Below are positions 1 to 49,318 of a stretch of 49,318 nt of DNA, piece after piece. Where the stretch lies: NCBI GenBank assembly GCA_014361445.1, contig JACIVQ010000005.1, positions 1-49,318 of the forward strand. The letters run 5' to 3'. The notes under the pieces were generated by a model. It worked only from the letters and a program-made list of their open reading frames with translations. It did not search any database and was not told where the DNA came from. The position numbers were made by a program, and so were the translations under genes. This DNA comes from Methanosuratincolales archaeon. Its GTDB lineage: Archaea; Thermoproteota; Methanomethylicia; Methanomethylicales; Methanomethylicaceae. How positions within the stretch are numbered: position 1 is the first letter of the stretch; each line of letters begins with the position of its first letter.

Positions 1-248
1 ACACGTGTTATTATATATTACTTTTTTATTTATAAAATCTATAGTATAAATTGCAAAAATTTTATTAATATATATCACATTAAAAAATATTAATAGTTAT
101 AAATTTTTTAATATTAAAAAGTATAATAGTTTTTGCTTGAGAATTCTTAAATACAGCCTACATTTAAGAATGACAAGAAGTGTGCTGGTAAAAGATTTAC
201 TCTTTCAATTAATATTTGATCCTTTATAAGAATGGAGGGAGAGAAGGT

Positions 249-815
249 GTGCCTTTGAAAGATTACGATTTTAAGGATCTCATCGGGAAAAAAACTCTGA
301 TAAAGGGGGATGTGGGGAAGGGCAAGACGCGGCTTACAGAAAGCCTCCTCCTTTCCGCAGTAAAGCTTTTGCCACCAGGGCACATCACAGTCATAGACCT
401 CGCGCCCCAAAGAAGAATTGTAGGGGGGCTGAGTGTGGGCGGCACAATCTCAGTTCCAAACGAGGTCAAATACCTTAGACCGTCCAAGGTATGGGCGCCG
501 AGGCTGGAAGGTAGGACGAAAGATGAGGTTATAAGCCTGGCAAAGAAGAATGCCGAATCCATCGAGGCGATCTTTGACTTTTTTACCAAGTCTCCCTCTC
601 CAGTTCTGTTCATAAACGACTTAACTTTGTATTTCCACGCGGGGTCTATTGAAAGGTTGGTAGAGGTAATAAATTTGGCAGACACTTTTGTTGGCAATGG
701 ATATGAGGGGCGCGAGCTGCGGGATGATAAGGGTAGCGGGATCTCTAAACGTGAGGCGCTCCTTTTAAAAAATTTAGAATCGTTCATGGATGTTATAATA
801 GACTTGAACGAGTGA
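249..815 (+). CDS. P-loop ATPase, conserved archaeal type of unknown role
   Basis: A Walker A motif (GDVGKGKT) lies near residue 20, and a hydrophobic strand ending in PVLFINDL near residue 120 fits Walker B, so this is a P-loop NTPase of about 188 residues. The ORF track begins at a TTG (216), but a GTG at 249 sits about 8 bases after GGAGGGA and is the better start. There is no membrane segment or recognisable partner domain. It is followed about 90 bases downstream by a short tyrosine recombinase on the same strand, which suggests, as inference only, a relic of an integrated plasmid or virus. The AT-rich 248 bases before it hold no gene I can see. Confidence 0.7.
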   Translation: MPLKDYDFKDLIGKKTLIKGDVGKGKTRLTESLLLSAVKLLPPGHITVIDLAPQRRIVGGLSVGGTISVPNEVKYLRPSKVWAPRLEGRTKDEVISLAKKNAESIEAIFDFFTKSPSPVLFINDLTLYFHAGSIERLVEVINLADTFVGNGYEGRELRDDKGSGISKREALLLKNLESFMDVIIDLNE

Positions 816-854
816 GAGCCACTTCAAGTTTTTCCAAGCAACCTTTAAATCATA

Positions 855-864
855 TTTTATATAT
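855..864 (+). promoter_or_regulatory. Candidate TATA box for the recombinase gene
   Basis: The sequence TTTTATATAT lies about 43 bases ahead of the ATG at 907, a normal archaeal spacing for a transcript with a short leader. It is called by eye only. Confidence 0.4.
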
Positions 865-906
865 CCAAAGAGATGATAGGTTTATTGTAAAGATGGTTCT
901 ATTGTA

Positions 907-1503
907 ATGTTGAGCCGGGTGCTAAAAGTGTCAGAGCCAAAGCAGAAGCTTAAGCTTAAGGATGTGCCCTCTTGGAGTGATGTAGAAAAGATTCTAACCA
1001 CTATGATAAGAAAGTACAAATCTGGCTCGGTCTCCCTGAGAGATCTATGTCTAATAGGGTTGTTGGCCACGACCGGAATACGCACTTCTGAGCTCCTGGC
1101 GCTTACACCAGCGGATTTTAATTTTGAAGAGGGCTTGATAACGATAAAGCAGCTCAAGAAAAAAGGCGAGTTTGTAAGACAGACTGTGATAAGCCAAGAT
1201 CTGAAGCCCTACTTGAAAGAGTACGTATCAATTTTTTCACCAGAAAAGCCAATCTTCGACCTTACCAGAAGGCAGGTACTCAACATCACCCACAAGTACA
1301 CCGAAGAGATCCTAGGAAGGAAGTATAGAAATCATGCCTTCCGTCATGCGTACGCAATCAGAATACTCGAGAAGACACGCGATGTGGAACTCTGCAGGCG
1401 CCTCATAGGACACTCTAGAATAGAGACCGTCAAGATTTATCTGGACTTTGCGATCGGCGACAGAATCAAAGATGTGCTGGAGGCAATTAAGATTGGTCGG
1501 TGA
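907..1503 (+). CDS. Tyrosine recombinase / integrase, catalytic domain only
   Basis: The phage-integrase catalytic set is visible in order: Arg in TTGIRTSELL (about residue 60), a Lys-rich beta-hairpin (QLKKKGEF), HAFRHAYA giving His and Arg near residue 150, LIGHSRIETVKIY giving His/Gly-His, and the nucleophile Tyr in KIYLDF. At 198 residues it lacks most of the N-terminal core-binding domain of XerA-type enzymes (about 280 residues). It could be a minimal element-borne integrase or a trimmed XerA. No att-like direct repeat was recognised nearby. The start ATG has only a weak Shine-Dalgarno. Confidence 0.85.
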   Translation: MLSRVLKVSEPKQKLKLKDVPSWSDVEKILTTMIRKYKSGSVSLRDLCLIGLLATTGIRTSELLALTPADFNFEEGLITIKQLKKKGEFVRQTVISQDLKPYLKEYVSIFSPEKPIFDLTRRQVLNITHKYTEEILGRKYRNHAFRHAYAIRILEKTRDVELCRRLIGHSRIETVKIYLDFAIGDRIKDVLEAIKIGR

Positions 1504-1645
1504 GACTTGGTAAAATCCCATAGAATTTGATAAAAAGCTAAAATTTTACTTCAATAATCAGTGAAAAGAATAACATTTAGAAAATATTTTTATAAATAAA
1601 CAGATGAGTAAAAATTAGAAAAAATAAAAAATAGATTTGTTTTGG

Positions 1646-2992
1646 TCATACCCTTTTGAGAACAAAGATAATGGCAACTGCAATAACTGCAACTATAACA
1701 ACAACGATAATGTAAATCATATAGTCAGTTGGTGGGGCTATTGAGAATGTGAAGGCTTTACTCGCCAAATTACCTGCTATATCCCTAACCGAAACCACAA
1801 CTGAGTGCGATCCTTCGGAGAGAGTGCCTGAATATGTCACAGAAGTCGCGTTCATGGTTGGTGTTACAGGCGTACCGTCGATCGTCATTGACAGGGAGGA
1901 CATATTTAGAGCTATGTTGTCCGAGATGAAGATTGTGAAGTTCACTTCCTTGCTTTGGAATACCGTGTTGTTGTTGAGGATATTACCGGAAATCGTCGGC
2001 GGGGTTGCATCAATTGTGAAGGTCCAATTCATTATCGCCATATTGCCCGAGGTGTCCATCAATGACAGGGTTGCAAGGTAGACGCCATCAGTCAAGTTAA
2101 CAGAGGCTGTTAGGCTTGTCGGTGTTATAGAGCTCATGTTTACTGCACTATCATTCAATTTTAAGGTGACAGAGTAAGGATCCACGGCTTTGTTGTCGGA
2201 GTAGGTGGCGTTTATGGTGATCGTGCTAAGATTCAATATGGATCCGTCAGAGGGATAAACCGAAGATATAATAGGCGGCAAAAAGTCCGGAAGGGATACT
2301 GTGAAGTTCCAAGTTTTGGAGGCCTTATTGCCTGACAGATCTTTGACCTCAAAGTACACAGTATGGGGCCCCTCACTCAGATCCGTAACGGGTATGTAAT
2401 CCGCCCTCGTAGAGGTTATAGTTGCGGTCGACGTCACATCTGTTCCATCTAAAACTATCTTGACCGTGGAAAAGTCTATGGCTACATCATCAGAGTATAA
2501 GACCGAAATAATGGGGTTCAAAACACTTACCGTTGAGCCCTCTCCTGGTGAGAACGAGGTTATGGTGGGTGGCGTCGTATCAGTAATTGCTGACAAGATA
2601 AATGTTGTATTCTTGATCTGACCTACCGAGTAAGCCCTCACCGTGTAAGTGCCATAGGTCCAGGATCCATATGGAATTTTTAGGGGGATCTTAAAGCTCA
2701 TAGAGTAGTACCCGTTAGCAGATGAGACTTTGTAATCGATGTCGACCATTGTTCCGCTCGGGTTGAAGAGTTGAATTGTTATATCCGAGTTTGGCTCCGT
2801 CGTGCCGCTGATGTATATGACGTCGCCAGGGTAGTAGGTCTGTTTATCAGTAGTGATTGTTAAAGGAGATGCATATGATGCATTCGTGAATGGTATGAAA
2901 AGCATCATGGCAATTAGTAAATAGAACTTTCTTGAAAACAATTTTTTCGCCGTACTCAAAAAATTAATCGAGTTTATAAAAGCCTTCCGCAT
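1646..2992 (-). CDS. Membrane-anchored surface protein with tandem Ig-like domains
   Basis: An N-terminal signal peptide (hydrophobic run FYLLIAMMLFIPF, then Ala-Ser) leads into about 380 residues of beta-rich repeats. The first module (about 45-130) resembles a macroglobulin-like secretion domain (YYPGDVIYISGTTEPNS). Three following modules each begin with a PPxIS/PPTI motif and carry the GNxAxxxWxFT signature of bacterial Ig-like repeats. A C-terminal helix (YIIVVVIVAVIAVAII) followed by Lys-Arg anchors it in the membrane with the repeats outside. The likely role is cell-surface structure or adhesion; the ligand is unknown. It stands alone between convergent or divergent neighbours. Confidence 0.75.
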   Translation of the reverse strand: MRKAFINSINFLSTAKKLFSRKFYLLIAMMLFIPFTNASYASPLTITTDKQTYYPGDVIYISGTTEPNSDITIQLFNPSGTMVDIDYKVSSANGYYSMSFKIPLKIPYGSWTYGTYTVRAYSVGQIKNTTFILSAITDTTPPTITSFSPGEGSTVSVLNPIISVLYSDDVAIDFSTVKIVLDGTDVTSTATITSTRADYIPVTDLSEGPHTVYFEVKDLSGNKASKTWNFTVSLPDFLPPIISSVYPSDGSILNLSTITINATYSDNKAVDPYSVTLKLNDSAVNMSSITPTSLTASVNLTDGVYLATLSLMDTSGNMAIMNWTFTIDATPPTISGNILNNNTVFQSKEVNFTIFISDNIALNMSSLSMTIDGTPVTPTMNATSVTYSGTLSEGSHSVVVSVRDIAGNLASKAFTFSIAPPTDYMIYIIVVVIVAVIAVAIIFVLKRV

Positions 2993-3022
2993 ACAATATT
3001 TGTTCTAATTTTTAGAATATCC

Positions 3023-4426
3023 TCACTTTTTCCTGGCGGGGGTTATCAACCCAAGGTTGTTCTTCAGGACAGGCCATATCCACTTGAGCCGCTTTTTCGC
3101 TAGCTGCTTGTAGATAAAAGAGAAGCTCAAGTAAAACTTTCTATACGCAAGTCCCACCAGTTTTGAGATTTCTTCTACAGTCAACTCCTTGGTCCTCATC
3201 ACAGGAGTGATCGTGGTGTATCGGGACCAGTCGTTGGTTGTCAGGAGCCCCTCTTTCTTTGCGATCTCATAGATCTCTGTTCCAGGGTATGGGGTCATAG
3301 CCGTGAACTGTGCAAAGTCAATGCCAGATTCTTTCGCGAACTTTATGGTCTTCATGACGTCTTCCTTTGTCTCTCCAGGGACACCGATTATGAAAGAGCC
3401 CATGACCTCAATCCCAACCTCCTTAGCCCACTTTATGGCACTCTTTGCCTGTTCCAGAGTTATTCCCTTTCTCAAAATGCTGAGTATCCTCTCAGACCCA
3501 GATTCGATTCCGTAGTAAATGAGACCGCAGCCCGCCTTTTTCATGATCTGTAGAAGCTCTCTTGAGATAAGATCCACTCTCGATCCGCAAGCCCACCATA
3601 TCTGTAAGCCACGCTTTATGATCTCCTCGGCTATTTCTATGGCTCTTTTCTTATCTACCGTGAAATTATCATCAACGATCTCGAAAGATTTTATCTTGTA
3701 TTTACTGATAAGCTCCTCTATTTCATCAACAACATTTTTTGGACTCCTGGCTCTGAACCTCCTACCGTAAAACTGAGACGAGGAGCAGAATATACAACGA
3801 AATGGACACCCGCGGCTTGTCAAAATATTGCCGAGCCTATGTCTCTCTCCCAAGATGGTGTATCTATCCAAAGGGAGAAGGTCCCTAGCAGGGAAAGGTA
3901 TCTCATCCAAGTTCTCTATGAGCCTTCTTGGTCGAGTTTTAACCACTTTTTCCTTATTCCGGTAAACTATGCCGTCAACTTCGGACAATGGCTTTTTTGT
4001 TTCAAGTGCCCTCAGCAGGTCCACTATGGTGGCCTCTCCTTCGCCAATTACGCCTATATCCAAGGACTTACATTCAGCTAAAGTATCCTCCGGTAAAGAA
4101 GTGATGTGACATCCACCCAATACTGTGATTGAATCTGGACAAAAATCCTTCGCGATGGTCACAGCCTTCATGGCATCATAGATTGTTGGGGTTGTTGATG
4201 TGACCCCTATCACATCAGGACTCTCTCTTTGTAATATTTCACCCAGTTTATGATGTGATATATCAAGAGCGGGGGAATCTATGATGCTCACATCGTGTCC
4301 CTCTTTTCTCACGGCTGCTGCAACGTATGCAAGACCTAAAGGGGGCGCCTTAAGCCCTAAGGTGGCAACAGTCTCGAGAGGTGCGGTTGTGGGAGGGTTC
4401 ACTAAGACGACTTTCAACCCCCGCAT
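3023..4426 (-). CDS. B12-binding-domain radical SAM protein
   Basis: The N-terminal 150 residues have the fold pattern of a cobalamin-binding domain (LVNPPTTAPLE, then GVTSTTPTIYDA and VLGGCHITSLPE). They are followed by a radical SAM core whose cluster motif is GCPFRCIFCSSS (CxxxCxxC) near residue 205. IYYGIESGSERIL and IGVPGETKEDV are typical of the class B methyltransferase/BchE-like superfamily. The length (467) is normal. Substrate cannot be inferred; related archaeal proteins act in lipid, cofactor or antibiotic-like methylation or cyclisation. It is divergently transcribed from the PaaK gene. Confidence 0.85.
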   Translation of the reverse strand: MRGLKVVLVNPPTTAPLETVATLGLKAPPLGLAYVAAAVRKEGHDVSIIDSPALDISHHKLGEILQRESPDVIGVTSTTPTIYDAMKAVTIAKDFCPDSITVLGGCHITSLPEDTLAECKSLDIGVIGEGEATIVDLLRALETKKPLSEVDGIVYRNKEKVVKTRPRRLIENLDEIPFPARDLLPLDRYTILGERHRLGNILTSRGCPFRCIFCSSSQFYGRRFRARSPKNVVDEIEELISKYKIKSFEIVDDNFTVDKKRAIEIAEEIIKRGLQIWWACGSRVDLISRELLQIMKKAGCGLIYYGIESGSERILSILRKGITLEQAKSAIKWAKEVGIEVMGSFIIGVPGETKEDVMKTIKFAKESGIDFAQFTAMTPYPGTEIYEIAKKEGLLTTNDWSRYTTITPVMRTKELTVEEISKLVGLAYRKFYLSFSFIYKQLAKKRLKWIWPVLKNNLGLITPARKK

Positions 4427-4545
4427 ACCCCCAGTAATAATTATGATGATTGATTGTATTAACCTTTATGTGCATTAGATGACGGTCAAAAAGTATAGAC
4501 CAAAACCGATTAAAGGGAACCCTATGATAATTATGCCGAAGGGAT

Positions 4546-5835
4546 ATGTGTACTTACAAACTCTCAAAGTCTGAATTAGTTGAGCTACAGAATAAAAGGC
4601 TGAGGTGGCTAGTTAAGTACGTATTTGATAGATCGCCTTTTTACAGGCGGCGGTTTATCGAGAATGGTATTGATCCGGAGAGCATAAGAACGAAGGAGGA
4701 CCTGAGGAGAATACCATTTACCACCAAGACGGACCTCAGGGACAACTATCCGCTCGGTCTTGTCTCGTCAGACCTTTCACAAATCGTGCGATTCCACGCC
4801 TCTTCTGGGACGACAGGAAACCCAACGGTGGTAGCATACACAAAGCAGGATGTTGAGAGCTGGGCCGAGCTCAACGCTAGGTGCCTTGAGATCGCAGGAG
4901 TTACACCAAAAGATGTTGTTCAGGTGTCGTACGGGTACGGGCTTTTCACCGGGGGGCTCGGGTTGCACTATGGTGCCGAGAGACTCGGCGCAAAGGTAAT
5001 CCCAGCGAGTACAGGCAACACGAAGAGGCAACTTAAGCTGATGAAGGACCTCGGCACAACCGTAATATGCTGCACGCCATCCTACGGTCTATTCTTGGCT
5101 GAGAGTGCAAGGGATGAGGGGCTCGATCCGAAGAGGGATCTCAAACTAAGGGTGGGAGTCTTTGGTGCGGAGCCCTGGTCTGAGAACACTCGTAGGCGGC
5201 TGGAGGAGCAGTTTGTAGAGTCTGCCCATGACATATACGGCATGTCCGAGCTCAATGGTCCTGGCGTGGCGATGGAATGTGTTATGAAGGACGGGCTACA
5301 TGTGTGGGAGGATCACTATATCGTGGAGATAATCGATCCAAACACCGGCGAGGTGCTGGAGCCAGGAGAAAAAGGGGAGATGGTTGTGACGACCATAATG
5401 AAGGAAGGGATGCCCTTATTGCGCTACAGGACTAGGGACATCACAATCTTGGATGATGAGCCTTGCGAATGCGGTCTGAGCCACGCGAGGATAAAGAGGA
5501 TCCTCGGGAGGACCGACGATATGTTGAAGATAAGGGGCATATGTGTCTTCCCAAGCCAGGTCGAGGAGATCCTCATGAAGACTGAGGGAGTCTCGCCCCA
5601 CTACCAGCTAATAGTTGACAGAGAAGGAGTCATGGACAGGTTGATGGTAAGAGTGGAGGTGTCAGAAGACTTCAAAACAGACAGGTTGACGGACCTTGTG
5701 AACCTTCAACAAAAGTTAGAAGAGGAGCTTAAAGACACCCTCAGCATACATGCGGTGGTGGAGCTTGTGGAGCCGAAGAAGTTGCCCAGAAGCGAAGGTA
5801 AGGCCCAAAGGATAATTGATATGAGGAAGATATAG
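4546..5835 (+). CDS. paaK: Phenylacetate-CoA ligase family adenylate-forming enzyme
   Basis: This is a 429-residue ANL-superfamily enzyme of the PaaK type, which activates an aryl acid with ATP and loads it onto CoA. Visible motifs are the P-loop SSGTTGNPTVVAYT near residue 85, GMSELNGPGVAMEC (A5-like) near 235, LRYRTRDI and GRTDDMLKIRG (hinge region) near 305-330, and a C-terminal lid with the catalytic Lys in PRSEGKAQR. It lies 27 bases ahead of an ACT-domain gene on the same strand, a pairing common in archaea where indolepyruvate oxidoreductase makes aryl acids. Hence a role in aryl-acid activation during amino-acid catabolism or its reversal is likely. Confidence 0.9.
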   Translation: MCTYKLSKSELVELQNKRLRWLVKYVFDRSPFYRRRFIENGIDPESIRTKEDLRRIPFTTKTDLRDNYPLGLVSSDLSQIVRFHASSGTTGNPTVVAYTKQDVESWAELNARCLEIAGVTPKDVVQVSYGYGLFTGGLGLHYGAERLGAKVIPASTGNTKRQLKLMKDLGTTVICCTPSYGLFLAESARDEGLDPKRDLKLRVGVFGAEPWSENTRRRLEEQFVESAHDIYGMSELNGPGVAMECVMKDGLHVWEDHYIVEIIDPNTGEVLEPGEKGEMVVTTIMKEGMPLLRYRTRDITILDDEPCECGLSHARIKRILGRTDDMLKIRGICVFPSQVEEILMKTEGVSPHYQLIVDREGVMDRLMVRVEVSEDFKTDRLTDLVNLQQKLEEELKDTLSIHAVVELVEPKKLPRSEGKAQRIIDMRKI

Positions 5836-5862
5836 ACCCAGAAGGATTAGGAGGCTCTGTTT

Positions 5863-6246
5863 ATGATAAAACAATTGAGTGTCTTCCTGGAAAACCGCCC
5901 AGGCAGACTTGCCAATCTGCTCAACATCCTTGAAAGTCACAATATCAAGGTGCTGGCTATGGGGATAGCAGAGGCAGGAAACTATGGCATAGTGAGGCTT
6001 ATTGTCGATAGGAAGGGAGAAGCCCTTGAGGTGCTCAGAGGCGCAAACATGGCAGTGAATGAGACTAATGTGATAGCGATAAACCTGAACGATCTGTCAT
6101 CGGCCGTAAGAACTTTGGGGGATGCAAACATTAACATAGACTATGCATATACCATGGACTGCCAGAGAGTGATATTGAAGGTCAACAACGAGGTTGAGGC
6201 TATAAAGGCACTCTCTGGTGCCGGAATCAAGGCATTAGAGGTTTAA
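5863..6246 (+). CDS. Tandem ACT-domain protein linked to paaK
   Basis: The 127 residues hold two ACT domains: residues 1-65 begin MIKQLSVFLENRPGRLANLL, the classical ACT beta-alpha start, and residues 70-127 repeat the fold with IDYAYTMDCQRVILK. ACT pairs bind amino acids and usually regulate enzymes. The gene follows paaK by 27 bases and is presumably co-transcribed, so it may sense aromatic or branched amino acids for that pathway (inference). No catalytic domain is attached. The start ATG has a nearby GGAGG (AGGAGGCTCTGTTT). Confidence 0.85.
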   Translation: MIKQLSVFLENRPGRLANLLNILESHNIKVLAMGIAEAGNYGIVRLIVDRKGEALEVLRGANMAVNETNVIAINLNDLSSAVRTLGDANINIDYAYTMDCQRVILKVNNEVEAIKALSGAGIKALEV

Positions 6247-6339
6247 CTTTTGAGTCCGCTCCTTTTTGAAGTGGAGAGCTGACAAAGGAAAATTCCTATT
6301 TTTAACTTAATCAGGATCTACGCCTTATGGAAGAGTAGT

Positions 6340-6669
6340 TCATTCGTTCTTGAATACAATACACTGCGCCGGCATCCTTGAAAGCAGATTTTTTGAGACC
6401 ATCCCTGCTTCGGTCCACGCACAGAACGCGACTCCGCACGGGACGAGACAATTAGGTTCGAGTCGTGACTCTGAGGCTTTGATGTAGATCGGGTTATTCA
6501 TTATATCCTTGGCGATCTCCTTGATTGTCAATTTCTTGATCAGAAGGGCATAGTCCATTATTTTTACACAGGAGGATTCTATTGTCATATCTATGACAGA
6601 GCCATTGAGAGAAGCTGTGATTTTTGTACTATGATCGCATATGCTGTTAATTACAAAGGTTGTAGTCAC
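6340..6669 (-). CDS. Small conserved archaeal protein resembling DUF6951
   Basis: This is a 109-residue protein without signal peptide or membrane helix. It starts with a beta-hairpin-like segment and ends with a Cys-rich stretch (CLVPCGVAFCAWTEAG) that recalls the CPVPCG motif of a methanogen family of unknown function; I recall that family as DUF6951 but could not check. Cysteines near residues 20, 34, 74, 78 and 83 might bind metal. It is convergent with the ACT gene and divergent from the Cren7-like gene. Confidence 0.5.
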   Translation of the reverse strand: MTTTFVINSICDHSTKITASLNGSVIDMTIESSCVKIMDYALLIKKLTIKEIAKDIMNNPIYIKASESRLEPNCLVPCGVAFCAWTEAGMVSKNLLSRMPAQCIVFKNE

Positions 6670-6828
6670 TCATCATACCTCAAATCTCATTGAGAGCACA
6701 ACATAATAACTTTTTTTATCGATCATGTTATCTTCTTCAAGTTAAATTTTGATGATGATGATCATGAAATTATTGTAATGCTATGGAATTTCTTTAACCT
6801 GATATTCAATAATCTTACCATTAGGCAA

Positions 6829-6840
6829 GCCTTTTAAGTC
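6829..6840 (+). promoter_or_regulatory. Candidate TATA box of the zinc-ribbon Cren7-like gene
   Basis: GCCTTTTAAGTC lies about 40 bases ahead of the ATG at 6875, which leaves a leader of roughly 15 bases holding AAGGTG as ribosome binding site. Confidence 0.5.
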
Positions 6841-6874
6841 CAGCCATCATTTAGAGAGTATTAAGGTGCCTCAT

Positions 6875-7018
6875 ATGGCTAAATGTCCGAAATGTGGAGC
6901 AGAAGTGGCAAACCCAACCAAGACGTGGACGCTCGCCCCGAAGGGAAGGAAACCAGTTACCGTCGGTCTCTTCAAATGCCCAAGCTGCGGTGCATTCTTT
7001 AGAGCTTCCGTGAAGTAA
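6875..7018 (+). CDS. Zinc-ribbon Cren7-like chromatin protein, copy 1 (missed by ORF track)
   Basis: This 47-codon gene is too short for the supplied ORF track. It begins ATG six bases after AAGGTG and ends TAA. The centre, [13 protein letters not shown] followed by VGLFK and FFR, matches the core of crenarchaeal Cren7 (VWALAPKGRKGV, IGLFK, YFR as I remember it), including the Trp, Leu, Pro, Lys and Arg that contact the DNA minor groove. Unlike Cren7 it has two CPKCG/CPSCG knuckles, one at each end, which should bind one zinc. A DNA-packaging role is inferred from this similarity. A second copy lies at 33539. A T-rich tail after the stop could be a terminator. Confidence 0.75.
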
Positions 7019-7051
7019 CCACACTTTTTTCCCTTTTTTATTTATTTTTGG
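7019..7051 (+). terminator. T-rich terminator candidate after the Cren7-like gene
   Basis: A run of T-rich sequence (CTTTTTTCCCTTTTTTATTT) directly follows the stop codon, as expected for archaeal oligo-T termination. Confidence 0.45.
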
Positions 7052-7149
7052 TTTGTTGATTTTTGTGGTTTTCGACCGTAGTAGGATTTGATAATTGATT
7101 TATTTCATATATTAGCCATATTCTTCGTCTGTCCCCTACAATCCAAAAA

Positions 7150-8328
7150 TTAAACTAGCCCCTCAGGGCGGGTTCTTGACTCAAAGAATTTCACTACTCT
7201 CCTTATACCTTCCTTCAGGTCTTCATCTGGTATAGCATAGCATAGCCTGAAGTGCCCCCTATTATCGCCAAAATATTCGCCAGGTATCACTGCAACCCCT
7301 GCATTTTCTAGGAGGGTCTTGGCAAAGACCTCGGTACTTGGAAATCTCTTCGTGTCTATGCGCGGATATACGTAAAATCCGCCCTCCGGGGTTGGGCAGT
7401 CTAGGTCTTTCACGCCCTTTAAACCATCCACCACCATTCTCCTTTTCTCAGCACATGCCTTTACGACCATGTTGATGTGATCGGCGTATCCTTCCAAGGC
7501 GGAGAGGCACCCATACTGCGCGAATGTGGTGGGTGCACTCACGGTGTGCTCCTGCACTACGTGGAGCCTCCTTAAAAGTTCTCGAGGACCTGCTGCAAAC
7601 CCTACTCTCCACCCTGTCATTCCAAAGATCTTTGAGAAGCCATCAGTCACAATGGTCCGCTCCCTCAGTCCATCCAGCGAGGCTGGAGAGACGAAACGTC
7701 TCCCGTCATAGACATATGCCCAATCTATCTCGTCAGAAAGAACGTAAAGATCATAGTCTTCTGCCAAGTCCTTCAGGAGTTTGAGGTCGCCATTGTCGAG
7801 CAGACCGCCTGTGGGGTTGTTGGGCGTGTTCACAACGATGCCCCTCGGCCTCATTTTCATCAGACCTTTAAGGTCCTCCTCATTAAGATGGTAAGGGTCT
7901 TTAGCCCATGTCTCGAGTATCTTGAGTCCAAGCATCATTGGGATGGCCCTGAAGCTTGTCCAATATGGCTTTATGAGAACCACGGCATCGCCAGGCTTAA
8001 AAAGACCAAGAAAGAAGGCAAAGTTTGCGAACTTTCCTCCTGTGGTGACCAAAATTTCATCAGCTGTGTAGTCGAGACCTCTAGTCTCTTTGAGGTATTG
8101 TGTTATCGCATATCTTAGTTCCGGCACGCCCCAGCTGGAAGAGTAACGATGTTTACCCTTAAGCAGGGCATCCATTGTCCCCTTCACCGCATTCCACGGA
8201 GGGGCAAACATAGGCTCAGCGACATCAAAGCGGACCACCCGAGTGCCTTTCTCCCTCTCGATTTTCTCCACCATTTCTAGCAAAGACACTGGTGATGGAG
8301 GGATAACATCAAAGATGTCCCGAGACAT
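7150..8328 (-). CDS. Class I/II pyridoxal-phosphate aminotransferase (aspartate aminotransferase type)
   Basis: This is a 392-residue fold-type I aminotransferase. Visible are the GGKFANFAFF substrate/cofactor loop, the NTPNNPTGG motif near residue 167, the cofactor-binding Asp-Tyr region (SDEIDWAYVYDG) and the Schiff-base Lys in DGFSKIFGMTGWRVGF near residue 233, plus a C-terminal Arg in GHFRLCYA that should bind the substrate carboxylate. It transfers amino groups between amino and 2-oxo acids; the exact substrate is not decidable. It is transcribed alone and is divergent from the MarC gene. Confidence 0.9.
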   Translation of the reverse strand: MSRDIFDVIPPSPVSLLEMVEKIEREKGTRVVRFDVAEPMFAPPWNAVKGTMDALLKGKHRYSSSWGVPELRYAITQYLKETRGLDYTADEILVTTGGKFANFAFFLGLFKPGDAVVLIKPYWTSFRAIPMMLGLKILETWAKDPYHLNEEDLKGLMKMRPRGIVVNTPNNPTGGLLDNGDLKLLKDLAEDYDLYVLSDEIDWAYVYDGRRFVSPASLDGLRERTIVTDGFSKIFGMTGWRVGFAAGPRELLRRLHVVQEHTVSAPTTFAQYGCLSALEGYADHINMVVKACAEKRRMVVDGLKGVKDLDCPTPEGGFYVYPRIDTKRFPSTEVFAKTLLENAGVAVIPGEYFGDNRGHFRLCYAIPDEDLKEGIRRVVKFFESRTRPEGLV

Positions 8329-8461
8329 AATAATCCGTCTATATCTTGCCGGTCTATTTATTTAAGATTGAGGGAGGTGAAAAATAGTAACAGACTAGCG
8401 AGTTGCTACACATATGCGCTGGAAATAGGCGAAGGTTCAGCAAAAGGCTAAAAGACCTAGG

Positions 8462-8471
8462 GGTTATATAC
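8462..8471 (+). promoter_or_regulatory. Candidate TATA box of the MarC-family gene
   Basis: GGTTATATAC lies about 37 bases ahead of the ATG at 8502, giving a leader of about 10-15 bases. The 170 bases between the two divergent genes otherwise show nothing convincing. Confidence 0.45.
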
Positions 8472-8501
8472 GGCAAAATCAAAAGATAAAGCGGTGCCCT
8501 T

Positions 8502-9101
8502 ATGATCGACGTTCTAGGTATACATCTACAAGGCTTCATCACGCTCCTCGTCATCTTCGACCCCATAGGAAATATCCCTCTGTTTCAGACATTCACCGCT
8601 TCATTCGATAGCTCCAAGAAGAGGAGAATAATAAACAGGTCAGTGATAATAGCCATGGTGATACTCGCATTCTTTGCCCTTGGTGGCTTCTTGGTTTTCG
8701 AGACATTTAATATATCAATTAACGACTTCAGGATAGCAGGGGGCATACTTCTCTTCATACTCTCAATAGAGGGACTCCTCGGAAAGGAAGAGGCAAGATG
8801 GATCAGTAGTGAGGATGTGGCCGTTGTCCCCCTAGCCACGCCACTAATGGCTGGACCTGGTGCGATCTACACTGTGATATATTTGATGCAGGGACCTTAT
8901 GGTCCCAGTGTCACATTGTTTGCAATACTCAGCAACATCATAATCCAGTGGGTTCTATTATTCTACTCAGAACGCGTCCTCAGGGCGATAGGGAAGACTG
9001 GTTCGACCATCATATCTAGGATAATGGCGTTCATACTTTCAGCGATAGCCATAGGTATGATAAGGGAGGGCATTACAGCGATCTTAGTCGGTTTAATTTA
9101 A
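8502..9101 (+). CDS. MarC-family integral membrane protein
   Basis: The 199 residues contain six hydrophobic helices with the family's conserved FDPIGNIPLFQTF near the start and the PLATPLMAGPGAIYTV segment near residue 110. The UPF0056/MarC family is widespread in bacteria and archaea; its transport role is unproven despite its historic link to antibiotic resistance. It is separated by 79 bases from the phosphate permease gene on the same strand, so co-regulation is possible but not shown. Confidence 0.85.
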   Translation: MIDVLGIHLQGFITLLVIFDPIGNIPLFQTFTASFDSSKKRRIINRSVIIAMVILAFFALGGFLVFETFNISINDFRIAGGILLFILSIEGLLGKEEARWISSEDVAVVPLATPLMAGPGAIYTVIYLMQGPYGPSVTLFAILSNIIIQWVLLFYSERVLRAIGKTGSTIISRIMAFILSAIAIGMIREGITAILVGLI

Positions 9102-9180
9102 AGAGAGTTCGACTTAGAAACACTTTTTAGAAACAATTTTTCACTCGATAACTGTTAAAAGCGCAGCTCTTGGTGATTAA

Positions 9181-10200
9181 ATGGATGTGCAATTGATACT
9201 CCTCATCATCGGACTTATTCTTGCCTTCGTTATGGCGATGAACCTAGGCGGAAATGACGCGGCAAACCCGACGAGTGCCGTCATCGGGGCAGGCGCGCTG
9301 TCATTGAGGCGCGCCCTTCTACTATTCGCCGCGTTCACAACGATTGGAGCAATATTGCAGGGGCACATGGTTATGAAGACCATAGGCAGAGGGATTGTGC
9401 CGAGCATAGATGTTACTGGAGCCTTTGCCATAATACTCGCTGCCAACATATGGATATTTGTAGCTACAATGAGGGGTATGGCAATATCAACTACGCACTC
9501 CATCATCAGCGCGGTGATAGGGTATGGGATAATCAAGTTTACACTTTCGGGAATGAACATCGGCGTGGTCGGAACTATAGCTTTGAGTTGGCTCACTTCT
9601 CCCCTGTGTAGTCTCTTTCTAGCTTTTGGGCTTTATAGAGGAATATCACTTTTGATCAAGAGGTATGAGGAGAGCCCGGATTTGATGAGCAAAATATTCA
9701 GGGCTTTATTAATAGGCTCACTATGTTTCTCCGCTTATTCGTTTGGGGCAAACGATGTCGCAAATGCAACCGGAGTTTACGTCACAATTGCAATGAACCT
9801 TGGACAGATGCCCGACTATACCGCCATGCTCATGTTGGCGATGTACAGTTCTGCGGGAATCATCGTGGGCGGTTTCATATTTGGTCCCAGGGTCATTAGG
9901 ACTCTTGCATTCAGGGTTACGAGGTTGGATTTGAAGACGGGTCTGTCTGCTAGCCTGGCTAATGCGTTGGTCGTTTACCTATTCACCACAGTGCCCTATC
10001 TTGTCTTTGGCTACGGTCTCCCAATATCAACCTCATATGCGGCAGTGGGGGCTATTTTGGGAGCGGGTGCAGCAAAAAGTGTAAGTTCTGTGAGTAGGGG
10101 CGTTACTGCTAGACTGGTGTTTTACTGGATAGCGACAATACCGGTTAATATAATCCTCTCTATGGCGATCTATTACATTATATTTTACGTGACGGCCTAA
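9181..10200 (+). CDS. PiT-type inorganic phosphate permease
   Basis: The 339 residues form about ten membrane helices with the duplicated PHO4 signature: NLGGNDAANPTSAVIGAGAL at the N-terminus and FGANDVANATGVYVTIA near residue 190. It imports phosphate, or metal-phosphate, driven by an ion gradient. It is shorter than bacterial PitA (about 500), which is normal for archaeal forms. The ATG follows GGTGATTAA. The PhoU-like gene lies convergently just downstream and is the expected partner. Confidence 0.92.
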   Translation: MDVQLILLIIGLILAFVMAMNLGGNDAANPTSAVIGAGALSLRRALLLFAAFTTIGAILQGHMVMKTIGRGIVPSIDVTGAFAIILAANIWIFVATMRGMAISTTHSIISAVIGYGIIKFTLSGMNIGVVGTIALSWLTSPLCSLFLAFGLYRGISLLIKRYEESPDLMSKIFRALLIGSLCFSAYSFGANDVANATGVYVTIAMNLGQMPDYTAMLMLAMYSSAGIIVGGFIFGPRVIRTLAFRVTRLDLKTGLSASLANALVVYLFTTVPYLVFGYGLPISTSYAAVGAILGAGAAKSVSSVSRGVTARLVFYWIATIPVNIILSMAIYYIIFYVTA

Positions 10201-10222
10201 TTTTCTTGGATTATTAGGCGGC

Positions 10223-10906
10223 TTATTGCTTCCCTCTAAGTATTGCCATGGCCCTTAGCACGTCTGCTGTGTCTTCCATTCTGTCTGAGGCGGTCTCTAT
10301 GTTTTCTATAGACTCCTTTAGCATTAACCAGTTGCTAACATGTTTGGACGTGTCTCCCCACTTCAAGACCTGAGCTAAGAGATCCACACGCATATCGTCA
10401 ATGGACTCTTCCAGGCGTTCGGTCTTCTCTGCCATAACCCTGACGCTACCATTTTTGGAAGAAAGTGCTTCGATGGTCTCCTTTAGTGCGTTCTTCTCCT
10501 CGACCAGAGTATTCACAATGAAGACCAGCCCGCTCTTGATGTGGCTGGGTACGTCTTCTGGCGAGGTGTAAAGGAGCTTTCTGGTGGCAGATTTTAGATG
10601 TGCAGCAATATCATCAGAGACTGTGATTAGCTTTATTATCTCGTCCTGGTCCATTGGGTGGATCGCACTCTTCATGAGGTTCTCTATAATGCCTTCTTTT
10701 ATCTTATCTGCATTTCTCTCCAAATCAGAGATTTCATTAGCTAGATACCTGCTCTCCTCGATGTTGTTTTGCGAATATTTCTCTATGAATGTCTTGAATT
10801 TGTCAACAATAGTGAATATCATCGTGAGGTGCTTCTCACAGGATCCTATTATCTCCCTCTCAGTCTGTCTAGCAAGCCATACAGCAACGTGACCTGTGCC
10901 AAACAT
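10223..10906 (-). CDS. PhoU-like DUF47 protein, regulator partner of PiT
   Basis: This all-helical protein of about 227 residues contains the characteristic acidic pairs of the DUF47/PhoU-like family (LADEISDLERNADK-type segments; ESIENIETASDRMEDTADVL near the end). The family sits beside PiT permeases and is thought to restrain or tune phosphate uptake. The ORF track starts at 10939, but a TATA element at 10940-10950 on this strand would place the transcript start inside that extension; the ATG at 10906 (MFGTGH), nine bases after AAGGT, is preferred. Confidence 0.85.
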   Translation of the reverse strand: MFGTGHVAVWLARQTEREIIGSCEKHLTMIFTIVDKFKTFIEKYSQNNIEESRYLANEISDLERNADKIKEGIIENLMKSAIHPMDQDEIIKLITVSDDIAAHLKSATRKLLYTSPEDVPSHIKSGLVFIVNTLVEEKNALKETIEALSSKNGSVRVMAEKTERLEESIDDMRVDLLAQVLKWGDTSKHVSNWLMLKESIENIETASDRMEDTADVLRAMAILRGKQ

Positions 10907-10939
10907 TTTTGGACGACCTTCTGATCTTTTTCCGACCAA

Positions 10940-10950
10940 GATATATAAGT
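10940..10950 (-). promoter_or_regulatory. Candidate TATA box of the PhoU-like gene
   Basis: Reading leftward the sequence is ACTTATATATC, about 36 bases ahead of the preferred ATG at 10906. It supports that start over the upstream one. Confidence 0.5.
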
Positions 10951-11074
10951 ATTTTATTCACTGCATTATCCTCTTATTAGGTTAATTACCCCTTTTTTAC
11001 TTCAATTAAGCGTTGGTGAAAATGTTATTCGACCACAAACTAACCCCTCATGGGGCTGCGCATATTCTCAAAGC

Positions 11075-11086
11075 TTTTTATATAAA
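11075..11086 (+). promoter_or_regulatory. Candidate TATA box of the ESCRT-III gene
   Basis: TTTTTATATAAA is a near-ideal archaeal TATA element about 36 bases ahead of the ATG at 11117. Confidence 0.6.
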
Positions 11087-11116
11087 GTCGGAAAGAGAAT
11101 ATCTGATGAAAGCCCT

Positions 11117-11731
11117 ATGAGTTTTTTAAAGAAGTGGGACGAAAAAGGGAGGTTCTCAAAAGTAAAAGGTCCCCTCAAGCCGAAGATCGAAGAGGCCATA
11201 AAGATCATAAACCTTCAAATGCAAAGGCTCGAGGTGAAGGGGGCTAGGATAAGAGAGTATGACCGGACACTCTTCGAGAAGGTGGTCTATTATTACAGAA
11301 GGAAGGACCTCGTGAGGGCTAAAATGTATGCAAACGAACTCATCGAGGTGAGAAAATTAGCAAGGATAATAGCCACATCCAAGCTAGCGTTAGAGCAGAT
11401 AGTCACGAGGTTGGGCACGATTAAGGAATACGGTGATGTTGCTGCCAGTGTAGCCCCCGCCCTCTTTGCCGTCAAGAAGATCTATGGTGGGGTAACTCAA
11501 CTGATCCCTGAAGCGGACCAGTCTTTCCAAAAACTGGGCGAAGTTCTTGACGGGTTGATGGTTGAGGCATCCCAGTATTCCGACAAGATCGTGAGCCCGG
11601 CGTATATAGCTGAAGAAGGACAAGGTATACTTCAGAATGCTGCAAAGAATGCCGAGAATAATTTATCAAAGACTTTACCTAAAATCCCTGGCATTGAGGA
11701 GGCTAAAGAGAAAGAGGGTTTACCGATCTGA
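11117..11731 (+). CDS. ESCRT-III / CdvB-family (Snf7-like) protein
   Basis: The 204 residues are almost entirely helical, start with a basic segment (KGPLKPKIEEAIKIINLQMQRLEVKG) and continue as the long antiparallel hairpin typical of Snf7/CHMP proteins. The family polymerises on membranes and drives division or vesicle release in TACK archaea. Residues after about 150 are a loose linker with a Pro-containing tail (LPKIPGIEEAKEK); a winged-helix extension as in Sulfolobus CdvB is absent, so it resembles CdvB paralogues. No CdvC ATPase or CdvA gene lies in the window. Confidence 0.8.
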   Translation: MSFLKKWDEKGRFSKVKGPLKPKIEEAIKIINLQMQRLEVKGARIREYDRTLFEKVVYYYRRKDLVRAKMYANELIEVRKLARIIATSKLALEQIVTRLGTIKEYGDVAASVAPALFAVKKIYGGVTQLIPEADQSFQKLGEVLDGLMVEASQYSDKIVSPAYIAEEGQGILQNAAKNAENNLSKTLPKIPGIEEAKEKEGLPI

Positions 11732-11843
11732 ACTTTTTGGTTATTATCAAGTGATTTGGGGGGTTTACATATTTTATTTTTAAATTTTTAAATTTTAGTT
11801 TATTGGCTTTATTTTGGCTTTATTAATAATCAATACTTTCGAT

Positions 11844-13106
11844 TCATTCTCCAAACGGGTTGCCCCTCTCCAGTATGTTCTCCTTGATTATTCTGTGCCT
11901 GTTAGCCAGGTAGCCTTTTTCAACAAGCCTTGACTTTAGGCACTCGACCATTTTAGGGACGTCAATTTCAAGTGGACACACCTCCTTGCACCTACCACAT
12001 TTTGTGCAAGCGTCGATCGCAGCGGCGACACTCTCTTCACCCGCCGTGAAGGCGCTCCAGATGATCCCTATTCCACCGAAGTAGTTGTGACCAAATGATC
12101 CCCCCAGTACCCTATATACGGGACACTCATACATGCAGCCGCCACACCTCAAGCAGTAGAGGGCCTCCTTAAACACAGGGTCCTTCAACATGCGACTCCG
12201 TCCATTGTCCAGAAAGATGACGTGGAGCTCCTTTGGGCCATGTGCGCCGTAAACCAAGGTCTTCTCTATGTCGGCGGTCCTGCTTGGACTCGTGATCATT
12301 GAGACGTAGGCAGACATCAATATGCCAGTTGCGTATGGAGGGAGGACCTGCACAACTTTGAATGCGTCCTCGAGTGCTGGGACGATTTTTTCTATCCCTG
12401 TAATGCATATATGCACTGGTGGAGCGTTGCTCACAAACCGGGCATTCCCTTCGTTCTCTATTATGAAGAGTGTGCCTGTCTCAGCGGCGACAACATTCGC
12501 TCCGGTAATGCCGATATCTGCCTTGCAGAACTTTTCTCTCAGATACTCCCTGGCAACTCCCACAAGTTCCTGGATGTCCGGCTTGACCTCCCTCCCGACA
12601 AGTTTAGAGAAAGTATGTGCGACCTCTTCCTTGGGCACATGAACCGAAGGGTTGATAATGTGGGTTGGCTTTTCACCCCTTATCTGTATTATGAACTCAC
12701 CAAGGTCTGTCTCAAAGATCTTGTTTCCGTTTCTCTCCAAGGCTTCGTTCAGGTGTATCTCCTCTGTGACCAGTGACTTTGATTTTACAACAGTCTTGTT
12801 GCTCCCGACCAGTTTCTCGAACATCTTCCTGGCTTCTTCGGCATCCCTGGCAAAGTACGCGTTCCCATGTGACTCTGTGATGCGTTCTGAGGCGATTCTT
12901 CTCAGCTCGTCCATCTGCTCTATTGCAGACTCTTTAATCTTCCTCACTTCCCTGCGCGTCTTCTCTAGGTGGGGGAGGCAGGCGAGGGCATAGTCCCTTG
13001 CCGCGGTGTAGGAGGAGACCGCTCTGGAGAGCCCACGCCTCCTATTCTCGTCGTAGAGCCACTTCATGAACTCATCCCTTTTAGATGTGAACCACTCATC
13101 AGACAT
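11844..13106 (-). CDS. LutB-like LUD-domain iron-sulfur protein
   Basis: About 420 residues: an N-terminal LUD (lactate-utilisation) domain with VVAAETGTLFIIENEGNARF, then two 4Fe-4S motifs CLRCGGCMYECP and CTKCGRCKEVCP near residues 325 and 380. In bacteria LutABC oxidises L-lactate; archaeal relatives also occur near heterodisulfide-reductase-like electron carriers. It directly follows the CCG-domain gene (start ATG 13106 overlaps the end of that gene by a base or so if the ORF-track GTG at 13115 is not used), so the two form an operon. A LutC-like subunit is missing here. Confidence 0.85.
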   Translation of the reverse strand: MSDEWFTSKRDEFMKWLYDENRRRGLSRAVSSYTAARDYALACLPHLEKTRREVRKIKESAIEQMDELRRIASERITESHGNAYFARDAEEARKMFEKLVGSNKTVVKSKSLVTEEIHLNEALERNGNKIFETDLGEFIIQIRGEKPTHIINPSVHVPKEEVAHTFSKLVGREVKPDIQELVGVAREYLREKFCKADIGITGANVVAAETGTLFIIENEGNARFVSNAPPVHICITGIEKIVPALEDAFKVVQVLPPYATGILMSAYVSMITSPSRTADIEKTLVYGAHGPKELHVIFLDNGRSRMLKDPVFKEALYCLRCGGCMYECPVYRVLGGSFGHNYFGGIGIIWSAFTAGEESVAAAIDACTKCGRCKEVCPLEIDVPKMVECLKSRLVEKGYLANRHRIIKENILERGNPFGE

Positions 13107-13107
13107 T

Positions 13108-13821
13108 CTATCCACCCCACGCCCTCAGGAGTAGTTCCGGTAGATCCATAATCTGGATCTTCTTCGCGTTTGCCTCTGTAAAGTTGTACTTACAAAATGG
13201 GCAGGCCGTAACAACAATCTCAGTGCCCTCTGGAAGTTCTCCTAGCGTTGACTTTGCCACCTCTAAAGACACTTCGGGGAACGCAGATCGTACACCTCCA
13301 CCAGAGCCACAACAGAGGGCCTTGTTTCGGTTGTATTTGAATTCCAGAAGTTGAACTTCAGGTATCATTTTGATTAGTGCCCTAGGCTCCTCGTACACCC
13401 CCATGTGCCTGCCAAGGTGGCAGGGATCATGGTAGACCACCTTGGCGTCCATGGGTTGGAGGTGATCTTTGAGTCTATCGCGAATGTTGAAGAGAAACTG
13501 AGAGATGTGCTGTACCTCGAATGGTACGCTTTTGAAGGTGTTTGTATAATCCTGGGACATTGTCCTGAAGCACCCAGGACAACCTGTCACTACCTTCTCA
13601 ACCCCGAGCGAAATGATCTTGTCAATAGTCCTCTTGGAGACCAAGAGAGCGTCGGATGTCTGACCAGTCCTGTAAAGGACAGAACCACAGCAACCCTCGT
13701 TCTCACCCAAGGTCGTGTAGTCAACTTTAATTAATGTTAGGAGGCGCTCTATGGAGTCCGCAATACTCTTTGTCCTGAACCTGGACATGCATCCTTTCCA
13801 ATAGAGAACCTTTTGGGGCAT
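13108..13821 (-). CDS. LutA/HdrB-like CCG-domain protein
   Basis: The 237 residues carry two cysteine-rich CCG domains: GCCGSVLYRTG with GCPGCF near residue 60-100, and DPCHLG with LCCGSGGG and ACPFCKYNF near 150-220. Such domains hold a non-cubane iron-sulfur site or take electrons in lactate oxidation, glycolate oxidation and heterodisulfide reduction. It is the first gene of a two-gene operon with the LutB-like protein, and the pair probably forms an electron-transfer complex for a 2-hydroxy acid oxidase (inference). Confidence 0.85.
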   Translation of the reverse strand: MPQKVLYWKGCMSRFRTKSIADSIERLLTLIKVDYTTLGENEGCCGSVLYRTGQTSDALLVSKRTIDKIISLGVEKVVTGCPGCFRTMSQDYTNTFKSVPFEVQHISQFLFNIRDRLKDHLQPMDAKVVYHDPCHLGRHMGVYEEPRALIKMIPEVQLLEFKYNRNKALCCGSGGGVRSAFPEVSLEVAKSTLGELPEGTEIVVTACPFCKYNFTEANAKKIQIMDLPELLLRAWGG

Positions 13822-13860
13822 GATGATCAGACCTTATACTCTTCAAGCGCCCTCTATTAA

Positions 13861-13894
13861 AATATAGTGCATGTGATAATATAGTGCATGTGAT
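13861..13894. repeat. Two-copy tandem repeat of about 17 bases
   Basis: The unit AATATAGTGCATGTGAT occurs twice in tandem in the gap between dnaJ and the lutA-like gene, just upstream of the latter. It may be a regulator site or simple duplication. Confidence 0.6.
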
Positions 13895-13952
13895 CTACCT
13901 AACTCGCCTGATTTGTGTTCTCAATATGTGACCTCAATTTTCAGGTAAAATA

Positions 13953-15086
13953 TCAAAAGTGGAAGAAGTTTTTCTTAGGCTTGACTTCCTGATGGAATTC
14001 CTTGGCGAGCTCCTCCAAAAGTGCTCTCTGCCTCGGAGAGAGGCTTGTAGGTACTTCTACATTAACCCTGATCATTAGGTTTCCCCTACCGTATCCTCCT
14101 AGCTTGGGCATGCCCTTTCCCTTTATCCGTAGTACATCTCCGGGCTGGGTTCCAGGTTTTATGTTGACCACTACATCTCCGTCAAGGGTCGGGACTGTGA
14201 CCTCGGTCCCAAGAGCTGCTTGTGGGAACCCTATCTTGAGGTCGTAGTACAGATCGGAACCTTTCCTTTTGAAGTAGGGATGTGGTCTTATAGAAATATT
14301 GACGAAGAGATCGCCCGGCGGACCACCGTTGGGAGACGCCTCGCCCTCCCCCCTAAGCCTAAGCTGTTGACCGTCGTCCACGCCAGCAGGAACCCTGACC
14401 GTGATGATCCTGCGCCTCTTGATTAACCCTGAGCCTCGGCACTCCCTGCAGGGAGTCTCCACAACGGTCCCGGAGCCGCCACAAACGTTGCATGGTGTGA
14501 CTGTCACAAACCTCGCGAAGCCGGTGGTCCTCACATTCTGGATCTGACCAGTACCACCGCACCTGCCACAGGTTTTAAGGGACGTGCCAGGTGCTGCTCC
14601 AGTCCCGCCGCACACATCACAACGCTCAGTTCTGGGGACCTCGATCTCTTTCTCGGTACCTCTAAACGCCTCTTCAAGGGAGATCTCAAGGTTGTAGTTT
14701 AGATCCCTTCCACGGGTTACCTGCCGGGCATAAGCGCGCCTAGCGAAGTCCCCTCCGAAGAACATGTTGAACAGATCGCCAATATCAAAGCCAAATCCCA
14801 TCTCCCGGAATATTGACTCGAAGTCTGCACCTCGAAATATGTCCTCCTGTGTGTAGTACTGACCGAAGTCAGCCCTGCCCAGAAGGTCGTACTGGCGCCT
14901 CTTCTCATCGTCAGATAAGACCGCGTAAGCCTCTGAGATCTCCTTGAACTTCTCTTCTGCGTCAGGGGATTTGTTTCTATCCGGGTGATACTGCATGGCC
15001 AGCCTCCGGTAGGCGTCCTTGATCTGCTCCTTTGTAGCATTCCTCGGGACGCCCAAGATCTCGTAGTAATCCTTCTTGCTGGCCAT
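13953..15086 (-). CDS. dnaJ: Chaperone DnaJ (Hsp40)
   Basis: About 377 residues in the full type I architecture: J-domain with the HPD motif ([13 protein letters not shown]) near residue 35, a Gly/Phe-poor linker, a zinc-finger region with four CxxCxGxG repeats ([32 protein letters not shown]) and the C-terminal peptide-binding domain. It delivers substrates to DnaK and stimulates its ATPase. ATG 15086, after GTAGGTGGG, is preferred over the GTG used in the ORF track (15095). It is the last gene of a grpE-dnaK-dnaJ cluster. Confidence 0.95.
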
Positions 15087-15191
15087 GCTACCCACCTACA
15101 AAGATTTTTAGAATTTGATTTTAGATCTGCCACTCCGCCTTTTATCTCCATGAATGTCGGTCTATTTCTGTTTTCTGTTTTTCCAAGGCAC

Positions 15192-17066
15192 TCACTTGAC
15201 CTTGTAATCCGTGTCCACTACTTTTTCGCTACCAGTGGTTTTTTCGGCTCCGCCTTGGGTCGAGCCCTGCTGGGCTGCCCCTTGCTGGGTCGCCCTCTGA
15301 GCCTGCTGTTGGTACACCGTGGCGCCGATCTCTTGGAGTGTGCGAGAGAGTTCGTCCATCTTTGCCTTTATTTTGTCGATCTCTTTTGTGGGCATGACTT
15401 CTTTCAGTGCAGCAACGGCTTTGTCGATCCTCTCCTTCTGATCCTGAGAGAGCCGGGCTCCAAGGTCTCTCTTTGTCTTCTCAGCGGTGTAGATGATGGA
15501 GTCTGCCATGTTGAGCGTCTCGGCGAGCTCCTTCTTCTTTTTGTCCTGCTCCGCGAATTGCTCAGCCTCCTTGATGAGTCGCTCCTTCTCCTCCTTTGAG
15601 AGCTTCGTTGAGGCTGTTATCGTTATCTTGGCCTCTTTTCCAGTACCAAGATCCTTTGCAGATACATGGAGTATACCGTTGGCGTCTATGTCAAAGGTGA
15701 CCTCTATCTGTGGAACCCCACGTGGGGCTGGCGGAATGCCCTCAAGGGTGAACATCCCCAAAGACACGTTGTCCGCAGCCATGGGTCGCTCGCCTTGGAG
15801 CACGTGGATCGTCACCGCAGTCTGCATGTCGGCTGCAGTGGTGAAGATCTGGCTCCTCCTGCAGGGTATCGTAGTGTTCCTCTCAATAATCTTGGTAAAG
15901 ATCCCGCCCAGGGTCTCGACGCCGAGTGAGAGCGGCGTTACGTCCAGAAGGAGGATGTCCCTGACCTCGCCGGTCAGGACTGCGCCCTGTATGGCAGCCC
16001 CGATTGCAACGGCCTCCATCGGGTCGACGCCCCTCTCCACAGGCTTGCCCATAAACCGTTCAATCATCCTCTGGACAAGGGGCATCCTAGTGGTTCCTCC
16101 GATCAATATGATCTTGTCAATCTGATCGGGCGTTAGCTTTGCGTCCTCTAGAGCTCGCATGATAGTCCTTTCAGTGCGCCTTACGATAGGCTCAGCGAGC
16201 TCTTCAAGCTTCGCCCTGGTCAGGGTCATGTGGAGGTGCTTCGGACCTGAGGCATCGGCGTATATGAACGGGAGGTCTATGTCGGTGGTCATCAGCGTTG
16301 AGAGCTCTATCTTTGCCCTCTCGCAGGCCTCCTTGAGCCTAGCCATGGCAGTCCTATCCGTTCTAAGATCAATCCCGGTCTGTTTCTTGAACTCTTCAAT
16401 TACGTATTCCATTATGGCCTTGTCTATGTCTGCACCGCCAGTCTCGGTGTCCCCGCTGGTGGACAGAACTTGGAAGACGCCCTTGCCAAAGTCCATGACT
16501 GTGACGTCGTGTGTTCCCCCACCAAAGCTGAAGACTAAGATCTTCATCTCCTTGTCGAGCTTGTCGATCCCGTACGCTAAGCATGCAGCTGTTGGCTCGT
16601 TTATGATCCTGAGGACCTCGAACCCTGCGATCTCGCCCGCGTCCTTCGTCGCCTGGCGCTGGTTGTCGTTGAAGTGAGCTGGGACAGTTATCACCGCCTT
16701 CTTAATAGGGGTTCCCAGATACGTCTCTGCGTCCTTCTTTATCTTTTGGAGTATGAAGGCAGAGATCTGCTGTGGCGTGTACTCCTTGCCAAAAATTTTC
16801 ACCCGGTAGTCAGTGCCCATCTTTCTCTTGATCTCGAAGACAGTCCCTTCGGGATTCGCAGTTGCCTGGCGCTTTGCCGGCTCACCGACGAGCAGCGTGC
16901 CGTCTTTGGTAAAGGCTACGACTGACGGGAACATCTTGCCGGCTACCGTAGGACCCTCTGCGCTGGGTATCACTATTGCCTTGCCGCCTTCAAATATCGC
17001 GGCAGCTGAATTTGTGGTTCCTAGGTCTATACCAAGGACTTTTTCTCCAGGTTGGATTTTACTCAT
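15192..17066 (-). CDS. dnaK: Chaperone DnaK (Hsp70)
   Basis: About 624 residues: the nucleotide-binding domain starts [14 protein letters not shown], with [13 protein letters not shown] near residue 165 and [10 protein letters not shown] near 335, followed by the substrate-binding domain ([17 protein letters not shown]) and a helical lid with a Gln/Gly-rich tail. The phosphate-2 loop reads FSFGGGTHD where most Hsp70s have YDLGGGTFD, so the usual Asp is Ser. ATG 17066 lies 9 bases after AGGAGGG and is a better start than 17087. It refolds proteins with DnaJ and GrpE; archaeal Hsp70 is generally held to have come from bacteria. Confidence 0.95.
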
Positions 17067-17088
17067 TTGGATCGCCCTCCTTTTCATT

Positions 17089-17736
17089 TTAATTTACTTT
17101 TTCTGTTTCCGGCTCAATTTTAGTTTCATTTTCACTTTCAGGCTCCTTTTGAGTTGAGCTTGATTTCTTTGATATCTTCACCACACTCGGTCTGATTACC
17201 CTGCCGCCCATCACATACCCCTTCCTTACCTCCTCAAGAACAATGCCATCCGAATCCCCTTCCACGACGCATGCAACCTCATGAACTGAAGGATCGAAGG
17301 GCTTTCCAACACACTCTATCTGGGAGACGCCCTCCCCTGCTAAAACCTTCTTCAACTTTTTGAGTGTCATCTCAACGCCGTCGATAAGCGTCTCAACAGA
17401 GCCAGAAGACCTCGCGTTTTTTATAGCCATTTCCAATTCGTCCACAATATCCAAAAGTCCAAGGACTATGCGCTCGCTCGATTGCCGCCTGATCTCCTCC
17501 ATCTGGCGATCCATTCGCTTCCTGAAATTTTCGAAGTCAGCCTGCATGTACTTCAGTCGATTCAGATAATCCTCAGAACGCTTCTTCTCCTCCTCAAGTG
17601 CGGCCATCAGAGCGCCTATCTTCTCGGATTCACCTTTTGCCCCCATTTTTTCGACCTCTACCGTGGATTTAGCCTTATTTTCATTTTCTTCTGGTTTATT
17701 TTGCTCTGTGCTCTTCTGTGTTGGTGAGTTTTGCAA
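17089..17736 (-). CDS. grpE: Nucleotide exchange factor GrpE
   Basis: About 215 residues: a charged disordered N-terminus, a long coiled coil ([20 protein letters not shown]) and a beta domain with [20 protein letters not shown] and the closing [19 protein letters not shown], both diagnostic of GrpE. It exchanges ADP on DnaK. The TTG at 17736, after GGTGGTG, is a likely start; the ORF track uses TTG 17751. Both ends carry alternating acidic/polar dipeptide tracts ([14 protein letters not shown] at the C-terminus) encoded by 6-base-periodic DNA. First gene of the chaperone cluster. Confidence 0.9.
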
Positions 17737-17769
17737 GGAGCACCACCCCAAACCGAGGTGAAGATTTCG

Positions 17770-18010
17770 GATTTAATATATCGCACACAAATATATATCT
17801 TATTGTTATCGTCACGGTTATTGTTGTTGCATCATGATAATCATTGTTACCTTTTACCTTTTATCTTACATTGCCCTTTTTTTATTATCATCTTTGCCAT
17901 TATCTTTGCGTTTACATTTATCTCTACCTTTACCCTCAATTGCTTTAATTGTCAACTGCTATTATCACTACATCTTATTGCTGCCGTGGTTGTGGTGCGC
18001 AGTAGATAAG
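17770..18010. repeat. Non-coding gap upstream of grpE with 6-base-periodic pyrimidine-rich tract
   Basis: The roughly 290-base gap holds no plausible gene. Much of it is made of imperfect hexamers of the type TTTACC / TTTATC / TTATCA repeated in phase (for example TTTACATTTATCTCTACC). It lies where the promoter of grpE should be; the TATA candidate TTAATATATC near 17775 faces grpE. Confidence 0.5.
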
Positions 18011-18039
18011 TGAAAGAATATTTCCAGTTCGGTGAGGGG

Positions 18040-18420
18040 TCATTCGCCGCGCCTAAACCTCTCGCTCAGAGAGACCCGTTTGCCGTCTTTGATATAGGTT
18101 ATTGTAGTCTCGAGCCTGACGCGTAGCCCCAAGTCGTAGAATAATGTGTATAGATCTTCACCTGAGATGGTCTCATTTAGCTTCCCGCTTCTATACAGCT
18201 TAGCCAGGTAACGCACCACTTCCTTGGCTGCCTCAGGATATTGTGACAGGGCAGCATCCAATACCTCAGGTCCCCTGTCTGTGAGTTTTGACCTCACCAG
18301 TGTCAGATCGTCTACTTCGGGCTTTGGTTGCGGTTTCTGCTGCAGGGCAGCATACTTCCGCTGTAGCTCGAGCATTTTCTTGAACTTTATTGCAGCTAGT
18401 TCTTTGTCTTCCTCCGACAT
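18040..18420 (-). CDS. PDCD5/TFAR19-like DNA-binding protein
   Basis: A 126-residue soluble protein: a charged N-terminal helix with a Pro/Gln-rich linker, then a helical domain (VLDAALSQYPEAAKEVVRYL, then YRSGKLNETISGEDLY) ending in a basic beta-like tail (ITYIKDGKRVSL). The layout and the final basic segment match archaeal PDCD5-family DNA-binding proteins. It lies upstream of grpE on the same strand but is separated by the hexamer-rich gap, so a shared transcript is unlikely. Confidence 0.55.
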   Translation of the reverse strand: MSEEDKELAAIKFKKMLELQRKYAALQQKPQPKPEVDDLTLVRSKLTDRGPEVLDAALSQYPEAAKEVVRYLAKLYRSGKLNETISGEDLYTLFYDLGLRVRLETTITYIKDGKRVSLSERFRRGE

Positions 18421-18472
18421 GGCAATGCCCCCAACAAAATAACAAAAGGAGGGAAATAAGGATAGTGATAGA

Positions 18473-18723
18473 GTGAGCTACCCACGGCTAAAGACGTGGG
18501 CTTCCAGCTTCTCCGACCGGACTCGATCCCCACGCACCCACAGCGGAGGCCTCGGCAGATGAGACCGTTTCAGCAAAGCCGTGTGGAAGGCGGGTTACGG
18601 AGGTCCTGATCTCACAGGCGTGACTTCGGCCTGCCCCATGCCTAGCAAAAATAACAGTGGAAAAGGGGAGATAAAATGTTCGCTATCATACCACCGCTAA
18701 AGCATGTGGGATTTCCCGCTCAC
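18473..18723 (-). mobile_element. Full copy A of a 250-bp IS200/IS605-derived element (solo omega-RNA type)
   Basis: Read on the minus strand the element starts GTGAGCGGGAAATCCCACATG at 18723, passes through GGCATGGGGCAGGCCGAAGT (remnant of a TnpB C-terminus, MGQAEVTPVE-like; here with a one-base loss in the GAGATC segment), then a GC-rich segment able to fold, and ends with the hairpin CCCACGTCTTTAGCCGTGGG and TAGCTCAC at 18473. It is about 250 bases, has no transposase and is nearly identical to the copy at 47405, which lies in the other orientation. It must have been moved by proteins supplied elsewhere. Confidence 0.8.
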
Positions 18724-18902
18724 AATGTTAAGGGCAACAGTAACGTTTACAGCAATAAAGTAATAGTAATATTAAGTTATTAATGGTGATGGCGATAGCG
18801 TTTCCCCATAAAAATTCAGAAAGAATTCTGCTGATTCCTAAGAGGCACGGGCTACTTTATTGACTCTCCAGTAACCAATCCTCAATCACAGCAAGACAGT
18901 TT

Positions 18903-19607
18903 TCACCAGACTATCACGTAGCTCACAATCTTATCATCGTAAGTAGGAATTATGTAGCCATTTTGTGCCGCGTAAGACTCGCCGATCTTAAGTGTGACTA
19001 TGTCATCGTATTGTGGCTCAACGAAGACGAGCCCGCGGTTCGTTGTGTTGAAGCAGACCACTGCGTGGGCGCTATCCTTGAACTTTATGTAAACGAAGCC
19101 ACACCTGTAACCTGCCGCAAATGCGTTGTTCTTAACGTCGGCAGCGAAGTTGATGCAGGTGTAAGAGGGCGTGTATGGGTTGCGGTCGGTCTTGTCGTTA
19201 GCTAAGAATGATAGTAGTTCAAGGAAGGTCGGATCTCTGAGGGTGTAGCCAGTCCCAGCGCCGTCTAAAACCCCTTTCTGGTAGCCCTCGTTATAACCTA
19301 TTTCGTAGCCAAGCTCGTAGCCCGTCAGGTTCCCCTTGGTATATCCGTGCGAAAAGCCCAAACTATAGCCGCTCTCGTTGCCCAGTCCGTAACCGAATGA
19401 GCTCCCTTTTAGAAAGCCCGATTCAAAGCCGCTCGAATTTCCCAAAAGGTACCCCTCAGAGAACCCAAGGGAGTACCCCTTCTGGATCCCGCTCTCGTAA
19501 CCGTAGCTGTAGCCCACATAGCCCACAGCCAATAAACCCACAATTATTAACAGGATAGATACGACTTCTCCCACTCGCATATACAACACAAAGATCCTTC
19601 TCGTCAA
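18903..19607 (-). CDS. Membrane-anchored cysteine-peptidase-like protein with Gly-Tyr repeats
   Basis: An N-terminal helix (VSILLIIVGLLAVGYVGYS) anchors the 234-residue protein. Residues 30-120 are a run of about twelve four-to-eight-residue units of the form GYxxG/GFxxG. The C-terminal 110 residues form a globular domain with YTCINFAADVKNN, DSAHAVVCF and VFVEPQYDD, which give a Cys-His-Glu/Asp arrangement like a papain-fold/transglutaminase-like enzyme. The domain should face outside. Alternative: a catalytically dead binding domain. It is transcribed alone, divergent from the Rossmann-protein gene. Confidence 0.65.
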   Translation of the reverse strand: MTRRIFVLYMRVGEVVSILLIIVGLLAVGYVGYSYGYESGIQKGYSLGFSEGYLLGNSSGFESGFLKGSSFGYGLGNESGYSLGFSHGYTKGNLTGYELGYEIGYNEGYQKGVLDGAGTGYTLRDPTFLELLSFLANDKTDRNPYTPSYTCINFAADVKNNAFAAGYRCGFVYIKFKDSAHAVVCFNTTNRGLVFVEPQYDDIVTLKIGESYAAQNGYIIPTYDDKIVSYVIVW

Positions 19608-19745
19608 GAAGATAATAGAGTTATCTCTTTTGTTGTAAGACCATGAGTTAATGCCAATAGTCCTTTAGGAATTTTTGTCAGAACAGGAATGAAATAGAAA
19701 TTAAGGAAAGCCCATATTAAACATGGATTGAAGGGAGGACACTAA

Positions 19746-20474
19746 ATGGAATACAACTTTGCGCTTGTCCTCGGGGGCGGAAAGTTTGGGACTATTGCAT
19801 TAAAGGCCATGGTCAGGAAATGCAGGCGCGTCATAGTAGTAGACAAAGACCCAAACTGCCCTGCGAGCAAGGCTCTGCGCATGGTTTGCAGTGACCCTTC
19901 CAGGTGTGAGGTCGGGGCAAGGCTGGTTTTGGGAGACGCAGTCGCCTATGCGACAGAGATCATAAGGAGGGGCAACATTCCGGATATCTTCATACCTGCA
20001 ATCCCAGGTAATTCCATGGCTATGCTCTTCATGAGATGGTTATCAGAAATCGGTTTTTCCGTTGCCCCAGACTCCGAGGCGTTTGAGAAGGTTTCAGCCG
20101 AAATCCCAAAGGATGTTGTGCTCCTTGAAGATAAAAAATCCGGAACACTGGTATTATCCCAAGCCAAGGGTTTCACTTGTAATCCATGGTGCGACGAGCC
20201 TGAGGTTTGCCCTGTGACGGGCAAAAAAATTACATCCTTGCATTCAATCCTAGCGAATATCGGTTTTTGTGACCATAGGTCGATCTTCAGAAGCACCCTC
20301 ATTGATAGAGGTGTTGGGGCAGTAGATGGGAATGAGATATACAGCGAACTTATGAGGCTACCAAAGGGTATCGAAAATTACACGCTATGTGTGGGGACCG
20401 CCTGCAATTGCCACGGAATAATTACTTTCATGAAAGTGTTTAAAATATTAGGATTACAATCTAAAACCTTATGA
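19746..20474 (+). CDS. Rossmann-fold (TrkA-N-like) protein with cysteine-rich C-terminus
   Basis: The N-terminus (ALVLGGGKFGTIALKAMV, then RVIVVDKDPNCPASK) is a nucleotide-binding Rossmann fold similar to TrkA-N domains. The rest contains Cys clusters (TCNPWCDEPEVCPVTGK near 150-165 and LCVGTACNCHG near 225) that suggest metal or cluster binding. The start has GGGAGGAC nine bases upstream. A family of unknown function in archaea; enzymatic activity is not evident. Followed after 34 bases by the RNase HI gene on the same strand. Confidence 0.6.
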   Translation: MEYNFALVLGGGKFGTIALKAMVRKCRRVIVVDKDPNCPASKALRMVCSDPSRCEVGARLVLGDAVAYATEIIRRGNIPDIFIPAIPGNSMAMLFMRWLSEIGFSVAPDSEAFEKVSAEIPKDVVLLEDKKSGTLVLSQAKGFTCNPWCDEPEVCPVTGKKITSLHSILANIGFCDHRSIFRSTLIDRGVGAVDGNEIYSELMRLPKGIENYTLCVGTACNCHGIITFMKVFKILGLQSKTL

Positions 20475-20508
20475 TATCCTTAGCATATCTATTTTTGAGG
20501 TAAATCTA

Positions 20509-21123
20509 GTGGCTGGAGTTAGTACTGGATCCCTATATGCAAAATCTGTTATCGAACTTGAGAGAATTTTCGAGGCGTTGCTCTCAGTAAGAGCAATTTT
20601 TGGGAAAGATTTCAATAATAGAGAAAATGTGGGAATGAAAACTCAACCGAAAATAGAAGGACCGCGCGTTATTTTGATGTTTGACGGGCTTTGTGAGCCT
20701 TACAATCCAGGTGGCATCGCTACCTACGGTTTCGTGGTTTATCAGAATGGAATTAAAATATATGAGGAGGGCGGGTTTGTGGGTGCAGGAATCTTAGGGG
20801 ACGACGTCTCAAATAATGTGGCCGAGTACACAGCCCTAGTCAAAGGGATGGAGCACATTATAGACTCGGGCTACAGAGGTCATTTGATCGTGAAGGGCGA
20901 TAGCCAACTTGTGATGAGGCAGATGCGTGGGGATTATGCCGTGAGGGCGAGGCGGCTTATAAGGCTCCACGAGAGGGCAAAACAGCTTGTACAATATTTC
21001 GAGAGTGTTGCCTTTGAGTGGGTTCCCAGAGAAGAAAACGTCGATGCTGACAGGTTATGCAGGGTCGCATATGAAGATTTTATACGCAAGATTAAGAAGA
21101 TCAGTGAAAAATCTAAAATGTAA
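20509..21123 (+). CDS. Ribonuclease HI family protein
   Basis: The RNase H fold spans about residues 45-200, with the acidic catalytic residues Asp in MFDGLCEP, Glu in NVAEYTAL, Asp in KGDSQLVM and Asp in ENVDADRL, all present. It cleaves RNA in RNA-DNA hybrids. The GTG at 20509 follows GAGGT; an ATG at 20635 (MKTQPKIEGPR) would give a compact 162-residue enzyme and is also plausible because the first 42 residues match nothing obvious. Confidence 0.85.
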   Translation: MAGVSTGSLYAKSVIELERIFEALLSVRAIFGKDFNNRENVGMKTQPKIEGPRVILMFDGLCEPYNPGGIATYGFVVYQNGIKIYEEGGFVGAGILGDDVSNNVAEYTALVKGMEHIIDSGYRGHLIVKGDSQLVMRQMRGDYAVRARRLIRLHERAKQLVQYFESVAFEWVPREENVDADRLCRVAYEDFIRKIKKISEKSKM

Positions 21124-21213
21124 ATCGATAATTGGCTTAGGAATTATTTCTAAGCAGTTGAACGTTTGTTTGTTACAAATAAAATCTTAAATAAAAAAAG
21201 TTCTAGAGGAAAA

Positions 21214-21720
21214 ATGGGGAGACCTATGAAAAAAATAGTTGCATTATTTGGACTTTTCCTATTAGTGGTAGCTATAATCCCAGCGATCGCTGCCGATACT
21301 GGTAATGGGTTCGACGAATTTGGCTACAATTATAAGGCTAGGGTATTTGTCGGAAAGGCAGACGGGGTCGATAGGGTGCTAGACGGAAAAGTGTGGGGAG
21401 ACCCAACATATGCCAACGACTGGTTGGTGATGAAGTGGAGCAAGGCTTGGGACGACGCAAGGTTCCATGGTGCGCCATGGACGCCTGACGCATGGTGCAC
21501 CAACGAGTGGAACGGGGATGTCCCCGGTGGCTCAGGAGAGGTCTGGCACTACAAGATAATATGGGTAGGTCCAGAACTAGAGAACAGCCCATATTGGCGG
21601 GAGGGCGGGTACCCCATCTGGTGTCAGTTTGAGGTCATAATGGACCACGGAACAACAGTAGATGGAGAAGAGATCTGGTTCGCCCACGCTTTGCCTGCGG
21701 GTCTCGGTAGCAAGTATTAG
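21214..21720 (+). CDS. Secreted aromatic-rich protein of unknown function
   Basis: The mature part follows a signal peptide (MKKIVALFGLFLLVVAIIPAIAA) after ATG 21214 or 21226; GAGGAAAAATGGGG provides a ribosome site. The roughly 140 secreted residues are rich in Trp, Tyr and Gly (FDEFGYNYKARVFVGKADG, NDWLVMKWSKAWD) and carry two cysteines. Similar secreted families occur widely in mesophilic archaea and some bacteria, without known function. Stand-alone gene. Confidence 0.65.
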   Translation: MGRPMKKIVALFGLFLLVVAIIPAIAADTGNGFDEFGYNYKARVFVGKADGVDRVLDGKVWGDPTYANDWLVMKWSKAWDDARFHGAPWTPDAWCTNEWNGDVPGGSGEVWHYKIIWVGPELENSPYWREGGYPIWCQFEVIMDHGTTVDGEEIWFAHALPAGLGSKY

Positions 21721-22159
21721 TGATTGAGTCAAACTGTCGCTCATCTTTTTTATTTATTTTTTAGTCCATGACGTGTTCTATTTTTTTAGAACGAAAGTTC
21801 CAATACCGGACCTATTACGCTCTTTTTTAGCGCCTCTGCCATACGGCTCACTGTTAAGTGGGCGTCTGCCGATAAAAGCCTTTGCACCCGCCTTTTGGTC
21901 TTTAAAGACAGGAGCGGAATTGGAGGGTTTGCTGGAGGTTGTGAGCTACCCATGCCTAAAGTCTGCAGGCTTCCTGCTTCAATGATGGAGCTTGCTGGTA
22001 TATGAATCAGCAGGGGCTCCGCCTCAGCAAGCGGATCATCCCCTTCATAACCAAGACCTAAAATGGCGAGTTATTCATTTTTTATGTTCTTGGTTTTATT
22101 AATTAAAAATAATCGCTTGGTTTTATCGAACACCCCACAGGCTCCTGCCGTAGAGTCAA
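21721..22159. other. Gap holding an IS605-type right end and hairpins
   Basis: No gene is visible in these 440 bases. The part before 21940 has only short open stretches; the part after it holds the transposon end listed separately and a GCTTGCTG...CAGCAAGC inverted repeat between about 22010 and 22046. Confidence 0.4.
21941..22050 (-). mobile_element. Partial IS605-like right end (copy E)
   Basis: On the minus strand this ends with GAAGCCTGCAGACTTTAGGC, ATGGGTAGCTCAC, the same hairpin-plus-GCTCAC end as the 250-bp elements, but the inner sequence differs and forms its own stem (GCTTGCTG with CAGCAAGC). It is probably the end of a related but distinct element whose body is lost. Confidence 0.55.
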
Positions 22160-24627
22160 TTAGTGGGTATCATCGAGCCTTTTTTGGCTGCGGGGCTGGG
22201 GGACCCTTATGGTGAACTTTGCGCCCTTCCCCACTTCGGACTCGACCAAAAGGGGCCCGCCGTGGACCTCTGCGATCCTTTGGACCACCTTAAGCCCCCG
22301 CCCCATCCCCTTCGACTTGGTTGTGTAGAAGGGCTCGAAGATTTTGTCTATCTCTTATTTGCTCAGACCGCGCCCAGTGTCCTCCACCGAGAACAGCATG
22401 AAGCCTTCGTCGACCTTTGCCGACAGGGTCAGCGTCCCGCCGTTGGGCATAGCTTGGACCGCGTTGAAGATCAGGTTCACCAGCGCCCTGGCGATGAGCC
22501 GGGCGTCCACTTCGACCTCGGCCTCGGCTTCAGCCCCGCTCCACTCTCGACGTCCTTCACCACTTTGATGTTTCCAGGCACCTCCACCATGGAGAGAGTC
22601 TCATCTATTACCCCCGCGAGTCTTGTCCGCATCGGCTCGGCTTTCATCGGTCTCACTAGGTTCTGCAGATCCGAGACGATCTTGTTCATGTACTTCACGG
22701 CGCGTTCTATCCGGCGGATGCGTTTCTCCACTGGTGCCCCCTTCTTCAGGTTATCCCTGAGCAGGTATGTTGAATACACTACGGTCTGGAGGGGGTTGCG
22801 GAGGTCGTGCCCTACCATTAGGGCGGTCTCGCCTATCGCCGCCAGCCGCTCCTTCTCCAAGAGCGCTTTCGTCTTCTCCTCGACCATCCTCTCCAAATTT
22901 GCAGAGTATTTTTCTAGTTCAATTATTTTCTCTTCCAGTCTCCTCTCGAGCTCCTTCCTCTCGGTTATATCGATGGCCAGCTCGAACCTGACGGACCTCC
23001 CGTCCGGCCACTTTATCAGCCTATCGGTTAAGGCGTAGTGCCTCTTCAGCACCGGGTTGTAGTAGTCCCACCTGCAGACACCCTGCCTCAGCAGTATCTC
23101 GTTGGTGCAGAAACTGCAAGGCGCGTCCAGCCCCTGGAACTCGCGGTAGCACTTCCCGCCCACGGGGTCCCTCCCCAACAGATCGCGGAGGTACTTGTTG
23201 GCATAGAGCACCTCGTAAGTCTCAATATCTGTGACGTATATCGGCTCCTCAATACTCTCAAAGATCGCCACCACCTCATCGAACTCCTTCTTGGCCTTCT
23301 CCTCCAACAGGAAGCGTTGGATCGTGAGGGCGAAGTACCTCCCGACCTCCGAGGCCAGCTCCAAGTCTTCAGCTGTGTTCCCCCTCTTTATTGGCGACCA
23401 CGATCATGCCCATGAGCCTGTTATTCAGGACGGCGATGAACCTCTTTATCTCAATGTGGTTTGGGGGCATGGGCGGCGTCTGGGGAGGTGGTGGCGAGTT
23501 ACTGCAGACCGGCCTGAGGGTGTTCAGCACCCCGCTGAATATTTCGGGTACCTTCCCTGCTGGTCGGGCTTCAGCTCCATTATCTTCTTTAGCTCGCCCT
23601 CTGCGAGGCGGTAGAGTTCAAAGCCCCACCCTCTGAGTCTGCTACGCCCACCACGCTGTGCTTGGAACCGGTTACGTCCATGGCCTCTTCCAGGATGGTC
23701 CTCAACAGGTCGCCCACGGTTGTGCCTGGTGAGATGAGCGGCTCGTAAAGCCTTCTGACGATCCTGGCTTTTTTGAGTTCGAACTCAGCTTATGCATCTT
23801 CACCTTGTCGGTTATGTCCATTCCTATGGAGAGGATGGCGACGCTTTTGCCGTCGGCGCCCCTTATCGGCTTGTTGGACCAGTGTATCCAGACCCTCGTC
23901 CCGTCCTTCTTAACGTTCTCATTTATGTGGGAGACATACTTCTCCTCGTTTTTGAAGATCTCCTTGACGAGGTTGCTCAGGTCCCTTCCCGTGCTTTCGG
24001 TCCTGGGCACGAAGGTCTCGTAGGCTGAGCCCCCCACAACCTCCTCCTCTGAGAAGCCGAAGAACTGCAGCCCGTACTTGTTCATCCAGAGCACTCTCCC
24101 CTCGGAGTCCCACTTGAATATTATCGACTTCGCGAGGTCGTCGAGCTCTTCGTACTTGACCTCAGACTCCCTGAGCGCTTCCGTGTGCTCGTCCACGAGC
24201 AGTTCAAGCAACTTGCCCTTCTCCCTCGCCTCCCTCGCCAAAGCCTCAAGCCTCGAAAGTATTTTGTTTATTGAGTTTGCGAGACCAACGACCTCCTTTC
24301 CGCCTGAGACGCTGATCCTCTGAGATCGCCAGTGGAGGTCATTTCGGCGAAGAACCTTTCGATCTCTCCCAGCGGCGAGAACGCCACCCTATTGACGAAT
24401 ATCGCGTAGAGGACAGAGAGCAGGGTCAAGGAGACGAGGATTGCCACGGTGTACCAAAAGAGGATGCCGCCGTCAATTACCCCCATGCTTGCAAGGTAGA
24501 AGAGGGGCGCTAATAAGGCTATTATTATAGTGATGAGGGTTAGGGCAAATCCTAAGATGAGTTTTATTTTTAATGAGAGCAACATGCTTTTTCTCCTTCT
24601 AATAGGGATGCGGAATTTATTCGACAT
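22160..24627 (-). pseudogene. Decayed membrane sensor histidine kinase (TM-HAMP-PAS-GAF-PAS-HisKA-HATPase)
   Basis: Parts of one kinase lie in order in different frames. At 24627-24300 two membrane helices (LILGFALTLITIIIALL; WYTVAILVSLTLLSVLYAIF) and a HAMP start. At 24241-23780 a PAS domain (GRVLWMNKYGLQFFGF). A frame-broken stretch at 23780-23370 looks like a GAF domain. At 23364-22480 a second PAS and a HisKA with GHDLRNPLQTVVYS. From 22480 to 22160, in another frame, the HATPase with FNAVQAMPNGG and FEPFYTTKSKGMGRG. A TAA sits between DTGRGLSK and EIDKIF. Several frameshifts plus this stop show decay, unless assembly errors explain it. Confidence 0.85.
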
Positions 24628-24884
24628 TAATGCTCAACCAACATTTTTCAAAATAATAAATAATATAACAGCTCGCGCAGATTTTCACGCGCACCAGCAG
24701 CGGTAATGGCTGCTAGGGCGGAGCAAAGGGGATTGAGCTTTGACGGAGGGCATGATGGGTTTCCAGGTCGAAGGTACGAGGAACCCGCAGCCGCGGAGGG
24801 CGCCAAGGGGATACCTCCAAAACTCTTTAATAGTATTAAAACTTGTTTTGATACGCTATAACCAGCCGAAGAGAATTAGAATGG
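24628..24884. other. GC-rich, hairpin-rich intergenic stretch
   Basis: Between about 24670 and 24820 the sequence is much more GC-rich than its edges and shows stems such as AGCAGC...GCTGCT and GGGTTTCC...GGAACCC. It matches no RNA family I can recognise and has no good reading frame. It could be a structured RNA or leader of the receiver gene; a TATA-like CTTTAATAGTATT lies near 24826. Confidence 0.3.
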
Positions 24885-25490
24885 ATGGATATTGATATGA
24901 AAATGGGAAAGACAGAGCACCGCCTGCTGACACACCAGACCGACCCTCCAACTAAAACCTCGGATGACAGGCGCGATAGCGAAAATCCCCGCGCCAGGGT
25001 GCTCGTGGTGGAGGCGGACCGCGGGGCGGCCGCGGACTTGAGCAACGCCATCGGCGCGGCGGGCTACGCGGTGGACGTCGTCGGGAGCGGGGCGGAGGCC
25101 ATCAGGCTGTCGCGGAGGCGCGTGTACTGGGTGGCGTTCGTCAGCGCGAGCCTGCCGGACATGGGGGGGATGGAGGTTATAAGGAGGCTGAAGAGGAGGG
25201 AGCCGAGGACGAGGAGTATAATTATGGCGGAGTCGCCGGGGGACGCGGCCAGGGCGCTCGACCTAGGGGCGGACTCCTACATGATCAAGCCAGCCGACGG
25301 AAGGCTGGCCGTTGCGCTCGTGAGGAGGCTGAGGGCGGAGAGGCTGAGGGAGGTGTTTGCGCTAGAGGAGAGGATGAGCAGGTACATAAAGGACAGGCTG
25401 GCCGAGCTGGGCCATGAAGAGGAAGACGAAGTGGAAGAAACAGAAGATGAAGATGAAGGTAAAGACAAAGACGAAGACCACGCGGGTTAG
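24885..25490 (+). CDS. Receiver-domain (CheY-like) protein lacking the phospho-acceptor Asp
   Basis: Residues 35-150 form a receiver domain: VLVVEADRG supplies the acidic pair, SLPDMGGMEVIRRLK follows beta-3, and YMIKPAD supplies the conserved Lys. The position where the phospho-Asp should stand (before xSLPDMGG) is Ser (FVSASLPDM), and the Thr/Ser switch segment reads IIMAESP. The protein ends in a helical stretch and an acidic tail of alternating Glu/Asp dipeptides (EDEGKDKDED). No DNA-binding output domain is present. It lies next to the decayed kinase, so the pair looks like a collapsed two-component system. Confidence 0.8.
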   Translation: MDIDMKMGKTEHRLLTHQTDPPTKTSDDRRDSENPRARVLVVEADRGAAADLSNAIGAAGYAVDVVGSGAEAIRLSRRRVYWVAFVSASLPDMGGMEVIRRLKRREPRTRSIIMAESPGDAARALDLGADSYMIKPADGRLAVALVRRLRAERLREVFALEERMSRYIKDRLAELGHEEEDEVEETEDEDEGKDKDEDHAG

Positions 25491-25993
25491 CCAGCTCTGA
25501 ATGCAGCTTTTTTGGCAAAATGGTCCAAGAGCCAAACGACCCCGCGGCTGCCAAATCACCATGAATTAGTCAAAAAACTTAAATTACCATGCTGTTATAG
25601 TATCAAGAACCTCATGATTGGCACGCCGACACCGGATGCCGGATGTAGGCAAATCGAGAGAGGAAGGGAAAGAGAAAGAGAATGGAAAGAATGGAAAGAA
25701 AGGAAGAGTAAAGGCGAAGGGAAAGGGAAAAAGAAAAGGAGAGAGGAAGAAGCAGGAACAAATCATGGTGGGATCGAAAGGTGGTCTTCTTGGCCTCTTT
25801 GGGGGCAATTTTTACCTTCACTTTTACTTTTACTTTCGCCCAAACCTCTCTCCTCAAAATGGTCATACTTTCCCCAGTAATGGACATAATGCCCTGCGGA
25901 AAGGCCGTGCGGGAACCAATTTTAGCCAGTGCGGGTGCGGTAGAATTGGGGGGGCGGAAAGAGGGGGAAAGATTCGGCGGAGGGATGAGGTAA
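25491..25993. other. Low-complexity purine-rich gap with no convincing gene
   Basis: From about 25652 to 25760 the plus strand is nearly all purine (GAGAGAGGAAGGGAAAGAGA and similar). It is followed by CTTTTACTTTTACTTTCGCC, a 6-base-periodic pyrimidine stretch. Overlapping open frames on both strands (25512-26046) are explained by this composition; none shows a domain, and I do not call them genes. Confidence 0.5.
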
Positions 25994-27751
25994 GTGGCAT
26001 TGAGCATGAGAAGGGGTGGAATGAAGGGAAAGGAGGGGCTCCATAATGGATGGGATATGGGCACGGGTAGTAATAACGGCAGGAATGGCGCTGACATTGT
26101 TGTTGGTGCTGACACTGTTACCAGCACCGGGACCAGCAACGCCGCAGCTAAAAACAGCGGCGTTTATACGGACACGGGCTACAACACGGGCGGCCACCTC
26201 TGCTACGCCGCCTCAGTGCCGAGGTGCGATTGCGGGGCGGAGTGCACGGTGAGCAACGGCGCCTGGGTCTGCCCCGCGTGCGGGCTCGTCCAGGAAGAGC
26301 CCGTCCTCTCCGTTCCAACGCTCTCGTCCGAACATTCAGCCCCCATCGAGAACACCGCCAAGACCCCCTCGGGGGCGACGTCTGCAAAGATCATGTTCCT
26401 AAGTCACAAGGTATGTGCCGCCGCCCGCCTCCCCCAGTCCGCCGCGTTGGAGATCGCGAGGACCGCGGCGCGCACCCCGCGCCCGCCCAAAGCCAACATG
26501 ATGCTCCACGTGCTCGCGGCCGCCATCCGCGTCACGAACTCCATGGGAGGGAAGTACGTCAGGACCACGGAGGAGTGGAAGCACATTATAGAGAAGATCG
26601 AGCTCCTCAGGACCGGGAGGGCGGGGCAGAATGGGGTAAGGCCCATCTCATACTGGGACGTGCTGAACTACATCAAGAGCGCATACGGACCCCGCGCGAA
26701 GGCGGCGTGGCCCAAGGCAAAGCCTAAACTTGAACTTGAATCTGATTTTGAATCTGAGCCTAAATCTGAGGACGAACTTGAGCCCGAGGTCGAGGTCGGG
26801 GTGAGGGGCGGAGCGGAGCTTGAAATAAGAGTCATACTCGAAGACGCGGGCGAGGACGCACCCAACGGCGGGCAGTCCCACTACTGGGAGCGCCTCAGAG
26901 CCCTCTCCTTTGACCCGAGGGCGGTTGCGCGCGCCTCTTACATCCTCCCGCGCCCGAAGACGCTGAACCAGGCCATCGCCGCCCTCCTCCTGGTCGGGGG
27001 AAGACCGCCGGAGGGACTCTTAGCTGAGGCCAGCCCGGACGCGGTGAAGAAGGCAATGAAGGGCCTGCCCGAGGAGCGGCCGAGCGCGAAGAGGCTGGAG
27101 ACGCTCCGAACGCTCGCCTCCATCTCTGAGAGCCTGGGGATGCCGCCGGGCGTGGAGAGGGAGGCGATAGGGCTGCTCTCGAGGTCGGGTGCACTCGGGA
27201 AGACCGCGGCCGCGGCGGCGCTCTACGTTGCCGCGGAGGGTAAGGAGTACAGGCTCCGCCAGGAGTGGGAACTCGCGCTCAGGCGCGCCGGGATAAGGAT
27301 GCCCCTCTACGATTTATTGGACTGCGCCAAGAAGAAGACGCGCCTCTTCAAGCCGAACGGCGCCAGCGCTGGCTGCCAGGTTTGCCTGCTGCGCCTCCAG
27401 AACGGCGCCAGGGCCAGAGAGGTCGAGAAGATCGTTGCCAGGCTCGGGGAGATCCTCGGGCTGAGGGAAGGGCAGATCAGGCACGCCGTCAGGTTCCTCG
27501 GGGAGGCCGTAAACGCGGGGAGGCTCCCGTCCACGCCACTAATAACGGCGCTGGCGTCCCTGACCGCCCTCGACTTCATCAGGGTCACGGACCCAGAGGT
27601 GAAGAAGCGCCTCGCGGACGCGGGCGTGAGGATAGGGCACAAGAGGCCGACGGACATACGCGCCAAGTGGGTGGAGCGGGCCGCGCTCGAACTGAAGGAC
27701 GGCTTTATAAAGAACTACGGGCTCGGCTGGGTGCGCGGCGAAGCTTATTAG
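25994..27751 (+). CDS. Large divergent TFB (TFIIB)-like protein with zinc ribbon and cyclin-like repeats
   Basis: A zinc ribbon (CDCGAECTVSNGAWVCPACG, about residues 77-96) leads into helical repeats that recall the TFB cyclin fold: KVCAAARLPQSAALEIARTA near 130, ASISESLGMPPGVEREAIGL near 375 and EILGLREGQIRHAVRFLGEA near 495. At 585 residues it is almost twice the usual TFB length (about 300) and has an acidic dipeptide tract (PKLELESDFESEPKSEDELE) near 240. The first 70 residues are low-complexity Gly/Ser/Thr. Start is uncertain: GTG 25994, ATG 26006 or ATG 26024, the last after AAGGGGTGG. Role: likely a promoter-binding or regulatory TFB variant, possibly element-encoded. Confidence 0.6.
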   Translation: MALSMRRGGMKGKEGLHNGWDMGTGSNNGRNGADIVVGADTVTSTGTSNAAAKNSGVYTDTGYNTGGHLCYAASVPRCDCGAECTVSNGAWVCPACGLVQEEPVLSVPTLSSEHSAPIENTAKTPSGATSAKIMFLSHKVCAAARLPQSAALEIARTAARTPRPPKANMMLHVLAAAIRVTNSMGGKYVRTTEEWKHIIEKIELLRTGRAGQNGVRPISYWDVLNYIKSAYGPRAKAAWPKAKPKLELESDFESEPKSEDELEPEVEVGVRGGAELEIRVILEDAGEDAPNGGQSHYWERLRALSFDPRAVARASYILPRPKTLNQAIAALLLVGGRPPEGLLAEASPDAVKKAMKGLPEERPSAKRLETLRTLASISESLGMPPGVEREAIGLLSRSGALGKTAAAAALYVAAEGKEYRLRQEWELALRRAGIRMPLYDLLDCAKKKTRLFKPNGASAGCQVCLLRLQNGARAREVEKIVARLGEILGLREGQIRHAVRFLGEAVNAGRLPSTPLITALASLTALDFIRVTDPEVKKRLADAGVRIGHKRPTDIRAKWVERAALELKDGFIKNYGLGWVRGEAY

Positions 27752-27765
27752 CCAAGGTGGGGGCA

Positions 27766-28116
27766 GTGGAAAGCGCTAAGGCGGACAACGGGAAGGCGAA
27801 GGATAAGGATAATGGTAATGGTAAGGGCAAGGGCGATGGTAAGAATAAGGGCAGGTCGATAAGCCAAGCCGAGCTCTACGAGGCAGGTTTGCTGGGGATC
27901 GCGCAGGAGCGCCAGGGCAAGGACGGCGAGCCAGAGGTCTATGTCACCGTGTACGGGTCGGAGTACCTGGTCAAGAGGGCGCCGAAGGCGAAGGCGAACG
28001 GGAACGGCGACGCCAGGGAAGACCCTAGGAAGTACTTCTCCGAAGACCTGCTCATGGAGGCGGGTTATGGAGGTCCTGATCTCCACAGGCGTGACTTCGG
28101 CCTGCCCCATGCCTAG
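27766..28116 (+). CDS. Small orphan protein whose C-terminus is replaced by transposon sequence
   Basis: GTG 27766 lies five bases after AAGGTGG; the ORF-track start at 27265 overlaps the TFB-like gene and is spurious. Residues 1-30 are a Lys/Asn/Gly/Asp dipeptide tract (KAKDKDNGNGKGKGDGKNKG). Residues 30-95 look like a small alpha-beta domain (AELYEAGLLGIAQERQGKDG, EVYVTVYGSEYLVK). The last about 20 residues (EAGYGGPDLHRRDFGLPHA) are encoded by the antisense of the IS605-derived element at 28057, so the natural C-terminus is gone. Unknown function. Confidence 0.55.
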   Translation: MESAKADNGKAKDKDNGNGKGKGDGKNKGRSISQAELYEAGLLGIAQERQGKDGEPEVYVTVYGSEYLVKRAPKAKANGNGDAREDPRKYFSEDLLMEAGYGGPDLHRRDFGLPHA

Positions 28117-28193
28117 CAAAATAACAATGAAAAAAGTGGAAATAAAAACGTTCGCCCTCATCCCACAGCTGGAGCACGGGATTTCCCGCTTAC
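28057..28193 (-). mobile_element. Half copy C of the 250-bp element (left half)
   Basis: On the minus strand it starts GTAAGCGGGAAATCCCGTGC at 28193, includes GGCATGGGGCAGGCCGAAGT with an intact MGQAEVTPVEIRT-like frame, and breaks off after ACCTCCATAACCCGCCTCC inside the orphan gene. The omega-RNA-like segment and right-end hairpin are missing. It marks the left edge of an AT-richer insert. Confidence 0.75.
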
Positions 28194-28222
28194 AATGTTA
28201 AAAGCTATCATTCCAGCTTAGG

Positions 28223-28990
28223 TCACTTGATTTCATTTTTTAACATCTCTTCGATCTGACGCGGCCAATCACAGATTATCCCAAACAAGTCCTTTATTGT
28301 ATCTGTTATCCCTCTTGATTCTAACCCTTTTTTTCTGACAGGAGAAAAGTGATGGTCGGTTGACGTTATATAGAAAGCTAATTTTTTCCCTTCCATCTGC
28401 TTGTAGACATTAAATAAATAGATTGCCTCAGCCAGTATGATTTTGTCTGTAGTCTCTGCTGGTTTTCTTAATAGGTTAGTAAGTTGTGAGTTTATGATCT
28501 CATCCTGCGTTTTATAGATGTCGAAGGCTAATTTTTTATAGCCTCTTGGGGCTGCTTCGGTTAGTAGGGTCGCAGGTTTTGGAAGATTTTGTGCCTTATC
28601 TTTTAAGTTTTCATACATTTCCGTTACCTTGACAAAATTTTTTGAAACTTCAAGGGGATCGACAGGTTCGCGCAGCATATATGATAGGATTTCTCTCAAT
28701 CTGTTTTCGCAGTAATCTAGGATTATAGATAGCATTTCGAAATCTAAGGATCTCTCAACCGTTCTCTGTAATTCCTGTTTAACAGCGTTCTGAAGCACGC
28801 GATATGCCTGCTCCTCAATTGTGGCAGTCACTATTCCTATGCGTTTAGTGAGGTGCTTCTTCACAAATCCGATTAAGCTCATTGACTGATCGAAGAAAGG
28901 GTGTTTTATCCTGAGTGAGAGTTCCTTCGAGACCATGAATGTTGAGGCCGCTATCAAGACACTCGTATCAAATAGAACTTTATGCTTCAA
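28223..28990 (-). CDS. PIN-domain ribonuclease-like protein
   Basis: The 255 residues begin LFDTSVLIAAS, the first PIN Asp, and later show TTDKIILAEAIYL and YITSTDHHFS, which supply the further acidic residues of a PIN active site. It is longer than VapC toxins (about 130), with a helical insert between residues 50 and 170. It overlaps the upstream gene by 11 bases and is surely co-translated with it. It may be a toxin-like or RNA-processing nuclease; a defence or addiction role is inference. Its base composition is clearly more AT-rich than the flanking island. Confidence 0.65.
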   Translation of the reverse strand: MKHKVLFDTSVLIAASTFMVSKELSLRIKHPFFDQSMSLIGFVKKHLTKRIGIVTATIEEQAYRVLQNAVKQELQRTVERSLDFEMLSIILDYCENRLREILSYMLREPVDPLEVSKNFVKVTEMYENLKDKAQNLPKPATLLTEAAPRGYKKLAFDIYKTQDEIINSQLTNLLRKPAETTDKIILAEAIYLFNVYKQMEGKKLAFYITSTDHHFSPVRKKGLESRGITDTIKDLFGIICDWPRQIEEMLKNEIK

Positions 28991-29501
28991 TCAACATCAC
29001 TTGAAGGGTCTCCGCAAATCGGCTGAAGTGTTTTTTAAACTTTTCTTTATCTATTTTTGCAATCTCCTCTTCAGGTGATGGCATCATTGAAACTCTGTGC
29101 GCTATATTCCTTAACAACCTCAGCCTGTTTGATATAAATGATAATACTTCAGGGGTAATCGGCCGATCTCTCAGCGATAAAGTGGCTTCATATAATTCAC
29201 TCAGTATAGGGACAATCTCTATGGAATCGGATATTATATGGGGATTCTCTTTATTTTTTCTGGCCGTGATAAAGCGGTCCCTCATCTTTTCCAACACAAG
29301 GCGAGAATTTCTTGTTGAGTGATACAGCAGAAAGGAGGTATCAATGGGCAAATTTCTATTCTCAATCCAGAATAGTTCTGTTTCTTTACAATCTTTTATA
29401 AGATCATCTAAGATTTCAAGTACGGATATATCTACTACTTTAAGTTGCTCCATCCTCTCCAACTTCTCAATTAAAGCTACGAAATTACCCTTTTTTTCCA
29501 A
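28980..29501 (-). CDS. Helical partner protein of the PIN gene, unknown family
   Basis: A 173-residue, largely alpha-helical soluble protein (VALIEKLERMEQLKVVDISV; SFISNRLRLLRNIAHRVSMM). I do not recognise it. It is the first gene of a two-gene unit with the PIN protein (11-base overlap). It lacks a ribbon-helix-helix or AbrB motif that a classical VapB antitoxin would show, so an unusual inhibitor, adaptor or complex subunit is possible. A TATA-like element, AAATATTTAAAC on the minus strand at about 29548-29559, would drive it. Confidence 0.5.
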   Translation of the reverse strand: MEKKGNFVALIEKLERMEQLKVVDISVLEILDDLIKDCKETELFWIENRNLPIDTSFLLYHSTRNSRLVLEKMRDRFITARKNKENPHIISDSIEIVPILSELYEATLSLRDRPITPEVLSFISNRLRLLRNIAHRVSMMPSPEEEIAKIDKEKFKKHFSRFAETLQVMLIEA

Positions 29502-29756
29502 GACACTTCCCCGCTAGATTTGAGGCGTTCTTTATTGTAAATCCGCAAATATTTAAACGAGGTTTTAATTATTTAACCATTATGGTCTTATGGGGGGCTT
29601 GTTTTTAATTTTTATGTGTTGATGTTTTAGCGAGTTTTATGTCTTTGGGGGTGCGCTGAGGTGTTGAGGGGCGTTAGGTGGGCGTCAGAAGCCTCATCAA
29701 GCTGCTCGACATGATTGTGGCGAGTTTTATGAGCATGTTAGGTGCAGGCGTGGTGA

Positions 29757-29885
29757 ACAGAAGGGGCCTTTGTTGCGGCGGCTAAGATGTTGAAGTTCGT
29801 CTGGTTTATGTTGATCCGTAGGGAGCCTTACCGGTCGAGGGATTCAAAGCTTGGGGAAAAGATTAAAAGGCTTTCGCGGTATTAG
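29757..29885 (+). pseudogene. C-terminal remnant of an IS110-like transposase
   Basis: An open stretch of 42 codons reads AFVAAAKMLKFVWFMLIRRE then PYRSRDSKL, ending in TAG. The pattern (AxAAxKML-xxxW-xML-xRREPYR) matches the C-terminal end of IS110-family DEDD transposases. Upstream sequence is broken by a stop at 29754 and by frameshifts. Confidence 0.5.
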
Positions 29886-29954
29886 GCTGGTGGCTTATTA
29901 AACACTTTCTATGGTGGAATAGAGCCTAAAAGGGCAGCGAACACAAAACCGATG

Positions 29955-30011
29955 AAGCCTAACATAAAGGAAGAGCTGGAAGCTCCCGGCTTAAGCCGTG
30001 GAGAAGCTCAC
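29955..30011 (+). mobile_element. IS605-like right end (copy F)
   Basis: GGAAGCTCCCGGCTTAAGCC followed by GTGGAGAAGCTCAC has the same layout as the other ends, with a changed but still paired stem (CTCCCGGC with GCCGTGGAG). The rest of the element is not recognisable. Confidence 0.5.
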
Positions 30012-30061
30012 CAAATCTATTTAGAATAGAGTTAAATAGACCTGAAAGCGGATGAGTAGTC

Positions 30062-30832
30062 TTGGTTTATGATGCTGTAGAGCGGCATTTGGCTGTTGAG
30101 AAGCTTGTTACTTGTGTCTCAAGTGAGGGTATGGAGCGTAAGTATTATCGGTTTAGGCGTGCCCGATGGTATGGTGGGATAGTTACTGCGGACTGTGTTG
30201 GTTGCGGCTTGCTGTGCAGGTTTTGTTGGGTTTCTGATGAAGCTCTTCATCATCCCGTTGAGGCTGGGAGGTTTTACAGCGCCGAAACCGTTGCGAAAAT
30301 CATGGTGCAGATAGCCAGAAAGTATGGTTTGAGGCAACTTCGCCTAAGCGGGGGTGAACCCACCCTTGGAAAGGAACACTTGCTTGGGCTTCTTGAATTG
30401 TTAAGGGGAAGAGGCTACATATTTATTTTGGAAACGAATGGGATACCTTTAGCCTATGACGAAGGCTATGCCTCTCAGCTTTCGAGATACGATTTTGTCC
30501 ACGTAAGGGTTTCTCTAAAAGGCTGCAGTGAAGATGAATTTGCAACCCTGACCGGCGCCAAGCCCGAAAACTTCAAACTCCAATTGAACGCTTTAGAGAG
30601 ACTGGTTGAACACAAAGTGAGTTGCCACCCGTCTGTGATGGCTTCCTTTTCCACGAGGGAAAGCCTGCAAAAACTTGCTGAAAGGCTTGCTGGGATAGAC
30701 AGCAAGCTGGCGGAGGATTTAGAAGTTGAAGAACTCATTCTGTATCCACATGTAGAAAAGGAGATCCGGAAATACAGACTCAAGTACTACGTGGGGCACC
30801 CTCCCAACAAGGTCCCGCCGGAGCAAATATGA
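30062..30832 (+). CDS. Radical SAM protein
   Basis: The cluster motif is GCGLLCRFCW (CxxxCxxC) near residue 45, followed by LRLSGGEPTLG and LETNGIPLAYD, the SAM-binding strands, and VHVRVSLKG. At 256 residues the protein is little more than the radical SAM core. It resembles archaeal stand-alone radical SAM enzymes of unknown substrate, distantly like pyruvate formate-lyase activating enzymes. Start: the track uses TTG/GTG at 30062 right after GATGAGTAG; ATG 30071 is an alternative. Neighbours are transposon remnants, so context gives no hint. Confidence 0.75.
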   Translation: MVYDAVERHLAVEKLVTCVSSEGMERKYYRFRRARWYGGIVTADCVGCGLLCRFCWVSDEALHHPVEAGRFYSAETVAKIMVQIARKYGLRQLRLSGGEPTLGKEHLLGLLELLRGRGYIFILETNGIPLAYDEGYASQLSRYDFVHVRVSLKGCSEDEFATLTGAKPENFKLQLNALERLVEHKVSCHPSVMASFSTRESLQKLAERLAGIDSKLAEDLEVEELILYPHVEKEIRKYRLKYYVGHPPNKVPPEQI

Positions 30833-30944
30833 TTTTAGTTTTTCGGGGCGAAGCATATGTGGCTTAAACGCAAAGCAGACCAATCCCACCACGCTACGCA
30901 GAATACGTCACGGAGCTGGTGGGAATGGCTGAACTAGTAATAGC

Positions 30945-31235
30945 CTAAAATATTTTCTGGTCAACATTCAGAAGCCAATCACACAAATCACTAAAGCTTC
31001 GCTGCGGCTCTTCCCGTTCTTCTTGCTTCCATCTCAGGTAACCGCTTGATGCTATAATGCGGTCCTGGGTAATCGCAAGGATGCCTAATACTTCAAACTC
31101 ACCCTGAACCGATGAAAGATTTCCTATACCGCGCATGACAACATTGATCATTTTGGTCTTCTGCGTTTTTGAGTTCGAAGCAGTTTTGCCCGAAATCTTC
31201 TTTCCAAGCGAAACCACTTGTATAGAGCAAAACGC
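30945..31235 (-). pseudogene. Open fragment of unknown gene cut by element copy D
   Basis: The minus strand is open from the edge of element D down to 30945 (SGKTASNSKTQKTKMINVVM, later LGILAITQDRIIASSGYLRW and LCDWLLNVDQKIF). An internal ATG at 31151 would give a 68-residue protein. The end reads like a real protein, while the beginning runs into transposon DNA, so it is probably a truncated gene. Unknown family. Confidence 0.35.
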
Positions 31236-31379
31236 TTTCCAGCGGAGACCGAGACCTCCGTAACCCGCCTCCCATACTTGGTCTGCGGGAACGGTCTCGC
31301 CGAAGGAGGTCTCCGCTGTGGGGATCGAGTCTGGTCGGAGAAGCAGGAAGCCCACGGGCTTAATCCGTGGGCAGCTCAC
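31235..31379 (+). mobile_element. Half copy D of the 250-bp element (right half)
   Basis: Recognisable from GAGACCTCCGTAACCCGCC through CGAAGGAGGTCTCCGCTGTG and GGGGATCGAGTCTGGTCGGA to the right-end hairpin CCCACGGGCTTAATCCGTGGG and CAGCTCAC at 31379. The left half is missing or too diverged. Compared with copy B the stem has one extra G-C pair, so pairing is conserved while sequence changes. Confidence 0.75.
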
Positions 31380-31580
31380 ATCCTGTTCACTTTAACCAGT
31401 CTTCTCATCACAAATCCCAATAATGGACTTCAACTCATCTTCAAATGTTTCAATATTATTTCTCATGAGTCTTTAGGCCAGTTCTGAAATTTGTTATTGC
31501 GAAAAAGTTTATGTTTGATATAGGTTTGGTGCGTTAATTTTATATGCGGACTTTAAGTTACCCTATTTCGATGAAATGAA

Positions 31581-32048
31581 ATGTCCCAAACACCTAGGCT
31601 ACCAGAACCGAGGGCAGCCCAAGAGATAAGAGAGATCTTTGAAAGGCATAGAGAAAGAACAAGCAATATTACTCCAGTAATTAGTATTGCTGAGAGTCTT
31701 ATGGAACATTTCAATACTTTTACAAGACGAGAAATCGATGATATCCGCAGACAACTAGAAATTCTCGAACCTTGGTTTCCAGTGTCAGATGAAGAAAAAG
31801 AATTAAAGGGTCTTGAAGAGCGATTCGAAACACTTAGAGTTAAGCTTGAGTTGTTGCTTACCAATGCAAAGCAAGGCAAAATAACAAGTCTAGAGGATCT
31901 TGACCTTAGCACAATAATGGATGTCTTCAAAATGATAGATGACGTAGAAAAATTATGGAACAAGGTCCAAAGATGGAGCCACTCTCTTCTAAGACAAGCT
32001 GAATTGTTCAGACAATGGCTACAAGAAATGCTTCCTAGACAGGAATGA
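31581..32048 (+). CDS. Helical/coiled-coil protein of unknown function
   Basis: The 155 residues are nearly all helical with heptad-like spacing (DDIRRQLEILEPWFPVSDEE, then LKGLEERFETLRVKLELLL). No cysteines, signal or membrane segment. A start ATG with weak ribosome site follows a TATA-like TTTGATATAGG near 31513. It belongs to the AT-richer insert and has no recognisable partner. Confidence 0.55.
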   Translation: MSQTPRLPEPRAAQEIREIFERHRERTSNITPVISIAESLMEHFNTFTRREIDDIRRQLEILEPWFPVSDEEKELKGLEERFETLRVKLELLLTNAKQGKITSLEDLDLSTIMDVFKMIDDVEKLWNKVQRWSHSLLRQAELFRQWLQEMLPRQE

Positions 32049-32166
32049 TAACTTTATTGAATTAGCTTTGGAAACTGATAAAGATACAAAATGATAAAAA
32101 AGAACCCAGAGAGGCACTTATTTTAACCTCTTCGGCTTTTTACTTTTAAAGAGCTATTTGGGGGTT

Positions 32167-32343
32167 TCATTTGTGCTTAGTGATGGTTTTGTTGCAGAAT
32201 TGCTGGTATGGGCAGTATTGGCATTCCCAATCAGGCCCTCTTGGAGACTTCTCTCCTTTAATTAGTTCTGCAACCTCTTTATCCGTTAAGGGTTTTCCTA
32301 TGATGAAGGATTTTATTCCTTCTGGGCTCAGGACCGGGCTTTA
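32167..32343 (-). pseudogene. C-terminal remnant of a Cas4/Dna2-like Fe-S nuclease
   Basis: About 56 codons are open on the minus strand and end in TGA. They carry WECQYCPYQQFC, the CxxCxxxxC tail that binds a 4Fe-4S cluster in Cas4 and related PD-(D/E)XK nucleases, preceded by a GEKSPRGPD segment. The nuclease core (Asp, Glu, Lys residues) is absent because the frame closes at a stop near 32344, directly beside the Panacea-like gene. No CRISPR array lies nearby. Confidence 0.6.
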
Positions 32344-32349
32344 TCCCCT

Positions 32350-32862
32350 TTACTTCGCCCTCGCGCCCGCCCCAACGATCTTTAAAGTCTCCCTCACGGC
32401 GCCCTCCGCGTGCCTGGCCACGTGGGGCTTCATCTTCTTCAAGTGCTCCGTTAACTCCCTGACCGATCCCTCCCCCTCGAGAGACCACACCTCCGCCAAG
32501 TCTGCCGCGGTGGCGGCAGCCTCGAGCCACTCCTCGTCCCTCCCAGGCGCGGAGACGAAGGAGAGGAACTCCTCCCTCCTGAACGCCCCCGGCAGGTTTA
32601 CAGGGCCCTCAGCCGGCGGGGCGGCCGCGAGGGAGTAATAATCTCTGGCGAGGTCCGGCGAGTAGGGGCCGTGTATGTACAGGCTGAAGCTGTAGCCCAT
32701 GTCCAGCCCGAAGTACCTCGCCAAGAACACGAGTTTTTGGAGCTTCAGGCGGCTCAGGAAGCCCCTCTCGTCCTCCCTCATCAGGTCCTCCCTGCGGATC
32801 AGCCCGTGCCTTTCGAGGAATGAGATGAAGGAGGGGAGCAGGGCGGACTTAAGGAGGGACAT
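32350..32862 (-). CDS. Panacea-like (SocA/DUF4065-type) protein
   Basis: The 170 residues contain RLKLQKLVFLARYFGLDMGY followed by SFSLYIHGPYSPDLARDYY, the hallmark of the SocA/DUF4065 'Panacea' domain, which serves as antitoxin in many toxin-antitoxin pairs. Here there is no obvious toxin next to it; downstream is the Cas4-like remnant, upstream a low-complexity gap. GC-rich like the island. Start ATG 32862 follows GGTG. The function in archaea is unproven. Confidence 0.6.
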   Translation of the reverse strand: MSLLKSALLPSFISFLERHGLIRREDLMREDERGFLSRLKLQKLVFLARYFGLDMGYSFSLYIHGPYSPDLARDYYSLAAAPPAEGPVNLPGAFRREEFLSFVSAPGRDEEWLEAAATAADLAEVWSLEGEGSVRELTEHLKKMKPHVARHAEGAVRETLKIVGAGARAK

Positions 32863-32966
32863 TTAGGGCACCCTTTTCCATTTTTTCCAAATGGTTTTGC
32901 ATAATATTTTCGTCTATATATTAAGTATATGTCAAAGCATAATATAAAATTATATTAAATAATATC

Positions 32967-32992
32967 ATGAGCGGAAAATCCCACACGCTTTA
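32967..32992 (+). mobile_element. Left-end fragment of the IS605-derived element (copy G)
   Basis: ATGAGCGGAAAATCCCACAC followed by GCTTTAG differs at few positions from the left end of copies A and B (GTGAGCGGGAAATCCCACATG). Nothing of the interior remains. Confidence 0.55.
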
Positions 32993-33195
32993 GCCCTCTT
33001 TAGGTACCATGAACCTCCTGCGAATCTCTCCTAACATCTGCGGGCGCCTGAGGACTTGGGTTTGGCACGGCAGCCAGATAGGCACTCCCTTCCTCCCTTC
33101 CTCTTTCTTCCCCTCCTCCGCGCACTTGCCTTTGTAGGCCTTTAAAAAATCCCCGCGCGAATAAGAGGCGAGGCAGCTAAATATGGGATTGGTCC
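32990..33195 (-). pseudogene. Open fragment with conserved-looking cysteine motif, unknown gene
   Basis: The minus strand is open for about 68 codons with a protein-like sequence (SYSRGDFLKAYKGKCAEEGK; VPIWLPCQTQVLRRPQML; IRRRFMVPKEG). There is no ATG near its beginning, and the stop at 32990 comes from the transposon left end. It is probably the 3' part of a lost gene. Unknown family. Confidence 0.35.
33138..33150 (+). promoter_or_regulatory. Candidate TATA box
   Basis: GCCTTTAAAAAAT lies about 38 bases ahead of the ATG at 33183. Confidence 0.45.
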
Positions 33196-33455
33196 TTCAA
33201 GAGGACGCTTACGGTTATGGGCGCACCAATGCCAGGCAGCGCGCCCCACACCCACACCTACACCCACACCTACACCTACGCCCGCGCCCCAGCACCGCCG
33301 CGTTCAAGGCGAGGCTCGTGGACGCCGGGATGGATCCCGAGGGGAACGTCGTCATAACCGTCAGGAGGGCGAAGGGCGCGGAGGAGATCGTTAGGGTGCT
33401 CCAAAGGATGAGGGGGCGCGAGTACGTGGTCAAGGTGTTGGGCGACTTGCCGTGA
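33183..33455 (+). CDS. Small orphan protein with His-Pro/His-Leu dipeptide tract
   Basis: The 90 residues have a low-complexity N-terminal half (HPHLHPHLHLRPRP, encoded by repeated CACACC/TACACC hexamers) and a C-terminal half that looks like a compact alpha-beta unit (FKARLVDAGMDPEGNVVITV, then GREYVVKVLGD). Function unknown. It has its own TATA candidate and ends 84 bases before the second Cren7-like gene. Confidence 0.45.
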   Translation: MGLVLQEDAYGYGRTNARQRAPHPHLHPHLHLRPRPSTAAFKARLVDAGMDPEGNVVITVRRAKGAEEIVRVLQRMRGREYVVKVLGDLP

Positions 33456-33468
33456 CTCGCCGTGGGAT

Positions 33469-33480
33469 GGTTTATAAACC
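33469..33480 (+). promoter_or_regulatory. Palindromic TATA element GGTTTATAAACC
   Basis: A perfect 12-base palindrome containing TTTATAAA, about 65 bases ahead of the Cren7-like start at 33539. The leader between them contains AAGATG/AAGGTG hexamer repeats. Confidence 0.5.
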
Positions 33481-33538
33481 ATGGGGAATAAAGATGAAGG
33501 TGAAGATGAATATAGAGAGATGAAGGTGAGGGTTGAAC

Positions 33539-33679
33539 ATGGCGAAGTGCAAGAAGTGCGGGACCGAGGTAGCAAGCCCGGAGAAGACGTGGACACTCGC
33601 CCCAAAGGGAAGGAAGCCCATGAACGTGGGCCTCTTCAAGTGCCCCAACTGCGGCGGACACTTCAGGGCCGCCATCTAG
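33539..33679 (+). CDS. Zinc-ribbon Cren7-like chromatin protein, copy 2 (missed by ORF track)
   Basis: The 46-residue product begins [20 protein letters not shown], then [20 protein letters not shown], and ends HFRAAI before TAG. It shares most residues with copy 1 (6875) and again joins a Cren7-like core with two CxxC knuckles. ATG follows GGTGAGG by seven bases. The gene has the GC-rich codon use of the island, unlike copy 1, so it is not a recent duplicate of it; it may have come with the island. Likely binds duplex DNA. Confidence 0.75.
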
Positions 33680-33708
33680 CCGGGGGAGGCGCCCCGCTCA
33701 AACCAAAC

Positions 33709-33838
33709 TTCCCTTTTTTTCTTCCTTCTTCCTTCTTTTTTCTTCATTTCTCTTTCCTTTCTTCTTTCCTTCCTCTTCCCTTTCCTCTTCCTTTTTCCTT
33801 TCCTTTCTTCTCTCCCTTTCCCCATTTTTTCTTCCTTT
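33709..33838. repeat. 130-base polypyrimidine tract
   Basis: The plus strand is C and T only, except for two A residues, made of units such as CTTCCTTCTTCCTTC and TTTCCTTTCC. It follows the stop of the Cren7-like gene, where its T-runs can end transcription. Such mirror-symmetric homopyrimidine DNA can also form triplex structures. ORFs predicted across it are artefacts. Confidence 0.8.
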
Positions 33839-33860
33839 ATAAATCCCTTTAATTGAAGTA

Positions 33861-34760
33861 ATGCGAGGGCATATGGCTCCAAATAAAAATAAAAGCAGTG
33901 AAGGAGGAAGTAAGAGCGACCGAAGCACCTACGCCAGGGGTCTTGGACTGATGAGGAAGGCGCTTGTTGTATTACTCATTTTAGCCGTCGCGGCGCCGGT
34001 GGCATACGCGGCCGCCCTCTCGCCGTGGGCGATGCTCGACAGGCTGGGCTCCATCACGCCAGTGATCCAGACGCACGAGGCGGTGGACCTGGGGACATAT
34101 ACGTATGAGCAAACATTGCCTCCTCCCAATAGTAGCAAACCCAACATTTTCCTCCCGCTCCCGCAGAACGTGAGCATGGCTTCCATCAGGGCGGATGTGA
34201 GCAAGACTTTGAGTCCCCCGAGCCCAGCTGGGACGGACTCGCTAACAGTTGGGTTATGGGTCGCGGACGAGAAGGGAAAGATTATCGCCTTGCTCATCGC
34301 ATCTATACGTGAGGTTGAATATGCAAATAAAGGTCAGATATTCGTGGACCCATGGAGGAATACTCCTTCCATAACATGTACATCCACGCGCCTCTACCCA
34401 CAGATAAAGGACCAGATCAAGAACGGTGGGTACGTCTCCGTCACGTTCACGCCAGAGGACTTCGAGCCGGGGTTGGAGCTCCTCGGCAAGTCGGCGGGCG
34501 GGCTCACCGCCGTTGGGATATGTCCATACAGTCTCACGCACCTCTACACCGTGCCCTGCACGACCATATCCGTGAAGTGCACCGGAATATACTCGATGAC
34601 GAAGATGATGGTGGAGTCCGCCGAGATTAACGGGGTGAAGTATGAGGCGAACGGCGGCGCGATCATACTCGACGGCCCAGTGAGCGGCGAGGTGAAGCTC
34701 AACCTCTACGGGCGCCTCATCTTCATCCCCCTGTACAGAACCGTTACCTTGCACCTATGA
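33861..34760 (+). CDS. Secreted or membrane-anchored orphan protein
   Basis: After a basic leader there is a hydrophobic signal segment (ALVVLLILAVAAPVAYAAAL, from an internal ATG at 33951 or from 33873), then about 260 extracytoplasmic residues that appear beta-rich with four cysteines (SITCTSTRLYP, GICPYSLTHLY, VPCTTISVKCTG). No family recognised. It overlaps the next gene by four bases (ATGA), so the two are one operon. Start uncertain. Confidence 0.55.
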   Translation: MRGHMAPNKNKSSEGGSKSDRSTYARGLGLMRKALVVLLILAVAAPVAYAAALSPWAMLDRLGSITPVIQTHEAVDLGTYTYEQTLPPPNSSKPNIFLPLPQNVSMASIRADVSKTLSPPSPAGTDSLTVGLWVADEKGKIIALLIASIREVEYANKGQIFVDPWRNTPSITCTSTRLYPQIKDQIKNGGYVSVTFTPEDFEPGLELLGKSAGGLTAVGICPYSLTHLYTVPCTTISVKCTGIYSMTKMMVESAEINGVKYEANGGAIILDGPVSGEVKLNLYGRLIFIPLYRTVTLHL

Positions 34761-35059
34761 AGGGATACGTAGCGCCCGAGGACGAGGTGGCGGACGCGCT
34801 CATACTCAAGGCGGCTGCGACCCCGCACATCGACGAGGATAGCAGCTACGTGATGGAGGTCTATGCTTCCCAGGTGAAGACGGACCTGCTGACGAGGCCG
34901 CCGGAGGAGATCGGGAGGGAGTACGAGATGATGACCGGCGTGAGGGTCCCCGACCCAGAGGCTGTCGGGAAGAGGATACAGTCAAGGATAAAGTCGCTGA
35001 TGGAGGAGACCAAGGACGACCCGCACCTCCAACCATCGGCTTTTTTATTTATAAATTGA
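34757..35059 (+). CDS. Small acidic helical protein, operon partner of the secreted protein
   Basis: A 100-residue soluble protein that starts inside the stop of the previous gene. Helical stretches (DEVADALILKAAATPHIDED; EAVGKRIQSRIKSLMEETKD) and no cysteines. Unknown family; perhaps a cytosolic partner of the secreted protein. The end is followed by a T-rich run. Confidence 0.45.
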   Translation: MKGYVAPEDEVADALILKAAATPHIDEDSSYVMEVYASQVKTDLLTRPPEEIGREYEMMTGVRVPDPEAVGKRIQSRIKSLMEETKDDPHLQPSAFLFIN

Positions 35060-35089
35060 TTTTAGAAATATATATTGAGATGCATAAAA

Positions 35090-35824
35090 ATGCCCAACAA
35101 CGACAACGACAATGAGAAAAACCCCTTTTGGGAGGAAGCACTGATGAATGATCGACCGGAGGTAAAGCCCTTCGGCCCCGATTCCGCCAACGCCGATGTT
35201 GGCGTTAAACCCCCCGCTGACATCAAGTCCTTCGCCGACCTAACCCTCCGCCCCATGGACATATTGAATAACAGGGCAGGCGTCCTGATGTGTAAATCAA
35301 CCCTTCACGCCCTCAAAAAGACCATATTGGACATCCTCGGACCTGCCGGCGCGGAACTGATCCGCTACGCCGGCTCCCAGTGCGGCGCCGGGCAGTGCCA
35401 CACCCTCTTGGCCGCCTACGGCCCCTCGAATAAATCACGAGTCCTCGAGCTCTACTGCGGGCTCTTGTACGAATGGGGGTGGGGGGACGTGTGGGTACAC
35501 TTCGACTTCAAGGGCGGCGAAGACCAGGCCACCATAAAAAGGGCCGGCAGCCAGGGGGGCTCGACCCGAGACCGAGACCAAGACCAAGATGAAGATGAAG
35601 ACCGAGCCCCGCTCGCCCTCAGGGCACTGAGCTCCATCTCGATCCGCGACTCCTTCGAAGCCCGCCTCTCAACCGGGCCGGGCGCATCCGAACCTTCCTG
35701 CCACCTCTTAGGCGGCATGCTGGAGGGCTTCATCTCGGCCCTCTTCGGCAAGAAGGTCCGCCTCAAGGAGGTCGAGTGCGCCTCCCTCGGGACCGGAAGG
35801 TGCCTGTTCGTCCCCGTGAAATAG
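35090..35824 (+). CDS. V4R (vinyl-4-reductase-like) domain protein
   Basis: Residues 70-244 match the V4R fold: GAGQCHTLLAAYG, then SCHLLGGMLEGFISALFGKK and VECASLGTGRCLFVPV, where the two last motifs carry the conserved Cys of this small-molecule sensing domain. V4R domains bind hydrophobic ligands or metal in regulators and in bacteriochlorophyll or aromatic pathways. No DNA-binding part is attached. Within the domain is an inserted Arg/Asp/Gln/Glu dipeptide tract (DRDQDQDEDEDR), and the N-terminus has NDNDNEKN. ATG 35090 is preferred to the TTG of the track. Confidence 0.65.
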   Translation: MPNNDNDNEKNPFWEEALMNDRPEVKPFGPDSANADVGVKPPADIKSFADLTLRPMDILNNRAGVLMCKSTLHALKKTILDILGPAGAELIRYAGSQCGAGQCHTLLAAYGPSNKSRVLELYCGLLYEWGWGDVWVHFDFKGGEDQATIKRAGSQGGSTRDRDQDQDEDEDRAPLALRALSSISIRDSFEARLSTGPGASEPSCHLLGGMLEGFISALFGKKVRLKEVECASLGTGRCLFVPVK

Positions 35825-35879
35825 TTTTTGGCACACCGATAAGCCCGCACGTGGAAACAGGTGATCGCCATGGGCGAGA

Positions 35880-36269
35880 ATGGGAACGGAAACAGAAAAG
35901 GAAACAAAAAGGAAACGGAAGCCGAAACCGAAGAGGGAAGGAAGGCGGAGACGCCTCCTAAAGGAGAAGATCTTGGTAGCCCTCGACTCACTCCAGGGCA
36001 GGGCGCACTTCGAGGAGGTATGCGGGGCGCTCGGAGGCTGCAGCGCCGCCGCGGTGAGGAAGGCCCTCTCCAGCCTGGAATCGGAAAGGAAAGTCATTTC
36101 CTTCCCCTAGCTCCCGTCGGGGGAGGGGCGCCCGAAGAACATCCACGTAAAGGCCGACTTAGAAAAGATAATAGTCACCTATACCAAGTCCGAGATCGAG
36201 GAGCTGAGGGAAAGGCGGGAGCGGGAAGCCCTCCTGATGGAAATATTGCCACCCTCGGAGGGTCAGTAG
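35880..36269 (+). pseudogene. Winged-helix-like protein interrupted by an in-frame amber codon
   Basis: From ATG 35880 the frame encodes a Lys/Arg/Glu-rich leader and a helix-turn-helix-like region (KILVALDSLQGRAHFEEVCG, then AAAVRKALSSLESERKVISF). It meets TAG at 36108-36110. In the same frame the sequence goes on as LPSGEGRPKNIHVKADLEKI and IEELRERREREALL to TAG at 36267. The continuity across the stop (ISFP-stop-LPSGEGRPKNIHVKADL) is typical of a winged-helix wing and following strand, so this is one gene with a nonsense change or a read-through codon. The ORF track shows only the first half. Confidence 0.6.
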
Positions 36270-36480
36270 TACGCGAACAAGCGCACTATAACCATAATTT
36301 TTTCATAAAATACCATCAAGGGACTTCCCGAGAATGGGAAATGATGATCGCTCAAATGAACGCCCCGAAGCGCCCGGTCGAGTAGTGGAGGGCCCGTCCC
36401 TTACATCACTCTAACGGGCGGCGAAGATTAGTTACTCCTGCATTTTCGCCCCGCCCTCTCCCTCCCCTCCGCCGCTTTCC

Positions 36481-36492
36481 CCCTTTAAAAAT
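36481..36492 (+). promoter_or_regulatory. Candidate TATA box
   Basis: CCCTTTAAAAAT, about 40 bases ahead of the 36528 ATG. The 250 bases before it hold no convincing gene. Confidence 0.5.
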
Positions 36493-36527
36493 CCATCAGA
36501 ATAAAAGATCTCAGAGGGAAAGTGGTA

Positions 36528-36788
36528 ATGATCAGCGACCAAAACCGACACCAAGAGGTACGTTCAGCCCGCACCCGCCGCTCCAGGGCGCAGGACACCT
36601 ACGACCTGGAGGTCACGTATTACGAGAACCCCTCCAACAGGAAGTGCTACAAGGCCGTGAACGAGAAGAACGCGCCCGCCAACATCATATTGGACGCCCT
36701 CTTCGACATCCTGGAGCGGGCGGAGAAGGGTCAGATCGTCATAAGGAGCATCATGCTGTACAACCCGAACGAGCCCATGGGGTGGTAG
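36528..36788 (+). CDS. Small orphan protein ahead of the primase-like gene
   Basis: About 86 residues; ATG 36528 follows GAGGG by nine bases (the track uses GTG 36522). A basic N-terminus precedes a compact domain (YDLEVTYYENPSNRKCYKAV; ILDALFDILERAEKGQIVIR). It ends three bases before the primase-like gene and is co-transcribed. No family recognised. Confidence 0.5.
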   Translation: MISDQNRHQEVRSARTRRSRAQDTYDLEVTYYENPSNRKCYKAVNEKNAPANIILDALFDILERAEKGQIVIRSIMLYNPNEPMGW

Positions 36789-36791
36789 GAG

Positions 36792-37652
36792 TTGCGCTCG
36801 GTACAGACGCTGTGGTTCGAGAGCCTCTCGCCCCTCGACCCCCCGTTCATCAGCACCGCCCTAACGATCAGACAGGCCGTGATCGTCGGGGCCGGCGCCT
36901 TCGCCTCATACGCGATCTACAGGGGGCTGTCCGGGGTCAAGTTCATCGACCCCTTCGTGGCGCTCGGGGTGGCTTTAGTGTCGCTCGTGGTCTCGGCGCT
37001 GACAGCGGCCAGGGCTGAGGAGCTCTTCGGCGTGAGGCCGCACGTCCAGTTCTCCGGGGCGAAGGGCTACCACGTCATACTCCCGCTCGAGCCGGTCAGG
37101 CTTGAGAGCGTTGACGCCGCCAGGGCCGCGCTCAAATTAGTGCAGAACTACCTCTCCAATGGGCTCTGCGACAGGCACGTCGCGGGCGACGCGGTCAGGA
37201 TATTCAGGATACCGAACACCATAAACACGAAGGGGGCGGGGAACGAGTACGGCGGGCGCGTCTTTATCGTCCAAAAGTGGGACGGGAGGAGGGCGGACCT
37301 CTCCAGGGCAAAGTCCATACCCAAGGACTTCGTGAAGGAAGCGCGGAAGGAGATGAAGGGGAGGCTGGAGTACGAGTCCCCGACCCTTAGGTACTACGTG
37401 AGGAAGCTCATGGAGTACGGGGAGGCAACGCGCTGGCTCCCGCACAGGGCGAGGCACATAATCGTCTGCGAGATGGTCGCGAGGGGGAGGTCGGACAGGG
37501 AGATACACGCCTTCTTCAGGCACCTGGACGACTACAGCGAGGAGAAGACGCAGTACCAGATCGACCACGCCAGGAAGCTCCAATACAGGTACTCGGACGC
37601 AGCCATTGAAGAGGAGTATAAGAGGCTTGTGGGGGCGTGGTGGGGGCAATGA
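36792..37652 (+). CDS. Archaeo-eukaryotic primase-like protein with PriCT-like C-terminus
   Basis: The 286 residues contain FSGAKGYHVILPLEP (the sGxxGxH primase motif) near residue 85 and GDAVRIFRIPNTINTKG (the motif III region) near 135, followed by an all-helical segment (ARHIIVCEMVARGRSDREIH, then DDYSEEKTQYQIDHA) like the PriCT domain of plasmid and virus primases. The expected DxD metal pair should lie near residues 45-60, but that segment is hydrophobic (FVALGVALVSLVVSAL) with a single Asp in FIDP. So catalysis is doubtful, or the N-terminus is altered. TTG start. Overlaps the next gene. Confidence 0.65.
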   Translation: MRSVQTLWFESLSPLDPPFISTALTIRQAVIVGAGAFASYAIYRGLSGVKFIDPFVALGVALVSLVVSALTAARAEELFGVRPHVQFSGAKGYHVILPLEPVRLESVDAARAALKLVQNYLSNGLCDRHVAGDAVRIFRIPNTINTKGAGNEYGGRVFIVQKWDGRRADLSRAKSIPKDFVKEARKEMKGRLEYESPTLRYYVRKLMEYGEATRWLPHRARHIIVCEMVARGRSDREIHAFFRHLDDYSEEKTQYQIDHARKLQYRYSDAAIEEEYKRLVGAWWGQ

Positions 37653-37984
37653 ATACAGGAGATCAGTTCTACGATTCGAGGGACGTCCGCTTTTTAAGGC
37701 GTAGGGGGAAGCTCGAGATCTACCTCGATGTACTCTTATCCATCCACAAGCTGAGTGGAGGGGGAGAGGGTTGGGCAAAGAGCACGAGAGTTATGTATAT
37801 GGCCAACCTCAACCCCAAGAGCCTTAAGGAGAAGCTTCAGGAGCTCTCCTACCTCGACATGGTAGTCTGGAACGAGCACGGGCTGAGGCTCACAGAGAAG
37901 GGCCGCTCATTTCTGAAGGAGCTGCAGGGTCTCTTCGAGAGGTACGACGCTCTGGCTGCGCGGCTGAGAAGGGCATACCAGTGA
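37649..37984 (+). CDS. Winged-helix DNA-binding protein upstream of the archaellum operon
   Basis: About 111 residues: a helix-turn-helix (TRVMYMANLNPKSLKEKLQE, then LSYLDMVVWNEHGLRLTEKG), a familiar archaeal winged-helix pattern, then a C-terminal helix that could dimerise. ATG 37649 overlaps the primase-like stop (ATGA); the track's GTG 37637 is less likely. Being the last gene before the archaellin promoter, it may regulate motility, or it may belong to the primase unit; the sequence does not decide. Confidence 0.7.
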   Translation: MNTGDQFYDSRDVRFLRRRGKLEIYLDVLLSIHKLSGGGEGWAKSTRVMYMANLNPKSLKEKLQELSYLDMVVWNEHGLRLTEKGRSFLKELQGLFERYDALAARLRRAYQ

Positions 37985-38031
37985 TACATACCAGTGATAC
38001 ATATCAATCGTACATATTTTTGATTCATAGG

Positions 38032-38043
38032 TCTTTTAAAAAA
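38032..38043 (+). promoter_or_regulatory. TATA box of the archaellum operon
   Basis: TCTTTTAAAAAA, about 56 bases ahead of the preferred archaellin start (38094), with short repeats (GATACATACCAGTGATACAT) just upstream that may bind a regulator. Confidence 0.55.
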
Positions 38044-38093
38044 GCCGCACTGACTGAATCATGCGGAAATACAGAAAAAAAGAGGGAGGGAAA

Positions 38094-38777
38094 ATGCGGA
38101 GAATAAATAGAAGGGGAATTGTAGGCATCGAGGCCGCCATTGTGCTCATAGCCTTCGTCATTGTCGCCGCTGCCTTTTCCTTCATGGTCGTAAATATGGG
38201 TCTGACCTCAACGGAGCGGAGCAAGGAAGCTATAGCGCAGGGGCTCAAGGAGTCGAGCTGCCCGCTGATCCTCGACGGGACCCTACTGTTGAAATCCGGC
38301 AACACCGCTGATAATGTCACGACGATAATCATACCGTTGAAGACTCTAGGCGTCAAGTACGTGCCGATGTGGACTAACGAGACCGTCGTTAGCCTCAAAA
38401 TAGGGACAGATGTGGCATTAGCCAACATTTACGCGGGCATAAACCATTCAATCAACCCAACAACGATGACGTTTGATAGTATAATCCAAAACTTGACTAG
38501 CGGTGGAGGGCACCTGTACACCTGGCTACAGGGCTATGGTCTCACTACCACAAACGGCACAGGAGCGGTTCTAGTCATCGCGAACGACAACGGAGACAAC
38601 TCCCTTGACTTCTTCGAGAAGGGCTACTTAATCATCTGCTTGGCCACAGGCAATCATACAGCCGAACCAAGGGACAACATCCTCATAGAGATCAGGCCTG
38701 AGAAGACCGCCCCTCTGACCATATCGTTCACAATCCCCGAGGCAATACCGGCTAACTCCTACGTCACCGTCGAGTAG
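38094..38777 (+). CDS. arlB: Archaellin (first copy)
   Basis: The product starts MRRINRRGIVGIEAAIVLIA, a class III (archaellin/pilin) signal: a short basic leader, cleavage after RRG by a PibD/ArlK-type peptidase, then a hydrophobic helix that forms the filament core. The remaining about 180 residues are the beta-sandwich outer domain, with NDNGDNSLDFFEKGYLI near 175, the conserved acidic archaellin stretch, and several Asn-x-Ser/Thr sites. ATG 38094 follows GGGAGGG by four bases and is preferred to 38061. First gene of the operon; the peptidase itself is not in the window. Confidence 0.9.
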   Translation: MRRINRRGIVGIEAAIVLIAFVIVAAAFSFMVVNMGLTSTERSKEAIAQGLKESSCPLILDGTLLLKSGNTADNVTTIIIPLKTLGVKYVPMWTNETVVSLKIGTDVALANIYAGINHSINPTTMTFDSIIQNLTSGGGHLYTWLQGYGLTTTNGTGAVLVIANDNGDNSLDFFEKGYLIICLATGNHTAEPRDNILIEIRPEKTAPLTISFTIPEAIPANSYVTVE

Positions 38778-38793
38778 CCCGGAGGGACAGAAC

Positions 38794-39456
38794 GTGCGGT
38801 ACCACAGGGCCTCCAGGAGCCGCAAGGGGACTATAGGCGTTGAGACTGCCATCATAATGATAGCCTTCGTCGTCGTTGCGTCGGCGGTTGCATACGTGGT
38901 CATAAACATGGGCTTCTACGCCGCCCAGAAATCCAAGGAAACCATTGGGCGGGGCGTCGACTCCGCTTCGAGCTCCTTGGAGCTCGACGGCTCGGTGATA
39001 GGCAAGGTCGACAGTTCAGGCTCATGCGTGGAATACCTGATCATACCGGTCAAGCTCTCGGTTGGCAAGTCACAGGTAGACCTAGCCAACGATACGATGA
39101 TGGTCACGGTCCTCTCCAGTAGCTTCACCATCGCGGACATATACGAAGGGGTCCTGGACGAGGTTACTGCTCTAAACGTGACAGATCCTTCGATAGAAGA
39201 CGTCATCGACTACATGGCTAGCAATTATACTGGTAAGGACGTATCACTCTCCGTAATCTACAACGACGACGATGACGCCGTCCTGGAGCTCAACGAGAAG
39301 GCATTCATAATCATCCAGCTGGACTCGACTTCACACCAATTGGGACCTTACGACCAAGCGAAGACTGAGATAAAGATCGGGACCGGCGCGGCGTTGACGG
39401 TCGTTCGCCAGATGCCTCCAGGGTTTTTGGCAGACGAGTACTTAGATCTTGGCTAA
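38794..39456 (+). CDS. arlB: Archaellin (second copy)
   Basis: The 220-residue product has the same layout: basic leader, RKGTIGVETAIIMIAFVVVA, then a beta domain with YNDDDDAVLELNEKAFIIIQ. GTG start 16 bases after the first archaellin and within the same operon. The two copies differ widely in the outer domain, so they may form mixed filaments or a hook-like segment. A T-rich run (CCCCCCTTTTTTTATG) after the stop may attenuate transcription, giving more archaellin than motor protein. Confidence 0.9.
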   Translation: MRYHRASRSRKGTIGVETAIIMIAFVVVASAVAYVVINMGFYAAQKSKETIGRGVDSASSSLELDGSVIGKVDSSGSCVEYLIIPVKLSVGKSQVDLANDTMMVTVLSSSFTIADIYEGVLDEVTALNVTDPSIEDVIDYMASNYTGKDVSLSVIYNDDDDAVLELNEKAFIIIQLDSTSHQLGPYDQAKTEIKIGTGAALTVVRQMPPGFLADEYLDLG

Positions 39457-39478
39457 AATGCCCCCCTTTTTTTATGAT
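39457..39478 (+). terminator. T-rich attenuator candidate after the second archaellin
   Basis: CCCCCCTTTTTTTATGATGT lies in the 50-base gap before the arlC/D/E-like gene. Confidence 0.4.
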
Positions 39479-39507
39479 GTATGTTAGATGGTTAAAGGTG
39501 GTCCCAC

Positions 39508-40203
39508 ATGGCCAGTGAGAGTGATAGGCTCGGCAGAATCGAGGAAGAGGTCGACGGGCTGAAGCAGGACCTCAAGAAGACCACTGAGGGCCTCAACCAG
39601 GCCGTTGAAGAACTAAAAAAGGCCATTATTGATATCAGGTCTACCGTGAGCGAGATAGAGAACCCCTTCAATCTCCTCAGAGTCATCTCGAACGAAGAGG
39701 ACCTTCAGCGCGCACGGAGGCTGACGGAGCAGCAACAGCAGGCGCAACTTACTACGAGTCCCACGGGGGAAGCGGGCGCGAAGCCCAAGCCTGAGTCCGA
39801 ATCTGAATCTGAATTCGAGTCCAAGAAACGCGTCGAGGCTGCAAAACAAATCATCGGGGCCATGCCTGTAGGGTTCGAGACGGGCTTCTCGGTTATAAAG
39901 TGGGTCTGGGCACTTCTGGACGCCGGCTTTGAGAGGGAAGATGTGCTAAACCTCTCGAGGTACTGCGAGAGCGTCGGCTACCTTCCCCCCAGATCCAGTG
40001 AGTATGTTGGCTACGTGGTGGACGCCATGAGCAAGGCCAGGCTCGGCGGCCTGACGTTAGAGGAGTTCCTGCTCGTCATATACGGGGCGACGAAGGCGTC
40101 CGGGCTGAAGCTCGAGATGAAGGAGCTCGAGGAGGTGGCGTTCACGCTCCTCAGGAAGATCCTAAAGAAGATAGGCACGGGCTACGAGGTGAGGCAGCCT
40201 TGA
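39508..40203 (+). CDS. ArlC/D/E-like archaellum accessory protein
   Basis: The N-terminal coiled coil (ESDRLGRIEEEVDGLKQDLK) and the NPFNLLRVISNEEDL segment are typical of ArlC/FlaC. The C-terminal domain (AMPVGFETGFSVIKWVWALL, YCESVGYLPPRSSEYVGYVV) is ArlD/E-like (a FlaD/E domain). In euryarchaea this complex links the motor with chemotaxis proteins. Between them lies an alternating Ser/Glu tract (PKPESESESEFESK) with 6-base-periodic DNA. It overlaps arlG by four bases. Confidence 0.8.
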   Translation: MASESDRLGRIEEEVDGLKQDLKKTTEGLNQAVEELKKAIIDIRSTVSEIENPFNLLRVISNEEDLQRARRLTEQQQQAQLTTSPTGEAGAKPKPESESESEFESKKRVEAAKQIIGAMPVGFETGFSVIKWVWALLDAGFEREDVLNLSRYCESVGYLPPRSSEYVGYVVDAMSKARLGGLTLEEFLLVIYGATKASGLKLEMKELEEVAFTLLRKILKKIGTGYEVRQP

Positions 40204-40682
40204 GCGCATCTACCGTGAGCGAGACGATCCTGGTGCTCGCATCGATAATCCTGGCAAGCGGCCTCGCGGCGTATGGGACATACATGGCTGGGACCCTGAA
40301 GAGCGACATCTCCCAGACCATGAGCGACGTGAGGAGGGCCTCGGACCTAAGGGTCGAGGTCGTATACGCGTCTGTCAATGGGAGTACTTTTGTAATATAC
40401 GCAAAGAATATCGGCCACCTCCCCATAACGGACTACACGCTCATTGACGTCTACGTGGGGCCTTACAGGTCGGCCCGCCTCTACACCTACGAGTCATCAT
40501 CGCCCCCCTCCACCGGCCACTTCACAATAAGCGACGTCGATGGGGACGGCCTCTGGGAGCCCCAGGAGACTGCCGAGATAACTGTTTGCCCCGCCAGTAT
40601 ACCATCGGCCTCAGTATACGAGGTACTCGTCAAGCCGTCTGGCGGCACGGGGAGCCATTACTTATTCCCATCGCCTCCCTAG
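40200..40682 (+). CDS. arlG: Archaellum stator protein ArlG
   Basis: The 160 residues start with a pilin-like helix (SETILVLASIILASGLAAYG) and continue with a beta-sandwich domain, as in ArlG, which forms filaments in the pseudoperiplasm and with ArlF anchors the motor to the S-layer. The outer domain contains ISDVDGDGLWEPQETAEI, an acidic loop also seen in archaellins that could bind calcium. GTG/TTG-type start inside the previous stop. Order arlG-arlF-arlH-arlI-arlJ is canonical. Confidence 0.8.
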   Translation: MSASTVSETILVLASIILASGLAAYGTYMAGTLKSDISQTMSDVRRASDLRVEVVYASVNGSTFVIYAKNIGHLPITDYTLIDVYVGPYRSARLYTYESSSPPSTGHFTISDVDGDGLWEPQETAEITVCPASIPSASVYEVLVKPSGGTGSHYLFPSPP

Positions 40683-40684
40683 GG

Positions 40685-41239
40685 ATGGTCGGTATGCATG
40701 TGCACAAGAATAGACCCAGCAGCGCCGCGCGCAGGAAGGGATTCAGCAGCGTCATAGGAGGGGCAATAATCCTCATCAGCCTCATTTCCATAATGGGGGC
40801 CACCTTTCTTTCTCTTTCCTTCCTCTCGAAGGAGAGCGTGGAGGCGATGAGGCAGACCCTCCAGGTCGAGAAGGTGAGGGTGGAGACCTCACTCGAGCTA
40901 AGCGTGATAAGCATCGAGAACGCCTCACTCACTGCGCTCGTCAGGAACAAGGGCTCGACGACAGTCTTCCTGGAGCCGGGTTGGAACGACGTGATAGTCT
41001 CCTACCAGGCCTACGACGGCTGGAGGACCTGCCTGGCGAATTTCAATGCCAGCGTGAGGGTCTCGGGCTCCGAGGTCTTCTTCCAGAGCGACCATAACTT
41101 CATAAACCCGGGCGAGGAGGCGGTCTTGGACGTTTGGCTGCCTGAAGGCGCTCCGGAGATCCTGAACGGCTCAGTGGTCAGAGTCGTCTTTGCATCCCAC
41201 TATGGCGTCTCGGCCGTTGGGGAGGGTCTCAGTCCATGA
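40685..41239 (+). CDS. arlF: Archaellum stator protein ArlF
   Basis: From ATG 40685, directly after the arlG stop, about 184 residues: RRKGFSSVIGGAIILISLIS is the membrane helix with a class III-like leader and is followed by a beta-rich outer domain (VISIENASLTALVRNKGSTT). ArlF binds S-layer protein and works with ArlG. The track starts at 40586 inside arlG, which is spurious. It ends four bases into arlH. Confidence 0.75.
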   Translation: MVGMHVHKNRPSSAARRKGFSSVIGGAIILISLISIMGATFLSLSFLSKESVEAMRQTLQVEKVRVETSLELSVISIENASLTALVRNKGSTTVFLEPGWNDVIVSYQAYDGWRTCLANFNASVRVSGSEVFFQSDHNFINPGEEAVLDVWLPEGAPEILNGSVVRVVFASHYGVSAVGEGLSP

Positions 41240-41934
41240 GGATCATCAGGCTGGGCATCAGGGAGCTCGACGAGGACCTGGGCGGAGGGGTGCCCCACCC
41301 AAGCCTGATATCCATAGAGGGAGGGTATGGGTCCGGGAAGACCATCTTCACACAGCAGATACTCTACTCCATGCTGAGGGAGGGGATGAGGGCATGCGTG
41401 GTCACAGGGGAGGCGACCGCAAAGGAGTACCTTGAGATGATGCGGTCGGTAAGGCTAGACGCTACGAGCCACTTCCTCGCAGGGAGGCTTGCCATATACC
41501 CGCTCCACGTCAAGGGAGGGCAGTGGGACAGCTTCCTCTCGGCGCTCTTCCTCCGCGTCTTGTGGGGTTTCCTCGAGCTCCAGAGGGAGAAGTTCGACTG
41601 CGTTGCCATAGACAGCCTCAGCGCCATCTCGATGGACACCCCCCGCCACGAGTTCCTCACATTCATAACGAGGATAAAGAACATCGTCTCGGACGGGAAG
41701 ACGGTCATCGTCACGTTCCACCCGAGGAGCCTCGCGGATGAGAACGTCATGAGGCTCAAATCGGCCAGCGACGTCTACCTAAAGCTGCTCAACACGAAGT
41801 TCGCCAACACGCCTGTTAAAGTCCTCGAGATCGTAAAGCTGTGGGGCTCGGGCGGACGGAAGAGCTCGATAATGCTCGAGATCCACCCTGCGGTGGGGCT
41901 GAGGGTGATGCCGCTAGGAGGCATCAAGCTTTGA
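41236..41934 (+). CDS. arlH: Archaellum KaiC-like ATPase ArlH
   Basis: The 232 residues are a RecA/KaiC fold with Walker A GGYGSGKTIFTQQIL near residue 32 and Walker B FDCVAIDSLSAIS near 118. ArlH binds ATP, is regulatory for ArlI and sits in the cytosolic motor ring. ATG start overlaps the arlF stop (ATGA). Its last 28 bases are repeated just upstream of arlI (see 41903-42022). Confidence 0.9.
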   Translation: MRIIRLGIRELDEDLGGGVPHPSLISIEGGYGSGKTIFTQQILYSMLREGMRACVVTGEATAKEYLEMMRSVRLDATSHFLAGRLAIYPLHVKGGQWDSFLSALFLRVLWGFLELQREKFDCVAIDSLSAISMDTPRHEFLTFITRIKNIVSDGKTVIVTFHPRSLADENVMRLKSASDVYLKLLNTKFANTPVKVLEIVKLWGSGGRKSSIMLEIHPAVGLRVMPLGGIKL

Positions 41935-42022
41935 TTTTTCATTGCATTTTTCATTGCATTTTTCATTGCTCATCCTACCTCCAAGGTTATAGGTTGATGC
42001 TACTAGGGGGCACCAAGCATTG
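41903..42022. repeat. Diverged duplication and triple tandem repeat between arlH and arlI
   Basis: The end of arlH (GATGCCGCTAGGAGGCATCA, AGCTTTGA) recurs 84 bases later as GATGCTACTAGGGGGCACCA, AGCATTGA at the start of arlI, with 5 differences in 28 bases. Between them TTTTTCATTGCA is repeated about three times. The second copy carries the ribosome site AGGGGG and the TTG start of arlI. Confidence 0.75.
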
Positions 42023-43738
42023 AAGATTCCTCTGAAGATCCCGAGGCTCAGCTTGAACCTGCGGAAGAAGCACGCCGAGGTCTCCGAGGTCGCCCTCCTC
42101 GAGATGGGGAAGCCCAAGACCCTCGAGGAGGCCCTCAGCCGGTGCCCATACCTGCAGGAGTACCTGGAGCGCATCGGGAGGAGGCCCGCGTACGTAGAGG
42201 AGCTCAGCTACAATACCAACCCCGGGGAGAGGGCCGACATAATCTACCCAGTGGGCGAGGGGATTTTCGTCCACGTCGAGACCGGTGGGGAGGTGGGGCA
42301 CTACAACGTGATCGAGCCCCCAAAGCAGAGCCCCCAAGTGATAGAGGAGGTCGAGTCGGCCGTAGCGCTAATGATCACTAACAGTAACAGTAAGAATGAG
42401 AAGGGTAAGGAGAAGGAAAAGAAGGACGAGAAGGAGAAAGATGAGAAGAAGGAGAGGGCAGAGGTCCTGACCAGCCTCTTCAAGGAGGCCATGAAGAAGG
42501 GGAGGCTGAACGTCAAGGGCAACCCGGGCTGGGTCCTCTACCACTTCCTGAGGGAGAAGGTCGGCCACGGGTTCTTGGATCCCTTCCTCCTCGACGACTA
42601 CCTTGAGGACATAAGCATACCCGGAGGGGGGAGGGTATTCGTCTACCACAAGCTCTTCGGCTACCTCGAGACCAACGTCCAGGTCGAGCGGGCGGAGGTC
42701 GACAGGCTCCTGAGGAGCATAGCCGAGCGGTACGGGAAGATCCTGAGTTTCTCGAACCCAATCGTGGACATCCACCTCCCGGACGGGTCAAGGTTCAACA
42801 TCGTCTTCGGCGAGGACATAAGCCTGAAGGGAAGCAACTTCACCATCAGGAAGTTCAGCAAGGAGCCCATCTCCGTGGCCCACCTCATCAAATGGGGGAC
42901 CCTCTCCCCCGAGATGGCGGCCTACCTTTGGATGCTACTCGAGACGGGCGTCTCGTGCTTCGTCTGCGGCGAGACCGCGTCGGGCAAGACGACGACCCTG
43001 AACGCCCTGACCGCGTTTATAAAGCCCAACGCTAAGGTCGTAAGCATAGAGGAGACGCCCGAGGTCAACATACCCCACAAGAACTGGGTGAGGGAGGTCA
43101 CCAGGCTCCACAGCGGGAGCCCGGTCACGATGTTCGACCTCGTCAAGGCAGCCCTGAGGCAGAGGCCGGACTACATAATCATAGGCGAGATACGCGGGGA
43201 AGAGGGGCGCATAGCCTTCCAGGCGATAGAGACCGGCCACCCCGTAATCTCGACGATGCATGCCGGGAACCTGGGCCAGCTCTTCCAGAGGCTCACCTCC
43301 GACCCGATAAACGTCCCAAAGAGCCACGTGGACAGCCTGAACCTCGCGATCTTCCAAGCGAGGGTGGAGAGGAACCACAAGTTCATAAGGCGCGTGACTT
43401 CGGTGAACGAGATCATAGGGTTCGACAGCGACCTCGGGCAGCTGAACTTCATGCCGTCCTTCACTTATGACTTCGATGCCGACGAGCACAGGTTCACCGG
43501 GTCGAGCTTCTTGGTGGAGGCAAAGGTCCTCCCGCTCAGGGGGCTGGGGATCGGCGACCTGGACAGGCTCTACGAAGAGATGAGGATGAGGGCCGGGATA
43601 TTAAAATGGCTCGCGGAGAACGACCCTAAATATGCCAGCGTCTGGAAGACCGTGATATCCGTGGACAACTACGGGGTAGAGTGGGCATACAGCAGGATCG
43701 AGAAGGGGCTCAAGCCATGGGGTGAAGAGGAAGAGTAA
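42020..43738 (+). CDS. arlI: Archaellum motor ATPase ArlI
   Basis: The 572 residues form a type II/IV secretion ATPase: an N-terminal domain, then Walker A GETASGKTTTLNAL near residue 317, the Asp box (VSIEETPEVNIPH), Walker B YIIIGEIRGEEG near 397 and the His box STMHAGN near 418. It powers assembly and rotation. Near residue 120 is an inserted Lys/Glu tract (KNEKGKEKEKKDEKEKDEKK) from 6-base-periodic DNA, not found in the usual ArlI. TTG start after AGGGGGC. Confidence 0.93.
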   Translation: MKIPLKIPRLSLNLRKKHAEVSEVALLEMGKPKTLEEALSRCPYLQEYLERIGRRPAYVEELSYNTNPGERADIIYPVGEGIFVHVETGGEVGHYNVIEPPKQSPQVIEEVESAVALMITNSNSKNEKGKEKEKKDEKEKDEKKERAEVLTSLFKEAMKKGRLNVKGNPGWVLYHFLREKVGHGFLDPFLLDDYLEDISIPGGGRVFVYHKLFGYLETNVQVERAEVDRLLRSIAERYGKILSFSNPIVDIHLPDGSRFNIVFGEDISLKGSNFTIRKFSKEPISVAHLIKWGTLSPEMAAYLWMLLETGVSCFVCGETASGKTTTLNALTAFIKPNAKVVSIEETPEVNIPHKNWVREVTRLHSGSPVTMFDLVKAALRQRPDYIIIGEIRGEEGRIAFQAIETGHPVISTMHAGNLGQLFQRLTSDPINVPKSHVDSLNLAIFQARVERNHKFIRRVTSVNEIIGFDSDLGQLNFMPSFTYDFDADEHRFTGSSFLVEAKVLPLRGLGIGDLDRLYEEMRMRAGILKWLAENDPKYASVWKTVISVDNYGVEWAYSRIEKGLKPWGEEEE

Positions 43739-43778
43739 GACTCAGCTACCCCGCAACTGAATCCAAGAGCCTCCTTGG

Positions 43779-45386
43779 GTGACCTTGATGAAAAATGATG
43801 TGAAATCAGGATCAACGCGACCCTCCATGAAACGGGGAGCGAGACTAGCGCAGCTCTCCCTTGCGACCCTCTGCGCCGTCGCCACCGTCCTCTTTATACG
43901 AGGGGAGACCATCCTAGCAGGTACCCTCCTCTTCGGAGCGTCCATGCCTGCCCTTTACATACTCATCGTCTATATGAAGAGCCCCAAGGCGAAGCTCGAC
44001 ATGCGGCTCGTCATGAGTATAATACACATGTACGCGGTGAGCCTCGGGGAGGCGGGGCCGGACGAGCTCATCGGAGTCGTGGTCAGGTCCCCGGAGTACG
44101 GCTTCTATAGCAAGATCTTCAACTCTGTGAGGAGGCTCGCGAAGGACTTTGGCTACGGGTTCAGTAAGGCCATACTCTACGTCTCGAAGACGGTCAAGCC
44201 CCCGCTCAAGGACATCCTGATCCGCTTCTCAGAGATCTTCTCGAGTGCAAGGCCCAGGGAGTTCTTGGAGCTCGAGCTCTCGACAATCATGGAGGAGTAC
44301 TCCGGCCTCTATTCCAGGATGATAGAGTCGATGAAGCTCCTCGGAGGGATGTTCTCAACGTTCCAGAGCGTCTCGATCTTCGTGGTCCTAACGGTCGCGA
44401 TCCTAATGATATTCATTACCGATGAGAGGGTTGTTACCGCCGCTTACCTGATAGCCATCGCATCGGTTATCATCATGTTCTTGGCATTCCGGATGATCTC
44501 AATGAAGGAGCCGCTCGTGTACGTGGGGGAGAACCCGTCCAGGCCGTACAGGCTTTTCAGGCTGGCCTTCTTCATAGCCCTCGCCCTCATGCCAATATCA
44601 GTTGCAGCGGCATTCCTCTTGGGCATCCCCTACGGGCTGATGGCTGCAGGGGCCGCCGTCCTCCTCCCAGGGGCGCTTGCCTACAAACTCGAGGCGCACG
44701 TTACATCATTGGACGAGAACTACCCGACCTTCCTGAAGGCCCTCGGCGAGAACCTCGCTTCTACCTCGGATCTCAGGTCTGCCCTCAACTACGTCCTCTA
44801 CATGGAGCTGGGCCCCCTCAAGGAGCTCGCCCTGAGGGCCTCGGCGAGGCTCGGCGTGGGCGTGAGCGGCGAGGCAACCTTCACCCTCCTCGCCTCGGAG
44901 GCATCGTCATACAAGATCCACATGTTCAATAAGATCTTCTTGGACGCGTTCAAGAGCGGGAGCAATACCGTAGAGGTCGGGAAGACGCTTGGTAACAGCC
45001 TGATAAGGTTCCTAGAGTTCAGGAAGAGGCGGATGGCGGTCGCGAAGAGCTTTGAAGGGGTAGTGATGATCCTCCAGCCCATAACGGTTGCCCTGCTCAT
45101 CATCCTGGGCAACCTCTGCCGGGTCTTCGCCTCCATGTTCGTTTCGCTCCCTTACTTCGAATTCGGGACCGTCCCCCTGAACATAATAAACACGGGGAAC
45201 GTCGTGTTCATACTGTTGATAACCATCCTTAACTCGCTCGCGATAATGGAGGCCAGGGGAGGGTTCTGGGGGTCCAGCCTGCTCTACGCGGGGCTCCTCT
45301 TCCTCGTCAGCGGGGGCGTCTGGATAGGGGCCGAGTACCTCGTCGAGCAGATGTTCGGGCAACTCCAAGCCCCCCTATTCACATGA
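43779..45386 (+). CDS. arlJ: Archaellum membrane platform protein ArlJ
   Basis: The 535 residues include about nine hydrophobic helices, with a first pair near residues 25-70 and others at 205-255, 270-310 and the C-terminus, separated by two cytosolic helical domains (TadC/GspF-like, for example LKALGENLASTSDLRSALNY). It anchors ArlI in the membrane. The start is GTG/TTG at 43779, with ATG 43788 (MKNDVKSG) as alternative. Last recognised gene of the operon. Confidence 0.9.
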   Translation: MTLMKNDVKSGSTRPSMKRGARLAQLSLATLCAVATVLFIRGETILAGTLLFGASMPALYILIVYMKSPKAKLDMRLVMSIIHMYAVSLGEAGPDELIGVVVRSPEYGFYSKIFNSVRRLAKDFGYGFSKAILYVSKTVKPPLKDILIRFSEIFSSARPREFLELELSTIMEEYSGLYSRMIESMKLLGGMFSTFQSVSIFVVLTVAILMIFITDERVVTAAYLIAIASVIIMFLAFRMISMKEPLVYVGENPSRPYRLFRLAFFIALALMPISVAAAFLLGIPYGLMAAGAAVLLPGALAYKLEAHVTSLDENYPTFLKALGENLASTSDLRSALNYVLYMELGPLKELALRASARLGVGVSGEATFTLLASEASSYKIHMFNKIFLDAFKSGSNTVEVGKTLGNSLIRFLEFRKRRMAVAKSFEGVVMILQPITVALLIILGNLCRVFASMFVSLPYFEFGTVPLNIINTGNVVFILLITILNSLAIMEARGGFWGSSLLYAGLLFLVSGGVWIGAEYLVEQMFGQLQAPLFT

Positions 45387-45463
45387 GCAGGGGCAGGAGC
45401 AAGAAGGGGATGATAGGACACAGGCCCCCGCGCAGCAGACGGATCGCGGACCGGAACCAGTAG
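45383..45463 (+). CDS. Possible 26-residue basic peptide overlapping the arlJ stop
   Basis: An ATG overlapping the arlJ stop (ATGA) opens 26 codons rich in Arg and Ser (MSRGRSKKGMIGHRPPRSRR). Translational coupling is possible, but there is no homologue I know and the minus-strand gene reads through the same DNA. Confidence 0.25.
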   Translation: MSRGRSKKGMIGHRPPRSRRIADRNQ

Positions 45464-45706
45464 TCTCCGAGGACGCACTGCCGCAATCTCCTCGCCCTCT
45501 CTCAGCCACCGCTCCTCCCTCTCCAGATGGTGCCTCTGGATCTCCTCCATCCTTGCGTCTTCGCGCCCCGAGAAGTACTTCACGTCAGTCATCCTCTGCA
45601 TTAAGGGCACCTCGTCGGGGATGTTGGCGTACAGCGAAAACGAGACCAGCAGGGAGTAGTACTTCAGCATGGCGTCCGTGATCTTCATGTGTTGCTCTTG
45701 CCTCAT
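45390..45706 (-). CDS. Small helical protein convergent to arlJ; true end uncertain
   Basis: From ATG 45706, seven bases after GGGAG, the frame encodes KITDAMLKYYSLLVSFSLYA, then VKYFSGREDARMEEIQRHHL and REERWLREGEEI, a plausible helical protein. After about residue 70 it becomes Pro/Arg-rich and runs antisense to arlJ until 45284, which looks like a lost stop codon or a frameshift. I give 45390 as a nominal limit; the open frame itself ends at 45284. Family unknown. Confidence 0.4.
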
Positions 45707-45726
45707 GTTTGCTCCCTTAATTAAAC

Positions 45727-45738
45727 GAATATATAAAA
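45727..45738 (-). promoter_or_regulatory. TATA box of the small minus-strand gene
   Basis: Reading leftward, GATTTTATATATTCG lies about 26 bases ahead of the ATG at 45706, suggesting a nearly leaderless transcript. Confidence 0.45.
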
Positions 45739-45861
45739 TCTGGGAGGAAAATGGGACGCCCAGACAAAACGTGGGACGACCCAGATGAGGCATATGACGA
45801 CGTTAAGGGCTCAAAATATGGATATAGCCCATGATTTACATATATTTAGATTGGTGAGAGT

Positions 45862-46614
45862 TTGCAGGTAAAGGTCGGAACATGTGGTTGGAGTATCAGA
45901 GGAGGAAGGTCAGCTTATTTCAAAAAATTCTGTTGTATAGAGCTTCAGGACACTTTCTATAGGCTGCCGAAGGTAGAGACTGCACAAATTTGGAGGAGAG
46001 AGGCGCCGGAAGGCTTCGAGTTTGTTGTGAAGGCGTGGCAGGCATTGACACACCCTGTCAACAGCCCTACATGGAGGAGGGCGGGCGGTCCGCCCAAGTG
46101 GGGCAAGGCGGAGAATTTCGGATTGTTGAGACCAACTGATGAGAACTTCAGGGCTTGGGAGGAGACTCTAAGGGTCTGTGAGGCGCTTGGGACGAGATTT
46201 GTGGTCGTCCAGACCCCGCCTGCGTTCAAGCCCTCCCCCGAGGCGGTAGAGGGAATGCGAAGGTTTTTCACGTCGATAGAGAGGCGGGGGGTTAGGATCG
46301 GTTGGGAGCCGCGAGGTGAGTGGAACCGGCGACCTGAAGAGGTCAGGGCACTTTGCAGAGAACTCTCTCTGATCCATGTGGTAGACCCCTTCAGGAGGAT
46401 GCCATTTCTCGAGAGCGACGTCGTCTACTTCAGGCTCCACGGTATTGGCGGCGAAGAGACAAACTACAGCTATGCCTACACCGACGAAGATCTGATGAGG
46501 CTAATGCGCATCCTTGATGACGTAAAGTGGGCAGATATAGCCTACATAATGTTCAACAATTTGAGTATGGCAAGGGACGCCCAGAGGTTTCTGAGCCTCC
46601 TAGGCAGCCGCTAG
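45862..46614 (+). CDS. DUF72 family protein
   Basis: The 250 residues have the DUF72 TIM-barrel features: KVGTCGWSIRGG at the start, FYRLPKVETAQIWRREAPEG, FVVKAWQALTHP, and FVVVQTPPAFKPS, with DVVYFRLHGI near the end. The family is widespread, with unknown enzymatic role. TTG start shortly after GGTGAGAG. Moderate GC marks the return to ordinary chromosomal sequence. It is followed 15-40 bases later by the isochorismatase-like gene. Confidence 0.9.
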   Translation: MQVKVGTCGWSIRGGRSAYFKKFCCIELQDTFYRLPKVETAQIWRREAPEGFEFVVKAWQALTHPVNSPTWRRAGGPPKWGKAENFGLLRPTDENFRAWEETLRVCEALGTRFVVVQTPPAFKPSPEAVEGMRRFFTSIERRGVRIGWEPRGEWNRRPEEVRALCRELSLIHVVDPFRRMPFLESDVVYFRLHGIGGEETNYSYAYTDEDLMRLMRILDDVKWADIAYIMFNNLSMARDAQRFLSLLGSR

Positions 46615-46653
46615 CAAAATATTTATACCGTGACCATGAAAGGTCAAGTTGCT

Positions 46654-47208
46654 ATGAAGCCCGCTTTAATTGTAATAGATATGTTGAATGACTTCGTCTA
46701 CGGGGCGCTGGCTAGCCCAGGGAGCAGGGAGATCGTCCCAAACATCAAAAGGCTGATAGCTAAAGCCAGGAGCCTGAGGATCCCAGTAGTTTACGTGTGT
46801 GACGCCCACTACAAGGACGTGGATTGGGAGCTGAAGCTTTGGGGTCCGCATGCCCTGGCAGGTACAAGGGGGGCAGAGGTCATAGACGAGCTTAAGCCTG
46901 AGCAGGGAGACTTCTTGGTGAGGAAAAGGAGGTACAGCGGCTTCTTCCAGACCGACCTTGGGATCCTTCTTAGGGAGCTTGGTGCAGACACGCTCATACT
47001 CACGGGGATAGACACCTCTATCTGCGTGAGCCACACGGCGGCTGACGCCTTTTACAGAGGTTATGCGTTGATTGTGCCGAGAGATGCCGTTGCCACATTT
47101 GACCCGAAGGATAACGAACAAGCCATCAGTTACCTGAAGAAGGTATATGGAGCAGAAATCACCACAACGGATGAACTGATCCTTAAGCTCGAAAGGAAGT
47201 TGCGGTAG
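46654..47208 (+). CDS. Isochorismatase-like cysteine hydrolase (nicotinamidase type)
   Basis: About 184 residues with the catalytic triad visible: Asp in VIDMLNDF near the start, Lys in LVRKRRYSGF near 90 and Cys in GIDTSICVSHTA near 125. The family hydrolyses amides such as nicotinamide or isochorismate-type ethers; an NAD-salvage role is possible but unproven. ATG 46654 is preferred over the GTG 46630 of the track because of AGGTC upstream. Confidence 0.88.
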   Translation: MKPALIVIDMLNDFVYGALASPGSREIVPNIKRLIAKARSLRIPVVYVCDAHYKDVDWELKLWGPHALAGTRGAEVIDELKPEQGDFLVRKRRYSGFFQTDLGILLRELGADTLILTGIDTSICVSHTAADAFYRGYALIVPRDAVATFDPKDNEQAISYLKKVYGAEITTTDELILKLERKLR

Positions 47209-47312
47209 ACTTTTGATAGCAAAGAGACTATTCGCACTTATTATCCATTATTAGAAGTTGTTTGTTCAAAATTTTCAAACAATATGTTATTAGTAAGTCA
47301 AGATGAAGTAAA

Positions 47313-47362
47313 CTTGCGGATTCATCCTTTTTCCACACCGCATTTTTTGCGGATCCGCAACC
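47313..47362. repeat. Inverted repeat TTGCGGAT...ATCCGCAA
   Basis: An eight-base perfect inverted repeat with about 33 bases between the arms; the right arm itself contains the palindrome GCGGATCCGC. It lies in the gap after the isochorismatase-like gene and could act as terminator or binding site. Confidence 0.5.
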
Positions 47363-47404
47363 CAGACGGGACAAAATGCCTCGTCTGGAATAAAATTTAA
47401 CAAC

Positions 47405-47654
47405 GTGAGCGGGAAATCCCACGTGCTTCAGCTGTGGGATGAGAGTGGACATAATCTTTATGCCCGCCCTTTTACACTGTTATTCTGCTAGGCATGGGGC
47501 AGGCCGAAGTTACGCCTGTGGAGATCAGGACCTCCGTAACCCGCCTTCCACACGGGCTTTGCTGAAACGGCCTCGCCAAAGGAGGTCTCCGCTGTGGGGA
47601 TCGAGTCCGATCGGAGAAGCAGGAAGCCCACGTCTTTAGACGTGGGTAGCTCAC
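47405..47654 (+). mobile_element. Full copy B of the 250-bp IS200/IS605-derived element (solo omega-RNA type)
   Basis: Left end GTGAGCGGGAAATCCCACGTG, a TATA-like TAATCTTTATGC near 47456, a leftover TnpB C-terminal frame (MGQAEVTPVEIRTSVTRLPH) near 47493, then GCTGAAACGGCCTCGCC, AAGGAGGTCTCCGCTGTGG and CGAGTCCGATCGGAGAAGC, which can pair in several stems, and the right-end hairpin CCCACGTCTTTAGACGTGGG with TAGCTCAC. In TnpB systems the RNA guide scaffold lies exactly at this place, ahead of the right end. Neither TnpA nor the TnpB nuclease core is present. Confidence 0.8.
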
Positions 47655-47789
47655 CTAAACTACCCCCTTCCCCCACAACACGGCGGTTTCAAGCCAACAT
47701 ACTATACCATAACAATGCCAAATTGTGATTAAAATCTTCAAAATATTAAAATAAATGAGCCTTAAATAACGACCTCAACGGTGAGTATA

Positions 47790-48692
47790 ATGAAGTTCGC
47801 AACATGTCAGTGTGAAGAAAGGACTTTCCCGTGCCTTATAAAGGGGGATTATGCCATAAAATTGACCTCGTTCTTGTGCTTGAGGTCCTTGAACCTGCAG
47901 GGAGCGAAGGACCTCTTGCCATTTATAGAGCGGATAGATGGAAAAGGGCTGAACCTACTAAAGGAGGAGGTCGAATCAATATCGAGTAAAACGCTTGAGG
48001 CGATGGCAGAGAATGGCGAGGCGGTGAGGTTAGAGAAATTGAGGCTTAGAGCGCCACTCCTCAGACCGCCCTCGGTCTTCTGCCTCGGCTTCAACTACAA
48101 GTCTCATGCCCCAGAACTCAACAGACCCATACCCGAGGTCCCAATAGTATTTCTCAAGACCTCAAATTCGGTTATAGGCCCCGAGGAGGATATCATACTC
48201 CCAAAGGTCTCCAACAGGGTCGATTATGAAGTGGAGCTGGCAGTGGTAATGGGGAGGGGAGGGAGGTACATAAAGAGGGCTGAGGCTTACGATACCGTCT
48301 TCGGGTACACAATCCTGAACGACATTACGGCGAGAGACATACAAGCTAAGGATTTCTCCCTCTCCAGACCATGGCTAAGGTCCAAGAGTTTCGACACTTT
48401 TGCGCCAATAGGTCCAATCATAGTCACGCATGATGAGATAGGCGATCCAATGGCACTAGATCTGGAGCTGAGGGTTAATGGTGAAGTGAAGCAAAAGTCT
48501 AACACTAGGGAGATGATCTTTGACGTCCCTACAATAGTCGAGTATATATCCTCGTTCACCACGCTTGAGCCGGGGGCGATAATAGCCACAGGGACGCCAG
48601 AGAAGATAGGGCAATTAAAGGACGGCGACGTTGTAGAGGCTTATGTAGAGAAGATAGGCGTTTTAAGAAATAAAGCGGTCTCAGAGCGTTGA
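47790..48692 (+). CDS. Fumarylacetoacetate hydrolase (FAH) family protein
   Basis: About 300 residues; the C-terminal 220 form the FAH fold with FCLGFNYKSHAPEL, then the metal ligands in DYEVELAVVMGRGG, YTILNDITARDIQ and SKSFDTFAPIGP, and the closing ATGTPEKIG. The family cleaves or decarboxylates acylpyruvates in aromatic breakdown or acts as oxaloacetate decarboxylase/tautomerase. ATG 47790 follows GGTGAG by five bases and is preferred to GTG 47781. The stop overlaps the start of the next gene (TTGA). Confidence 0.9.
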   Translation: MKFATCQCEERTFPCLIKGDYAIKLTSFLCLRSLNLQGAKDLLPFIERIDGKGLNLLKEEVESISSKTLEAMAENGEAVRLEKLRLRAPLLRPPSVFCLGFNYKSHAPELNRPIPEVPIVFLKTSNSVIGPEEDIILPKVSNRVDYEVELAVVMGRGGRYIKRAEAYDTVFGYTILNDITARDIQAKDFSLSRPWLRSKSFDTFAPIGPIIVTHDEIGDPMALDLELRVNGEVKQKSNTREMIFDVPTIVEYISSFTTLEPGAIIATGTPEKIGQLKDGDVVEAYVEKIGVLRNKAVSER

Positions 48693-49318
48693 TCTATTTG
48701 AGGGCAAGGAAAATAACACTGGTCGCACTCCTAGCAGCCATTTACGCAGTGGTCAGCCTACTACCCGGTTTCCCGGTGGTCGGCGTTCCGGGCTCGGACA
48801 TAAGGCTCACCCGGTCGCTTGAGATGGGTTACGGGGTTGCGCTAGGACCCTTCCTTGGACCTCTGTCAGCCTTCGTGGGCGCAGTTGTTGGTAGGGTCGC
48901 CACTGGCGGTGGGACCGCCATACTCTTCACCCCTCTTGCACTCGTCTCATCATTCATGGCAGCCGCCATGGCTAAGCGCAGGATTTTTGGGTTGACGGGC
49001 TGGGCAATATCCTCGCTTTTGTTTGCAGGGATTATACTACTGTGGTACGCAACGCCCGCCGGGCAGAGCATCCCGCTTTATGCAGTTCCACATATAATAG
49101 GGTTGGGAATTATCTTTATATTGAGAGGAAGAATAACAGATTTGCTCCATTCACAGAAGAGGAGAAGCATATTCGCGGGGCTGATACTTTCAAGCTATCC
49201 TTCAACGATGGCTGGGCAGATGTTGGGAAACTTGATCTTCCTATTTTTATTTAATCCAGCACCCGTGTTCTTTATGACGGTGCTTCCTATCACCATTTTC
49301 GAGAGAGTGGTGATAACT
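48689..49318 (+). CDS. Membrane protein, ECF-transporter S-component-like (runs off the window)
   Basis: The ORF track misses this because no stop lies in the window. TTG 48689 overlaps the FAH stop; TTG 48698 is an alternative. 210 codons are open to the last base. The product has about six hydrophobic helices (ITLVALLAAIYAVVSLLPGF, then YGVALGPFLGPLSAFVGAVV) with the start pattern of ECF substrate-binding subunits. Ligand unknown. Translational coupling with the FAH gene is likely. The 3' end is not seen. Confidence 0.65.
   Translation, partial: MIYLRARKITLVALLAAIYAVVSLLPGFPVVGVPGSDIRLTRSLEMGYGVALGPFLGPLSAFVGAVVGRVATGGGTAILFTPLALVSSFMAAAMAKRRIFGLTGWAISSLLFAGIILLWYATPAGQSIPLYAVPHIIGLGIIFILRGRITDLLHSQKRRSIFAGLILSSYPSTMAGQMLGNLIFLFLFNPAPVFFMTVLPITIFERVVIT

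Follow-up and report, generated by a model that had tools for sequence, protein, structure and literature searches.

What are the two short repeats, copy A and copy B, that lie on opposite strands of the window (the whole stretch of DNA analysed here, 49,318 nucleotides)? Both carry the ends of an IS605-type transposon. Their inside could be the debris of a TnpB gene or could still have a function. A preliminary description, made from the sequence, proposed a non-autonomous element of 250 bp that keeps a TnpB tail, a guide-RNA segment and both ends. We refer to these and related sequences as solo elements and have followed them through the home genome, other archaea, plasmids and viruses.

Borders and parts of the elements

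Both copies are present as described: A matches B over all 250 positions (85%, E = 3e-75). The ends first noted are correct at one end of each copy. At the other, the element starts four bases earlier, directly after TTAA, as judged from the empty sites described below. The relevant features of the window are as follows (R1 is the covariance model introduced in the next section; C7, C24 and C87 are TnpB elements of the home genome; G001, G002 and G003 are its congeners).

47396..47400, + strand: TTTAA target and transposon-adjacent motif (TAM) left of copy B (empty-site alignment in G002 and G003; border of the pARN4 element against pARN3; TAM of SisTnpB1, PMC10640517)
47401..47654, + strand: copy B of the solo element in full, 254 bp, without target duplication
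47416..47440, + strand: copy B left-end (LE) hairpin ATCCCAC...GTGGGAT, common to C7, C24 and C87
47457..47461, + strand: copy B TATA-like box (TTTAT); the RNA core begins 32 nt downstream
47489..47625, + strand: copy B structured RNA core, homologue of the omega RNA scaffold with a solo-specific apical arm (R1, 142.6 bits; covariation)
47627..47646, + strand: copy B right-end (RE) hairpin CCCACGT...ACGTGGG, followed by GTAGCTCAC up to 47654 (same RE in TnpB elements)
47655..47674, + strand: copy B putative guide, in the flank outside the element (pre-insertion target in G002 and G003; analogy with TnpB omega RNAs)
18473..18727, - strand: copy A of the solo element in full, 255 bp (G001 has the empty site; the target aligns also in G002 and G003)
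18502..18644, - strand: copy A structured RNA core (R1, 164.3 bits)
18453..18472, - strand: copy A putative guide, just upstream of a conserved dsDNA_bind (PF01984) gene (congener empty site; Pfam)
28058..28193, - strand: truncated solo copy, positions 1-142 only (genome search; R1)
31244..31379, + strand: truncated solo copy, positions 116-250 only (genome search; R1)
21941..22070, - strand: relic of a TnpB-bearing element, with RE and short-form omega RNA/TnpB tail (the C87 TnpB aligns here in tblastn at 56% over 46 aa, E = 1e-5; RE motif present)
32967..32984, + strand: isolated left-end-like sequence (motif scan, at most 3 mismatches)

The truncated copies at 28058-28193 and 31244-31379 are two separate relics, because the 27 nt in which they overlap carry different variants. 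A single element split by an inversion is thus excluded.

A structured RNA in place of a protein gene

The inside had been read as a remnant TnpB C-terminal frame. This does not hold, since the frame has stops in copy A and the copies differ by indels of 1-8 nt that are not multiples of three. No ORF of the TnpA/TnpB type, which an autonomous IS605 element would carry, is found within the 254-bp element. The inside is a structured RNA rather than a decaying tnpB tail. It consists of a conserved core of 137-145 nt, flanked by a diverged spacer on one side and by the right-end hairpin on the other; identity among the home copies is 89% in the core and 54% in the spacer. Despite this drift of the spacer, nine of the ten home copies have TTTAT between positions -36 and -28 relative to the core. 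In a shuffle test the mean is 0.5 and 0 of 5000 shuffles reach 9, figures that are descriptive since the copies are related and not independent. This TATA-like box stands at archaeal promoter distance from the core.

The model R1 was built from solo copies, using the 35 pairs of an RNAalifold consensus of 14 sequences. A covariance model across the copies was among the checks proposed earlier, and it reveals strong covariation in 43 distinct sequences from many genomes. Changes on both sides are seen in 18 of the 35 pairs (177 cells, compared with 5-37 in slid controls) and 92.9% of cells are paired (35-48% in the controls); the alignment was fitted to R1, which favours structure, and the margin over the controls is large. 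For example, columns 44/151 pair variously as GC, UG, CG, GU and UA. Columns 66/128 are held as U-G in 35 of the 43 sequences, and several pairs are G-U on one strand only. A known Rfam RNA is excluded: the window has no match above the curated (gathering) threshold, and weak matches in the element are insignificant.

Some members from Sulfolobus and Brockarchaeota (L072, L061) have a small extra hairpin ahead of the core (for example, CTGCTTGGCTGGCAG) and a TATA-like box further upstream. This hairpin is absent from the home copies.

Copies in the home genome and their insertion sites

A search of the home genome (1.46 Mb in 87 contigs, about 90% complete) yielded ten near-full copies, which lie at different sites and are 77-100% identical, besides several truncated ones; many further matches cover just the ends. 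The near-full and partial copies exclude a chance repeat. Full copies start with GTGAGCGGG a few bases past TTAA and terminate in GTAGCTCAC or GCAGCTCAC; the outermost left bases are missing from two home copies. TTAA is adjacent on the left in all 21 copies scored and TTTAA in 19. The window copies have subterminal hairpins and no terminal inverted repeats. The same ends occur on TnpB elements, whose 3' omega RNA is a homologue of the solo core, as expected of the non-autonomous IS605-type element with both ends that had been proposed. Copies A and B are confirmed as members of an IS200/IS605-type non-autonomous family.

Congeners provide the sites as they were before insertion. The locus of copy B lacks the element in G002 and G003 and that of copy A lacks it in G001 (the A target is alignable in G002 and G003 too). 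When joined after TTAA, the window flanks align to these empty sites, and there is no target duplication. Similarly, pARN3 contains GGAGGTTTTAA running uninterrupted into TGAAGTTAAG, and the element of pARN4 sits exactly at this junction. The putative guides differ by site, as had been predicted: the bases to the right of A and B are the old target sequence found in the congeners. A search for targets with these bases, also suggested beforehand, was successful for the elements' own pre-insertion sites in the congeners and gave none in viral contigs, where guide A has no exact match. A candidate off-site target for guide B (TTTAA plus the first 13 nt, in four viral contigs) was rejected, as all four diverge immediately after. 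No virus or other target was found for either guide, which would be expected of guides directed at the empty site of the element itself.

Potential donors of TnpB and TnpA

The preliminary description called for a search for a full TnpA/TnpB donor with matching ends. The home genome provides the TnpB part and relatives provide both. Three intact TnpB-only elements, with the same LE and RE as the solo elements, are present at home: C7:26259-27410 (L032), C24:4802-5938 (L031) and C87:19841-20995 (L033). Their TnpBs match OrfB_IS605 (PF01385) and not the zinc-ribbon family PF07282; in an alignment, the zinc ribbon is missing and the RuvC D, E, D positions are retained. Members of this zinc-ribbon-less clade also occur in relatives (L149, L172-L178). 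They carry the motifs PPKGTSEGL..RDFISANRIK or NPRGTSQEY..DRDYNASLNIL, and several have DxI where DxN is usual. One TnpB-only insertion (L031:1200-2738) reads through into a DUF488 gene, giving a fused frame of 512 aa.

The Y1 transposase was not detected in the home genome, which is about 90% complete. This weighs against the reading proposed below: movement there may have ceased or may require a gene that is missing. The Y1 transposase is present in 12 of the 17 other R1-positive genomes. In the Brockarchaeota, one element (L149, genome G059) encodes both Y1 and a zinc-ribbon-less TnpB and has ends of the same type as the local solo elements. Two Sulfolobaceae elements of about 1.73 kb (L147 and L148, the latter with a zinc ribbon) carry TnpA and TnpB between ends resembling those of the Sulfolobus solo elements. 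Their size and make-up fit ISC1733.

A C87-like TnpB is found in 11 of 16 genomes with R1 matches of at least 60 bits, compared with 26 of 382 other genomes (Fisher p = 3e-9, uncorrected for kinship). Under the strict cut-off, the TnpB search gives no match in the other 5 of the 16, which counts against the reading that we prefer.

Relation to the omega RNA of TnpB elements

With unfiltered scoring, R1 matches the tails of the TnpB elements C7, C24, C8, C31, L143, L149, L147 and L148 (E of about 1e-6 to 3e-4) and, more weakly, that of C87 (E = 0.003). The matches are always RE-proximal. Judged from sequence, the solo RNA is an omega RNA scaffold with a long apical arm, because the basal helices align while the central 42-75 nt are skipped. 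Among the 49 loci of two R1 scans, screened by tblastn, the extended arm and tnpB never occur together. A TnpB lies directly upstream at one locus only (L091, with a short arm), and another locus with a short arm (L093) overlaps a TnpB fragment. The R1 loci checked include no candidate for a source element with both the extended arm and tnpB. Since the resident TnpB elements do not have the long arm, the solo elements are not simple deletion derivatives of them.

In its anatomy the solo element has the layout of an omega RNA locus, with scaffold homology at the RE, the flank directly 3' and the TAM 5'. From the shared basal scaffold we infer that TnpB would accept the solo RNA; the lack of the apical arm in TnpB-linked omega RNAs counts against this. 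The long apical arm probably evolved for use in trans, for example, through better loading of TnpB or greater stability.

Distribution

Of the 398 genomes sampled from the phylum, 20 have an R1 match, which reaches at least 60 bits in 16. Within the Sulfolobaceae-like family, the RNA occurs in 12 of 31 genomes, one of which has 44 copies. A pattern scan identified members in Brockarchaeota DRTY-1.bins.18 (about 40 places), Nitrososphaeria DRTY7.bin_36 and a single Methanophagales contig. The last, a solo-type element at L133:3660-3972, lies outside the Thermoproteota going by the label of its contig, through transfer or mis-binning. None of the three congeners of the home genome has a solo element. 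This patchy occurrence suggests horizontal spread.

The solo RNA is also carried by the S. islandicus plasmids pARN4 and pHVE14, by Acidianus tailed spindle virus (93%) and by metagenomic viral contigs, one of which has three near-identical copies at different sites. Near-identical copies of this kind represent recent movement within a virus. Two or three are present per contig in L211, L213 and L214 (IMG/VR 3300027933_000001, 3300027932_000001), and one multi-copy viral contig additionally encodes an unrelated TnpB-like protein. Within the solo element of Acidianus tailed spindle virus (L158:2141-2314), a protein of 57 aa, ATSV_D57, is annotated in antisense; it is probably not a real gene.

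A proposed mode of action and its alternatives

TnpA mobilises IS605 elements in single-stranded form; the donor site, once re-joined, is cut by TnpB with a guide that derives from the right flank. We consider it probable (roughly 0.66) that A and B are IS200/IS605-type transposons of a guide-RNA-only kind, which would use TnpB and TnpA in trans and restore themselves after excision. A Y1 transposase supplied in trans would move the solo elements as single strands. The promoter of the element would direct synthesis of an omega RNA guided by the 16-20 bases to the right of the element, so that its predicted 3' end lies 16-20 nt beyond GTAGTTCAC. TnpB from another element (at home, of the zinc-ribbon-less C7, C24 and C87 type) would load this RNA and cut the re-joined TTTAA-plus-guide site that excision leaves. 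Repair off the sister chromosome would then restore the element (retention, or 'homing'). The upstream segment containing the TATA-like box is missing in the Brockarchaeota copies L067, L068 and L071, which counts against this scheme. SisTnpB1 is an active RNA-guided nuclease that requires a TTTAA-like TAM (PMC10640517), and mobilisation of SMN1, an S. islandicus element discussed below, is cited as observed in PMC3718332. More tentatively, and in a form that we find a little easier to doubt than to accept, the family could be a widespread selfish guide-RNA lineage, made up of nothing more than its two ends, a promoter and an omega RNA whose dedicated arm is absent from the guide RNAs of TnpB itself. 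It would have passed between archaeal lineages, borne by viruses and conjugative plasmids, and would recruit resident TnpB in trans to guard its sites.

The elements could instead be ordinary MITEs, whose ends suffice for movement and whose inside is an inert relic of the TnpB tail and omega RNA. They have no protein gene, core-deleted IS605 elements have a precedent in the PATEs (PMC3119063), and core-less LE-RE fusions (42 bp) exist in the home genome (L020, L027) and also in virus SMV1a. An inert inside is, however, at odds with a core that covaries across many genomes and is kept at 89% while the spacer is down to 54%, with the retention of the TATA-like box and with an RNA arm not inherited from any TnpB element found. 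We regard it as distinctly unlikely.

Two further alternatives accept the conserved fold and assign it another role. The solo RNA might be off guide duty, acting on TnpB or TnpA as a decoy or regulator, or binding some other protein, in which case the flank would be irrelevant. The restriction of the arm to TnpB-less elements would suit this, as would its high sequence conservation from Brockarchaeota to Sulfolobales, but the RE hairpin, the target-derived 3' flank and the TTTAA-type left TAM make up the full working layout of an omega RNA; such a role seems unlikely to us. The fold might also be conserved as single-stranded DNA, given that IS200/IS605 transposition uses folded single-stranded ends. 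Yet TnpA recognises subterminal hairpins, and TnpB elements with the same ends have quite different insides. In addition, several pairs are G-U on one strand only (columns 66/128, for example) and a TATA-like box stands upstream. We give this explanation very little credence.

Comparison with known systems

Cas12 descends from TnpB, whose guide RNA normally lies within its own transcript. Altae-Tran in 2021 and Meers in 2023 reportedly described bacterial standalone omega RNAs and TnpB-less IS elements. For bacterial standalone guide RNAs, use by a nuclease encoded elsewhere has been proposed or shown; the nucleases and hosts differ from those of the solo elements. We know of no earlier description of a family-wide, solo-specific RNA arm. 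If the guide-RNA-only reading is correct, the solo elements represent a natural split of nuclease and guide, a step taken by CRISPR systems as well. They resemble the SisTnpB1 omega RNA system in basal scaffold, RE hairpins, TTTAA TAM and a guide beyond the RE (PMC10640517). However, a tnpB transcript normally supplies the omega RNA as its 3' end, whereas the solo elements have no tnpB and a long extra arm. They would offer a naturally extended guide-RNA scaffold that can be compared with the TnpB-linked form.

The Sulfolobus members are very probably the known MITEs SMN1 and SMN2, an identification based on length, host and donor. Those of pARN4 and pHVE14 come from the same host, S. islandicus, measure about 320 bp as published, have ends of the ISC1733 type and lack inverted repeats. 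SMN1 is reported to depend on ISC1733 and to be actively mobile (PMC3718332); SMN2 is described in PMC3839810. In the sections of these two papers drawn on here, both are presented as MITEs with small putative ORFs and a guide RNA is not mentioned. The window copies differ from them in length (254-255 bp) and ends, and have mainly the RNA core in common. Short length and mobility were already known; the RNA, its covariation, the solo-specific arm and the phylum-wide reach are added here. A guide-RNA function, if real, would account for the long non-coding inside kept by Sulfolobus MITEs such as SMN1, and S. islandicus with SMN1 and SisTnpB1 would be an experimental system at hand.

The PATEs of Haloquadratum have no inverted repeats, near-terminal palindromes and no target duplication, and are too short to hold a transposase; one (HqIRS71) contains a TnpB C-terminal segment and others consist of the termini only (PMC3119063). 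They are like the solo elements in their IS605-type palindromes near the ends and in lacking inverted repeats and target duplication. They differ in belonging to another phylum, in their unrelated sequence and in being described as degenerate, whereas the solo elements enclose a structured RNA that is conserved and preceded by a putative promoter of its own. Virus SMV1a carries an LE-RE fusion without core (L159:1495-1560) that resembles the terminal-only PATEs. Core-less minimal elements of about 42 bp, with LE fused to RE, are also found in the home genome at G000:C4:17355 (L027) and G000:C70:4035 (L020).
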